A stretch of DNA of 47,440 nt from Deltaproteobacteria bacterium (GTDB lineage: Bacteria > Desulfobacterota > Desulfuromonadia > Geobacterales > Pseudopelobacteraceae), in the NCBI GenBank assembly GCA_021781535.1, contig JAJXWO010000031.1, positions 1 to 47,440 of the forward strand, given 5' to 3'. Under the pieces are notes generated by a model. The model ran no database searches, was not told where the DNA came from, and was given only the letters and a program-made list of their open reading frames with translations. Shown here in pieces: positions 1 to 47,440 of this stretch. Within the stretch, counting starts at the first letter, position 1. Each line of letters opens with the position of its first letter. The translations under genes and the position numbers were made by a program.

Positions 1-154
1 TTGGCGTAAGACGGGGAGAAATCATACACGGTATTCGCCTTAGCAACCACGACACAGTATTTTGATCGGACAACAGATTATGTTTTGCCTGAGCAATCGT
101 CCGAAGATCGCTATAGTCCATAAAGGCAGACCATAAAAATCAAGGCTTGCATCT

Positions 155-380
155 TCCCTGTTTTTTCACTTAGTTATCCACACAGTTACGTCTTCATTAA
201 AAACACTGATCCACTTCACATAAAGTGTGGATCGTATACCGGCAAAAATAACTATTGACACGACAAATCAATTACTTACAAGCCGTGCTCATTCGGTATG
301 CAAAGAGATAAAAACCTCAGGATTACGCGACATTTTTCAATGCAGATTTAGTCTATCAACAGGTTTTCCACAGCCTTTGT
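155..380. repeat. DnaA-box-rich intergenic repeat, copy A
   Basis: Non-coding stretch that aligns with 21180-21412 in the same orientation. The best shared block is 18 identical bases at 245-262 (also 21280-21297) containing TTGACA. Further shared pieces are a CTGTTTTTT block, TTATCCAC about 75 bp before the TTGACA block, ATGCAAAGAG followed by R-TAAAA, and ATTACG. A perfect DnaA box (TTATCCACA) lies at 174-182 and a one-mismatch box (TTTTCCACA) at 364-372. No convincing protein is encoded. The role is unknown; a DnaA-titration or replication-related element is an inference. Confidence 0.6.
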
Positions 381-485
381 GGAGAGCACTTTTTACTCCT
401 GAATTTCACTATGACTGTTGCTTGTCACAACTGTTTCAATACAGGCAGTTGCACCACGCCAACCCCAAAAAACAATAAAAAAAAA

Positions 486-628
486 GCAGTTGCACGCGGA
501 GACGCGGAGAACGCGAAGTATAATCAGGTGATTAACCAAAACGACCAAACACCTGATTGGTGTAGCCATCGTTTTCTATAACCCCTTGAATTTCTCCGCA
601 AACTCCGCGTCTCCGCGTGACTAACTGC
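486..628. repeat. MITE-like nested inverted repeat
   Basis: The two ends are inverted copies: each begins GCAGTT and carries the core ACGCGGAGACGCGGAG. A second perfect 9-bp inverted repeat (AATCAGGTG / CACCTGATT) lies inside, so a transcript would fold into a long two-tier hairpin. It carries no ORF. This matches the form of dispersed palindromic or MITE-like elements. It sits just beyond the stop of the minus-strand dehydrogenase at 641 and could also act as that gene's 3' structure. Confidence 0.65.
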
Positions 629-640
629 CGTATTTGACCG

Positions 641-1918
641 TCAGCTGCCTTCCAGAATCCCCTCCGCCGCCCTGATCCCGCTGGCCCAGGCGCCGGTGAT
701 GCCGCGCGAGGTTCCGGCGCCGTCGCCGACCATGTAGATACCGTTGCTCACCCTGAAGTGGCTGTCCAGAAAGGCCGGTTTGTTGGCGTACATCTTGATC
801 TCGGGGTAGTACATGATGGTACTCGGGTGCAGGACGCCGGGGACGATGGTGTCGAGTTTTTTCAAAGCTGCCCAGATATGGCGCATGATCTTGGCCGGCA
901 CGGCCAGCCCCAGGTCACCGGCGGTAACAGGGCAGCTGGGCGGAAACGAGTAGAGATCCTCGTTAAACGTTTCGACGGCAGAACGTTTTCCGAGCCTGAA
1001 GTCCCCTACCCGCTGCATGAGCGGTTTGCCGCCGCCGATCTCGTTGGCCAGCGTGGCGAGAAACACCCCCATCTGCTGGCCGCTGCGGACCGGCGCCTTC
1101 AGGCCGATGGTCTTGAGCAGCGCGAAATTGACCAGGTTGTTCCCGGCCTGCTGTTCGGAAAGAGCATGGCCGTTGACCAGCGAGAAGCCGTCATAGCGCT
1201 CCAGCACCACCCGTGCATGGCCCGAATTGGTGCAGAAGGTGCGCACCCCGTCGGGGAACATGAATTTCGGGTCGTAATAGTCATTGACGATAGGGTAGTT
1301 TTCCAGCCGGGTCTCGACACGGATCCCCACATCAACCACGTTGTCGATATAGGCGATCCCCAGCCGCTCCATCACCTGCTGGAGAAAACTGAACCCTTTC
1401 CGTCCGGGCGCGACGATCACGTTCCCGGCACGTAGCGTTTCTCCGCCGGCAATGACAACACCCGCTCCGGCAGCATCGTTGAAAACGTCGCTCACTTCCC
1501 GTTCCAGCATGAACCGCACGCTGCGGCTTGTGAGCTCGTCCCGCAACCGCTGGATCAGCACCCGGCTCCGGTCGGTGCCCACATGCGCCTGCCGGACGTC
1601 GAGCAGGGTAACGCCGAGCCGCTCCGCCCGCCGCCGGTATACCTCGATATTCTGCTTCTCCTTGATGGTCGGTTGCAGCGCCTCTTCCACCAGCGGCAGG
1701 AGCCGTTCCGCCTCCGCGCTGGTCCAGTTGTCCGTGGCAAAACCGATCGGGTAGGTGTAATTCTGCTTGCAGTCATTGAGCAACCCGCCGGAGCAAATCC
1801 GTTCCCGGTCGATCATCAGGATCGAGATGCCGGGAGAGAGCCCGGTCAGATGAAAGGCGGCGCCCAGGCCGGCCGGGCCGGTGCCGATGATGATCACGTC
1901 GTATTCTGAAGATGACAT
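641..1918 (-). CDS. FAD-dependent dehydrogenase (COG2509-like)
   Basis: Predicted flavoprotein of 425 residues. An N-terminal Rossmann FAD site (GTGPAGLGAAFHL, residues about 12-24) follows a short beta strand. The C-terminal FAD-binding signature GDGAGTSRGITGAWASG (about 397-413) is typical of the uncharacterised FAD-dependent dehydrogenase family COG2509. The region between would hold the substrate cap, including a CxxxC pair in its N-terminal part. The ATG start is supported by AAAGGAG six bases upstream. It is a single gene, divergent from the exonuclease gene at 2074. Substrate and electron acceptor are unknown. The family assignment is fairly firm and the function is not. Confidence 0.85.
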   Translation of the reverse strand: MSSSEYDVIIIGTGPAGLGAAFHLTGLSPGISILMIDRERICSGGLLNDCKQNYTYPIGFATDNWTSAEAERLLPLVEEALQPTIKEKQNIEVYRRRAERLGVTLLDVRQAHVGTDRSRVLIQRLRDELTSRSVRFMLEREVSDVFNDAAGAGVVIAGGETLRAGNVIVAPGRKGFSFLQQVMERLGIAYIDNVVDVGIRVETRLENYPIVNDYYDPKFMFPDGVRTFCTNSGHARVVLERYDGFSLVNGHALSEQQAGNNLVNFALLKTIGLKAPVRSGQQMGVFLATLANEIGGGKPLMQRVGDFRLGKRSAVETFNEDLYSFPPSCPVTAGDLGLAVPAKIMRHIWAALKKLDTIVPGVLHPSTIMYYPEIKMYANKPAFLDSHFRVSNGIYMVGDGAGTSRGITGAWASGIRAAEGILEGS

Positions 1919-2073
1919 ACGCTACTCCTTTGCATTGTATGGTCATTTACGAGTATACACCCGTTCCGCTCTCCGGGCGAATTCGCAGGCACAGTTTCAA
2001 ACCGCTTGCATTCCCGGCCGGTCTCAATAATACTTGGCCTCAATCAGATTGTTGAAAGCGTAAAGGTAACCCA

Positions 2074-2712
2074 GTGGGAAATTACAGCGTAGTCGTGCTC
2101 GACTTTGAAACCACCGGCCTCTCACCGAATTACGGAGACCGGGCCATTGAAATCGGGGCTGTCCTGATAGAAAACAACGTGATCGTGGATCGTTTCCAGA
2201 GCTTGATGAATCCGGGAATGCGAATCAGCCGTTTCATCGAGGAGTACACCGGCATCACCAACCAGATGGTCAGCAACGCCCCCTCTATCGCCGAGGTCAT
2301 GGACAAATTCGCTTCCTTCATGGCACAACATCACCTGGTCGCCCATAATGCCTCGTTCGACAGCCGCTTTCTCGACGCCGAACTGCAGCGAATCAACCAG
2401 CAGCGCCGGCAGCAGTTTGCCTGTTCCATGCTCATTTCCCGCCGTGTGTATCCCGATTCCCCCGGTCACAGCCTGGAAACGCTCGTCCGCTACAAGAAGC
2501 TGAAAACGGACGGCGTGCACCACCGGGCACTGGCCGATGCCGAGATGACCGGACATCTCTGGACCCGCATGGTGGATGACCTGAAGGCCGACTACCAACT
2601 CAGACAGGTGCCGTTTGAGCTCATGCAGCAGCTGTCAAAGGTGTCCAAGGTTGCCGCCCCTTCCCTGCTCCAGCGTATTGCCAGGACACAGGAACAGGCC
2701 GGCAGCGCATGA
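2074..2712 (+). CDS. 3'-5' exonuclease, DnaQ/epsilon-like (DEDD)
   Basis: Stand-alone exonuclease-domain protein of 212 residues related to the proofreading epsilon subunit of DNA polymerase III. ExoI motif VVLDFETTGL (D and E about residues 9-11), ExoII NASFDSRFLD (about 92-101) and ExoIII with HHRALADAEMT (about 150-160) give the DEDDh catalytic set. The start is GTG, chosen because AAGG lies about 7 bases upstream and the protein begins right at the exonuclease fold. Its TGA stop overlaps the ATG of the next gene by four bases (ATGA), so the two are translationally coupled. It probably trims DNA or RNA 3' ends; the physiological substrate is unknown. Confidence 0.88.
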   Translation: MGNYSVVVLDFETTGLSPNYGDRAIEIGAVLIENNVIVDRFQSLMNPGMRISRFIEEYTGITNQMVSNAPSIAEVMDKFASFMAQHHLVAHNASFDSRFLDAELQRINQQRRQQFACSMLISRRVYPDSPGHSLETLVRYKKLKTDGVHHRALADAEMTGHLWTRMVDDLKADYQLRQVPFELMQQLSKVSKVAAPSLLQRIARTQEQAGSA

Positions 2713-3401
2713 AAACCGATATCATCGAAAAAATAAAAAAGCTGCTGGCCCTGGCCAATTCAAGCAACGAACACGAGGCTGCCCTGGCTGCCGGCCATGC
2801 CCAACGATTACTGGCGGAACACAACCTCGCCATGGCCGATATCGAGGCATCCCACAAGCCGAATAAGGCCGACCGGGTTGAAACAGCAGTGGCAAAGACA
2901 CTGCCGAAATGGCTGCGGCTCCTGAGTGCCGGAGTCAGCACGGCATTCGACTGCCAGGCCATCCACCACCCCGCCACCGGCAGAATGACGTTCATCGGCG
3001 TGGGAGCTGACGTCCAGATCGCCGCCTACACCTTCAGCTATCTGGAGAGAACCGTGCGGAAGCTGTGCAGCACCTACATGAAGCAGAATGTCAGCAGTGC
3101 CATCCCCAATCGCCACCGCGAACTAATGCGGCAATCCTACTATCTCGGTGCGGTATCCATCATCACCACCCGCCTGAGAGAGCAGAAGGTGCAGACACCG
3201 GTAACCACCGGCGCACTGGTACCGGTCAAGGAGGGCTTGATCCGGCAGGCCATGAACGAGATCGGCCCCATCAGGACCATGCACAGCCGCAGGAGCTACA
3301 TCAACGCCGATGCCTATACAAGCGGTCAGGCAGACGGAGGACGGGTCGGCATCCACCACGGGATCACCGGCAGCACGTCACCACGCCGCCTCGTTCGTTG
3401 A
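2709..3401 (+). CDS. DUF2786 domain protein
   Basis: Protein of 230 residues. The first 40 residues match the DUF2786 pattern: a short helical segment with KIKKLLALA followed by EHEAALAAGHAQRLLAEHNL. The remainder resembles the longer form of the family seen in phages and chromosomes (conserved W, then repeated R and Y positions), with no recognisable catalytic motif. It overlaps the exonuclease gene by ATGA, so the pair forms an operon, which suggests a nucleic-acid-related role. That role is an inference; the family has no established function that I know of. The last 20 residues are basic and low in complexity. Confidence 0.8.
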   Translation: MKTDIIEKIKKLLALANSSNEHEAALAAGHAQRLLAEHNLAMADIEASHKPNKADRVETAVAKTLPKWLRLLSAGVSTAFDCQAIHHPATGRMTFIGVGADVQIAAYTFSYLERTVRKLCSTYMKQNVSSAIPNRHRELMRQSYYLGAVSIITTRLREQKVQTPVTTGALVPVKEGLIRQAMNEIGPIRTMHSRRSYINADAYTSGQADGGRVGIHHGITGSTSPRRLVR

Positions 3402-3481
3402 CCCCTGCAGACAGACAATCCATCAAAAATGAAAACCGGTCTTGAAATAGTAAACAAAATAGGTTATACAGTCCCTCCCAC

Positions 3482-3569
3482 GGAGAGGTGTCCGAGTGGT
3501 CGATGGTGCCTGACTCGAAATCAGGTGTACGGCAACGTACCTAGGGTTCGAATCCCTACCTCTCCGCCA
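3482..3569 (+). tRNA. tRNA-Ser (CGA)
   Basis: Complete class II tRNA of 88 nt including an encoded CCA. The acceptor stem is GGAGAGG / CCTCTCC, and the anticodon stem CCTGA/TCAGG encloses the loop CTCGAAA with anticodon CGA. A long variable arm (GTACGGCAACGTAC) and a T-arm with GGTTCGAATCC follow. Serine identity rests on the long variable arm plus the anticodon. An intrinsic terminator follows directly. The 3' side is a probable integration boundary, because a truncated ArdC gene abuts it. Confidence 0.97.
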
Positions 3570-3579
3570 CAAAAACAAT

Positions 3580-3614
3580 GGGTTACAGCGACAAGCTGTA
3601 GCCCTTTTGTTTTT
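3580..3614 (+). terminator. intrinsic terminator of tRNA-Ser
   Basis: Ten-base-pair stem GGGTTACAGC / GCTGTAGCCC (one G-U pair) with loop GACAA and tail TTTTGTTTTT, starting 10 bases after the tRNA CCA. A close relative of this hairpin recurs at 17485-17518. Confidence 0.9.
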
Positions 3615-3945
3615 CATGGAAGCCATAGGGTATCTTGCCGGTCGCTGTTCCTTCTTCATCACTGCTGTTTCGATCCATCAGCTTCCAGAAAGTAACCATG
3701 CTCGATTTTTCACCCTTACGGACTGACCTGCCTTTCGACTTAGCCTGGTTGAATGTCAGAAAATATGGGCTTGCATACGGCATTGCTGCCAGCAGGAACA
3801 CATTGATTCCCCGGTACTCCTTCTTGCTGACAAGGTTCTTTGGCATTCCGCTTCCCGCCGACCACGACTTGCGCCAGGGGATTGTTCCCCGCTCCAGCAG
3901 TTCGATGATGCGATTGTTGACGATTTCGTAGACATTTGTTCCCAT
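3583..3945 (-). pseudogene. ArdC-like antirestriction protein, N-terminal fragment
   Basis: The 120 residues match the N-terminal single-strand-DNA-binding domain of the ArdC/DUF1738 family carried by plasmids and integrative elements: NVYEIVNNRIIELLERGTIPW, then the conserved YRGINVFLL and the KGRSVRKGEKSS block. Full ArdC proteins are roughly 300 residues with a C-terminal zincin-like metallopeptidase domain, which is missing here. Homology appears to stop after a KIP tripeptide near 3630. The last dozen codons (FHEKQKGYSLSL) are the tRNA-Ser terminator read backwards. The start is well supported by AAAGGAG upstream. The simplest reading is a gene truncated when an integrated element or its remnant was deleted up to the tRNA gene. 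Confidence 0.75.
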
Positions 3946-3992
3946 GATGTTTCTCCTTTCCTGTGGAATGTTTGGCTGGCCAGCCAGGAAAG

Positions 3993-4028
3993 AAAAAAGC
4001 CGACCATCGCATTAGCGACAATCGGCTT
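3993..4028 (-). terminator. intrinsic terminator downstream of the NERD gene
   Basis: On the minus strand AAGCCGA, TTG, TCGC, TAAT, GCGA, TGG, TCGGCTT forms a two-part stem followed by TTTTTTC. It lies about 115 bases after the NERD gene stop and before the ArdC fragment, so it probably ends the defence-island transcript. Confidence 0.8.
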
Positions 4029-4145
4029 AGTATTTATTCCGGGAAAAGTGACCCCGGGGTTGCAAATAGTTCGTTGGGAGTCCCGTTTCCTTTATATTAC
4101 CTCTGTTTCAGTGTTTTTAGCTCAGATATTTTACAATTGTAATCA

Positions 4146-5030
4146 TTATTTTTTATATGCCTGCGGAGCCACATTACGGCACTTTTGATCAATCTGGTGC
4201 GCAATCCGCTGAATCATTTCAGGTGTAAGAGGAGTTTCACTATTGATCTTCAACAGGTACTGAGGGTTTTTCCCATTATAGATAAGTAGATCCTTCGCTT
4301 TACGGTCTACAAACCATCCAGGCAGAGCTAAAACTGGCTTTACTGACACTTGTTCGCCAACCGAGCTACTGAGCCAACTCGCCAACCATACCGCCTGCCG
4401 CTTTGCCTGCTCAAGAGGTTCTCTTTCGCGCCACGTTGGGAATTGTAACATCTGGCCATCATAAACAACCCTGACATCATCTTTGCCTCTGTCCTTATCG
4501 GGCTTTGAGCGCCCCTTGGTCTCGATGGCAAAGACGCCGTTCTCACCGATTACTACATGATCAATGTTGAAGTTATCTGCTTGGAAATCGTGATACACCC
4601 GATACCCATCAAGCATAAGCTGATTAAGCTCCTGGCCAACCGACCTTTCGCAATCAAGGCCCAATTGTTCTTTATGTCTCTGTATAAAAGCCTTGTTCAA
4701 TTGAAATCCGTAATATGCAACAAAGCCAAAGGCAAGAATAAGAAATACTACTGGTGACGCCTGAGTTTGAGCAACATAACGTGTTGATAGATACATTGAA
4801 TAGCAAAGTAAGGGTACGAAGCCAGTAAATGTAACATACTGGTCAATGTCACTACTCAGATTTTCAATCCGCTCACTGATAGATTCACCGGGAGCACGCA
4901 GCATCTGAAATGTTAGCGGATTTCTCCTGTTTTTCCTTTGGCGTCGGATCCAGACAACAATACCTACAGGAACACAGATTGATAACAGGAAAAGGGCTAA
5001 GGGGATTAACTGTATGAAAAACGTGTTCAT
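4146..5030 (-). CDS. membrane-anchored NERD-domain nuclease-like protein
   Basis: Protein of 294 residues with one N-terminal membrane segment (about residues 3-27) and two more (about 65-110), followed by a cytosolic NERD (nuclease-related) domain. The NERD core shows the PD-(D/E)XK layout: an early E in GQELNQL, then NIDHVVIGENGVFAIETKGR with D and the ExK pair. The remaining 100 residues carry the W and Q pattern usual after this domain. The ATG at 5030 is preferred over an upstream TTG in the same frame because GGA precedes it. It is the last gene before a strong terminator and follows the McrBC-like genes on the same strand. A role as a membrane-proximal effector of the island is an inference. 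Confidence 0.8.
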   Translation of the reverse strand: MNTFFIQLIPLALFLLSICVPVGIVVWIRRQRKNRRNPLTFQMLRAPGESISERIENLSSDIDQYVTFTGFVPLLCYSMYLSTRYVAQTQASPVVFLILAFGFVAYYGFQLNKAFIQRHKEQLGLDCERSVGQELNQLMLDGYRVYHDFQADNFNIDHVVIGENGVFAIETKGRSKPDKDRGKDDVRVVYDGQMLQFPTWREREPLEQAKRQAVWLASWLSSSVGEQVSVKPVLALPGWFVDRKAKDLLIYNGKNPQYLLKINSETPLTPEMIQRIAHQIDQKCRNVAPQAYKK

Positions 5031-5239
5031 GTTTGTTCCAATTGGATTCAAGAGTTAACTGTTTTAGTAGCTCGTTCTATAGTTACTTAAACCTTTATTT
5101 AATCGACGCGAAAAGAAATCTGGAATTGAGGGTTTACCACTCCCAGATGCTTCAGTGTGGAAAGAATGTTTTTTACGTGTGATTCAGCATTGTACTTTGT
5201 GTCAATGTATTAAGTCCCGATAGTTTGCTAACATGCATC

Positions 5240-5482
5240 CTATTCTTGAAGCTGATGTTGTGGCTTGGAATTGATGAAATATTTTCCTCGTCTCGCGTGA
5301 TCGTGCACAGGCAACTTATCTGCTGATATGTACCCTTTCTGAATCAACCACTTCACGAACACCAGGCACAATCGAGTCCAGTCTTCGACAGTTGTGTCAA
5401 TGCCATCAGCATGAAATTTATATGGCTTGATATTTTTGTTAAATGTCATCTTTCTGAGAGTATCCACAGAACACTTGGTCAT
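5240..5482 (-). CDS. small hypothetical protein of the defence island
   Basis: Eighty residues, starting at an ATG with a good GGGAGG seven bases upstream (an upstream in-frame start is weaker). It begins 57 bases after the McrC-like stop, so it is probably in the same transcript. The second half (VEDWTRLCLVFVKWLIQKGY, then LP, then a basic RRGKYFIN stretch) resembles small helical modules that recur in restriction-associated proteins, where a conserved tryptophan helix is followed by a Y/F strand. I cannot name a family with confidence. It has no transmembrane segment and no catalytic motif. It could be a regulator or DNA-binding accessory subunit. Confidence 0.65.
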   Translation of the reverse strand: MTKCSVDTLRKMTFNKNIKPYKFHADGIDTTVEDWTRLCLVFVKWLIQKGYISADKLPVHDHARRGKYFINSKPQHQLQE

Positions 5483-5539
5483 TACAAATCCTCCCGTGTT
5501 GTTCAATGCTATGAGATCAGATCAAGTGACAAATCAGCA

Positions 5540-7831
5540 TTATTCAGCTGGTCGTCTAGTAGCTAAAAGTTCAGCTAGAGTAACCGCATATGGCCAGGCT
5601 GACTTTCGATTCCCCTGGCGGGTATCTAGTTTTGAATAATCCCAGCCAAACCCCTCAAACTCGGTAGCCACTTCAACATCAAATATCAGATAATTGTCGT
5701 GTTTTGGTTCACCCGGATACTCTCTTTTCTTAAGTGCATCTTTAGATATAACCCGCGGCCCCTTAGACGATATGCGGAATAGACCTAGAATGGCTTTGGC
5801 TCCCTCTCCATGAAGCAGCAAATAGCGTGCTCCAGCAATTTCGGGATTCAACCTTAAAGAGCCAGCCGTAGTATCCATCCTACAGTTATAAAGTTTTTCT
5901 TTAACAATCCACTTTCGATGATCATCACTCCTACACCAACCAACTAACACGATTGTCTCAGCCGGCGGGGTATGACGAAGTTTTGAATCTAATTCACATT
6001 CAGGGATCAGTTGAACTATTGGATGCCCTGCAGGCTCTTTGTTGGCGTGGTAAACGTGATAAGACTGTCGCTCCCTTGAGGTTGCACGGTCACAAACATG
6101 CTCAACCACGTCGCAGATAAATTTTGATAGTACTGCGTCTCCAGTCCCAGGTTTAAGAACAAAGGCTCCAAGGCCCGGCAGTAACTCGCTAAACCCGCTG
6201 TACTTAGCCGGCTTGTCATTACCAGGATACAGAATGTATGCTCCCTGGGTTCGGCGAATGGCATCTCGATATGCATGCATCTTTAGAAGATCGGCTCTCT
6301 TCCACGTACCACGCCCTTCTTGTCTTTCTTCTGCATCAGCATCATCACCGCCAAACAATTCAGCTAGTTTTTCGACACGGTACTTAGCGTCAAAATGGAC
6401 ATGAACCATAAGCTCCTGTAATTCAGCATCCTCTGGGGAAAATTCAGATGGCCAGAGACTGAGTGTATAGTCAGGGCGCATATTCTTTGTCCAGGACCCA
6501 GTAACATCGCGCTTTTTACTCTCCGAGAATGTCCGGTTATAGCTAAATTCAATACAGAGTTTACGACCCGCTGACTCAAAAGTGCCTCTAATGGAGAGGT
6601 GCCTGCCAGACTTGAGCTTTAATCCAAAACCATCACTGGTTTCTTCGATCAGTGAATCAACGGCAGGTTTGTCCAGCTCGAAAATTACCGCTACAATATC
6701 CAACAGCTTGAAGAAAACCCAATATTCATAGAGTGTTGCAATGTCACGTTGGCCGGCACCATACACGTCATCACCGCCATGCCATACCAGGCGGGCAGCC
6801 ATGTCAAACTTAAGCCATGCCTGCAAAACCTCGCGATACCCCTCTTTCCTTTGCAGAACGGGGCTTCCCAGCGGCAACATGTCTGGAGGGGAAACACCTC
6901 TGAATATTTCGGCAGAAAGAGTTAATTCCAATTCACTCTCAAGTGATTTGATCTCTGCTCGAAGACGAGCATCAGCTCCGTTGCCAAGCACTTCCAGCTT
7001 ATGTCGCATTTTATTCAGAAAGCTGGTGAAAGACTGTAGAGCAAACATCACGAACCGGTTCTCCGGAGTATCGTCTGTTTGGACATTTCGATATATGGTA
7101 ATTTGTTCTGGCAGAGACGGGACCGATTGCTTTAATGGATGGAGATTAGGGAGAGGTACGCGCCGCGAACCTTTGGCCAGTTGTTTGAGACTATGGGCAT
7201 CGGGCCGGAATCCTCGCCGAATATCGTGAATAGTCTCTTCAGGCTCCCAACGCCGATGTGGTTGGATTGTAATGCGATGGAGAGCATCTCGAAATGGGCG
7301 AGATCCAATAAGGGTACGAAGAAAGGCAAACCGCTGGTGAATTGTATCCGCAGACTTGCCGGGATCAGGGACAAATCGTAATGCTGTCGGTGAACGTAGA
7401 TCCAGTAGTAGTGATACACATCGGTCAGTGATGTCTGACATCATCTGGCGATAATGGTCACGGTAATCAACCTTCAGTGACCGTACTTCTAGTGCCGCTT
7501 TGCCGACAACTTTGCCCTCACCGTTTTGCACGACAAGAGCCAATCGACCCGTATTAAGCCCAGGCTCAATTGTGCCACAATGAGATTGTTTTGGATTTAT
7601 ATTTGGCCGAACGACACCATTTCCGGTTTCTGCATGAAGGGATAGTCCTATAACACTCAGTTCGTATTCATAGCGGCCATTTTCTTGAAGCTGTAGTGGC
7701 TCTTCACCGTATTCGGTTGCCTCAGCTGCAGGAATCCGCCACAACGGTCCTGATGGAAAGATTGTCATTCTAGTCGCAACAAAACCATCCAGCGCAAATT
7801 CAAATATTTCTTCCGAAGGAACCGAAGTCAT
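5540..7831 (-). CDS. McrC-like nuclease subunit: DUF2357 + PD-(D/E)XK + C-terminal domain
   Basis: Predicted effector nuclease of a type IV-like restriction pair, 763 residues. Residues about 60-310 fit DUF2357, the all-alpha/beta region found in McrC relatives. Residues about 345-540 form a PD-(D/E)XK nuclease (DUF524/PDDEXK_7 type): E369 in LYEYWVFFKLL, D454 in MRPDYTL, D481-x-K483 in HFDAKYR, and the later KMHAYRDAI helix. All expected catalytic residues are present. Residues about 620-763 are an extra domain (ARYLLLHG, KAILGLFRI, then a YP..P..DNYLIF segment) that resembles PUA/EVE-like folds; that part is inference. Its ATG directly follows the TAA of the ATPase gene (TAAATG), so the two are translationally coupled. 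The family link to McrC is fairly firm; the target is unknown. Confidence 0.85.
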   Translation of the reverse strand: MTSVPSEEIFEFALDGFVATRMTIFPSGPLWRIPAAEATEYGEEPLQLQENGRYEYELSVIGLSLHAETGNGVVRPNINPKQSHCGTIEPGLNTGRLALVVQNGEGKVVGKAALEVRSLKVDYRDHYRQMMSDITDRCVSLLLDLRSPTALRFVPDPGKSADTIHQRFAFLRTLIGSRPFRDALHRITIQPHRRWEPEETIHDIRRGFRPDAHSLKQLAKGSRRVPLPNLHPLKQSVPSLPEQITIYRNVQTDDTPENRFVMFALQSFTSFLNKMRHKLEVLGNGADARLRAEIKSLESELELTLSAEIFRGVSPPDMLPLGSPVLQRKEGYREVLQAWLKFDMAARLVWHGGDDVYGAGQRDIATLYEYWVFFKLLDIVAVIFELDKPAVDSLIEETSDGFGLKLKSGRHLSIRGTFESAGRKLCIEFSYNRTFSESKKRDVTGSWTKNMRPDYTLSLWPSEFSPEDAELQELMVHVHFDAKYRVEKLAELFGGDDADAEERQEGRGTWKRADLLKMHAYRDAIRRTQGAYILYPGNDKPAKYSGFSELLPGLGAFVLKPGTGDAVLSKFICDVVEHVCDRATSRERQSYHVYHANKEPAGHPIVQLIPECELDSKLRHTPPAETIVLVGWCRSDDHRKWIVKEKLYNCRMDTTAGSLRLNPEIAGARYLLLHGEGAKAILGLFRISSKGPRVISKDALKKREYPGEPKHDNYLIFDVEVATEFEGFGWDYSKLDTRQGNRKSAWPYAVTLAELLATRRPAE

Positions 7832-10504
7832 TTACGCCTCGGCAAAACTGGTGAAACCATCCTGGGTTAACCGCTCAAGCATCCTCTCAACTTTTATGAG
7901 GCTTAACGGTAAAGCGTGCGTTTCGCAGAAGGCCTTCAGTTTTGTTAGTGTTGGCCGAAGCTTGCGATCCGAACCGTGTAGCTTTGGCATCAGTTTCTGT
8001 ATGATCTGAGCGTCCAAAGCATCTTTGAACTGCCAACCAGCACCAGTTAGCATTGCATGATGGAAGAAGAAACAGGAAACCTCCAACGCCGTACGAAAAC
8101 CAAATTCTGCGCCAATAGGCGCTAATTCTGCAAATAACTCAGTCAATCGCTGTTTAAGCTCGACAGAAACTTCAGTGCCATTAGCAACTTTCGATGGTAG
8201 CTCTGCCATTGAGAACTTCGCTTGTGACGAACGGACAAAAGCATCTCCAAACTCTGAACCGCCGCCTGCTAAAGCATCCATATTAACGTGGCTAGGTGCA
8301 TCGAGGAATCCGGCAATATCACCAACGGTGGCACGAAACTCAATGACGTTCGCACGATCAAGTACTTTGGGTGAAAACATATAGGTTGTTTCGTCGATAT
8401 TTACCGTACCGATTACAAACAAGTTCTCTGGAAGACATATTTTTGCAGGTACTGGTAATGGATCTCCAACAAAAGCCTCTAAATCATGATCTGCAGAATG
8501 TAGCGCAATGTCTTGGCCTGACTCAATGGCAGAAAGTATGTCGGCAAAATACCTCTCAACATGTGAAAGGTTCATTTCGTCCAGGATCAGAAAATATGGA
8601 CGCTCAGGATCTATTTTTGCTCGAAGAATAAGATCGAGGGCACCACTCGCAGGCTTTCTGTAAAAATCAGGTTGTAGCGCATCCTGAAAACCAAGGACAT
8701 TATCGTTTGAAGTCCAGTCAGCGCCAACAGCAACTAAACGGAACTGGTCTGAAGTCTGGCTCATCCACGAGGCAAAAACATGGGCTAACTTGGTCTTCCC
8801 TGATCCTGATAGCCCGGTAAGGATGACAAAGCGCTTGGTGAGCAACGACGATATATAGCGAATGACTGTTGTTTCCTGAAGCCTAAGGTTGGCACTTTTA
8901 AAATCATTCGTTGCTTTGACAGAAATCTCCGTTAGCTGAATCGGAGTCTTTTGCTTAGCGGGAATTGCAGGTGTACCTTGGTGCAATTTTAAATAGTCGG
9001 AAATCACTTTAATAAATGAATCAGTAATTTCTTCAAGATTATCTATCTGGCAGCTTGCGAACGACTTGTACGTATATGATTCACTATATTTCTTGTCTGG
9101 GAAATTAGGCAGACCAAACACTGAAGTAATCGACCATTTTCTTGGCCAATTACCAGTTGCTTTTTGTGCAGTGGCGCTGACGCCATAGTTAACGCTAATT
9201 TCACCGTTCTCTTTACGAAACAAAAGAACCGGATAAACGCCTTCGACACTAGCAGATTGACCAGGCAAGAGGCAGGCAAGCCAAGGGATCTTTGTAGGGG
9301 TTCCCATGCCAAAACTGGTCTTGAATAAAATTCCTAGTTTCTTAGAAATATCTGATAGGTCTGCTGGGATTTGGACTTGGGTTAGTTCTTGGCTATCTGA
9401 ACGTGCTCGGTCTATGAATTGTTTTAAATACCCTGGGAAAATTTGCTTTAGTAATTTTAGTAATTCATCTGTATTTGAATTAACCACCCCGGAGCCTCCA
9501 TTTAACTCTATACCAATTTGTTTAATTAGCTTTTCAACATATTCAGGGTAAGGCGTAATATCAGTGATTGTTTTAATATTAATATTTTGATCTGATTCTA
9601 ACCACTCACCTGTTTTTTTCCAAGTAACTGGTAGCACATTCCGATAAGTGGATCGAGTAGCATCATGCTTGTATTTTCCTGAAACAATTCCATATCCCAA
9701 ATAAACTTTAATACCTCGTTTTGCGATAATTACATCACCTTCTTTAATTTCATTCGCAAACTGCCAACCTGCTAATGTGTCATTATATGGATTTGTCCTT
9801 TTCGGATCCTCTTTTATAATTGCCTGTTTTAATTCATCTTTAGTTTTGTATATCGACAATGAAGCCAACTCGTCTAGACCAAAAACTAGTGTATTATCCC
9901 TTTTACACTCGTCCCAAAATCGTGCACCTTCACCTAGACCACAAACCCAGTATCGAACACCCTTGTTTTTTAAATGGAAATTTCCTGAAGATGTCAGGCT
10001 TTCACCCAAGTTAAACTGAATAGATAATTTCTCTCGGGCTTTGTCTGAGAAACATGAATTAAGAAGTGCCCCACGTAATGCTGTCCTGCCTTCTTCCAGG
10101 CACATTTGTTGGAAAAGCGTTTCATCAAGTTGTGCGCCTGATGCTGCTTTTCGGAGTTGAGATACAGAACTTATGTCTTTGGGATTAAGCTCTTGTCCAT
10201 CAATCGGTTTGAGCTTCCAAAATGGTTCACTATTTAAATTTGCAAAAGGGAAAGCAACGCTGCTCGTCTGCCCTGTAGGTACCAAGCTCTTCCAATAAAC
10301 GGAAAAAAACTCATCTAAGCTATCCAAATCATCGTCAACTTTTATAAAGCTAGATGATATAACTCCTTGTTCAACGAGATCCATCAAAGCCAGCAGTAAT
10401 AGTGGCTTATGGGGAGCACCTCCTTTAGATATTTCTGGAATAGTGTCCCATGGCGCTCGCCGAAGGTTTGAAAAGTAGCTAGTGTATTGTTCTAAGTCAC
10501 TCAT
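7832..10504 (-). CDS. McrB-like AAA+ NTPase with SBD-like, EVE-like and MrcB-N domains
   Basis: Predicted motor and target reader, about 890 residues. Domains in order: about 1-160 resembles the sulfur-binding (SBD) module of ScoMcrA-type enzymes (GGAPHKPLLLLALMDL, then VAFPFANL, then EPFWKL); about 182-330 is EVE/PUA-like (RYWVCGLGEGARFW, then LAGWQFANEIKEGDVIIAKRG); about 360-510 fits MrcB-N/DUF3578 (KIPWLACLLPG); about 540-890 is the AAA+ core with Walker A GLSGSGKT, Walker B YFLILDEMN and sensor GTVNIDETT in place of the McrB MNTADRS motif. The ATG at 10504 overlaps the HIT stop as ATGA and has GGAG upstream, so it is preferred to the TTG at 10516. Domain calls come from sequence pattern only; the SBD call is the least certain. 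Confidence 0.85.
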   Translation of the reverse strand: MSDLEQYTSYFSNLRRAPWDTIPEISKGGAPHKPLLLLALMDLVEQGVISSSFIKVDDDLDSLDEFFSVYWKSLVPTGQTSSVAFPFANLNSEPFWKLKPIDGQELNPKDISSVSQLRKAASGAQLDETLFQQMCLEEGRTALRGALLNSCFSDKAREKLSIQFNLGESLTSSGNFHLKNKGVRYWVCGLGEGARFWDECKRDNTLVFGLDELASLSIYKTKDELKQAIIKEDPKRTNPYNDTLAGWQFANEIKEGDVIIAKRGIKVYLGYGIVSGKYKHDATRSTYRNVLPVTWKKTGEWLESDQNINIKTITDITPYPEYVEKLIKQIGIELNGGSGVVNSNTDELLKLLKQIFPGYLKQFIDRARSDSQELTQVQIPADLSDISKKLGILFKTSFGMGTPTKIPWLACLLPGQSASVEGVYPVLLFRKENGEISVNYGVSATAQKATGNWPRKWSITSVFGLPNFPDKKYSESYTYKSFASCQIDNLEEITDSFIKVISDYLKLHQGTPAIPAKQKTPIQLTEISVKATNDFKSANLRLQETTVIRYISSLLTKRFVILTGLSGSGKTKLAHVFASWMSQTSDQFRLVAVGADWTSNDNVLGFQDALQPDFYRKPASGALDLILRAKIDPERPYFLILDEMNLSHVERYFADILSAIESGQDIALHSADHDLEAFVGDPLPVPAKICLPENLFVIGTVNIDETTYMFSPKVLDRANVIEFRATVGDIAGFLDAPSHVNMDALAGGGSEFGDAFVRSSQAKFSMAELPSKVANGTEVSVELKQRLTELFAELAPIGAEFGFRTALEVSCFFFHHAMLTGAGWQFKDALDAQIIQKLMPKLHGSDRKLRPTLTKLKAFCETHALPLSLIKVERMLERLTQDGFTSFAEA

Positions 10505-10881
10505 GGGTTTCTCCAATAAGGTGCTTTATCAGGCATGATCCAACGGACTCCGCCGCGTGGGTCTTCTATGTCTCCGTTGTAGCGAGGTATCAAGTGCAGG
10601 TGTAGGTGCATTATAGTCTGGCCCGCGGCAGTGCCGTCATTGATGCCAATGTTAAAGCCATCGGGGCTTAGCTCTTCAATCAGGACCTTCCTCACTTCAG
10701 TCAACAAATTGAACATTGCCGCCTGATCGTCACTGTTTGCCTCGAAAAACGAGGCATAATGACGTTTCGGAATAATCAGGGTATGACCCAGAGTTACAGG
10801 ATACGCATCATTGATGGCCATAGAGTGGTCATTTGCAAGGATGATTCTGGAAGGATCAAGTGAGCAAAAAGGGCAGGTCAT
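10501..10881 (-). CDS. HIT-family nucleotide hydrolase/transferase
   Basis: Protein of 126 residues with the complete histidine triad MHLHLHLIPR (H92, H94, H96) and an N-terminal CPFC pair of the zinc-containing HIT branch (Hint/Fhit-like). Such enzymes cleave nucleoside phosphoramidates, dinucleoside polyphosphates or adenylated substrates to release NMP. It lies 38 bases after the Fic gene and overlaps the McrB-like gene by four bases (ATGA), so it is embedded in the putative defence operon and not merely beside it. That linkage suggests a job in removing AMP or processing a nucleotide during the response, which is an inference. It has no signal peptide and should be cytosolic. Confidence 0.9.
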   Translation of the reverse strand: MTCPFCSLDPSRIILANDHSMAINDAYPVTLGHTLIIPKRHYASFFEANSDDQAAMFNLLTEVRKVLIEELSPDGFNIGINDGTAAGQTIMHLHLHLIPRYNGDIEDPRGGVRWIMPDKAPYWRNP

Positions 10882-10919
10882 ATAACAATCTCATTTGAAT
10901 CTTTTTTAGTTGGTTAGAC

Positions 10920-12035
10920 TTAACTATTAGTTGCAAATTTGTACCTCACCGCTCGACCTTGTCCAACACGCTCCAAAATCCCCATCACATGCAACTGATC
11001 CAACTCCCGATACGCCGTCACTCGACTACAATGCGTCATGGAAGCAAACTTCTGCGTGGTCAATCCACCCTCAAATCCATCCGGACCAGCGTCCAACAGT
11101 CGGTTGATAACCTTCTTCTGCCGATCCGTCAGCTTATCCTGGGCATGTGTTCGCCAGAACTCTGCCTTGGAGAAAACGCCATTGAGCATGTCGTCGGAAT
11201 GTTTTATTGCTCTTGCATAACATCCCAGAAACCAGACCAACCACCCGGTAACGTCACAAGATCCTTTTTGTGTGTTCTCCAGTATATTGTAATAGTCTTC
11301 CCGCTCGCTCATGATCTCGGCGGACAGGGTGTAATACCTCACCCTCTGCTTATCATCCTGTGCCAGTGCCATATCAGTCAGCGCCCGTGCAATGCGGCCA
11401 TTGCCATCATCGAATGGATGAATCGTCACAAACCACAAATGAGCTATTGCGGCACGGATGATGCCTTCAACATTCCCCTGGCTATCGTCCCACCAAGTCA
11501 GAAACTTCTGTATCTCCTGGTCAAGCCGGTCTGATGGCGGTGCCTCGTAATGAACCTTCTCCCTGCCTATCGGTCCCGACAATACTCTCATCGGTTCTTC
11601 ACTGTCCCGCCAGCCTCCGACTTTGATCTTATGCATTCCGGAATAGCCGGTAGGAAAAAGGGCAGCCTGCCAGCCCCAAAGACGTTCGGAAGATAAAGAC
11701 GTGTCGTAATTCTGGGTTGCATCAATAAGAACCGAAACGAGATCATCAACCCTTCGGTCAAACGGCAATCCGGCAGAGGGAAGCCCCAGCTTCCGTGCTA
11801 CAGAAGATCGGACTGATTGAACATCCAGATGCTCTCCCTCAATCGCAGAGGTCTTGATGGCTTCTTCCACAAGAATCTCCGCCTGGGCCTGATGCTCCAG
11901 GTTGAAACCAAGGTTGGCCACCTTGCTGAGCAGTTTTCCCTGCAATAGGCGACACTCTCCCAACGGCGTGATGAGTGCGTCTGTATCCCACGTCAGGGCT
12001 GGCCATGCGTTATGTTGCCAGATATATTTGATCAT
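10920..12035 (-). CDS. Fic-domain protein adenylyltransferase, class II (DUF4172-Fic-wHTH)
   Basis: Protein of 371 residues that would transfer AMP (or another NMP) from a nucleotide to target hydroxyl groups. The N-terminal DUF4172-like part starts with the usual YIWQ..WP pattern, which is why ATG 12035 was chosen over 12071. The inhibitory helix motif TSAIEG (T62, E66, G67) fits (S/T)xxxE(G/N) at the N-terminal side, which makes it class II. The catalytic loop HPFDDGNGR (residues 206-214) is intact. The last 75 residues look like a winged helix (FASMTHCSRVTAYRELDQL), suggesting DNA binding or self-regulation. It is first in the fic-hit-mcrB-mcrC series. Its role as toxin or regulator is not shown by sequence. 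Confidence 0.92.
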   Translation of the reverse strand: MIKYIWQHNAWPALTWDTDALITPLGECRLLQGKLLSKVANLGFNLEHQAQAEILVEEAIKTSAIEGEHLDVQSVRSSVARKLGLPSAGLPFDRRVDDLVSVLIDATQNYDTSLSSERLWGWQAALFPTGYSGMHKIKVGGWRDSEEPMRVLSGPIGREKVHYEAPPSDRLDQEIQKFLTWWDDSQGNVEGIIRAAIAHLWFVTIHPFDDGNGRIARALTDMALAQDDKQRVRYYTLSAEIMSEREDYYNILENTQKGSCDVTGWLVWFLGCYARAIKHSDDMLNGVFSKAEFWRTHAQDKLTDRQKKVINRLLDAGPDGFEGGLTTQKFASMTHCSRVTAYRELDQLHVMGILERVGQGRAVRYKFATNS

Positions 12036-12109
12036 AATTGTGTCCACTAATCGCTTCAGAATGATATGCATTTACGCTTAACACAGCAACCCGTTAAAGG
12101 CAATTCATA

Positions 12110-12265
12110 TCATGTTTCCGGTAACGATGGCTGCAACTGCCTGATTCCACACAGCATGCCTGTTACCTCTCGCCGGGTTTCCCCAGTATGAGCAAGTGCA
12201 ACATGGGTAAGCCGAGCTTCCTCTGAAGCGATTAACTCAATGAATCGGTCTCTACTATTCTTCAT
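12110..12265 (-). CDS. possible 51-residue protein between hipA and fic
   Basis: Short ORF whose ATG lies seven bases after the stop of the HipA-like gene, on the same strand. It encodes a charged, mostly helical peptide (KNSRDRFIELIASEEARL at the start). No clear ribosome binding site is visible, so translation would depend on coupling to the upstream gene. No family is recognised. It could be a small partner of the kinase or simply non-coding spacer. Confidence 0.3.
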   Translation of the reverse strand: MKNSRDRFIELIASEEARLTHVALAHTGETRREVTGMLCGIRQLQPSLPET

Positions 12266-12272
12266 CAACGTT

Positions 12273-13601
12273 TTATCCGTGTGGTCCAATGATTCGCGGT
12301 CCACTGGCCATCTTCTGCAGAATATCATGGTTTTCGGCGCACAAGTTCCGGAATGGCTCTGATATGCGCACATCTTTTCCAGCCTCCAACCAAAACCTTT
12401 TGGCATTTTCATACACGTCACCCAATTCAAAAGCTACCGGGGGGTGATACGTCCCCGCTGAGAGCTCTTCGCCGTCTCTTGGCCGGTAGTACATCGGCAG
12501 CATGTCATAGACCGGAGAAAGTTCGAATCTGGTTCGTTCCTGGTTTGCCGGAATAAACGAGATATTGCCATGGTGCCGGTCAGTATTTGCAATCAAGCTG
12601 CCGAACAAATCCAGTTTGGCGAGATTTGTTGCCTCGTCTGGTGACACTGTTTTTGTGGAAAGCAGTTTCTTCGATGCTGCCGTCCAATTACTTCCCATTC
12701 CGATAAACTCAGCGTCTACAACAGTCAAAGAGTTATCAGGGGTTCGTCCAAACATACCAACGCGGTCAAAGCGCTCCACTTCCAGGAAGGTCCTGTTGCC
12801 AACGGGATGGATTGAAGACGACACTGCTGAAATCCCCATATCTCCAACTATGTTGAGCGCAATATGTTCGCACACCAGCAAATCTGACCACCGTTGTCCG
12901 GAGGGTGTGGACAGCAGTGGTGAAAACTTTACCAATACCCTTTTGGGGAGACCTTCCCGCTCCGTCAACACGGTAAACTTCGGCTGTTCACCACCAGCAG
13001 ATGAGCCTGCAGGATCGCCTGCTATCGCTTCTTCTGCAAGTCTGGGGTAATCAGCTGCAGTATAAAACACAGGCTGAAGCCGTGAAGCAGCCATATACCT
13101 CGAAAGTGATTCTTCACCAATGATTACATCTCCGACGGTATCCTCACCTCGTCTGGTCAAAGCGACGAGAACGTCATCCTCTTTCCAACTGGTAAGGCGT
13201 TCGGAAAGCCCAAGCTCTGGTCCGAACCGCTGGGCAAAGGCGCGGCCGACAAAACCGTCCGGTTTCAGGTCATAGATGAACCAGGGGATTGAAGAGTAAT
13301 AACGTGAAGGCCAAATCTCTCCTGCCCACCAATAGCCACCATACAATGACCATAGCGTACCGGCAAAATGTACGTTGCCATTTTCATCTATGCGATACAC
13401 AGGCAATTGATGGCCGATGCCAGGGAGATCGCGGGGACGAGCATAGGTGCTTGCCCTGGCTTGACCAAAAGAGACGATTTTAGCCCCGACAAGTTTTGTC
13501 AATCGTGAAAGAGTCGCCGGGCTTATATCACCAAGAAGCTGCCTCAGGTTTCTTGCTGGTAATGGCCTGTCATAAAGGACAGTGAGAAGTTTGTTTGCCA
13601 T
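12273..13601 (-). CDS. yjjJ: HipA-family serine kinase toxin, YjjJ/HipH type
   Basis: Protein of 442 residues, close to the 443 of E. coli YjjJ. It begins with a winged-helix segment (about 1-60: SPATLSRLTKLVGAKIVSFG), which takes the place of a separate HipB antitoxin. The HipA kinase core follows: a glycine-rich SSAGGEQPKF loop, a conserved K in RVLVKFSP, LEVERFDR, the catalytic ANTDRHHGN (D of the HRD-like loop) and FELSPVYDMLP (metal-binding D). The start at 13601 is chosen by family length and because a TATAAT box at 13618-13623 leaves the upstream ATGs outside or at the very start of the transcript. It has no hipB neighbour. The island setting suggests phage defence or dormancy; that is inference. 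Confidence 0.88.
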   Translation of the reverse strand: MANKLLTVLYDRPLPARNLRQLLGDISPATLSRLTKLVGAKIVSFGQARASTYARPRDLPGIGHQLPVYRIDENGNVHFAGTLWSLYGGYWWAGEIWPSRYYSSIPWFIYDLKPDGFVGRAFAQRFGPELGLSERLTSWKEDDVLVALTRRGEDTVGDVIIGEESLSRYMAASRLQPVFYTAADYPRLAEEAIAGDPAGSSAGGEQPKFTVLTEREGLPKRVLVKFSPLLSTPSGQRWSDLLVCEHIALNIVGDMGISAVSSSIHPVGNRTFLEVERFDRVGMFGRTPDNSLTVVDAEFIGMGSNWTAASKKLLSTKTVSPDEATNLAKLDLFGSLIANTDRHHGNISFIPANQERTRFELSPVYDMLPMYYRPRDGEELSAGTYHPPVAFELGDVYENAKRFWLEAGKDVRISEPFRNLCAENHDILQKMASGPRIIGPHG

Positions 13602-13617
13602 GTGGGAGTTAACAGTC

Positions 13618-13654
13618 ATTATAGCCACACTTTGTGAAACGATATTGAAACGAT
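13618..13654 (-). promoter_or_regulatory. likely promoter and operator of the HipA-like gene
   Basis: On the minus strand a consensus TATAAT lies at 13623-13618. Upstream, the 9-mer ATCGTTTCA occurs twice with an 11-bp period (13654-13646 and 13643-13635), one helical turn apart and over the -35 area. This is the form expected of an operator bound by a regulator such as the HTH of the encoded protein. The -35 hexamer itself is poor. Confidence 0.45.
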
Positions 13655-14099
13655 TTAAGATAAATGTTATCTATAATAATAAATATGTTACGTAATATCA
13701 AGCGGTGATTTGCTGGATAATACTTTATAGTGTAAACCGGCGTACAAAATTGATGATCATCTAAAAGGCACCCCCCAAAGCACCAATGGAGGATAAACTT
13801 CCTGGTATGCTTTAAAGAGTCCAATCAATCACGATAGTATCGCAAGCGGATGGCTTCAAGATATTCACGACGGGAACAAAGCACCATGGACAGGCCTCCT
13901 TTCGGTTACCTGTAATATGATGCAACGTATCTCTTTTACTACCAGCTACGGTTACATTTAATTTGAGTCAATTCGCTATTACTCCTCCTTTGATTGTAAC
14001 CTGTTTTTTTGCAGGTATACTCACTGGTAGCTTGTATCGATGTGTCGAGCCTGAAAACGTTTCGGTTCTGTTTACTAAAATGAGAAAATGGAGACTGTC
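13655..14099. other. intergenic region at island right edge
   Basis: About 440 bases between the HipA-like gene and the oxidoreductase gene. A weak 71-codon frame on the minus strand lacks a ribosome binding site and family resemblance. No integrase, tRNA or attachment repeat is visible. GC content rises again towards 14100, so the island border probably lies here. Confidence 0.4.
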
Positions 14100-15104
14100 A
14101 TGGCAAATACGATAAGTCGCGAGATTCAGTTAGCCTCCCGCCCTCACGGAATTCCCACAGCAGCAAATTTTACCATGGTGCAAACCACGCTGCCACCACT
14201 GCAAGATCAGGAGGTGCTGGTTCGTAACCTCTTTATGTCGGTGGATCCCTACATGCGTGGTCGCATGAATGAAGGGAAATCATACGTTCCACAGTTCGAG
14301 ATAGCTAAACCACTGGAAGGAGGAGCAGTCGGTGAGGTCATCGAGTCGCACGCCACTGGATTCAAGCCGGGCGATGTCGTTACTTCCAGCTATGGATGGC
14401 GGGAATACTTCATCGCTGCACCGAACGAATTGCAGTCGGTCAGCCGCGAGATTCAGCCGCTCTCGGTGTATCTTGGCGCCCTCGGCATGACGGGACTGAC
14501 CGCGTGGGCCGGTTTGCATCAGGGTGAGGTGAAAGCGGGGGAAACTATTTATATCTCGGGAGCTGCCGGTGCGGTGGGAAGTGTCGCCGGGCAACTCGCC
14601 AAATTACTCGGCTGCCGGGTAATCGGGTCTGCCGGTTCAGCGGAAAAGGTGAAGTTTCTGCGGACAGAATGCGGATTTGACAGCGCTTTTAACTATAAGG
14701 ATGGTTCAGTTCTCGACCAGCTGAAATTGAATGCGCCGGACGGGATCGATGTCTATTTCGATAATGTCGGAGGCGAATCACTTGAAGCAGCACTGGCAGT
14801 TTTGCGACTGCATGGTCGGATCATCGCCTGTGGCGGTATCTCCGGGTATAACGCGGAACGCCCAATGCCCGGGCCGGCCAATCTCTTTAACATAACGACC
14901 AAACGGCTGACAATGAAAGGCCTGATGGTTTTTGACTGGATGGATCGACAAGCGGAGTTCAGGAAAGAAGTGGGAGACTATTTTCTAGCCGGCAAACTGA
15001 AGCACAAAGAGACCGTGGTGGAAGGACTTGATCAGGCGGTTGCCGCATTCATCGGCCTTTTCCATGGGCAGAATGTGGGCAAGATGGTCGTGAAATTGAC
15101 GTAA
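14100..15104 (+). CDS. NADPH-dependent zinc-free medium-chain oxidoreductase (CurA/PTGR-like)
   Basis: Protein of about 334 residues of the medium-chain dehydrogenase/reductase superfamily, in the branch of leukotriene B4 12-hydroxydehydrogenase/PTGR1 and bacterial CurA, which reduce the double bond of alpha,beta-unsaturated carbonyls with NADPH. Visible family marks are SVDPYMRGRM (about residues 45-54), GMTGLTAWAGL (about 125-135), the nucleotide-binding loop SGAAGAVGSVAGQLAKLLG (about 150-168) and DVYFDNVGGESLEAAL. Zinc ligands are absent, as expected. The ATG at 14100 has GGAG seven bases upstream and is preferred to 14088. It stands alone before the ferredoxin gene. Confidence 0.9.
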   Translation: MANTISREIQLASRPHGIPTAANFTMVQTTLPPLQDQEVLVRNLFMSVDPYMRGRMNEGKSYVPQFEIAKPLEGGAVGEVIESHATGFKPGDVVTSSYGWREYFIAAPNELQSVSREIQPLSVYLGALGMTGLTAWAGLHQGEVKAGETIYISGAAGAVGSVAGQLAKLLGCRVIGSAGSAEKVKFLRTECGFDSAFNYKDGSVLDQLKLNAPDGIDVYFDNVGGESLEAALAVLRLHGRIIACGGISGYNAERPMPGPANLFNITTKRLTMKGLMVFDWMDRQAEFRKEVGDYFLAGKLKHKETVVEGLDQAVAAFIGLFHGQNVGKMVVKLT

Positions 15105-15157
15105 AACGGGTAGTACAAGTATTGATATTAACTAACACAACAAAAGGAGAAACAACC

Positions 15158-15361
15158 ATGGCAAAAGAGGCATTTGTTGATCAGGATATGTGTATCGGTT
15201 GTGGAGTTTGTGTCGACAATCTTCCCGACGTATTCCATTTGAACGCGTATGGCAAAGCAGAATGTTTTGATCCAAATGGGGCAACCGAAGAGGAGATTCA
15301 ACTTCAGGCCATTGATGTCTGTCCGGTAACCTGCATCAGTTGGAGAGAAACTTGCAACTGA
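15158..15361 (+). CDS. single-cluster [4Fe-4S] ferredoxin
   Basis: Small electron carrier of 67 residues. A CIGCGVC motif (residues 12-18) provides three cysteines of one [4Fe-4S] cluster, and the fourth is in the DVCPVTCISW segment near the C terminus, which has an extra cysteine. This fits the one-cluster ferredoxins of Desulfuromonadota and Thermotoga type, not the 2[4Fe-4S] clostridial kind. AAAGGAG lies about seven bases before the ATG at 15158. It follows the oxidoreductase gene by 53 bases and may serve an unidentified low-potential enzyme. Confidence 0.93.
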   Translation: MAKEAFVDQDMCIGCGVCVDNLPDVFHLNAYGKAECFDPNGATEEEIQLQAIDVCPVTCISWRETCN

Positions 15362-15407
15362 TATATAAGATTGTTTAAAGCCATTGCGAACATACAGAGG
15401 TGGGAAC

Positions 15408-15623
15408 ATGGAAGATAGCAAGCAGAACATCAATCACCAGGATACTCGTTTGTCGGAGAGTAACTGCAGAATAAACGAGGTATTGTCGGAGCAAATAGCA
15501 ATAATTCAAGAGTTGGCACCTCAGTTGGATACGACTGATTTGAATCAACTGGAAGCAAACCTTGCCGAGGTCGCAGCGGCGATGAACAAGCTCAAGGAAT
15601 TAATGGCGTATCTCCCCAAGTGA
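15408..15623 (+). CDS. small acidic coiled-coil protein, unknown
   Basis: Seventy-one residues, almost entirely predicted helix, with heptad-like leucines (INEVLSEQIAIIQELAPQL, later LNQLEANLAEVAAAMNKLKEL). GAGGTGGG precedes the ATG at 15408. It has no cysteine pair, membrane segment or known motif beyond a single Cys near residue 21. It is 46 bases after the ferredoxin gene on the same strand and probably co-transcribed. I do not recognise the family. Confidence 0.6.
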   Translation: MEDSKQNINHQDTRLSESNCRINEVLSEQIAIIQELAPQLDTTDLNQLEANLAEVAAAMNKLKELMAYLPK

Positions 15624-15876
15624 ATAGAGTGGGTGATAAATTGTTTGAAATCACCGGGATCTAACTGAGCTTCACCGGAACGCTGACATTCAGTGGGCAC
15701 CGGGGGAGTCAGCCCTTGACACGAGACATGAGTGGAAAACAGATATAACTACGAAGTTCCAACCAAACGGGAGGACAGGTGACTCCGGTCTCCGCTGTTA
15801 TGTTGGATAAATGCTGAACTTCAGAAACCCGAAAAGCCACTTACACAAAATACTTTACAAGCCCACAAGGACATGT

Positions 15877-17172
15877 ATGTCGAGCAAAAACTTAATTCTG
15901 AAAGACTTTGAAGTCCAGTGCCTTGGCAAAAACCTGCATCCATCACCTATGCCGAGCCAGTGTTTCTGTGATGGCTATGAGCGCCTTCTCTATCATTCCA
16001 GTTTTGAAGAGATACAACAGCGCATCTCCAGTAATCTGGCGCCATTATCATTTGAGGTCGCAGGTCCGCGCCAGAAGATTTTCTTTGATCCATCCTCGAT
16101 CGCTTGCGGTATTGTCACCTGCGGTGGTCTCTGTCCAGGAACGAATGACGTTATCCGCGCCATAGTGATGAGCCTGCATCACCATTACGGGATTCAGAAT
16201 ATTTATGGTTTCCGCTATGGCTATGAAGGTCTCGTATCCAGTTACGGCCATCAACCTCTCAAGCTGACCACGGAGCTTGTCAGCCGCATAGGAGAGTCTG
16301 GTGGCACGATTCTCGGTTCATCACGAGGACATCAAGATCCAGTAGAAATGGTATCAACACTCTCAGAACTCGGAGTTGGCATTCTGTTTACTATTGGTGG
16401 TGACGGGACACTTAAAGGAGCAGCTAAAATATCAGACGAAATAGCTCGGCAAGGAAAATCAATCAGCATCATCGGGATTCCGAAAACTATCGACAATGAC
16501 ATTTCCTACCTACAAACTACCTTCGGCTTTGAAACGGCAGTTTCAGAAGCCCGAAGATCAACGTATGCTGCCCATACCGAAGCGCTCGGAGCTCGCAACG
16601 GCATCGGCCTTGTAAAGTTGATGGGTCGGGATTCCGGTTTCATTGCCGCTTATACAGCGTTGGCTGATTGCCAGGTCAATTATTGTTTAATTCCGGAAGC
16701 GCCATTCACACTATCTGGATTACTCGCTGATCTTGAGATAAGAATCCGACAACGCGGCCATGCGGTAATTGTGGTTGCTGAAGGCGCTGGGCAAGAACTG
16801 ATGACGGCATCAGGTCAAGTTGATGCTTCCGGGAATACAAAGCTTACCGATATCGGCATGTTCCTTAAAGAGAAAATCAATGAGCATTTTGCAGAGAACG
16901 GTCTCGAAATGACGCTGAAATACATAGACCCGAGCTATACCATCCGAAGCCAGCCAGCGAATCCGCATGATGCAACATTCTGTTTATCACTTGGGCACAA
17001 TGCTGCTCATGCCGGGATAGCTGGACGAACTAACATGGTTGTAGGATTTTGGAATCATCAATTTGTTCATGTACCGATTTCGCTCGCAACCAGCACACGG
17101 AAGAAGATTGATCCATGTGGGCGGTTATGGAACAGCGTCATTTCATCAACAGGACAGCCAGCGAAGCTATAA
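15877..17172 (+). CDS. 6-phosphofructokinase, ATP-type with PPi-like lysine
   Basis: Glycolytic kinase of 431 residues. Motifs in order: CGGLCPGTNDVIRAI (nucleotide phosphate loop), IGGDGTLKGA, PKTIDNDISYLQTTFGFETA (catalytic TIDND) and KLMGRDSGFIA (fructose 6-phosphate site). In the usual numbering the residue at 104 is glycine (GGDGT), typical of ATP enzymes, while 124 is lysine (PKTIDND), typical of PPi enzymes. This mixed state is known from the plant-like and actinobacterial group, whose members use ATP. The ATG at 15877 follows AAGG and is preferred to 15811. No other glycolytic gene is adjacent. Phosphate donor ATP is likely but not certain. Confidence 0.9.
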   Translation: MSSKNLILKDFEVQCLGKNLHPSPMPSQCFCDGYERLLYHSSFEEIQQRISSNLAPLSFEVAGPRQKIFFDPSSIACGIVTCGGLCPGTNDVIRAIVMSLHHHYGIQNIYGFRYGYEGLVSSYGHQPLKLTTELVSRIGESGGTILGSSRGHQDPVEMVSTLSELGVGILFTIGGDGTLKGAAKISDEIARQGKSISIIGIPKTIDNDISYLQTTFGFETAVSEARRSTYAAHTEALGARNGIGLVKLMGRDSGFIAAYTALADCQVNYCLIPEAPFTLSGLLADLEIRIRQRGHAVIVVAEGAGQELMTASGQVDASGNTKLTDIGMFLKEKINEHFAENGLEMTLKYIDPSYTIRSQPANPHDATFCLSLGHNAAHAGIAGRTNMVVGFWNHQFVHVPISLATSTRKKIDPCGRLWNSVISSTGQPAKL

Positions 17173-17593
17173 TTACCGGCAAAACAGGACTCAAAGGGGT
17201 TTACCGTCATGTTCCATTTCCCTTGGCCCGTCCGCTAATGGATCAGTTTTTGTCTTACCTGTATGAAAGCGAGCGCTCGACCAGGGATATCCAGCAATGA
17301 ACTGCACAGTGAATTGATTGTGAATCATATTTTTTTGAATACACTTACTCGACTCGATATCGAACGACAGATGCTCAATAATCAACTTTATGACCCACGT
17401 GAGCAACTGTCAGCCATTGATGCAGCCATGTCCCTTGAAGAATAGTTTGAATTACGTTCTAAGTTCGTTTATAAGTGGCTTAGTGGGTTACTGCAGAAAT
17501 GCTGTAGCCCTTTTGTTTGAAACGTAAAAGTGTGACGTTATACGTACTGCTGAACCAATAAACCGAGGGTATCACCCTCAAAAAGGAGAAGAC
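17173..17593. other. intergenic region between pfk and HU genes
   Basis: About 420 bases. Short frames here (for example 17263-17445) have no convincing ribosome binding site or family match. It contains the terminator at 17485-17518 and then the leader of the HU gene with AAAAAGGAG just before its ATG. Confidence 0.5.
17485..17518 (+). terminator. intrinsic terminator, sibling of the tRNA-Ser terminator
   Basis: GGGTTACTGCA, loop GAAA, TGCTGTAGCCC, then TTTTGTTT. The stem has one mismatch and one G-U pair. The right arm and tail (GCTGTAGCCCTTTTGTTT) are identical to those at 3595-3612. Confidence 0.75.
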
Positions 17594-17860
17594 ATGACAA
17601 AAGCAGAGTTTATCGCAGCAGTGGCAGAGGAACTGGACGTACCAAAAAACGTAGCAGCAGAGACAGTGGACGCGTTTATCACGGTCACCACAAAGTTATT
17701 GAAGGCTGGTGACAAAATCACATTCCCCGGATTCGGCACATTCAGCGTAGCAGAACGAGCCGCCCGTAAAGGCCGTAATCCCCAGACTGGTGCCGAGATT
17801 CAGATTGCCGCATCCAAAAGCGGTAAGTTTGCAGCCGGAAAAGAGTTGAAGGGCCTGTAA
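17594..17860 (+). CDS. HU-family histone-like DNA-binding protein
   Basis: Chromosomal architectural protein of 88 residues, which is the normal length. The N-terminal helical dimerisation part (MTKAEFIAAVAEELDV) is followed by the signature GFGTFSVAERAARKGRNPQTG (about residues 47-67) that forms the DNA-bending beta arm, and a conserved C-terminal helix (FAAGKELKGL). It is expected to act as a homo- or heterodimer that bends DNA without sequence specificity. AAAAAGGAG precedes the ATG and a strong terminator follows, so it is a single-gene unit. It could be one of several HU paralogues. Confidence 0.96.
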   Translation: MTKAEFIAAVAEELDVPKNVAAETVDAFITVTTKLLKAGDKITFPGFGTFSVAERAARKGRNPQTGAEIQIAASKSGKFAAGKELKGL

Positions 17861-17928
17861 CAGGGGACCAAAGCGCAGAGAGCCTCCTCAACTGAGTCTG
17901 GCCTCGCACATTACTGTAATCTTGATAT

Positions 17929-17961
17929 AAAACGGCCGACCTCGAATTGGTCGGCCGTTTT
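17929..17961 (+). terminator. terminator after HU gene
   Basis: Perfect 13-bp stem AAAACGGCCGACC / GGTCGGCCGTTTT with a seven-base loop TCGAATT. The A and T flanks make it potentially bidirectional, so it could also serve the minus-strand gene at 18068. Confidence 0.92.
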
Positions 17962-18067
17962 GCTGGCTTGTCTGTTACACAGTTTCATCTCAGTTTTTCC
18001 CGATTGGCCGGAAACAAAAGCTTGCATTCATATCGTCTCTGTCAAAAGTACAGGTCTGATATTATCG

Positions 18068-19345
18068 TTATTCTCTCAGCTCTGCGAGAAATTCAGACAT
18101 GATCTTCACATCCTCCATCTCCCTGAATTCCCTGTAGCCATCAATACCGTCGGAGTCAAGCCCGCGATAGTAACGGGGCCTGGAGGTTTTTAATCCTGAC
18201 AGGGCTTTGCCGGTGGCATAATCCGACTCACTAAGTTTATCCGCCCTGAACTTCAGGTCGAGTACCAGACTGAAACCCAGCTGAAACAATCTTTTCAGGT
18301 ATTCGCCGGTAATAATTTCTACTCCCTTTGTTTCATCTCCTCCGCTCAGGTATTCCAGGGCAATGTTCAAATAGCCATAAACCCGCTCCACAACTGACCT
18401 CATCTGTTCCATGTCGACAAGGTGCGCTTCATCTGCCACCAGCACGGTATTAATCAGATAGTTCAGCTCCGTGCGAAACAGTTCCGAATCTACCCGGAGA
18501 ATAACCCTTTCCAGAAACGTCTTACCAGTCAAAAACGTCTCGGGGAGAGTAGTTGCTTCAACCGTCTGCAAGAGCTCTTTGTTGCGACCGGGAATAAACG
18601 AGGCCGGATTGATACGGGAATAGATCTCAAGTGCCTCGTCATAAGGTGAAAACCCGAGATCGGCAAGGCGTCCCGATTTCAGGTGATAACATTCCTCCTC
18701 TGATTCAATATCTACTTCGCCGCTCACACTTTCCATGAGCGAGGCATACAGAGGGTTATCCAGGCGGCAGACCAGCTCCAGAAAGGTGCCTATTATCGTG
18801 GCATGTGTGGGGTTCTTGAATTTTATCAGGAACACATCGTCAAAGGTGTGATCCCAATCGGTCTGACGTTCTTCATCGGTATTGATATCGCCAATGCCCC
18901 CCGCAACAATCAGTTCCCTTCCCAGAAAAAGGGAGAGCAGGTTGAAATCGAGATGTGGGAGTAATTCGAGGAAATGTTCCTCACTCCCTTGCAGAATATA
19001 CCCAAGATATTCTACCGCCTTATCTTCCGAAAACGACCAGCGACTCCAGAGTTCCATATCCAGGATGAAAACGCACTGCTCAGGACTTGCCAGCCCCAGC
19101 AATTCCATGGCGTCAGGGCCGCCATTTTCTTTAAAAAGCCAGTAAAATTCATGAGGCTGCATGGCTCGGACAAGTTTCTTGCCGTCCGGATCTCCCAGGA
19201 TCAGGGCCGTCTTCTCCTTGGGCAGCACCCCGTCAAGACAGATATGCTTGCCGTCAAAAGGAAGCTTATTGAACTCACCCTCTCCAATAATTCCACTGGT
19301 TGCAACTGACAATCCGGTACATTTTTCAGTCATGCGATTTCCCAC
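18068..19345 (-). CDS. DUF6178 family protein
   Basis: Cytosolic, acidic protein of 425 residues without membrane segments or signal peptide. The overall sequence, especially LKSGRLADLGFSPYDEALEI in the middle and the leucine-rich helical second half, matches my recollection of DUF6178 proteins found in Geobacter and relatives. No catalytic motif is apparent. The GTG at 19345 is chosen because AAGGAG lies eight bases upstream; the downstream ATG at 19333 would be 20 bases away. It is divergent from the response regulator at 19627. The function is unknown. Confidence 0.78.
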   Translation of the reverse strand: MGNRMTEKCTGLSVATSGIIGEGEFNKLPFDGKHICLDGVLPKEKTALILGDPDGKKLVRAMQPHEFYWLFKENGGPDAMELLGLASPEQCVFILDMELWSRWSFSEDKAVEYLGYILQGSEEHFLELLPHLDFNLLSLFLGRELIVAGGIGDINTDEERQTDWDHTFDDVFLIKFKNPTHATIIGTFLELVCRLDNPLYASLMESVSGEVDIESEEECYHLKSGRLADLGFSPYDEALEIYSRINPASFIPGRNKELLQTVEATTLPETFLTGKTFLERVILRVDSELFRTELNYLINTVLVADEAHLVDMEQMRSVVERVYGYLNIALEYLSGGDETKGVEIITGEYLKRLFQLGFSLVLDLKFRADKLSESDYATGKALSGLKTSRPRYYRGLDSDGIDGYREFREMEDVKIMSEFLAELRE

Positions 19346-19626
19346 TACGTATTCTCCTTGTCAAACATAATCCGGTGATTACTTGGTATAATAGCACCTT
19401 TTTCAAATAAGCCGTCAGAATAGGTACAAAAGCACCGTAACAGTTTTGGGACTATGTTTTTGCGTATCTTGATGAAATCTCGTAACGGATTGCACGGTCC
19501 ACACCGTGAAATATAAAAACACCTCCTCATTGATGACGAAGGGCTCTTTTTTTATACGGTTGCGTCATTATCATTGTTCTGGCAGAATGCGGAAAACCTT
19601 TTTGTACCAAGGAGTAGCGCTTAGTT

Positions 19627-19995
19627 ATGGCACGGAAAATACTGATAGTTGATGATGACGTTGATGTTGTCAAAGTACTTATCGATCGGCTCACAACACA
19701 TGGATTCGATACGGATTCTGCCCGCGACGGAGAGTCGGGGTATCTAAAGGCCTGTAAATACAAGCCTGATGTAATCCTTATGGATGTAAAAATGCCTGGT
19801 TGGAGCGGACTTGAAGCTACCAACAGACTACAGAACGATCCCGTCACTGCCGATATACCTATTATTTTCCTGACGGGCTTGGGGGATGAAAGTATATCCA
19901 GAAGATATCTGGAACAGAGAAGAAGCTTTGTCCTTCTGAAGCCGTTTAAAGTTGACCAGTTGCTTGCCATTCTATCAGACAATCTTGGGATGTAA
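19627..19995 (+). CDS. single-domain response regulator (CheY-like receiver)
   Basis: Receiver domain only, 122 residues. The acidic pocket is DDD at residues 9-11, the phosphoacceptor is D53 in LMDVKMPG, the switch threonine is in IIFLTGLG (about 83) and the conserved lysine is in LKPF (about 104). There is no output domain, so it must act by protein interaction, for example with a motor switch, kinase or cyclase. No histidine kinase gene is adjacent. A strong AAGGAG lies 12 bases upstream of the ATG, which is further than usual. A hairpin terminator follows the stop. Confidence 0.93.
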   Translation: MARKILIVDDDVDVVKVLIDRLTTHGFDTDSARDGESGYLKACKYKPDVILMDVKMPGWSGLEATNRLQNDPVTADIPIIFLTGLGDESISRRYLEQRRSFVLLKPFKVDQLLAILSDNLGM

Positions 19996-20020
19996 GACCT
20001 AACACACCCAAAAAGCAGAG

Positions 20021-20054
20021 AAGAGCCTTTCATCGGATGATAAACGGCTCTTTT
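20021..20054. terminator. hairpin between the response regulator and the selenoprotein candidate
   Basis: AAGAGCC-TTT and AAACGGCTCTT pair around an 11-base loop and are followed by TTTCC on the plus strand. On the minus strand the same hairpin is followed within a few bases by a TTTTT run. It may end both converging transcripts. Confidence 0.7.
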
Positions 20055-20203
20055 CCATTACAGACGCCATAAAGTCAGCCATTTTATATGACCCTGGCCA
20101 GCAGACGTTTGCCTGTGACCCGGCTATACAGGAAAGTTGCTTCGCCGGAGCGCCACCGATTTCCGTAATACCATTCGCCTCAGATTTGTCAGACAAGCTC
20201 CAT

Positions 20204-20383
20204 TCAGGGTTCCGGTTTAATCTGCTTTTCACTCTCTACTTTTGAATCTGTTTTTTTAGTACCTCGGTCCCCGAGGTCACAAGTATCGGACATTCAGGTA
20301 CGCACCCCAAGTGCGGGAAAAATGTATTTTTGCAACACAAACCAGACGACAACTATTGCGAACATTATCAGTATATCTTTCAT
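20204..20383 (-). CDS. predicted small membrane selenoprotein (in-frame TGA)
   Basis: ORF of 59 codons with one internal TGA at codon 30 (20296-20294). The first 29 residues are a single membrane helix (ILIMFAIVVVWFVL, then QKYIFPALGVRT). If TGA is read as selenocysteine, the protein continues U-M-S-D-T-C (a UxxxxC redox-like pair) and a charged tail ending KQIKPEP before a second TGA. Support: AGAGGTG correctly spaced before the ATG, a promoter at 20442-20415, and a hairpin beginning 16 nt after the TGA with G at the first loop positions, as in bacterial SECIS elements. Without recoding it would be only a 29-residue peptide. Everything beyond the TGA is inference; selenocysteine genes are not in the window. 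Confidence 0.55.
20261..20277 (-). promoter_or_regulatory. candidate bacterial SECIS hairpin
   Basis: On the minus strand ACCTCGG and CCGAGGT form a perfect 7-bp stem with loop GGA. It starts 16 nt after the TGA and its loop 23 nt after, inside the 16-37 nt window used for bacterial SECIS, and the loop starts with G. It is not followed by a T run on either strand, so it is not an intrinsic terminator. Confidence 0.5.
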
Positions 20384-20414
20384 TGATTCACCTCTTTGAT
20401 GTGGTATGGCAACA

Positions 20415-20442
20415 TTTATACCGTATTATATGGATATGACAA
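20415..20442 (-). promoter_or_regulatory. sigma-70-type promoter of the selenoprotein candidate
   Basis: On the minus strand TTGTCA (20442-20437) and TATAAA (20420-20415) are separated by 16 bases. The predicted start leaves a leader of about 20-30 nt before the ATG at 20383. The -35 overlaps an 11-bp palindrome TGACATTGTCA (20437-20447), a possible operator. Confidence 0.55.
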
Positions 20443-20498
20443 TGTCAATAGCGCGCCCTCCCCTGCCACAATTGTCACCGCGGATTTAAGCGTTTCGA

Positions 20499-20590
20499 CT
20501 GAAAATTGTTTCGGATGACTATGGAAGTTCAGCCTGACGAGAACGAAGAACCATATAACGGCTTCCGCGGCGATTATCTAACACACAGAA
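20499..20590 (+). pseudogene. fragment of a paralogue of the gene at 22876
   Basis: The DNA resembles the 3' half of the small gene at 22876-23118. CTGAAAATTGTTTC matches the stretch encoding LKIVS, and in a shifted frame PYNGFRGDYLTHR matches LYNGFLGDYLKHR. The two parts are in different frames with a deletion between them, and no 5' half is visible. It is read as a decayed duplicate. The similarity is visible in both DNA and protein. Confidence 0.6.
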
Positions 20591-20816
20591 ACTGTCAGCG
20601 GCGGGTACATCAAGACAAACATGTTGCGCTGCAAACAGGAACAAAAGATAGCATCGGCATGCATTGTTTGTGGGGACAACAGTCCGGCAGAAAATAAGCT
20701 GAACGTTTCCGCTAAACTCTCCGTCCGATCTATTACTTCAAACTCATTGACAGTCCCGGAGAGAAAAGTTAATATATTCAATAAACTGAATATATACTAT
20801 TGAGAGGTAAAATTAA
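20591..20816. other. intergenic region before the zinc-ribbon gene
   Basis: No supported gene. A 67-codon minus-strand frame and short plus-strand frames lack ribosome binding sites. The leader of the next gene has GAGAGG just before its ATG. Confidence 0.4.
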
Positions 20817-20999
20817 ATGCCAATCTACGAATATCAATGCACAAAATGTGGCAGCAACTTTGAAAAGCTCCAGAAATCCGGTGTTGTCAGCAAGCTGGAG
20901 TGCCCGACATGCGGTTCTGTGGAAGTAGAAAAGAAGTTTTCTACCTTCTCATCGGCAGGAAGTTCATCATCGACAGCCGGATGCTTCAGTGGTGGTTGA
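20817..20999 (+). CDS. FmdB-family zinc-ribbon protein
   Basis: Sixty residues with the FmdB/CxxC_CXXC_SSSS pattern: MPIYEYQCTKCG at the start, a second pair CPTCG (about residues 30-34), then KKFSTFSS and a serine/glycine-rich tail. The two CxxC pairs would bind one zinc. The family was named for a formamidase regulator, but most members have no known function. GAGAGG precedes the ATG. The tail ends GCFSGG before TGA AGA GCA TAG; normal termination at the TGA is assumed. Confidence 0.9.
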   Translation: MPIYEYQCTKCGSNFEKLQKSGVVSKLECPTCGSVEVEKKFSTFSSAGSSSSTAGCFSGG

Positions 21000-21179
21000 A
21001 GAGCATAGCGACGCCAGTTCGGCGTTATACAAAAAGCAGATGAATACGAAACAGTTTTACTTCAATTATTGTTTGATTACGAAAACCTATATCAATGTAC
21101 CAATAATCGTTTTGGGATTACATGTCGAATCAGGCGTGGGTTCATCCAGAGAGTGGTTCAGCCACAACTGTTCACAAAT

Positions 21180-21412
21180 GACTGTTTTTTGTCATTATTA
21201 CCTTTGAGTTATCCACTTTTGTAAACGGCACATAGAGGCATCCATATATTACGTATTAAAACTTTATTTGTAATGAGCCAAAATAACTATTGACACGTAA
21301 TTTCAAACAGTTACGCTCTGTGATCATTATTGATGCAAAGAGGTAAAAGCCCTGAATATTACGTTACAAATTTGCTACATAATTTTCCAATCCACAGGTT
21401 TATTCACAGTTT
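21180..21412. repeat. DnaA-box-rich intergenic repeat, copy B
   Basis: Same orientation and layout as 155-380. It has a CTGTTTTTT block just upstream, TTATCCACT at 21209-21217, the 18-base identical block at 21280-21297, then GATGCAAAGAG and GTAAAAG, ATTACG, and finally two DnaA-box-like sites, CAATCCACA and TTATTCACA (about 21390-21410). It is diverged between the anchors, so it is an old duplication or a conserved functional design. Confidence 0.6.
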
Positions 21413-21571
21413 TTGTTGATAGCCATTAAGGACAAAAAAACACCTCCTTCCATTACTCCGCAGTTGATCACGTAGTCGTGGATTATTCATCATTGCGCAA
21501 TCTTTACCGTGTAACAATAAATGAGCACGATCACAACTGACAGACACGCCGGGCATCCAATGCGGACTCTT

Positions 21572-21604
21572 CAAGACCTCTTCAATAGAGTTGAAGAGGT
21601 CTTG
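21572..21604. repeat. perfect 14-bp inverted repeat hairpin
   Basis: CAAGACCTCTTCAA and TTGAAGAGGTCTTG are exact reverse complements around a five-base loop TAGAG. No T run follows on either strand, so it is not a standard terminator. It could be a protein-binding palindrome or the stem of a small RNA. Confidence 0.7.
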
Positions 21605-21789
21605 GGGAAGCATCGGCTTTCTGATGAAATATGGATGAACGAAGTCATCAAATGTTTCCCTGGAATAGCAGGAAATATTTTCTGTAGCTCCAACGTTAGA
21701 CCAACATGATTGAGGGAATAGATGTGAGAGGCGGGGAGTTGTAAGGTCAAAGAGGCCAATAACCTCACTGGCGTCCGGCTAAATGCCCC

Positions 21790-22527
21790 CTATTTCATCC
21801 GGCGAATCCGCACTTCAATATCGGGATGCCCCTTGAGCAATGTGACAAGCCTGGCAGGGTCCGTCTCTCCGTAATGGTACGGATAAAGCACTTTGGGCCG
21901 AAAGGAGCTGGCTGCATCAGCAACCATTTCCGGCGTCATCGTATAAGGAAGATTCATCGGCAGAAAAGCAATATCAATCCGCTTCAGCCTGCCCATCTCC
22001 GGAATGTTCTCAGTGTCTCCGGCAATAAAGAGCCGCGTATTGGCGAATGTCAGCACATACCCGTTGCCGCTCCCCTTGGGGTGATAGGGCTGACCATTGT
22101 CGCGCTTGTGCATAATGTTGTATGCCGGTACAGCCTCAACGGTGATCCCTCCAACATCCCTGGCATCCCCATTCCTCATGATGATGCCGCCCGGCACGGT
22201 CTCTGCGCATTTTTCAGTCAACACCACCATCGTTTTCGCGGTAATCACATGCTTCAAAGCTACCAAATCAAGATGGTCCTGATGTTCGTGGGTGATAAAA
22301 ACCAGGTCGGCTTTAGGCAACGCTTCATAATCAGCCAGTTTGCTGAAAGGATCGACATGAATAATTTTGCCGCCGTACTTCACCATCAGCGAGCCATGGC
22401 CGATAAAAGTTATTTCCAGGTTCCCCGCCGGTGTCTTTATTACATCCTTTTCAAATGGCTCCGCACACTCAGCCGGGCCGGCACCGCATATGCCCATGAT
22501 CATGATTATCAATGCTGCTTTCATCAT
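21790..22527 (-). CDS. exported metallo-beta-lactamase-fold hydrolase
   Basis: Protein of 245 residues. A hydrophobic N terminus (ALIIMIMGICGAG) ending near AECAEP looks like a Sec signal peptide, so the enzyme is probably periplasmic. The metal site is HEHQDHLD (about residues 80-87), followed by later ligands in FIAGDTENIP (D) and YPYHYGETD (H). The layout is that of the UPF0173/UlaG-like branch (GHGSLMVKYGGKIIHVDPFS near the start). The substrate is unknown. AGGAGG lies immediately upstream; the second of two adjacent ATGs (22524) has the better spacing. The small gene at 22550 is just upstream on the same strand. Confidence 0.88.
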   Translation of the reverse strand: MMKAALIIMIMGICGAGPAECAEPFEKDVIKTPAGNLEITFIGHGSLMVKYGGKIIHVDPFSKLADYEALPKADLVFITHEHQDHLDLVALKHVITAKTMVVLTEKCAETVPGGIIMRNGDARDVGGITVEAVPAYNIMHKRDNGQPYHPKGSGNGYVLTFANTRLFIAGDTENIPEMGRLKRIDIAFLPMNLPYTMTPEMVADAASSFRPKVLYPYHYGETDPARLVTLLKGHPDIEVRIRRMK

Positions 22528-22549
22528 AACGCCTCCTGTGCGGCTGACC

Positions 22550-22732
22550 TTAAATTATTGAATCCGATCCCGCCTGAATTTCTTCTCTAACGAGAGTCAG
22601 CAGTTCGGCACATATTACAATCAATTCCTGGCGAAGCCCATCAGCCTCTGATGAAAGCGCAGTATTCACCGACTCCGCAAATAATTTAAATTTGGCAACC
22701 ACATCTTCAAACTGCTCAATGCTGCACTCCAT
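22550..22732 (-). CDS. small helical protein, unknown
   Basis: Sixty residues, predicted almost entirely helical and acidic (ECSIEQFEDVVAKFKLFAES at the start, LTLVREEIQAGSDS at the end). A purine-rich GGAAAGGAAAT precedes the ATG at 22732. It ends 23 bases before the hydrolase gene and is probably co-transcribed with it. No family is recognised; an orphan regulatory or phasin-like helical protein is possible. Confidence 0.55.
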   Translation of the reverse strand: MECSIEQFEDVVAKFKLFAESVNTALSSEADGLRQELIVICAELLTLVREEIQAGSDSII

Positions 22733-22875
22733 GACGATTTCCTTTCCATGCGCGACAAGTAATTTCCATCCTTGCTGCAAATATACTGTTGCCCTCCATT
22801 AACGGTCAATAAATTGTTTGTTCATTAGAAATTTGTTCTGTATATGGTTTGTAATACTTGCCTACAGGGATGCGT

Positions 22876-23118
22876 ATGAGAAAAATGTATGTCTATAGCC
22901 TCGATGCAAAATCGGGGTTTACTCTATCCCATGTTTCGCTCGAGTATGCGAATGAGGGCGATTGTTTCGGTTGTGAAAAATACAATCTGAAAATTGTTTC
23001 AGGCGACAAACATGCGTTCGTGGAAATTTGCCCTGAAGAACTTGCAGAACTATATAACGGCTTCCTCGGTGATTATTTAAAGCACCGAATCCGGTGCACA
23101 ATGTCTGAGATGCCGTAA
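22876..23118 (+). CDS. small hypothetical protein with a fragmentary paralogue nearby
   Basis: Eighty residues. It has a predicted beta-rich first half with a CFGC pair (about residues 32-35) and a helical end (CPEELAELYNGFLGDYLKHR). AGGG lies six bases before the ATG at 22876. The same C-terminal motif occurs in the decayed copy at 20499-20590, so this is a duplicated gene family in the genome. The function is unknown. The Cys pair plus two more cysteines could bind metal, which is speculation. Confidence 0.65.
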   Translation: MRKMYVYSLDAKSGFTLSHVSLEYANEGDCFGCEKYNLKIVSGDKHAFVEICPEELAELYNGFLGDYLKHRIRCTMSEMP

Positions 23119-23231
23119 AAACGGTTGGCTATTTTGATCCATCTCCACCAACGTCGCCGCTTTCGCAATTCATGGCGACAACACTCTTTACTATACAAAC
23201 CTTAATTCACAAATCGCCGCTTCCTCTTTAT

Positions 23232-23594
23232 TCATTCGCAGATCCACTGCTTTGCTTCTGCCAGTTCGCTGGTGCGGAAGACCCTGACATATCCAGGAAT
23301 GACAAACCTGAAAGCATTCATCGTCGTATGGATCCACCTTACATCACTTACCACAGCAATCCGCTCCCAGGAGTTCAGATGTTGCAAGCCAACCTTGGCA
23401 TCGTCCCACATGGCTTTTACATCGAACCCGGTAAATTCATTGCCAAGAAAATAAAGAAAACGGATAACCTTCTGTCTCGCGAGCATATCTTCCACAGCGG
23501 GTATGAGAACTGTCTCGTAGTCGGCTCCGGTCACCTCGCCTTTTGCTTCAAAACCTAATACATTATCCGGTAATTCCTGAATGCGTTCCAACAC
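23232..23594 (-). CDS. SpoIIAA-like / STAS-fold protein
   Basis: Cytosolic protein of about 120 residues matching the SpoIIAA-like family (PF11964). The visible pattern is ERIQELPDNVLGFEAKGEVT, YETVLIPAVEDML, FTGFDVKAMWDDAKVGLQHL and WERIAVVSDVRWI. These proteins adopt a STAS-like fold; their roles in bacteria are mostly unknown. A GTG start at 23594 with GGGAGG six bases upstream is preferred to the longer ATG frame, and it also gives the usual family N terminus. It is a single gene, convergent with 22876. Confidence 0.82.
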   Translation of the reverse strand: MLERIQELPDNVLGFEAKGEVTGADYETVLIPAVEDMLARQKVIRFLYFLGNEFTGFDVKAMWDDAKVGLQHLNSWERIAVVSDVRWIHTTMNAFRFVIPGYVRVFRTSELAEAKQWICE

Positions 23595-23739
23595 AGTGAA
23601 CCTCCCGCTCCGGCAGTCACAAACCACCGGCGACAAGTAATTTATTTATGGAATTATACAATTGAAATCGCAAAAGACAAATCTATGGGCCAAGATATTG
23701 ACTACTTGTTTGCGGGGTGATCCTATTTGGGATAGCAAC

Positions 23740-23799
23740 TTAATTCTGTCAGCTAATAATCCCCGACCAGAGGCGGGGGGTATTAGCTGACAGAATTAA
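23740..23799. promoter_or_regulatory. 19-bp perfect inverted repeat upstream of the MarR gene
   Basis: TTAATTCTGTCAGCTAATA (23740-23758) is exactly reversed and complemented at 23781-23799, and a CCCCG / CGGGG stem extends it inward. It ends 75 bases before the MarR start. No T run follows. It may be an autoregulatory operator, or, as RNA, a long leader hairpin. Confidence 0.6.
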
Positions 23800-23873
23800 T
23801 TGTAATTATGGTATATATGAGTTATTTTAATTCCCGCGAGAGGGAGTTTAATGCAATGCAAAGGAGGATTAAA

Positions 23874-24386
23874 ATGGAAAAATCGCCGTCATTGGTGGCA
23901 GGCATAATAGATAATTTACGGCGTGTTTTCCAGGTTGTGAATGAACAATCAAAAATGGCAGAACACGAAACAGGTCTGACAGGACCGCAGCTTTGGGCGA
24001 TCAAGATCATTGCTAATTCAGCACCTATCAGGGTGTCTGATTTGGCTCGCAAGATGTATTTGCACCCGGCCACGGTCGTCGGGATTATCGACAGGCTTGA
24101 ATCAAGAGGATTGGTGGAGCGAACAAGATCCACCACGGACAGACGAGTCGTTGAAATTGCACTTACGATTCAAGGAAACGAAAAGGTGATGCAATCGCCG
24201 GAAGTTGCTCAAGGATTGCTGGTAAAAGGGCTTGAATCACTCCCCGAAAAAAAGCTGGCAAACATTTCATACGGGCTTGAACATTTGGTGTCGATTTTAG
24301 GGGCTCAGGATATGCCCCCACAATTAATCCTGTCTCCTGAAGTAAATCTTCCACAAAAAAACAGGGGTCATTCCTCCCTTATTTAA
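23874..24386 (+). CDS. MarR-family transcriptional regulator
   Basis: DNA-binding dimer of 170 residues. The winged helix spans about residues 37-105: LTGPQLWAIKIIANSA, then the recognition region VSDLARKMYLHPATVVGIIDRLESRGLV and the wing with TTDRR. Flanking helices would form the dimer interface. A strong AAAGGAGG six bases before ATG 23874 fixes the start (an upstream in-frame ATG at 23808 has none). It lies behind a long inverted repeat and 34 bases before the GGDEF gene, so it may control both itself and that gene. The ligand is unknown; MarR proteins often respond to phenolic or oxidative signals. Confidence 0.92.
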   Translation: MEKSPSLVAGIIDNLRRVFQVVNEQSKMAEHETGLTGPQLWAIKIIANSAPIRVSDLARKMYLHPATVVGIIDRLESRGLVERTRSTTDRRVVEIALTIQGNEKVMQSPEVAQGLLVKGLESLPEKKLANISYGLEHLVSILGAQDMPPQLILSPEVNLPQKNRGHSSLI

Positions 24387-24420
24387 TTTCAAGAAAACTG
24401 CGTAAGCCCTGTGACATATT

Positions 24421-26154
24421 ATGACCACACAAACAAATAAGACAAAAATCAATCAGATCATCTCCCGGAAAGTTGTCAGCGTTACCCCGCAAACTCCACT
24501 CGCAGAAGCGGTCGGCATTATGGCCAGAGCCAGGATCAGCTGCCTTGTCGTTGCGGAAAATGACCGCCCGCAGGGTATTTTTACCGAACGGGACCTGGTC
24601 AAGCTTGCCAACCTGCATGCAACCTTTGGTAATCAGCCGATCAGCACCGTGATGACACATCCGGTAATAACTATCTCCGGTTCTTTGAGCATTTATGAGG
24701 CGTACAGCCTCATGCTCACCAACCGGATCCGTCACCATGTTGTGATAGACCATGGCGGGAAACTTCTTGGTCTGATTACCCAGACCGACCTGATTGATCA
24801 CCTGGGACATGAATACTTTTTGGAAATGCGCAAGATCGAGCAGGTTATGACCACCAGCGTGGTCACTGTGGCGGGCAACACTCCTGTCAGCAAAATCCTG
24901 GCCGCCATGGCCAAACCACCTGGCATCAGCTGCGCGGTGGTTGCGGAGGAACAGCGTCCAGTCGGCATATTGACTGAACGTGATGCGGTACAGATGGTGG
25001 CAAACGGCATCAATTTGACGAGCGCCCTCGCCTGCAGTGTCATGAATAGTCCTGTTATGACCGTCAAGGCCGGCACTACGGTCCACAAGACCACCCTGCT
25101 GATGAAGAAAGAGGGCATTCGCCATGTGGTAGTAGTTAACGAGGATGGTCTTATTGCAGGGATCATCACCCAGTCAGATATCGTTAAAGGGCTTGAGGGA
25201 AAATACATCGAATTGCTGAAGGAGATCATTCAGGAAAAAGAGGATGTATTTCGGCAGACCGCCAAGGAACTCCTGGACAAGACCATTCTCCTGGATAATA
25301 TCCTCAATTCCTCAGTCAGTATGGCGATAGTTGCTACGGATGACACTTTCAAAATAAAATATTTCAATCCAGTGGCCGAAAAGGTATTCGGGTGCAGTTC
25401 CGCCACTGCCATTGGCCATTCCGTACTGGACGTGCTCGTGCTGGAAGACATCGCTCCTCTCAGCTTGCCCCAGGCACGCGAGATCGTGCAAAAAGAGGGG
25501 AAATGCCTTTTCCCGGTCGACATCAAGCAAGATGGTGCCCACTTCTATTATGACGGCAGTCTGTCCGGCATCCTGGACAGGCGGGGTAACGTGTCGGGGT
25601 TTGTGCTCATGTTGAACGACGTTACCGAGCGTCGCCATTACGAAGACACCATCCATTATCTCGCTTACCATGACGCCCTGACAGGCTTGCCCAATCGAGC
25701 TCTTCTTAACGACCGTCTCAGCCAGGCCCTTTCTTCCGCCATCCGCACCGGCACCTGCGGAGCACTGATGATGTTGGACCTGGACCGTTTCAAGGACGTC
25801 AACGACACACTCGGCCACAGCATGGGTGACCAGTTGCTCAAGGCAGTGGGTGAGCGGCTGACGGGGCTCCTGCGTAAGAGCGATACGGTGTGCCGCATGG
25901 GTGGAGACGAATTTGTACTGCTGCTGCCAACCGTAGGGTCAGTGGAGAGTGCGGCCATGACAGCCGCCAAGATCATCGCGGCTTTCCGCGAGCCGTTCAT
26001 TTGCACTGATCACACATTCAACGTAACCGCCAGCATCGGCATAGCGCACTTCCCTGATGACGGTGCGGATGCGGAAATCCTCTTGAAAAATGCTGATATT
26101 GCCCTGTACAGGGTCAAAGAACGGGGAAGAAACAACTTCCAGTGCTTTACATAG
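24421..26154 (+). CDS. diguanylate cyclase with four CBS domains and PAS
   Basis: Cytosolic signalling enzyme of 577 residues that would make c-di-GMP from two GTP. Two CBS pairs (about residues 15-127 and 140-258, with repeated TERD and TQ(T/S)D ends) can bind adenine nucleotides. A short coiled coil (about 262-290), a PAS domain (about 292-403) and the GGDEF domain (about 413-577) follow. The active site GGDEF is at 494-498 and the product-inhibition site RKSD at 485-488, so the enzyme should be active and feedback-controlled. There is no membrane segment. The input is likely energy charge plus a PAS ligand or partner (inference). No clear ribosome binding site precedes the ATG. Confidence 0.93.
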   Translation: MTTQTNKTKINQIISRKVVSVTPQTPLAEAVGIMARARISCLVVAENDRPQGIFTERDLVKLANLHATFGNQPISTVMTHPVITISGSLSIYEAYSLMLTNRIRHHVVIDHGGKLLGLITQTDLIDHLGHEYFLEMRKIEQVMTTSVVTVAGNTPVSKILAAMAKPPGISCAVVAEEQRPVGILTERDAVQMVANGINLTSALACSVMNSPVMTVKAGTTVHKTTLLMKKEGIRHVVVVNEDGLIAGIITQSDIVKGLEGKYIELLKEIIQEKEDVFRQTAKELLDKTILLDNILNSSVSMAIVATDDTFKIKYFNPVAEKVFGCSSATAIGHSVLDVLVLEDIAPLSLPQAREIVQKEGKCLFPVDIKQDGAHFYYDGSLSGILDRRGNVSGFVLMLNDVTERRHYEDTIHYLAYHDALTGLPNRALLNDRLSQALSSAIRTGTCGALMMLDLDRFKDVNDTLGHSMGDQLLKAVGERLTGLLRKSDTVCRMGGDEFVLLLPTVGSVESAAMTAAKIIAAFREPFICTDHTFNVTASIGIAHFPDDGADAEILLKNADIALYRVKERGRNNFQCFT

Positions 26155-26491
26155 CTGCGAGGTAAACCATCTTGAATCACCTGACAGACTCAGCACTGCA
26201 AACTTCTTGATTCAGGACGAACAAACGAGAGAAGCGATTATTTCAATGCTTTTTGCCGACAAAACCTTACGCTCCTACTTCACACGTTAACCAGTCAAAG
26301 CACACCCCATACGCGGTACCCAGTCCTGCGACCAATGCGAAAATCAACTGAGCTGTTGTCACTAATAAAACACCATTACTGATTCAGAATAAAATATATT
26401 GCAAATTTCACAGTAACATTGTTAAGTACGGTAGCTACTCTATGAACCGGCTCGTGCTTCTCATCGCCAGAGTCAACAAAAAGGACCAACA
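26155..26491. other. intergenic region before the chemoreceptor gene
   Basis: About 340 bases, AT-rich after 26300. No supported ORF, repeat or RNA is seen. AAAAAGGA directly precedes the chemoreceptor ATG. Confidence 0.4.
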
Positions 26492-27673
26492 ATGAATACT
26501 CTCTGGAATTATTACCTTAACTATTCCATCAAGTTTCGACTGTGCGTATTGTGCACCAGTTACAGTCTCTGCATCCTTGCTGCGGGTTATACCGCACAAT
26601 TCGACGCCCCGTTGATCAAATACGGCTCCACGGCGCTGTTCATTGTCCTGGGTGCTGCTTTCGGATGGGTTAACATCTGGTCGATCAACAGGCCAATACA
26701 AAGAACAATCGCATACTTGCAAACCATGGCCGGCGGTGACCTGAGTGAGGATATCTCAATCCTGCGCAAAAACGAATTCAGCAAAATGCTTATGACCTTG
26801 CAAGAATTGCAGAAATCCATGCGAACAATGATAGCAGGGATGCAGGGAACGGCGGCACATCTGACCTCTGCCTCGAATTTATTGAGCACAACATCATCCC
26901 AGATAGCCGAAGGGACCGAAAATGCCTCCAAGCAATCATCCGCCATCAGTACTGCTGTGGATGAAATGGCTTCTGTCAGTGCGACCATATCGCAGAGTTG
27001 TCAGGAAATGACTGAGATGGCTTCGGGAACCAGCAACGCGACGAGGAGCGGCGAAGAAACCGTTACGAGCATGACTTCCATGATGGGTGAGATTGAGCGG
27101 ATGGTGATCGGCACCACGGAGGCTGTCAAGGCTCTCGGCACCAACTCGGAACGGATCGGTGATATTGTTATTGCCATCGGTGACATTGCCGACCAAACGA
27201 ATCTGCTGGCTCTCAATGCCGCCATCGAGGCCGCCCGCGCCGGAGACCAAGGGCGTGGTTTCGCCGTTGTAGCCGACGAAGTCCGCAACCTTGCCGAACG
27301 GACGACCTCTGCCACACGCGAGATTCAAGCGATCATTGCCTCATTGCAAGGTGATGTTAAAAATGTTGTCGGTTCGATGGAACAGAGCGCAACGAGTGTC
27401 AGAAGCGGGACACGGGACGTACGCCTCTCCAGCCAGGCGATCAGCGCCATCAAGGAGCATATCGGTCCATTGATCGTGCATGTCTCACAGGTAGCCACAG
27501 CTGCGGAAGAGCAATCAGCTACCAGTCACAGCATAACCGAGAGTATTCACCATATCTCGGAAGTTATCCATGATGCTGCCCATGGAGCACACAAAACCGA
27601 ACAGGCAGCGGCGGATCTTTCCCGCTCGGCCAACGAACTCCAGCAGATGGTGAATCGATTCAAACTGGCCTGA
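26492..27673 (+). CDS. methyl-accepting chemotaxis protein without periplasmic domain
   Basis: Chemoreceptor of 393 residues. Two membrane helices (about 14-34 and 44-66) are separated by only about ten residues, so there is no periplasmic ligand domain. HAMP (about 64-115) leads into the cytoplasmic coiled coil. The hairpin tip [20 protein letters not shown], then [15 protein letters not shown] (about 231-271), is the conserved CheA/CheW contact. There is no C-terminal CheR/CheB pentapeptide. It may sense membrane state, a cytosolic signal through HAMP, or act with another receptor. AGGA precedes the ATG. It is in tandem with c-di-GMP genes. Confidence 0.93.
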
Positions 27674-27902
27674 TAGAATGAAATTCTATTATTCTGATAC
27701 CATCAACGAAAATGGTATGTAACAGAAGTGGCTTACTGTTGGGAATACGGAAAAATTTATTTACCAGTAAAAATCAACTTCACACCCAATTCTCATGTTT
27801 TTGTGTATACTTAGAGAGAGATAAAGCACCCTGAATTGTTGCCGGGTTCAGCGGGTGTTCGCTAGTGCGAGAGATATTTTGCGTAGAGGACAGGTGCATA
27901 GT

Positions 27903-28163
27903 ATGGACAAACAAAGAAGCGATCAAAGAGTTAATTATATTTCAAAATGCCTGTTGGACGTGCATGGCACGATTTACCCGGGTATTCTTGAAAACATCTC
28001 GAAAACCGGTGCAGCTATTGAAATCGTTGAGACACTCCCGCATACCATTCAATGCGGCGAGACATGCATCTTGAGTACACTGCTGTTAAGCCCGGTGAAA
28101 TATTCCTGCAAGATACTGCGCATCGATTCAAAGCGGATTGCCTTGCAGTTTCTCGACCAATAA
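27903..28163 (+). CDS. PilZ-domain c-di-GMP receptor
   Basis: Single PilZ domain of 86 residues. The N-terminal RxxxR motif (RSDQR, residues 5-9) and the NISKTGA motif (D/NxSxxG) are the c-di-GMP contacts and both are intact. The rest fits the beta barrel with the end IALQFLDQ. The ATG at 27903 has AGGTG eight bases upstream, and the longer frame upstream lacks one. It lies after the GGDEF and chemoreceptor genes on the same strand, about 230 bases away. It probably acts by binding a partner protein. Confidence 0.9.
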   Translation: MDKQRSDQRVNYISKCLLDVHGTIYPGILENISKTGAAIEIVETLPHTIQCGETCILSTLLLSPVKYSCKILRIDSKRIALQFLDQ

Positions 28164-28260
28164 TCCGTCCGCAACAGTTGAATTACAAAAACAAAGGTCA
28201 TTATTGACTGAATTGCCGGTAGCTTGTCGGTTGCCACCAGATTGGACATTGGGGACTGTT

Positions 28261-29850
28261 TCAGTGCAAAGAGACTGGCCCTTTTGGCTTAACCCTTTTC
28301 AGGAGCATGGCTCCCCCGACACAGAACAGACTAAGGGCCGCCAGAATACGGAAGTTGTCGATAAATGCCAAGAGATTCGACTGCCGTATCAGTTCGTTAT
28401 AGATAACACCATCCGCTTTTCGCAACGCCTCTGCCGGTGCATAGTACTGCCCGAAAGCCTGCTGCAGTTCGTTTGAATGAAGCTGGAACGGTTGACTGCC
28501 GGCAGCCAGATGGGAAACCATATCAGACTGATGAGCCTGCGCCCGTCGTTCCAGTATGGTCGTCACCGCAGAGATGCCGGCACTCCCCCCGATGTTGCGC
28601 ATAAGGTTAAAGATGCCGCTGGCGTTTCCCATCTCTTCACGGGGGAGCATCCCCATGGCGACGGCTGAAAGCGGGACGAAAATCATGCTCAAACCGACCC
28701 CCATCATAACGTTTGGCCAGATGATATTCCACATGGAAATTTGCAGGTTGATCTCTCCGAACTGCCAGAGGGAAGCGGCGAGCAAAATGAATCCGGTCCC
28801 GATCACCTTGCGGAAATCTACTATACCCATCAGATACCCGACGACCGGCATGGTCACCATGGCGCCCAATCCACGAGGGCTGAGAGTCAGTCCGCTCTGC
28901 ATGGCCGAATATCCCATGAGAGTCTGCAGATAGATCGGGATAAGGGTTATTGCACTGTAGAGGCACACCCCCAGGAACGTTATCAGCACAGTTCCCACCG
29001 CAAAATTACGATCCAGCAGCACTCTGAGATTGACGATGGGCTCCTTTGTACGCAGCTCCCATGCAATGAAAAAAACCATGGCCACGGCACAGATTGCGAC
29101 AAACCAACACACCCAGGAAGCTGAAAACCAATCATCCTGCTGTCCCTTGTCGAGGACGATCTGCATCGTGGCGAGTGCAACCGCCATCAGCCCGAATCCG
29201 ATAGAATCTATCTTACCCGGCTTGGCGGTTTTGATATAGGGAGGGTCTTCAACAAAGGTCCGGATCATAAATATTGCCAGGACGCCCACCGGGATATTCA
29301 AATAGAAAGCCCAGCGCCATGAATAATTATCAGTCAGCCAACCGCCCAGTGTCGGGCCGATAATTGGTGCCACCACCACCCCGATGCCAAAGGCCGCCAT
29401 CGCCATGCCTCGTTTCTCGGAGGGAAAACTCTCCAGCAGGATAGCCTGGGAGATCGGCTGCAGCGCGCCTCCTCCGGCACCCTGGATCACCCTGGCGATA
29501 ACAAGCATGCCAAGACTTTCCGCCATCCCGCACACCAACGAAGAGAGAGTAAAAATGACAATACAGAATATGAGAAAGCGCGAACGGCCGAAATACTTGG
29601 CAAACCAGCCGGTGGCAGGGAGGATGACGGCATTGGCAACCAGATAGCTGGTCAGGGTCCACGTAGCCTCATCGGTGGTGGCAGAAAGGCTGCCGGCTAT
29701 ATGGGGCAGGGCAACGGAGACAATGGTGGTATCCAGAATTTCCATAAAGGTGGGGAGCATCACGGCAGCCGCAATTATCCAGGGGTTCACGGCGGGTCGC
29801 CATTCCGTCCCGGTTTTCCCTTCATCACCTGCGGCACCGCCGGCGGCCAT
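28261..29850 (-). CDS. DHA2-family (EmrB/QacA-like) drug efflux transporter
   Basis: Inner-membrane proton-coupled antiporter of about 529 residues with 14 predicted helices, as usual for the DHA2 branch. Family marks are LDTTIVSVALPHIAGSL in helix 1 (about 40-56), GWFAKYFGRSRFLIF (motif A) and GPTLGGWLTDNYSWRWAFYLN (motif C area, then the WRW of helix 6). The start ATG overlaps the TGA of the HlyD gene by one base (TGATG). With the HlyD and TolC genes upstream it forms a tripartite pump that exports toxic compounds across both membranes. Substrates are unknown. Confidence 0.93.
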   Translation of the reverse strand: MAAGGAAGDEGKTGTEWRPAVNPWIIAAAVMLPTFMEILDTTIVSVALPHIAGSLSATTDEATWTLTSYLVANAVILPATGWFAKYFGRSRFLIFCIVIFTLSSLVCGMAESLGMLVIARVIQGAGGGALQPISQAILLESFPSEKRGMAMAAFGIGVVVAPIIGPTLGGWLTDNYSWRWAFYLNIPVGVLAIFMIRTFVEDPPYIKTAKPGKIDSIGFGLMAVALATMQIVLDKGQQDDWFSASWVCWFVAICAVAMVFFIAWELRTKEPIVNLRVLLDRNFAVGTVLITFLGVCLYSAITLIPIYLQTLMGYSAMQSGLTLSPRGLGAMVTMPVVGYLMGIVDFRKVIGTGFILLAASLWQFGEINLQISMWNIIWPNVMMGVGLSMIFVPLSAVAMGMLPREEMGNASGIFNLMRNIGGSAGISAVTTILERRAQAHQSDMVSHLAAGSQPFQLHSNELQQAFGQYYAPAEALRKADGVIYNELIRQSNLLAFIDNFRILAALSLFCVGGAMLLKRVKPKGPVSLH

Positions 29851-31121
29851 CACTTCACCCTGACAGCAGCTTCAACGGACATGCCGGGACGGAGAAGCTC
29901 CCCCCCGGCCTGGCCTTTCTCAAAAACGATTTTTACCGGGATGCGCTGCACCACTTTCACGTAGTTTCCAGTGGCGTTCTCCGGGGGGAATAAACTGAAA
30001 CGCGAGCCGCTTGCACCGGAGATACTGTCTACATGCCCGTCATACGTTCTGTGATAGGTATCCACATATATTGACACCTTTTGTCCGGGCTTCATCCTCC
30101 TCAGACCAGTTTCCTTAAAATTTGCCGTTACCCAGATATCGTCAAGCGGGATGATGGAGAGGAGCACCTGCCCCGGCTCTACGTTTTGCCCCACCTCGAC
30201 AGTCCGCTTGCCAACCACGCCGGCTACCGGGGTAATGACCCTGGTATAGCGCAGGTTCAATTCGGCCTGGTCAAGGGCCGCCTTGTACCTTTTTACCGCA
30301 GCATGGGCGCTGTCGGCCCGCAACCGGGTCACAGAGACCTGTTGCGGGCCGGTCCGGGCCGATTCCAGTTCGGCCTGTGCCTGTCGTAACCGGCCGCGTG
30401 CCTGTTCCACCTGTGCCCTGGAAGCGGTTACCAGTGCATGTGCCGCATCCACGGCTGCCGACGCCGAAGCGGCAACGGCCACCGTCTGATCATACTGCTG
30501 CCGTGATATGATGTCTCGCGTAACCAACGAACGGTACCTGGTCAGATTGGCCTGCGCCAAGACATTGGTTGCTTCATTTTCGCGCTGCCTGGCTTGCGCC
30601 GCCTCCAGCTGTTTCTCCATTGCCGCTACCTCGGCACGGGTATTGGCCACATGTGCCGTGGCCGAGACAATACCGCTTCGTATGTTCACCGAGGTAATGG
30701 GCACTGTGATGCGCGCCGCGTGTGCACCGGCAAGGGCATCCGCATATTCGGCCCTGGCGCGTTCGACAGCCACCTGATAGTCAGCGGGATCTATTTCCAC
30801 AAGCAGGCTCCCTGCCGCCACATACTGGTAGTCCTTGAAATCGAGGCGCGCCACATGCCCTCGCACTCTGGCGCTTATAGGATTGACATGTCCGTCGATC
30901 TGGGCATCGTCCGTACTTTCCCAGAAAGTAGAATGCCACCAGTAGAGCACCCCTCCCACTGCCAGCAGAGTGATCACTACAACCACTATGACCCTCTTCC
31001 ATTTCCGGACATTTTCCCGCGAGAACAGATGTCCGGCACCATGGTGCACTTCTTCAGAGCCATGGGAATTTACTACAGTATTATCCTGTCCAGAAGATGC
31101 GTTTTCGTTTTCAATCACCAT
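29850..31121 (-). CDS. HlyD/EmrA-family membrane fusion protein
   Basis: Periplasmic adaptor of 423 residues. A single membrane anchor lies at about residues 45-65 (VIVVVVITLLAVGGVLYWW), then the barrel-sandwich start (TDDAQIDGHVNPISARVRGHV), a long alpha-helical hairpin rich in Ala/Arg (about 130-265), and the beta-barrel part (RYTRVITPVAGVVGKRTVEVG). The last block GLRRMKPGQKVSIYVD is typical of EmrA. The ATG 31121 follows GGAGGG; it starts 24 bases after the TolC-like stop. It would bridge the DHA2 transporter and the outer-membrane channel. Confidence 0.93.
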   Translation of the reverse strand: MVIENENASSGQDNTVVNSHGSEEVHHGAGHLFSRENVRKWKRVIVVVVITLLAVGGVLYWWHSTFWESTDDAQIDGHVNPISARVRGHVARLDFKDYQYVAAGSLLVEIDPADYQVAVERARAEYADALAGAHAARITVPITSVNIRSGIVSATAHVANTRAEVAAMEKQLEAAQARQRENEATNVLAQANLTRYRSLVTRDIISRQQYDQTVAVAASASAAVDAAHALVTASRAQVEQARGRLRQAQAELESARTGPQQVSVTRLRADSAHAAVKRYKAALDQAELNLRYTRVITPVAGVVGKRTVEVGQNVEPGQVLLSIIPLDDIWVTANFKETGLRRMKPGQKVSIYVDTYHRTYDGHVDSISGASGSRFSLFPPENATGNYVKVVQRIPVKIVFEKGQAGGELLRPGMSVEAAVRVK

Positions 31122-31145
31122 GTTACGGCCCTCCGCGGCCACTCA

Positions 31146-32570
31146 TTACCTGTTGGCGACTCCAAGAGCACGCGCCAGTTCAAGCTTGGCAAGGTTATGG
31201 GCATAAAGACTGGAGATATACGCTTCATGGGCGGAAGCGCTTGCGCCCTGCGCCTGGACCACCTCAAGGTTATCGCTGATTCCGGCAGTAAATCGCTCTC
31301 TTGCCTGGCTCAACGTCAGCTCCGCGAGGCTGATCCTTGTTCCCGCGACCTCGACAAGTTCTGCCGCTGCTTTGAGATCCAGCAGGGCAGTGCGTATCTC
31401 GAAAGCTATCCGTGCCTGGAGATCGGCACGCTCATCCCTGCTCCGTTTCAGCGCTGCCTCGGCCTGCAGCACCTCTCCCCTGACACTTCCACCCTGGAAC
31501 AGCGGGATTTTAATGATGCCGGAAACCGTATAGGTACCCCTGAGTTTTCCCGGATCTACGCCAAGCCCCCCGTAATTCGCCTCCAGGGCCAGCGAAGGAA
31601 AATAGCGAGCGGAAGCGGCATCTCGGGTCAACTCTGCAGCTTTTTCCAGAGCAATGGCACTTTTATAGTCCTGGCGGGATTGGTACGCACTTTCCAACGC
31701 CTGTTCCAGGCTTACCGATGCCAGCGGGGCGTAAGGCACCTTATCCACCAGCGCCAGCTCCTGTCCTGCTGGCAGTCCTATTATCCTGGCAAGCAGCAGC
31801 TTCTGTTTTTCAAACTCATTTTCCGCTGCAATCAGCTGTTGCCGCCTCGATTGCAGTTCAACCCTGGCACGAAGTTCGTCAATTCCAGGTGTTATGCCTT
31901 CGCGATGCATCTGTACGGCGTTATCCGACAGCGTTTGCGCCGTAGCGACCTGGGCACGGGCCGTTTCAACTCGCGCTTCACCCGAAAGCGTCCGCAGGTA
32001 TGCGGCTCCAACAGCCTCAACTACAAGCTCCCGGGCATCATGGTACAAATATTCGGCCGCCTTCAGAGATTCTGCAGCTGCCTTTGCCCGATCGAGCGCC
32101 GGCAAATCGAAAACCGGCTGAGTAAGGAATACGCGAGTGTCGTAGTAATCATACGGCCCCACCATCGACGGTATCCCCGGCAGGGTCAATCCGCGTGCAG
32201 CAAGATTATCCTTCTCGATGTTCGCACTCAGCTGTACGGTCAGATTCGGCAACAGAGCGCTCAACTCTTTCCAGTGCCTGCCCCGCTCGGAACGGATAGC
32301 CTCTTCGCGCTGAAGAAGCCCGAGGTTGTGCTTCAGTCCCCGTTCAAGGGCCTCTTTCAGCGAAAGAGGCAGAAGTGCTCCCGTCGGTTGGCCAACAGGA
32401 ACACTTCCCAGGAACGGGTTCTCCTGAGCCGCCTGTCCCGGTATCACCGTAAATGTTACATCTGCCGGTCCCGCGCCGTTCTGCGCATATGCAGAGCAGA
32501 TTCCAGCCAGACTTATCGCAGCAACAAAAACGGCTGCCAAAAATTTCATCATCAAAGATCTCACTTCCAT
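31146..32570 (-). CDS. TolC-family outer-membrane efflux protein
   Basis: Outer-membrane channel subunit of 474 residues with a signal peptide ending near SAYAQ (about residue 29). Two OEP repeats form the tunnel: the first starts LSLKEALERGLKHNLGLL, the second VSLEQALESAYQSRQDYKSA. A proline-rich ALLPNLTV segment and IKIPLFQGGS are also typical. AAGGA lies before the ATG. It is first in the efflux operon. A very long antisense frame on the plus strand over this gene is only a high-GC shadow. Confidence 0.93.
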   Translation of the reverse strand: MEVRSLMMKFLAAVFVAAISLAGICSAYAQNGAGPADVTFTVIPGQAAQENPFLGSVPVGQPTGALLPLSLKEALERGLKHNLGLLQREEAIRSERGRHWKELSALLPNLTVQLSANIEKDNLAARGLTLPGIPSMVGPYDYYDTRVFLTQPVFDLPALDRAKAAAESLKAAEYLYHDARELVVEAVGAAYLRTLSGEARVETARAQVATAQTLSDNAVQMHREGITPGIDELRARVELQSRRQQLIAAENEFEKQKLLLARIIGLPAGQELALVDKVPYAPLASVSLEQALESAYQSRQDYKSAIALEKAAELTRDAASARYFPSLALEANYGGLGVDPGKLRGTYTVSGIIKIPLFQGGSVRGEVLQAEAALKRSRDERADLQARIAFEIRTALLDLKAAAELVEVAGTRISLAELTLSQARERFTAGISDNLEVVQAQGASASAHEAYISSLYAHNLAKLELARALGVANR

Positions 32571-32804
32571 TTATCCTTTTCCGGATGACTGGAATCCGAT
32601 ACCGCACCGTGGCATCAAGCCGTTCTTTCCCCACGGCACGACACCATGGAACACTATTTAAAATTATCATAGAATTGCTATTTGGAAAGTGTGGTGCGAC
32701 AATTCGAGGTAAGGTGCAAAAGAGAAATTGATTCTGGGAGTGGAAAATGAGTCGGATTTCAATTACGCGGCTGGTTATTATCAAGCCGATGGCACAATAA
32801 ATTC

Positions 32805-34487
32805 TTAATGCGCGACAAGATGTTGGCCATATGCAGTCACAACGGCGGCAGGAGTTTGAAAAAAGGCTTCTCTACCGAACAGATCGGTAAGTTTGGAACG
32901 TTCAAATTCATCACGGACTTCAGCAACGATTTCGCACACCACAAGCCTGATGCCTTGGGCCTCCAGAGTAGCGTGGAGTGTACGCAGAGTTTCTGCCGCT
33001 GTAAAATCCACATCATTAACGGCAGTCGCATCGATACAAAACCACGACAAAGGAGGGTCCGCACTTCTGGCAAGTTCAACGATTTCGTCATTAAGCACCT
33101 GACTGTTTGCGTAGTACATGTTGTGCATGAAGCGGTAGATCATAAGGCCGGGCACCACCTGCCCCCTGGAGCTGACCGGTTGTTGCTGCCACCCCTGTAT
33201 CTTGTCAGGAACAATCAGCATGTTATTTACGAGATACCCGTGCCGTGTATGGACAACAAGCGAAAGTACGATTGCCAGGAGGATACTTTGTTCGACTCCC
33301 ACGAGAACAACCACCACAGCAGTGATCAACGCCACCCAGAATTCCCAGGGGCGCTCTGCGTATATTTTTTTCATCCCCTTGATATCGATCAGCTCCACAC
33401 CGATCAGGAAAACCACCGCCGACAGAACCGCTCCCGGAAGATAGGCCAACGAACCGGTAAAAAAGAAAAGTACAATGAGCACAATAAAGCTCGTAACAAG
33501 TTGGGCAATCTGGTTATGCCCACCCGCGCTTTCAACCATCTGGGTCTTGGTCGGGCTGCCATTTACAACAAAAGTCCCGGAAAGCCCGGCCCCGATATTA
33601 GCCAGACACAAACCGACCAGGTCCACATTCTCGTCAAAGCGCTCGTTGTAGCGGGCGGCATAGGCCCGGGAGGTGGCGGCACTCTGGGCAAGGATAACGA
33701 TGAACATGGCAAAAGCGGTGGGAATCAGCTTTTCGACCAGGCTCATGCTGATCGTCACTGCAGGTAAACCAATCCTCGGCAGACCGCTCGGAATAGGTCC
33801 GAGGACATGCACCCCGTAGCTTTCCAGGTTGAACGCCCAGCTGACAAAAATGGCACCGACCACCGCAATCAAGGCGCCCGGGATTTTCTTCGATATCCAG
33901 CGTGAGACGATGATGACCACGAGGACTGAAACCGCTACCATGACAGAGGCAACATTCGTCCGTTCGATCTCTCGCAGTACGGCGGCCACCGTATGGGTTG
34001 AGAGGTGTTCTCCGTCAGGCAGATCGAGCATTCCGAAAATCTCTCCAACTGCGACCTGGATGCCGACCCCGGACAGAAACCCCACGAGCACGGTGCGGGA
34101 CAGAAAATCCGACAGGAAACCAAGTCGGGCAATACGAGCCAGAAGCAGGAACCCGGCAGCCATGAGTGCAAGAAGGCCTGCCAGGGCGAGCCATTCGCCC
34201 GACCGGGGAGCAGCTATTCCGGCAATGCTGGAGGCGACAATTGCTGCCGTGGCGGAATCTGCCCCGACGACGAGGTGCCGGGACGACCCGAAGAGTGCGT
34301 ACAGGACCATCGGAATGAGGAGCGTGTAAAGGCCGGTGATTACCGGTGTTCCGGATATCTTCGTGTAGCCCATTACTTCGGGAATGGCGAGGGCAGCAAG
34401 CGTAATGCCGGCGATGATATTGGCCGAAACCTGAGTACTGTCGACGGGAAGAATTCCCTGCAATACCTGAAACCGGAACGTCCTCAT
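32805..34487 (-). CDS. SulP-family anion transporter with STAS domain
   Basis: Inner-membrane carrier of 560 residues for sulfate, bicarbonate or related anions. About 11-14 membrane helices fill residues 20-430; the SulP signature region includes EVMGYTKISGTPVITGLYTLL (about 38-58) and GLCLANIGAGLSGTFVVNGSPTKT (about 290-313). A STAS domain (about 445-555) follows with WFCIDATAVNDVDFTAAETL, where an alanine/threonine pair replaces the usual DxSxxxxxDxT serine. The anion is not decided by sequence. It is a single gene divergent from nothing close; 365 non-coding bases lie upstream. Confidence 0.92.
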   Translation of the reverse strand: MRTFRFQVLQGILPVDSTQVSANIIAGITLAALAIPEVMGYTKISGTPVITGLYTLLIPMVLYALFGSSRHLVVGADSATAAIVASSIAGIAAPRSGEWLALAGLLALMAAGFLLLARIARLGFLSDFLSRTVLVGFLSGVGIQVAVGEIFGMLDLPDGEHLSTHTVAAVLREIERTNVASVMVAVSVLVVIIVSRWISKKIPGALIAVVGAIFVSWAFNLESYGVHVLGPIPSGLPRIGLPAVTISMSLVEKLIPTAFAMFIVILAQSAATSRAYAARYNERFDENVDLVGLCLANIGAGLSGTFVVNGSPTKTQMVESAGGHNQIAQLVTSFIVLIVLFFFTGSLAYLPGAVLSAVVFLIGVELIDIKGMKKIYAERPWEFWVALITAVVVVLVGVEQSILLAIVLSLVVHTRHGYLVNNMLIVPDKIQGWQQQPVSSRGQVVPGLMIYRFMHNMYYANSQVLNDEIVELARSADPPLSWFCIDATAVNDVDFTAAETLRTLHATLEAQGIRLVVCEIVAEVRDEFERSKLTDLFGREAFFQTPAAVVTAYGQHLVAH

Positions 34488-34852
34488 ACGTGCAGACAGT
34501 TCGACGTATCAGGGGCAGCTATTTTCTTATGGCAGGCTGCCTGTTTTCCAAAGTAAATGAGTACCATAGTTGCCCTTCTTCGACATATTTTTGCACCGAC
34601 TGATGACATGCATGCAACAGTAGGTATAATAGTACCATGAGTCACGGGTGAGCGAAAGTTTTGAAGGGTGATGGTTTGTGAAAGATGTGCGCCAATCACA
34701 TTGTTAAAGACAGCCCTTTTCACCGTACAGGTATTGAGCAGAACCATCACCAAGGAAATTATCGACATAAAAAAAAACGGATTGGCTCGGGAATGAGCTC
34801 ATCCGTTAAAAAAGCATCGGCAGTGGCATATTGCGTCAAGCAGAAGGTATTA
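34488..34852. other. intergenic region with a minus-strand terminator
   Basis: No supported ORF. It holds the SulP promoter region and the terminator at 34769-34807. A TATAAT-like sequence at about 34626 (TATAATAG, plus strand) is seen without a clear gene downstream. Confidence 0.4.
34769..34807 (-). terminator. terminator of the small gene at 34853
   Basis: Minus-strand stem AACGGAT / ATCCGTT with an inner GAGC / GCTC and a tail of nine T. It lies about 45 bases after the stop at 34853. Confidence 0.85.
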
Positions 34853-35107
34853 TCATTCAGGCTCAATCATATTTTTCAGTTTCAAGAGCGCAGCTCTGAC
34901 TTTTATCTCAAGCAGGTCGCATGCGAGCCCGTCCTGCAAACGGTCCAGTTCTGAATGAAAAATTAGTTCACTGACGGAATGGCCCTTTGATGTGAAATTC
35001 ACAAGATGCATATCCTTGCAACCGAGCCTGATGCCATTTACCAGTGATACACGTAATTGCGGTATTCCCATTTGTTCGCCAAGAGCTGCGGAATATTTTT
35101 CAATCAT
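34853..35107 (-). CDS. small hypothetical protein
   Basis: Eighty-four residues starting at an ATG with GGGAG five bases upstream (35107). It has a mixed beta then helical pattern (LRVSLVNGIRLGCKDMHLVNF and then a helical C terminus). No signal peptide, membrane segment or known motif is seen. A strong terminator follows. It is divergent from the EEP gene. The family is not recognised. Confidence 0.65.
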   Translation of the reverse strand: MIEKYSAALGEQMGIPQLRVSLVNGIRLGCKDMHLVNFTSKGHSVSELIFHSELDRLQDGLACDLLEIKVRAALLKLKNMIEPE

Positions 35108-35268
35108 CAGCGTCTCCCAAGATAATGTATTGTAACGCAACATAGCTGGAAGATTTCTAATGAACAATACAAATGTTACATCACATAGATCTCCTGCACA
35201 ACCGGCTTGAAAGTACTTCAGACACAATCGCTACCTGCATTCTGACGGAGCGAGCCACGAGGGGACAC

Positions 35269-36078
35269 ATGCAGAAAGATTCCGTCATGGATGTCGCCAT
35301 GCCATCACACCTATTCCGGATCATGACCTACAACATCCACAGTTGCTTCGGCACTGACGGCAAGGCCTCACCGGAACGGATCGCTACCGTTATCGCCGGG
35401 GTGGACCCGGACATCATCGCTCTCCAGGAGGTGGACAGGGGACTTGCGCGTTCCGGATACAGTGATCAGGTGCAGGAAATAGCCGCGATTCTCGGCATGA
35501 ATTTCATTTTTTTCCCCTCCCTGCAGCAAAAAGAAGGGAATTACGGCAATGCGATCCTGAGCCGCACAGCCCTGCATCTCGTAAAAGGCGGGGCGCTGCC
35601 AAACCTGCCGGGGCTGCGCCGCATCGAGAAACGGGGAGCTCTCTGGGTTGAGGCGTGTCTACCCGGGGGAACGCTTCAGGTCATTGCCACCCACTTCGGG
35701 CTGGTGAGCAAGGAACGCCTCCTCCAGACACGCACCCTTCTCGGCAAAGAATGGCTCGGACACCCCGATTGCCGTCCGCCGGCTATCATCTGCGGTGATT
35801 TCAACACGACACCACGTTCATTGGCCTACCGACTTCTGGCCGACCGGTTCGACGACGTCCAGCGCGCCATTGCAAAACAACGGCCGCACGCCAGCTGGCC
35901 CGCCAGACACCCGCTCATACGTATCGACCACCTGTTCGTCACACCGGGTATCACCGTGGCAAAGGCCCGCGTCGTACGAAACGATCTCACCCGCACTGCA
36001 TCGGACCATCTCCCGCTTGTTGCTGACCTGAGCATCCCGGATTTCACTGAGATGCGAAAAATGAAGCCCCCTGGATAA
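35269..36078 (+). CDS. endonuclease/exonuclease/phosphatase (EEP) family hydrolase
   Basis: Metal-dependent phosphohydrolase of 269 residues. Motifs in order: MTYNIHSCFG (N), IIALQEVDRG (metal-binding E), IATHFGLV (H), CGDFNTTPRS (D and N) and TASDHLPLVADL (D-H pair), so the DNase I-like active site is complete. There is no obvious signal peptide, so it is probably cytosolic. Substrates in this superfamily range from DNA to phospholipids and are not predictable here. GAGGGG precedes the ATG at 35269. It converges with the ppc gene, with only nine bases between them. Confidence 0.9.
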   Translation: MQKDSVMDVAMPSHLFRIMTYNIHSCFGTDGKASPERIATVIAGVDPDIIALQEVDRGLARSGYSDQVQEIAAILGMNFIFFPSLQQKEGNYGNAILSRTALHLVKGGALPNLPGLRRIEKRGALWVEACLPGGTLQVIATHFGLVSKERLLQTRTLLGKEWLGHPDCRPPAIICGDFNTTPRSLAYRLLADRFDDVQRAIAKQRPHASWPARHPLIRIDHLFVTPGITVAKARVVRNDLTRTASDHLPLVADLSIPDFTEMRKMKPPG

Positions 36079-36087
36079 AATAAACTT

Positions 36088-38853
36088 TCATCCCGTATTA
36101 CGTAGTCCTGCGGCAATGCCGTTGATGGTGGCAGCGAGGACATCGTCCAGCTCCCTGCTGCTCTCTCCGTTTCTTTTGCGGCGTAACAATTCGACTTGAA
36201 TCATGCTCAGCGGGTCCACGTATGGATTTCTAAGTTTGAGGGAGCGAGCCAGGGATGGGTTATTTTCCAGGAGCCGGCTCTGGCCGGTAATATTCAACAC
36301 CATCCGCCTCGTCCGGTGGTACTCATCCTCTACCATGCCAAAGACCCGGTCTCGAAGCTCATTGTCGCTTACCAGGCCCGCATAGTGGCGGGCAAGGGGC
36401 AGATCTACCTTAGTCAGGGCAAGCTCTACATTCCTGACCAGATCGTAGAAAAACGGGAACTTCGCCATCATCTCCTGTAACACCTTCTCGCCCCCGGTGA
36501 AGCTTTCCAAAGCGCAACCGACACCGAACCAGCCGGGTATGACATGACGGCTCTGCATCCACCCAAATCCCCAGGGGATAGCCCGCAGTTCGGATATTCC
36601 TTTACCTTCCGTCCGACGTGCCGGCCGGGAACCAATCTTGGCAAGTTCGAATTCAAGGACCGGAGTTGCCTGTTCGAAATAGGGCACAATGTCCGGATTG
36701 TTGGCAATCCGTTCCTGGTAAAAGTGAAAAGCTTTGCCTGACAGCTCTTCCATTGACCCTTCCCACGCCTCCTCTTCTCTCCCCTTCCTTCCGGAAAAAA
36801 CAAGAAACCCGAGACTCGCAGCGACCATCAGTTCCATATTCCTTTCGGCAAGCACCGCATCGGAATACTTCCAGTTAACCACCTCTCCCTGTTCGGTGAG
36901 ACGCAGAGTACCGCTGAACGCCCCCGGAGGCTGAGCCGAAATAGCGCGATAGGTGGGACCGCCTCCTCTTCCGACCGTTCCTCCCCTGCCGTGGAAGAGC
37001 CGGAGCTTTACACCGCATTCCGCCGCCACCCGGTGCAGCCCACGGTGTGCTTTATATATTTCCCAGGAACTGGTGAGCATGCCGCCATCCTTGTTCGAAT
37101 CCGAGTAGCCAAGCATGACCTCCTGCAGACCTCCCCACGACTCGATGTATGGCCGGTAGTCATCATGTGTCCAAAGTTTTCGGCAGACTTCTGGCGCCCG
37201 CTTCAGATCGCCGATGAACTCGAAAAGCGGAACCGGCATCATTCCCAGGTCTGATCCGTCACGCGATGCGGCAACTTTCACTCCGCAAAGCTCCATCAAG
37301 CGGACCAGCGAGAGGACATCCTGCGTCCGGCTGGCGCCGCTGATTACATACTGCTGCAGCGCTTCCGGAGGATAGTTTTTTTTAAGCCAGGCAATACTGT
37401 GGAGAGTCTCAAGAAGCCGGACCGTTTCCTCCGATGGCCGACGGGGAACACCGTCGTGTGCACCCTCGGACAATTCATTGACTGCATCGGCATGAATTTC
37501 GGCATGCTGCCGAATATCCAGGGAATGGAGGTGAAAGCCGAACGTCTGCACCTTACGCAGTAGCGGATCAAGATAAGAACGGGCGATTGCTTCCCCTCCC
37601 CCTTCTTCGATGGAGTTGCGCAGCAAGATGAGATCGGCGCAAAAAGCTTCGGCATTTGGGTAAACATTACCGTCGCAGGCTTCTCCGCGAGTACACTCCA
37701 ACCGGTGGCGGACATACATGAGGAACCGGCGGTATAGTTCACAGTCGGGAAGAAACTCCATCTCCGGAACCGGGGCGGGCATCATCTTTTCATAGCGCGC
37801 CAGGACTGATAAAAGAGCAGCAGAATCCCCGAAACGGCAGATTGAAGTTGTCAGAAGTTCCTGCAGTTCCTCCACGACCGCCAGATAGTGATCAAGAATC
37901 GTTTCACGCGCCAACAGCAGCGCCGTTCTGGTCGTTTCAGGAGTCACATACGGATTTCCGTCCCGGTCCCCACCGACCCAGGAGCCGAATCTGACAACAT
38001 TAGGGAGCTCTTTTGGCTGGATATCCATCCCATACACTTGCCGGAACGCCTCGGCGATCCCTTCGTAAAAGTCAGGGAGCGGAGCAATCAGGGATTCAAG
38101 GTAATGGCCCAGCCCCATCCGGATCTCGTCAACCACCGAGGGACGGCGAGCGCGCACCATATCAGTCTGCCAGAGAGCTGTCACCTCCGCGTGAATAGCC
38201 TTCTGCCCCCGAAGGGCGGACTGTTCGCTAAGTGGAAGATGATCAAGCTCTTCGAGCTGCCGGGATATACGGCGCCTCTTGAAAAGTACCACACGACGCG
38301 CCACTTCGGTGGGATGGGCGGTGAATACCGGGATCACCTCAACCTGTGCAAGGAGTTCAAGAGCTTTTTCTCCGCTGATACCAGCATCCCGCATCCTTTT
38401 GAGCGTACCGCACAGCGAACCGGGTTTAACCGGTGTGCCTGAGTCAAGACTGGCCACACGCAGCCGCCGCTTGCGATGGTTTGTTTCCGCCAGGTTCGTA
38501 AGCTCGAAATAGATGCCGAAGGCCTTGACAATGTGATAGGCCTGGTCTGCACTCATACCCCGAACGATTTCCACGGCTCGCTCCTGGAGTTCCCGTTCGC
38601 CCGGGATATCCACCGAAGCCTCGCCTTGTCCGTCATCGAGCTGGCGATGCTTGATCGCCAGGTGTCGGAGTTCCTCTTCCGCTTCATAGACGGCCTCACC
38701 GGACTGTTCCCGGATTACTTCCCCCAGAATCATTCCGAGGCTGCGAACATCGCGTCGAAGTGGCGTGATCTTACGTTCAGGGTCGGTTCCCAGCAGTTCG
38801 GCCAGCCTTACTTGCTGCTCTGCGGCGTTCCAGTATATCTTCTGCTCGGCCAT
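36088..38853 (-). CDS. ppc: phosphoenolpyruvate carboxylase
   Basis: Cytosolic enzyme of 921 residues, the normal bacterial length, that carboxylates PEP with bicarbonate to oxaloacetate and so refills the TCA cycle. Catalytic blocks: VFTAHPTEVARR (H180), VGGDRDGNPYVT, VMLGYSDSNKDGG, LFHGRGGTVGRGGGP, FGWMQSRHVIPGWFGVG and the C-terminal TINGIAAGLRNTG, whose glycine-ended tail is usual. All are intact. AAGGA precedes the ATG. It is a single gene facing the EEP gene. Confidence 0.98.
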   Translation of the reverse strand: MAEQKIYWNAAEQQVRLAELLGTDPERKITPLRRDVRSLGMILGEVIREQSGEAVYEAEEELRHLAIKHRQLDDGQGEASVDIPGERELQERAVEIVRGMSADQAYHIVKAFGIYFELTNLAETNHRKRRLRVASLDSGTPVKPGSLCGTLKRMRDAGISGEKALELLAQVEVIPVFTAHPTEVARRVVLFKRRRISRQLEELDHLPLSEQSALRGQKAIHAEVTALWQTDMVRARRPSVVDEIRMGLGHYLESLIAPLPDFYEGIAEAFRQVYGMDIQPKELPNVVRFGSWVGGDRDGNPYVTPETTRTALLLARETILDHYLAVVEELQELLTTSICRFGDSAALLSVLARYEKMMPAPVPEMEFLPDCELYRRFLMYVRHRLECTRGEACDGNVYPNAEAFCADLILLRNSIEEGGGEAIARSYLDPLLRKVQTFGFHLHSLDIRQHAEIHADAVNELSEGAHDGVPRRPSEETVRLLETLHSIAWLKKNYPPEALQQYVISGASRTQDVLSLVRLMELCGVKVAASRDGSDLGMMPVPLFEFIGDLKRAPEVCRKLWTHDDYRPYIESWGGLQEVMLGYSDSNKDGGMLTSSWEIYKAHRGLHRVAAECGVKLRLFHGRGGTVGRGGGPTYRAISAQPPGAFSGTLRLTEQGEVVNWKYSDAVLAERNMELMVAASLGFLVFSGRKGREEEAWEGSMEELSGKAFHFYQERIANNPDIVPYFEQATPVLEFELAKIGSRPARRTEGKGISELRAIPWGFGWMQSRHVIPGWFGVGCALESFTGGEKVLQEMMAKFPFFYDLVRNVELALTKVDLPLARHYAGLVSDNELRDRVFGMVEDEYHRTRRMVLNITGQSRLLENNPSLARSLKLRNPYVDPLSMIQVELLRRKRNGESSRELDDVLAATINGIAAGLRNTG

Positions 38854-39072
38854 TCGCTTCCTTTCGCCCCGTAGTTTCGCATGATGTATCTGCTATACTA
38901 CCAAAACATGCGAGGGATGCAAACTGCGGCGCAGAACAAGCGGCAATAGCGGGGGCCTGTTTTCAGAGAGGGTCTTTGTAAATAATTTGCCATCTCGGCC
39001 TTCTTCCGCCATGTGGAATTTGCAAATACCGGTTGTATGATATAATGAATAAAATTGATTCGGAGGTGCTAT

Positions 39073-39705
39073 ATGCATCAGATTATGACGAAATTTCTAT
39101 TCCTCACCGTCACAACGTTATTTTTATCGTCCTGTGCAACAACTTCTCTGGTTGATACCTGGCGCAACCCCAGCCTGCCGGTTCTCAAGCCGCACAAAGT
39201 GCTTGTTGTGGGAATCTTTAAAAACTCCGACAACCGCAGGGTTTATGAGGATATAATTGCCAATGAACTTAATCTGCACAAAGTAGAGGCAATACCAAGC
39301 CACACCCTTGTTCCTGTTGAAATAAAAATGGGACAGCAGGCATTGAAAGAAGCGGAGAAGGAATCGGGCGCGGAAGCAGTCCTCACGATTCAGACAATAA
39401 AGGTTGAACACCAAACGATTGTCCAGCCCGGTTATGCCACCCCCCTTTATCCTGATTATTGGTACCCGGGAGCATTTCCATCATGGGACCTGAATGGCTA
39501 CTATGGCTCAATGCTTTACAATGAACCGACATACATATCTTCATTTGAAGAAGCAAAAATCCAGGCAAATCTGTTCGACACCCGCAGCGGCAAACTCCTC
39601 TGGGCCGCCACGATTTCCACATCTGAGCCCAGGAATATAGTATCCGTCAGCAAGGATCTTGCTGCTATCATAGTCCGGTCTCTCGTTGCCGAAGGACTCA
39701 TATGA
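39073..39705 (+). CDS. outer-membrane lipoprotein, DUF4136-like
   Basis: Protein of 210 residues with a lipoprotein signal: hydrophobic FLFLTVTTLFL and lipobox LSSC (Cys about residue 22). The mature part (TTSLVDTWRNPS, then VGIFKNSDNRRVYEDIIANEL, later GYATPLYPDYWYPG) resembles DUF4136-type periplasmic proteins of unknown role. GGAGGTG precedes ATG 39073; the earlier in-frame TTG is rejected. It is probably co-transcribed with the next secreted protein. Confidence 0.82.
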   Translation: MHQIMTKFLFLTVTTLFLSSCATTSLVDTWRNPSLPVLKPHKVLVVGIFKNSDNRRVYEDIIANELNLHKVEAIPSHTLVPVEIKMGQQALKEAEKESGAEAVLTIQTIKVEHQTIVQPGYATPLYPDYWYPGAFPSWDLNGYYGSMLYNEPTYISSFEEAKIQANLFDTRSGKLLWAATISTSEPRNIVSVSKDLAAIIVRSLVAEGLI

Positions 39706-39753
39706 ACCAATTTGACGCTATGTTGCTGCAGTCAAGGCAGTAACAAAGGATCC

Positions 39754-40518
39754 ATGATAATGATCGTAAAATTCTATCGCCATCTTGTCACAATTGCCAT
39801 TATGCTGTTGCTCCCGTTTTTTTCCGGCACATGTCGCGGGGAACCGCGGCAGAAACAGCTGGCGGATGAGATTGTTGCATCCATACTCGAGGCTTACGGG
39901 GGAGCTGATTCAATCAGGAAAGTACTATCCGTCACAGCCACGGGAAGGATAACTGAATTTATGAATGGAAAGGTTGGCAATTATTCCCGTTATTTCGAGC
40001 AACCCGGAAAGCTGCGCATTGAAGTCATGCCGGAGCAGGGAGGCGACATACGGATTCTCAACGGAAATAGTGGCTGGCAAAGGAGGGGTGAAGGATTTGT
40101 TAGAGTATCGCCGCTTGAGCTCCAATCCATGATCTATCAATACAGCTACCTCGATCTGCCGATGGCGTTTGGCGATAAAGAATTCCTGGTCACGTATGGA
40201 GGGAAATTTCGCCAAAATGGAGAGGAGGTATACCTGTTATTGCTCGAGACAAAAAACTCGCCGCAATTACGTGTCCTTATCGATGCCAGAACCCGCCTGA
40301 TTGCCCGAGTCTCGGCAAAATTTGCCATGGGTATGATGGGAGATGGAGAGCTGTCCACCACATACAGTGATTATCATGCCGTAGATGGCGTTCTCTTCCC
40401 CCACACGTTGGTCAACTACGCCGGGGACATGAAATTGTCAGAAATAAAACTGGGGAATATCAAAGTAAACCAGAAAATTCCAGCGGCATTCTTTGCGCCG
40501 CGTGTGGACCAGCATTGA
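39754..40518 (+). CDS. secreted protein, LolA-like fold candidate
   Basis: Protein of about 254 residues with an N-terminal membrane or signal segment (LVTIAIMLLLPFFSG, then a Cys). The mature part starts EIVASILEAYGGADSIRKVL and alternates strands, as in the LolA/LolB-like outer-membrane lipoprotein-carrier superfamily and the related proteins that begin with a YGG..K motif. No catalytic residues are apparent. AAAGGA lies seven bases before ATG 39754. It follows the DUF4136-like gene by 48 bases, pointing to an envelope function. The fold call is tentative. Confidence 0.75.
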   Translation: MIMIVKFYRHLVTIAIMLLLPFFSGTCRGEPRQKQLADEIVASILEAYGGADSIRKVLSVTATGRITEFMNGKVGNYSRYFEQPGKLRIEVMPEQGGDIRILNGNSGWQRRGEGFVRVSPLELQSMIYQYSYLDLPMAFGDKEFLVTYGGKFRQNGEEVYLLLLETKNSPQLRVLIDARTRLIARVSAKFAMGMMGDGELSTTYSDYHAVDGVLFPHTLVNYAGDMKLSEIKLGNIKVNQKIPAAFFAPRVDQH

Positions 40519-40563
40519 AAATTGGCATTTCGACAAGAGGATTCACAGAAGCATTTAAGGACG

Positions 40564-40597
40564 AAAAAAAGCACGTACGATCATCCGTAAGTGCTTG
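40564..40597 (-). terminator. terminator of tRNA-Gln
   Basis: Minus-strand stem beginning AAGCAC and ending GTGCTT, with a central ACG/CGT pairing, followed by seven T. It begins eight bases after the tRNA. Confidence 0.85.
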
Positions 40598-40604
40598 AAT
40601 TATT

Positions 40605-40678
40605 TGGCAGGGGTACCAGGATTCGAACCTAGAGTGACGGCGTCAGAGGCCGTTGCCTTACCGTTTGGCGATACCCCT
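40605..40678 (-). tRNA. tRNA-Gln (CTG)
   Basis: Complete 74-nt tRNA with encoded CCA. Acceptor stem AGGGGTA / TACCCCT, D-arm GCCAAACGGTAAGGC, anticodon stem ACGGC / GCCGT with loop CTCTGAC (anticodon CTG) and T-arm with GGTTCGAATCC. Gln identity follows from the anticodon and the overall likeness to tRNA-Gln. Confidence 0.95.
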
Positions 40679-40740
40679 ATAGCGAAGAGCACTCTTTGTA
40701 GCAAATCCGCCTCATGACGTCAAGGCTTTTTACCCGCTCT

Positions 40741-41283
40741 TTAGGCCCTCGTTGCCTGTGCGCCGGCTTCCATCGCTTTAACGTTGGCTGGTATCAACCG
40801 GTGGTTACGTTGCGGAAGCGCTTTTTTCAGCGCCACCTCCAGCGAGGCGGCTTTTAGCGCCCCTGTTTTTTCTATATAGGCACCGCAAGCAACCATATTG
40901 ACCATCCGCACATCCCCCATCTCAAGAGCGATCTGATTCATCGGAACCATGATGACTTCAACGCCCGGCAAATCAACGCCATCACTGCTCACCAGGCTGG
41001 AGTTGACAATACAGATGCCGCCCTGTTTTACTTTGGCCGCATATTTGTCAAACGAAAGCTGATTAAGAAGAACGGATACGGACGGATTCCCAACCACCGG
41101 AGAACCGGTATCTCCATCGGCAAAAACGACCGTGCACATGGCCGCCCCACCACGCTTCTCAACTCCATAGGCGGGGAAAAACGACACATTTTTCCCTTCG
41201 TGGATCGCAGCATATGAAAGCAGATTACCGGCCAGCAGCACACCCTGCCCACCGTAACCGGCAAAAAAAACATCGTAGCGCAT
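40741..41283 (-). CDS. korC: 2-oxoacid:ferredoxin oxidoreductase, gamma subunit
   Basis: Gamma subunit of 180 residues of a 2-oxoacid (probably 2-oxoglutarate) ferredoxin oxidoreductase. The start VFFAGYGGQGVLLAGNLLSYA is the family signature, followed by VSFFPAYGVEKRGGAAMC and the later VVGNPSVSVLLNQ. GGAG precedes ATG 41283. It is last in korDABC, 87 bases after korB, with a hairpin in the gap. The complex would convert a 2-oxoacid and CoA to acyl-CoA, CO2 and reduced ferredoxin, and could run reductively. Confidence 0.92.
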   Translation of the reverse strand: MRYDVFFAGYGGQGVLLAGNLLSYAAIHEGKNVSFFPAYGVEKRGGAAMCTVVFADGDTGSPVVGNPSVSVLLNQLSFDKYAAKVKQGGICIVNSSLVSSDGVDLPGVEVIMVPMNQIALEMGDVRMVNMVACGAYIEKTGALKAASLEVALKKALPQRNHRLIPANVKAMEAGAQATRA

Positions 41284-41325
41284 GATTATCTCCAGGCCCC
41301 GATACATCGGGATAAGTGCAGTGAC

Positions 41326-41359
41326 GAAGCCGTTTTCTGCTTAAAAAGAATACGGCTTC
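41326..41359. other. hairpin in the korB-korC gap
   Basis: GAAGCCGT and ACGGCTTC pair perfectly over an 18-base loop. No T run follows on the minus strand. It may stabilise or attenuate the korDAB part of the transcript. Confidence 0.45.
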
Positions 41360-41370
41360 TCTCTTGCTAA

Positions 41371-42114
41371 TTACAGATTTGCGGTGTTTTTATACACTCC
41401 CAGCGGGAAGTAGGGGATCATTTCATCGGTCACCCGCTGGTTCGCGGCAAGGGGATTCATCCCCAAGTTGGTCGGACAGGCGGCCAGTGCCTCAATAAAG
41501 GAAAAACCTTTTTTCTCAACCTGATAACGAAACGCGGTTTTGATCATCTTTTTGGCCTGGAGAACATTTTTGGGGCTGTTGAGCGCCACCCGGGCCGAAA
41601 AAGCTACCCCGCCGAGGTTGGAGAGCAGTTCGGCCATTTTAAAGGGTGCTCCGTCTTTTGAAACATCGCGTCCATAGGGAGAAGTGGACGTTTTCTGTCC
41701 CGGCATGGTAGTAGGCGCCATCTGGCCGCCGGTCATGCCGTACGTCGTGTTGTTGACGAAGATAACGGTAATATCCTCGCCGCGATTGGCAGCATGAATG
41801 ATCTCGGACATGCCGATCGCAGCCAGATCACCATCCCCCTGATAGGTAAAGACGATCCGGTCGGGACGGGCGCGTTTGGCCCCGGTAGCAACTGCCGGGG
41901 CACGACCGTGAGGGGATTCGATCACGTCGACGTCGAAATAACCGTAGAGAAAAACCGAGCAACCGACTGAAGCGACACCGATTGTTTCACTGCGAATTTT
42001 GAACTCATCCAGCGCTTCAGCAACCAGGCGATGGACCGAGCCGTGATGACAACCGGGACAGAAGTGGGTTGAGACATCTTTCAGGCTTTCCGGCCTGGTA
42101 AATACCTGTTTCAT
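41371..42114 (-). CDS. korB: 2-oxoacid:ferredoxin oxidoreductase, beta subunit
   Basis: ThDP-binding subunit of 247 residues. The cluster- and ThDP-related start THFCPGCHHGSVHRL is followed by GVASVGCSVFLYGYF, SPHGRAPAVATGAKRARPD, the ThDP motif TYQGDGDLAAIGMSE with NNTTYGMTGGQMAPTT, all as in KorB/VorB proteins. GAGGA precedes ATG 42114; the longer upstream frame is rejected because it overlaps korA coding. It starts 19 bases after the korA stop. Substrate preference for 2-oxoglutarate against branched 2-oxoacids is not decided. Confidence 0.93.
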   Translation of the reverse strand: MKQVFTRPESLKDVSTHFCPGCHHGSVHRLVAEALDEFKIRSETIGVASVGCSVFLYGYFDVDVIESPHGRAPAVATGAKRARPDRIVFTYQGDGDLAAIGMSEIIHAANRGEDITVIFVNNTTYGMTGGQMAPTTMPGQKTSTSPYGRDVSKDGAPFKMAELLSNLGGVAFSARVALNSPKNVLQAKKMIKTAFRYQVEKKGFSFIEALAACPTNLGMNPLAANQRVTDEMIPYFPLGVYKNTANL

Positions 42115-42133
42115 AGTATGTATCCTCAACTGT

Positions 42134-43216
42134 TCAGGCACGGGCCTGATAGTGTTTCCTGATCTGTTCGAAAAGTTCTTCCGGCGTCGGCAAAGACCCT
42201 GCACCCGGGGGGCGGCCATAGAAGGCAACGTCGGCGTCGCGGGCAATGGAAAGGCGCACATCATCGATCATTTGGCCCGTGGAAAGTTCAATATCCAGAA
42301 AAAGCTTGCAGCGTTCGGAAAGCTGCGCGTACGCTTTTTTGGGGAACGGAAACAATGTAATCGGCCGCATCAGCCCGACCTTCATGCCGGCTTCACGGGC
42401 CATGGCAACTGCGGTTTTGGCAATTCTGGAGGTAGAACCGAATGCGGTTACAATCAAGTCGGCATCGCTTGTATGAACCTCTTCCCAGCGGCACTCCCTG
42501 TCTGCCAGTTCCTGATAACGGGCCTGCATCTTCCAGTGAAACGCCTCCATCTCGCCATCACCAAGGTAAAGCGACTTGACGACATTCTGTGGTTCTCCGG
42601 CCGCCCGGCCACGCACGACCCATTCCTTGGGCGGTAGAACTGCCTGCGGGCGGGGATTGGGAGTCACCGACTCTTTCATCTGACCGACAACGGAATCAGC
42701 CAGCACCATGGCCGGCATGCGGTAGATGTCGGACAGGTCAAAAGCCAGCATGGTCAGGTCGTACATTTCCTGCACCGAAGCCGGGGCCAGCACGATTATC
42801 CGATATCCTCCATGGCCGCCGCCGCGCGTTGCCTGATTATAATCGGCCTGAGATGCGTCAATCCCCCCCAGGCCGGGGCCGGCCCGCATGATATCAACGA
42901 TGACACCGGGGAGCTCTGAACCGGCCATGTACGAGATCCCCTCCTGTTTGAGGGAGATGCCGGGGCCTGATGAGGAGGTCATAGCACGAGCTCCGGTAGC
43001 CGAAGCCCCCAGCAGCATGTTAATCGCACCGATTTCGCTCTCGGCCTGAATGAATTCACCACCCAGAGCGGGGAACTCGCGTGAAAGGTACTCCGGAATA
43101 TCACTCTGCGGCGTGATCGGATACCCGAAATAGCAGCGACAACCGGCCTCAATGGCAGCCATTGCGACCGCTTCGTTTCCTTTGACAAATATTTTTTCAG
43201 GGGCTGTAGTTTGCAT
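42134..43216 (-). CDS. korA: 2-oxoacid:ferredoxin oxidoreductase, alpha subunit
   Basis: Alpha subunit of 360 residues. The core YFGYPITPQSDIPEYLSREF (about residues 30-49) carries the YPITP motif that contacts the ThDP pyrimidine. Then come ESEIGAINMLLGASATGARAM (E for ThDP activation) and TSSSGPGISLKQEGISYM. GGAGTG precedes ATG 43216, and the korD stop lies only a few bases upstream. The N-terminal domain order fits the four-subunit type. Confidence 0.93.
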   Translation of the reverse strand: MQTTAPEKIFVKGNEAVAMAAIEAGCRCYFGYPITPQSDIPEYLSREFPALGGEFIQAESEIGAINMLLGASATGARAMTSSSGPGISLKQEGISYMAGSELPGVIVDIMRAGPGLGGIDASQADYNQATRGGGHGGYRIIVLAPASVQEMYDLTMLAFDLSDIYRMPAMVLADSVVGQMKESVTPNPRPQAVLPPKEWVVRGRAAGEPQNVVKSLYLGDGEMEAFHWKMQARYQELADRECRWEEVHTSDADLIVTAFGSTSRIAKTAVAMAREAGMKVGLMRPITLFPFPKKAYAQLSERCKLFLDIELSTGQMIDDVRLSIARDADVAFYGRPPGAGSLPTPEELFEQIRKHYQARA

Positions 43217-43221
43217 AGCCG

Positions 43222-43428
43222 TCACTCCTTAAAAACCGCGATGGCAACATCAGGGCACATCTCTGCGCACAAGGAACAACCGGTGCATAGTTCAGGGCCA
43301 GAAAAAATCGCGACGGTGAACCCCGTACTATTGGGGGTATCACTCATGGAAACTAGTTTCTTGGGACAGGCAATGGTGCAGAGGCCGCACCCCTTACAGC
43401 GCGTTTCATTAATTATAATATACGGCAT
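43222..43428 (-). CDS. korD: 2-oxoacid:ferredoxin oxidoreductase, delta subunit (2[4Fe-4S])
   Basis: Ferredoxin-like subunit of 68 residues with two CxxCxxCxxxCP motifs: CKGCGLCTIACP (about 11-22) and CTGCSLCAEMCP (about 48-59), so two [4Fe-4S] clusters that pass electrons from the ThDP site to ferredoxin. It is first in the korDABC operon, with its stop five bases from the korA start. Confidence 0.94.
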   Translation of the reverse strand: MPYIIINETRCKGCGLCTIACPKKLVSMSDTPNSTGFTVAIFSGPELCTGCSLCAEMCPDVAIAVFKE

Positions 43429-43619
43429 CAGCGTTCATCCTTTATTAATTTCAGATCTTTATTTGTAGCAGATATAAAAGAGGTGCGTCAAGCTTCGCGG
43501 AAAAGTTAAAAGAGCACAAGGGCAATGGAACAGCAGAGAAAAAAACATCTAATCGGATATTTCCCGCTTCTCAGTAGCGCTGTATTTCATTTTTCAGCAG
43601 TAACGTATTCGGGGAAGAG

Positions 43620-44066
43620 CTATTCCTGACGCTTTACATAACCGGCACAACTCCCCGTGAGGCGTTCCCTGATTGCATCGAGCATCTCCTGCTCCTCGCC
43701 GAAGCCAGCCGACGCCTTGACATTCATCGCAAGCGGCAACAGTCCCAGCAGCATCACCCGCAGATTGCCGCACCCTTCCCCACCGCCAAATATTTCCTGC
43801 AACGTACGATTGAGTCCCCTGCCAATGGTAACTCCGACCAGGCGTTCCATCCGCCAAGCAACAGTTGGACAATCGTCAGATGGACAGCGCACGAAATTGA
43901 CCCGTGCAGCGTGTATCTTTAGTGATTCATAATCAACCCGCACTTCAATTCTGACATCATGAAATCGGTCTTTAAGATGGGCGGTCAATACGATCTGGTC
44001 TTCGTCGCCCCTCTGAACGTGATAGCTGATATCCCGCTTGAAATCCTCCATGGCGTTTAAAGCCAT
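43620..44066 (-). CDS. DUF2889-like protein
   Basis: Protein of about 148 residues. A beta-rich N-terminal half (LTAHLKDRFHDVRIEVRVDYESLKI) and the CPSDDCPTVAWRMERLVG segment, then TIGRGLNRTLQEIFGGGEGC, fit the DUF2889 pattern, often seen next to acyl-CoA and ETF genes. Cysteines may bind metal. It lies between the kor and etf groups on the same strand, 73 bases after etfA. The start is ATG 44066, preceded by TAGGTG; a second in-frame ATG is 18 bases further on. The function is unknown. Confidence 0.72.
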   Translation of the reverse strand: MALNAMEDFKRDISYHVQRGDEDQIVLTAHLKDRFHDVRIEVRVDYESLKIHAARVNFVRCPSDDCPTVAWRMERLVGVTIGRGLNRTLQEIFGGGEGCGNLRVMLLGLLPLAMNVKASAGFGEEQEMLDAIRERLTGSCAGYVKRQE

Positions 44067-44139
44067 CACCTACCCCTTTTCACTCTGAGAATGGAAATCA
44101 GTTCTGGAACGAACGGAAGAAATTTCACCAGCCACGCTC

Positions 44140-45051
44140 TCATTTTACCACTTTTGCCGTCAACGCCGGCACAAACTGCATCACATCCGCCACAACCAGC
44201 ACGTCGGCAATTTCTCCGATCGGAGCATCCTTGTCCTTATTGATTGCCACGATAAAATCAGATTTTTTCATACCGGCCAGATGCTGAATAGCTCCCGAAA
44301 TGCCGCAGGCAATATACAGTTTAGGCGATACCGTCTGGCCGGTGGTGCCGACCTGATGGCTATGCTCCACCCAGCCGGCATCAACGACCGGGCGACTGGC
44401 ACCCAACTCGCCGCCAAACGCCGCAGCCAGGGCAGCAACAACCGAAACGTTGTCCTTCTTGCCGATTCCCCGCCCTGCAGAAACAATAATATCCGCTTTA
44501 CCCAGATCGACATCCTTCTTTTCGGCCGCTTCATAGCCGACAAACTCCACTGCCCCACCCCCGCCTTCAGACAATCTCTGGATTATTGGTGAACCACCCG
44601 GCTGCAGCGCCGGAAAGGCGCCGGCCTGGATCGTCACAACGGCTCTGGTTGTCGCTGGCTTGACGCTGCGCCGCATCTTTGCATTGCAGCAACCAACTTC
44701 GAAACCGCCATCCGCTAATGCAATCACCTCAGAAACCTGCGCTACCTTGAGAGCGGCAGCGACTCGCGGCGCCAGATCCCATCCGTAAGATGAGTGGACA
44801 AATACGATGTAGTCCGGGTTCTCCTTCTGTACCGCCTCCAGGACCAGTTTTTTGTGCAGGTCGGGACGATACTCACCGCACGCAGCAGCATCAGCTAGAT
44901 AGAGTGTGCCGCCATAGGCCGGCAGGTGTGCGTCGCTCCCAACCAGCAGCAAAGCGGTTTCTGCGCCCATCTGGCCGGCAAAACCAAACAGTTCGTAGGT
45001 GGAGTCGAGCAGTTTACCTTCACGGTATTCTCCTACCAATAATGTTTTCAT
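44140..45051 (-). CDS. etfA: electron transfer flavoprotein, alpha subunit
   Basis: FAD-binding subunit of 303 residues. The N-terminal ETF domain (about 1-175) is followed by the C-terminal FAD domain with SAGRGIGKKDNVSVVAALAA, GASRPVVDAGWVEHSHQVG, TGQTVSPKLYIACGISGAIQH and INKDKDAPIGEIADV. It pairs with EtfB ten bases upstream. Together with the EMO-like gene it would carry electrons from acyl-CoA dehydrogenases to the quinone pool. There is no N-terminal ferredoxin extension of the kind found in some bifurcating ETFs. Confidence 0.96.
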   Translation of the reverse strand: MKTLLVGEYREGKLLDSTYELFGFAGQMGAETALLLVGSDAHLPAYGGTLYLADAAACGEYRPDLHKKLVLEAVQKENPDYIVFVHSSYGWDLAPRVAAALKVAQVSEVIALADGGFEVGCCNAKMRRSVKPATTRAVVTIQAGAFPALQPGGSPIIQRLSEGGGGAVEFVGYEAAEKKDVDLGKADIIVSAGRGIGKKDNVSVVAALAAAFGGELGASRPVVDAGWVEHSHQVGTTGQTVSPKLYIACGISGAIQHLAGMKKSDFIVAINKDKDAPIGEIADVLVVADVMQFVPALTAKVVK

Positions 45052-45060
45052 GGATGTCTC

Positions 45061-45837
45061 CTATCTCAGTACCGCAGTTTTATCTTTGAGAATTGCGATG
45101 ACCTTCTCAACCAGATCGCCCACAGCCCCTTCCAGGACAATCCCTCCACCTTTTTTGGCCGGTGGATGGAAGCTGATCGTTGTTGCCAGAGGTGCTTCCG
45201 TAAGCAGGTTCGCTACCGGAATTGCGACAATTTCTTTCTTTTTGGCTTTCATGATATTGGGCAGGGTCGGGTAGCGCGGTATGTTGAGGCCCATCTGGCA
45301 CGTAACGAGAGCCGGGGTTTTCATCCTGACGACACCTTTGAGGCCTCCTTCCAGTTCGCGTTTGGCGATGACCGTGCCGTTGTCGTAGTCAAATCCGACT
45401 ATCGTGGTGGTGCACGCGAAACCAAGCAGCTCGGCGACAATGACACCAACCTGAGCCGAACCGCGGTCCTGGGATTGCATGCCGGTGAAAATGATGTCGA
45501 AGCCCTTGTCTGTGGCATAGGCGGCTATGGACGAGGCAATCTGCCAGGGATCTTTACTTGATGCGGCCGGGTCCTGGATATGGACGGCGTTATCACATCC
45601 CATGGCAAGGGATTTTTTCAGCGCTTCAACAACGCGGTCGGGGCCAATCGAGAGGACGGTCAATTCGGCCCCTTCTCCCAGCTTTTCCCGCAGAAGAATA
45701 GCCTGTTCCACTGCATATTCATCGTATTCGTTCATACGGAAGGCAAGATCGGTTTCATTATACCAGATTCCGGCAGCATCAGGTTTGAAGCGGGACTCCA
45801 GGTCCGGGACCTGTTTGATACAGACAAGCAGTTTCAT
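45061..45837 (-). CDS. etfB: electron transfer flavoprotein, beta subunit
   Basis: AMP- or FAD-binding subunit of 258 residues. It starts LLVCIKQVPDLESRFKPD; the family signature NEYDEYAVEQAILLREKLG (about 38-56) and GMQSQDRGSAQVGVIVAELLG follow. GGAG precedes ATG 45837, ten codons inside the longer open frame. It lies 77 bases after the EMO-like gene stop and ahead of etfA. Bifurcation is possible only if a second FAD replaces AMP, which cannot be decided here. Confidence 0.95.
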   Translation of the reverse strand: MKLLVCIKQVPDLESRFKPDAAGIWYNETDLAFRMNEYDEYAVEQAILLREKLGEGAELTVLSIGPDRVVEALKKSLAMGCDNAVHIQDPAASSKDPWQIASSIAAYATDKGFDIIFTGMQSQDRGSAQVGVIVAELLGFACTTTIVGFDYDNGTVIAKRELEGGLKGVVRMKTPALVTCQMGLNIPRYPTLPNIMKAKKKEIVAIPVANLLTEAPLATTISFHPPAKKGGGIVLEGAVGDLVEKVIAILKDKTAVLR

Positions 45838-45914
45838 AGTGTTATCTCCAATCTGTCGGGGCGATACTCGCATCGTCCTGGTTTAATCGCCTGATGGGTG
45901 CAGCGGATTGTCCC

Positions 45915-47440
45915 CTACGGTACAATTCTCTCGGCCACGATCTCGGCCAGGTCTTTGACCTGCAAGAGCCCTTCCGCCCCACCGGTTTTGATGCCATCTT
46001 CAAACATGGTCAGGCAGAAGGGGCAATTGGACACCAGCAATGGTGCACCGGTATCAGTAGCCATTTTGACCCTGGCTTCGCTGATCTTGCTTCCCAGCTT
46101 CTCTTCGGCAATGATGCGTCCGCCACCGGCGCTGCAGCAGAAGCTGTCGTAACCGTTCTTGTCCATTTCAGTGATTGACCCACCTGCATGCCTGAGAATG
46201 GCCCGCGGTTGGTCGATAATATCCATGTAGCGACCAAGATAGCAGGAATCGTGATACGTAAAGCTGAATGGTTCCGGTTCCAGCTTAAGCCTGCCGCTGT
46301 CCAGCAGGGTGTTGACGTAAGTGCTGTAATGTTCAACCGGAATGTTTAATCCGAGATCTTTATAGTCGCGTGCCAGGGTGTTGAAACAGTGCGGGCAGGT
46401 AGTGACAATTTTTTTGACATTGTATGCATTCATCAGCCCGATATTTTCGTTTGCTGTCATTTGATAGAGATACTCATTACCGAGCTTCCTGACCGGTTCT
46501 CCGCAACACTTCTCTTCTTTGCCGAGGATGCCGACTTTCACACCGGCACCGGTACAGATTTTGATGAAATTTTTTGCGACCGCTTGGTTACGCTTGTCAA
46601 ACGAGGCATAACAGCCAACGAAATAGAGTATATCAACGTCGGCATCTAGCTCCATCAGTGAGAGCTGCACGTCTCCTGCCCACTCGCCTCGCGAGGCGTA
46701 AGCGAGTCCGAACGGGTTGCCGTTGATTTCAATATTGCTGACAGCGGTGCGAACCTCATCTCCGGGGAAAGCACCCTCCATAAGTGTCAAGTTGCGTCTC
46801 ATCTCGAGGATCTTGTTGACGTGTTCGATATCGGCGGGACAGACATCCTGACATGCATAGCATGTGGTGCAGGCCCAGAGCGCATCCTGACTGACTGTTT
46901 CGATCAGGTTGCCTCCGGGATTGCCCGCGGCCAGTTCTCCAATCTGTTTTACGATCTTCATCGGAGAAAGAGGTTTGTCGGTCGCGTAAGCCGGACAGCG
47001 ATCCTGGCAACGCTTGCACGAGGTGCAGGCATCGGCATCGAAAATGTCTTTCCAGCTGAGGTCGCTGATGGTGGCGGCCCCGAATTGCTCGGCCGAATCG
47101 TCTTCCAGATTGATGGTGGCTATGCTTCCTTTTGGTTCAAAGGGAGCCAAAAACGAGTTGATGCTGGTGGTGAAGATATGGCGCAGCTTTGTATAGGGAA
47201 TGGCGCAGAAGAATCCCAGTACCAGAGCGAAATGAAACCACCATAATATTTTGTGGGTAACGAGCAGGGTCCCTGCGGATAGAGTGGTAAAGAGCTGGCC
47301 CGCCAGCAGGCCGCCGGGAGAGAAGCGGGCCAGTTCGGGATTCTGCTGCAGCTCTGTAGCGGCCATACGGGCTCCTTCGATCAGGAACCCGGTGATCAGG
47401 ATCGCGAACAGCAGTTGCAGGTCCAAAGATATGTGCCTGT
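45915..47440 (-). CDS. ETF:menaquinone oxidoreductase (EMO-like) Fe-S protein, 5' end beyond the window
   Basis: At least 508 residues; the frame is open at the right edge, so the N-terminal heme-b membrane domain is only partly seen (helices near ILITGFLIEGARM and ILWWFHFALVLGFFCAIPY). Then come two [4Fe-4S] motifs, CTSCKRCQDRCP and CTTCYACQDVCP, and two CCG domains (YFVGCYASFDKRNQ to EKCCGEP; HDSCYLGRYMD to FCCSAGGG), as in HdrD/GlpC proteins. Followed by etfBA, it matches EMO, which passes electrons from ETF to menaquinone. The TTG at 47426 that could serve as a start is not the real start, since the frame continues upstream. Confidence 0.9.
   Translation of the reverse strand, partial: RHISLDLQLLFAILITGFLIEGARMAATELQQNPELARFSPGGLLAGQLFTTLSAGTLLVTHKILWWFHFALVLGFFCAIPYTKLRHIFTTSINSFLAPFEPKGSIATINLEDDSAEQFGAATISDLSWKDIFDADACTSCKRCQDRCPAYATDKPLSPMKIVKQIGELAAGNPGGNLIETVSQDALWACTTCYACQDVCPADIEHVNKILEMRRNLTLMEGAFPGDEVRTAVSNIEINGNPFGLAYASRGEWAGDVQLSLMELDADVDILYFVGCYASFDKRNQAVAKNFIKICTGAGVKVGILGKEEKCCGEPVRKLGNEYLYQMTANENIGLMNAYNVKKIVTTCPHCFNTLARDYKDLGLNIPVEHYSTYVNTLLDSGRLKLEPEPFSFTYHDSCYLGRYMDIIDQPRAILRHAGGSITEMDKNGYDSFCCSAGGGRIIAEEKLGSKISEARVKMATDTGAPLLVSNCPFCLTMFEDGIKTGGAEGLLQVKDLAEIVAERIVP

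Follow-up and report, generated by a model that had tools for sequence, protein, structure and literature searches.

On the minus strand of the window (by which we mean the whole stretch of 47,440 nucleotides analysed here, from a deltaproteobacterial genome), positions 20204-20383 hold a candidate selenoprotein gene of 59 codons, the thirtieth of which is an internal TGA, followed by a stop codon. A Shine-Dalgarno-like GAGGTGA was read directly at 20388-20394 (minus strand), 4 nt 5' of the ATG, in keeping with the ribosome binding site of the original prediction. Translation from position 20383, with TGA as U, gives MKDILIMFAIVVVWFVLQKYIFPALGVRT-U-MSDTCDLGDRGTKKTDSKVESEKQIKPEP and then a stop. 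Codons 1-29 (20297-20383, minus strand) encode a predicted hydrophobic membrane helix and a P-x-x-G-h-x-T motif, the last residues of this N-terminal half being IFPALGVRT. The in-frame TGA at 20294-20296 (minus strand), the predicted selenocysteine codon for residue 30, is conserved in relatives and has Cys in its place in other homologues. The charged C-terminal half begins MSDTC, and its Cys codon at U+5 (20279-20281, minus strand) makes up a UxxxxC motif; this residue is Cys in 103/103 sequences, encoded by TGC in 59 and by TGT in 44. A SECIS-type hairpin, for which relatives provide covariation, lies at 20261-20277 (minus strand), with a stem formed by 20271-20277 and 20261-20267 and a GGA loop at 20268-20270. 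The frame is closed by a TGA at 20204-20206 (minus strand), for which relatives use TAA, TAG or TGA; in the 106 loci described below the frame ends in TAA in 51, TGA in 33 and TAG in 21, with one not read.

The arrangement of 29 helix codons, a TGA, 29 further codons, a Cys at +5 and a charged tail had been proposed before our analysis, and translation confirmed all of it. The proposal gave the feature without a strand, and we can add that the gene sits on the minus strand. It had also described a good promoter, which we did not recover: a consensus scan upstream of the gene found none, the TTGACA and TATAAT present there being 12 nt apart and not 16-18 nt. Its expectation that gene callers would stop at the TGA was borne out by an entry in the protein set (P0087, 29 amino acids) that corresponds exactly to codons 1-29 of the window's gene.

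The AlphaFold model consists of a single helix over residues 2-24 and a low-confidence tail (mean pLDDT 68.6). Lys and Arg together average 0.48 in the first six residues versus 5.75 in the 32 residues from the helix end onward, and because this positive charge sits after the helix, the C-terminal tail is predicted to be cytoplasmic.

Distribution of the TGA codon and its cysteine counterparts

To find relatives we searched 117 genomes, comprising the window's own genome and its relatives, using the 59-residue protein with Cys at the TGA codon as query and reading through stops. Matches with E ≤ 1 were returned by 102 genomes and were strong (E ≤ 1.2e-8) in 97 of the 117, the own genome included, the other five being weak (E of 0.07 or more). 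A family member was present in 106 of the 110 loci taken (L009-L114, some of them second copies), and all 106 had TGA at this codon. L115-L118, with weak matches (E 0.0136-0.487), proved to be unrelated frames and were dropped from the 110 loci. We aligned 79 of the 106 loci with the TGA column left blank (alignment A2), leaving out L113, L114, L082 and near-duplicates; M1, W14, P23, G26, T29, the TGA and C35 are invariant in it. In a more diverse alignment of 84 loci chosen for diversity (A3), P23, G26 and the TGA column are invariant, and W14, L22, T29 and C35 are conserved at ≥90%.

The A2 profile was then run against 395 genomes, an even sample of the phylum, which we take to be Desulfobacterota; 180 genomes matched with E ≤ 0.1 and 166 with E ≤ 1e-3. 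Eighty matching records were titled mostly Geobacter, Geobacteraceae, Desulfuromonadaceae and Deltaproteobacteria, and records titled Acidobacteria and KSB1 matched as well. Carriers of the gene include the Geobacter-group isolates Citrifermentans bremense R1 (L179) and Geotalea toluenoxydans (L177). In the phylum of one Acidobacteria-titled genome, 58/247 genomes matched with E ≤ 1e-3. TGA lay inside the match in 53 of the 59 matches listed for this second set and was absent from the matched stretch in six. Among these six, L300 carries Cys, and in the remaining five a TGA sits just past the match or one codon earlier. From the wider searches 81 loci (L207-L287) and 32 loci (L288-L319) were fetched, representing part of all matches. 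Homologues that continue beyond the TGA, as the original prediction anticipated, are thus found both in relatives and across the phylum, and the arrangement is not a product of chance.

Re-reading of 232 distinct sequences with one profile (E ≤ 1e-4) gave TGA at the column in 229, a TGA displaced by one codon in two (L280, L304) and Cys in one (L300). Since these segments had been cut at TAA and TAG, we recounted the codon after the N-terminal half without this bias and obtained TGA in 220, Cys in one and Gly in one (L280, where the TGA is one codon later). This count also returned one TAA, which was a chance match to an unrelated frame of L242, so that among the fetched loci no family member had TAA or TAG at the TGA column. 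A Cys exactly at +5 was present in 125/125 sequences from L009-L206, 67/80 from L207-L287 and 19/27 from L288-L319, and the numbers with no Cys anywhere from +4 to +8 were 0/125, 3/80 and 6/27, respectively.

Several members depart from the common pattern. L113 (about 3001-3135, plus strand) and L114 (about 3007-3140, minus strand), both outside the 232-sequence set, are second copies that have diverged, found in two Geobacter-group genomes; they keep the TGA and the hairpin, but their +1 residue is Arg and +5 is not Cys (TURSD..RDLG.RG), and they could be either a sub-family or decaying copies. In the Acidobacteria set, L301, L302, L303, L305 and L306 keep the Thr-TGA and have lost the MSxxC motif (TUAVP, TUGVP, TUGVR); their TGA may be either a selenocysteine codon or one that has turned into a stop.

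No Cys homologue occurred among the strong matches of the 117- and 395-genome searches, and L300 is the only genomic case of Cys at the column among the fetched loci. A first reading that no Cys homologue exists was overturned by a protein profile search. A protein search with the single sequence had yielded just P0002, in which Trp takes the place of the TGA. A profile of 84 diverse members matched 193 proteins with E ≤ 0.1, and 957 proteins matched a profile built from ten Cys forms (consensus GIPTCMSGAC) with E ≤ 1e-3; in each case the best 120 were listed. Among the 230 proteins retrieved, 120 have Cys exactly at the TGA column, 106 end one residue before it and four have Trp. Every one of the 120 Cys-column proteins also has the second Cys at +5 (CxxxxC). 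The positive test put forward in the original prediction, homologues with Cys at this position, thus came out in its favor. The Sec forms and these CxxxxC homologues constitute a classic Cys/Sec pair. According to the available text of PMC12013277, Cys homologues now seem to exist for every known selenoprotein, a statement that fits the UxxxxC family too.

The 106 short proteins (within P0014-P0121) are mostly of 29 residues and are often named 'hypothetical protein'. To judge by their sequences they are apparently family members whose calls were truncated, the TGA after the truncated form having been read in DNA for one of the 106, the window's own P0087; ending as they do before the TGA column, they illustrate how the gene escapes annotation. 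The same 106 of 230 proteins would be expected if the TGA were an ordinary stop, in which case the product would be a 29-residue membrane peptide and the hairpin a conserved RNA element, either a terminator or a regulator. However, TGA is found at the site or one codon from it in 231/232 distinct sequences, with no TAA or TAG, while the final stop varies, and relatives that have a Cys codon there followed by the same CxxxxC continuation speak strongly against a plain stop.

Hairpin, coding selection and selenocysteine machinery

The minimum-energy fold of the region after the TGA has a 6-bp core (CCUCGG/CCGAGG) and a GGA loop, and a seventh, A-U pair is possible between 20277 and 20261. Counting that pair, the stem starts 16 nt from the TGA; the loop starts at 23 nt and has a G in its first two positions. 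The bacterial SECIS rule, as given in the available part of PMC13188914, places the loop 16-37 nt from the UGA and a G within the first two loop positions. The hairpin (its seventh pair being optional), the GGA loop and the fit to this rule therefore stand as originally predicted, but the 16 nt quoted there is the distance to the stem, that to the loop being 23 nt.

As a single sequence the fold is unremarkable (-14.5 kcal/mol, z of -1.48, 17/200 shuffles as good), and the weight of the hairpin comes from covariation in relatives. In all 106 loci the minimum free energy stays at or below the -7.5 asked of a bacterial SECIS hairpin, the values for nt 4-45 having a median of -11.9 and a weakest of -7.9. 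Across the 104 distinct sequences of the 106, the 7-bp stem is paired in 93.4% of cells. Changes on both sides affect six of the seven pairs and amount to 109 cells versus 34.0 in column shuffles (0/500 as high), and there are 14 further pair types versus 11.1 in shuffles (2/500 as high). These column shuffles ignore the relatedness of the sequences; controls with slid columns keep it, and when the partner was slid by one to three columns hairpin pairing fell to 30-56%. The outermost pair (columns 20/36) is unpaired in 21/101 sequences and the innermost (26/30) in 14/104. RNAalifold, unaided, recovered the outer five pairs, every one of which shows compensatory changes. In L300, the one genomic Cys form, a hairpin of -8.1 kcal/mol lies elsewhere, beginning at the codon itself; this is a single case.

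Selection on the reading frame was evaluated from 402 non-independent pairs of 103 sequences (the 106 minus L113, L114 and L082). The dN/dS was 0.153 before the TGA versus 0.099 in U+1 to U+5, which lie outside the hairpin, and U+1 to U+5 are under purifying selection. In the next six codons, which hold the hairpin, synonymous divergence was 0.265 versus 0.62, with a dN/dS of 0.41; low synonymous divergence is expected there because the RNA is used twice. The further tail is looser (pN 0.32, pS 0.74, the latter near saturation), codons past U+6 having been compared without gaps, so that a few sequences with small deletions add noise. Free drift of the downstream frame, named in advance as evidence against a selenoprotein, is therefore not what we see in U+1 to U+5 (dN/dS of 0.10), although the far tail does vary more loosely.

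These results complete the comparison with an ordinary stop. That the hairpin is GC-rich would suit a terminator or other RNA element, but a consensus scan found no terminator-like site at the gene, and purifying selection continues past the TGA. We consider the chance that the TGA simply ends a 29-residue peptide to be negligible.

The genome that contains the window (94.93% complete, 8.87% contamination) has selA, selB, selC and selD, all four of the genes whose presence had been proposed as a check. The genes for tRNA-Sec and SelB adjoin on contig C35, selA is about 3 kb off on the same contig and selD is on C84. Two tRNA-Sec matches scored over the cut-off, at C35:89836-89929 (78.3 bits) and C66:892-985 (69.5 bits), and the second may be either a real copy or contamination. 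In the phylum sample tRNA-Sec was found in 344/395 genomes. The 166 carriers of the family comprise 151 with tRNA-Sec and 15 others, all of which have SelB over the cut-off (some as partial matches). Thirty-six non-carriers had no tRNA-Sec; among 11 of these that were examined, SelB was over the cut-off in seven and not in four. The machinery is thus a necessary condition that is present in the carriers, and it is not a strong discriminator because 344/395 genomes have tRNA-Sec.

Readthrough of the TGA as another amino acid such as Trp, with no involvement of selenium, has in its favor the four database proteins with Trp at the column, which are known as proteins only and may derive from gene calls under a code reading TGA as Trp. 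Against it, the replacement in relatives is Cys (120 proteins), tRNA-Sec or SelB is present in 166/166 phylum carriers, and the hairpin agrees in loop distance and loop G with the SECIS rule in the available part of PMC13188914. We regard such readthrough as very improbable, and rejected both it and the plain stop with an RNA element on the grounds given for each.

Taken at the level of sequence, the locus is almost certainly a selenoprotein gene. Three findings had been named beforehand as counting against this interpretation (no homologue continuing past the TGA, no selenocysteine genes in the genome, a freely drifting downstream frame); each was looked for and none held, and the Cys homologues add to its support.

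Relation to known selenoproteins

SELENOK and SELENOS are eukaryotic single-pass membrane proteins with Sec in a flexible tail. By prediction, our protein would share with them a single-pass design and a Sec placed in a flexible tail (the model has the helix at 2-24 and the low-confidence tail); it differs from them in having its Sec mid-protein (30 of 59) and a Cys at +5. For SelS, a selenosulphide with a Cys has been proposed (PMC3628699, available part). Neither SELENOK nor SELENOS is represented among the 15 Pfam families with a match (E ≤ 1) to at least one of the 79 members. Among bacterial proteins, the Cys-containing small membrane proteins of Myxococcales, Planctomycetes and Deltaproteobacteria, unnamed or called 'hypothetical protein', share similar length, the helix, the P-x-x-G-h-x-T motif and CxxxxC; they are homologous by profile to the selenoprotein family and have Cys in place of Sec. 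The YgaP-like membrane protein (PF11127) is also a small membrane protein and occurs as a neighbour, but does not appear among the family's own Pfam matches.

When the 79 members were compared with NCBIfam (June 2026), no match was over the cut-off (best E 0.021). Pfam likewise had no fitting model for them: the best matches, E 0.00061 for two members and E 0.0029 for 51 members (PF04602), were to unrelated families and were taken for chance matches of a membrane helix. Ten Cys forms that were scanned also had no NCBIfam or Pfam model over the cut-off.

A 2026 inventory lists 119 bacterial selenoprotein families (PMC13188914, Table 1). The Cys/Sec-pair selenoproteins in the available part of that paper are like the present family in their in-frame TGA, Cys homologues, hairpin loop at 16-37 nt and loop G. 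The UxxxxC motif is absent from the motifs given in Table 1, whose entries with no stated motif cannot be set apart in that way; the nearest spacings in the table are those of TsoB (UxxxxU) and TsoA (LULAxC), versus UxxxxC here. Deep-Sep reported nine new families, three of them hypothetical proteins (PMC12013277, available part); these are set apart from ours by their names, and the three hypothetical ones by sequence through the NCBIfam scan alone. The families of Haft and Tolstoy 2025 were covered through the same Table 1 and the NCBIfam scan. No such protein is described in the available portions of the bacterial selenoprotein literature that we consulted (PMC12013277, PMC13188914, PMC1914089, PMC1242214, PMC1794560).

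The protein family is thus new as far as these searches reach, and the mechanism of Sec insertion is already known. An entire selenoprotein family has probably escaped notice, because many relatives share the TGA and the hairpin and others have Cys. We lean slightly towards the view that it is among the most widespread undescribed bacterial selenoprotein families: a core mini-selenoprotein of Desulfobacterota and of many Acidobacteriota, acting as a membrane-tethered selenol switch whose design parallels that of SELENOK and SELENOS and which has a broad superfamily of Cys proteins behind it.

Searches for selenoproteins rely largely on Cys proteins that are already annotated and on ORFs of greater length. 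A membrane protein of 50-60 codons, the first half of which is called as a 29-amino-acid ORF, escapes such searches. If our assignment is true, about 42% of the sampled phylum genomes (166/395) have one more selenoprotein, raising the question of what role a selenol has at the inner-membrane surface in anaerobic, metal- and sulphur-cycling bacteria.

Gene neighbourhoods and possible function

Very probably, the gene encodes a 59-residue selenoprotein made up of a predicted membrane helix and a flexible Sec/Cys tail. The hairpin probably helps the TGA to be decoded as selenocysteine, and the product may be a redox protein. SelB carrying Sec-tRNA would bind the hairpin, whose loop begins 23 nt after the UGA, and selenocysteine would be inserted. 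The helix would anchor the protein in the inner membrane with its C-terminus predicted to be cytoplasmic, Sec30 and Cys35 would alternate between a selenol-plus-thiol state and a selenenylsulfide, and the protein might act at the surface of the membrane on a partner or substrate, either as a membrane-tethered reductase or as a redox relay. We judge the membrane-tethered Sec/Cys redox role itself to be as probable as its converse. Such a Sec-Cys bridge cannot be universal, since some members, L113 and L114 included, have no Cys at +4 to +8.

Neighbourhoods were analysed in 160 loci by simple ORF calling, leaving out of the neighbour sets L278 and L280, in which the TGA does not directly follow Thr or Ser. 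A co-directional neighbour within 120 nt was present upstream in 78 and downstream in 64. Upstream, operon-like neighbours included C_GCAxxG_C_C redox proteins (10/78) and, directly before the gene, regulators of the ArsR type (4/78) and MerR type (3/78); downstream they included YgaP-like membrane proteins (PF11127, 8/64), ECF sigma factors (6/64) and cytochrome c7 genes (3/64). One Geobacter-group set, scanned in L138, comprises, in this order, an RND pump, C_GCAxxG_C_C, the selenoprotein gene, a YgaP-like gene and a metallo-beta-lactamase-fold protein. In L155 (Deltaproteobacteria) Pfam identified an ECF sigma factor together with a zf-HC2 protein downstream and a 4Fe-4S protein two genes upstream, and L183 (Olavius-associated Delta 1) has by similarity a layout like that of L155. 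Neighbour clustering revealed no constant operon partner, and the neighbour sets are clade-specific. The contexts lean towards redox and stress, naming no partner. The case for a redox role is accordingly made by the Sec/Cys pair together with a weak context, the neighbourhoods being clade-specific with no constant partner.

The same neighbourhoods bear on two other functions that a selenoprotein at this locus could have. Its Sec and Cys might serve as ligands of a metal or metalloid, or the protein might belong to a membrane complex as a small accessory subunit, rather than perform redox catalysis. Some loci do come after an RND efflux pump gene, ArsR-type or MerR-type regulator genes lie directly upstream elsewhere, cytochrome c7 genes follow in three cases, L155 has a gene for a 4Fe-4S protein upstream, and the second Cys is absent from some members, but no metal-handling or respiratory partner is constant across the clade-specific neighbourhoods, and we consider this reading unlikely. 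The tail might alternatively be periplasmic, with disulphide or peroxide chemistry taking place there. In another Geobacter-group clade the gene is followed by convergent genes that are presumably VOC-, CcdA- and TlpA-like, named from sequence alone; the TlpA-like and CcdA-like genes next door would suit a periplasmic tail, but convergent genes form no operon and the K/R-rich tail predicts a C-terminus inside, making this placement distinctly improbable.

In three loci (L155:5122-5998, L183:5122-5995 and L248:3665-4523) the gene is immediately followed by that of an ECF sigma factor and by a small gene of zf-HC2 type, as assigned by Pfam on L155, and the selenoprotein and ECF sigma factor ORFs, as called, overlap by about 40 nt; the three genes together are a possible redox-regulated unit. 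FmdB-type zinc ribbons were also seen among the operon-like neighbours, in 6/78 upstream and 3/64 downstream, and in the window itself an FmdB-type zinc ribbon protein (PF09723) is encoded at 20817-20999 (plus strand), divergent from the selenoprotein gene.
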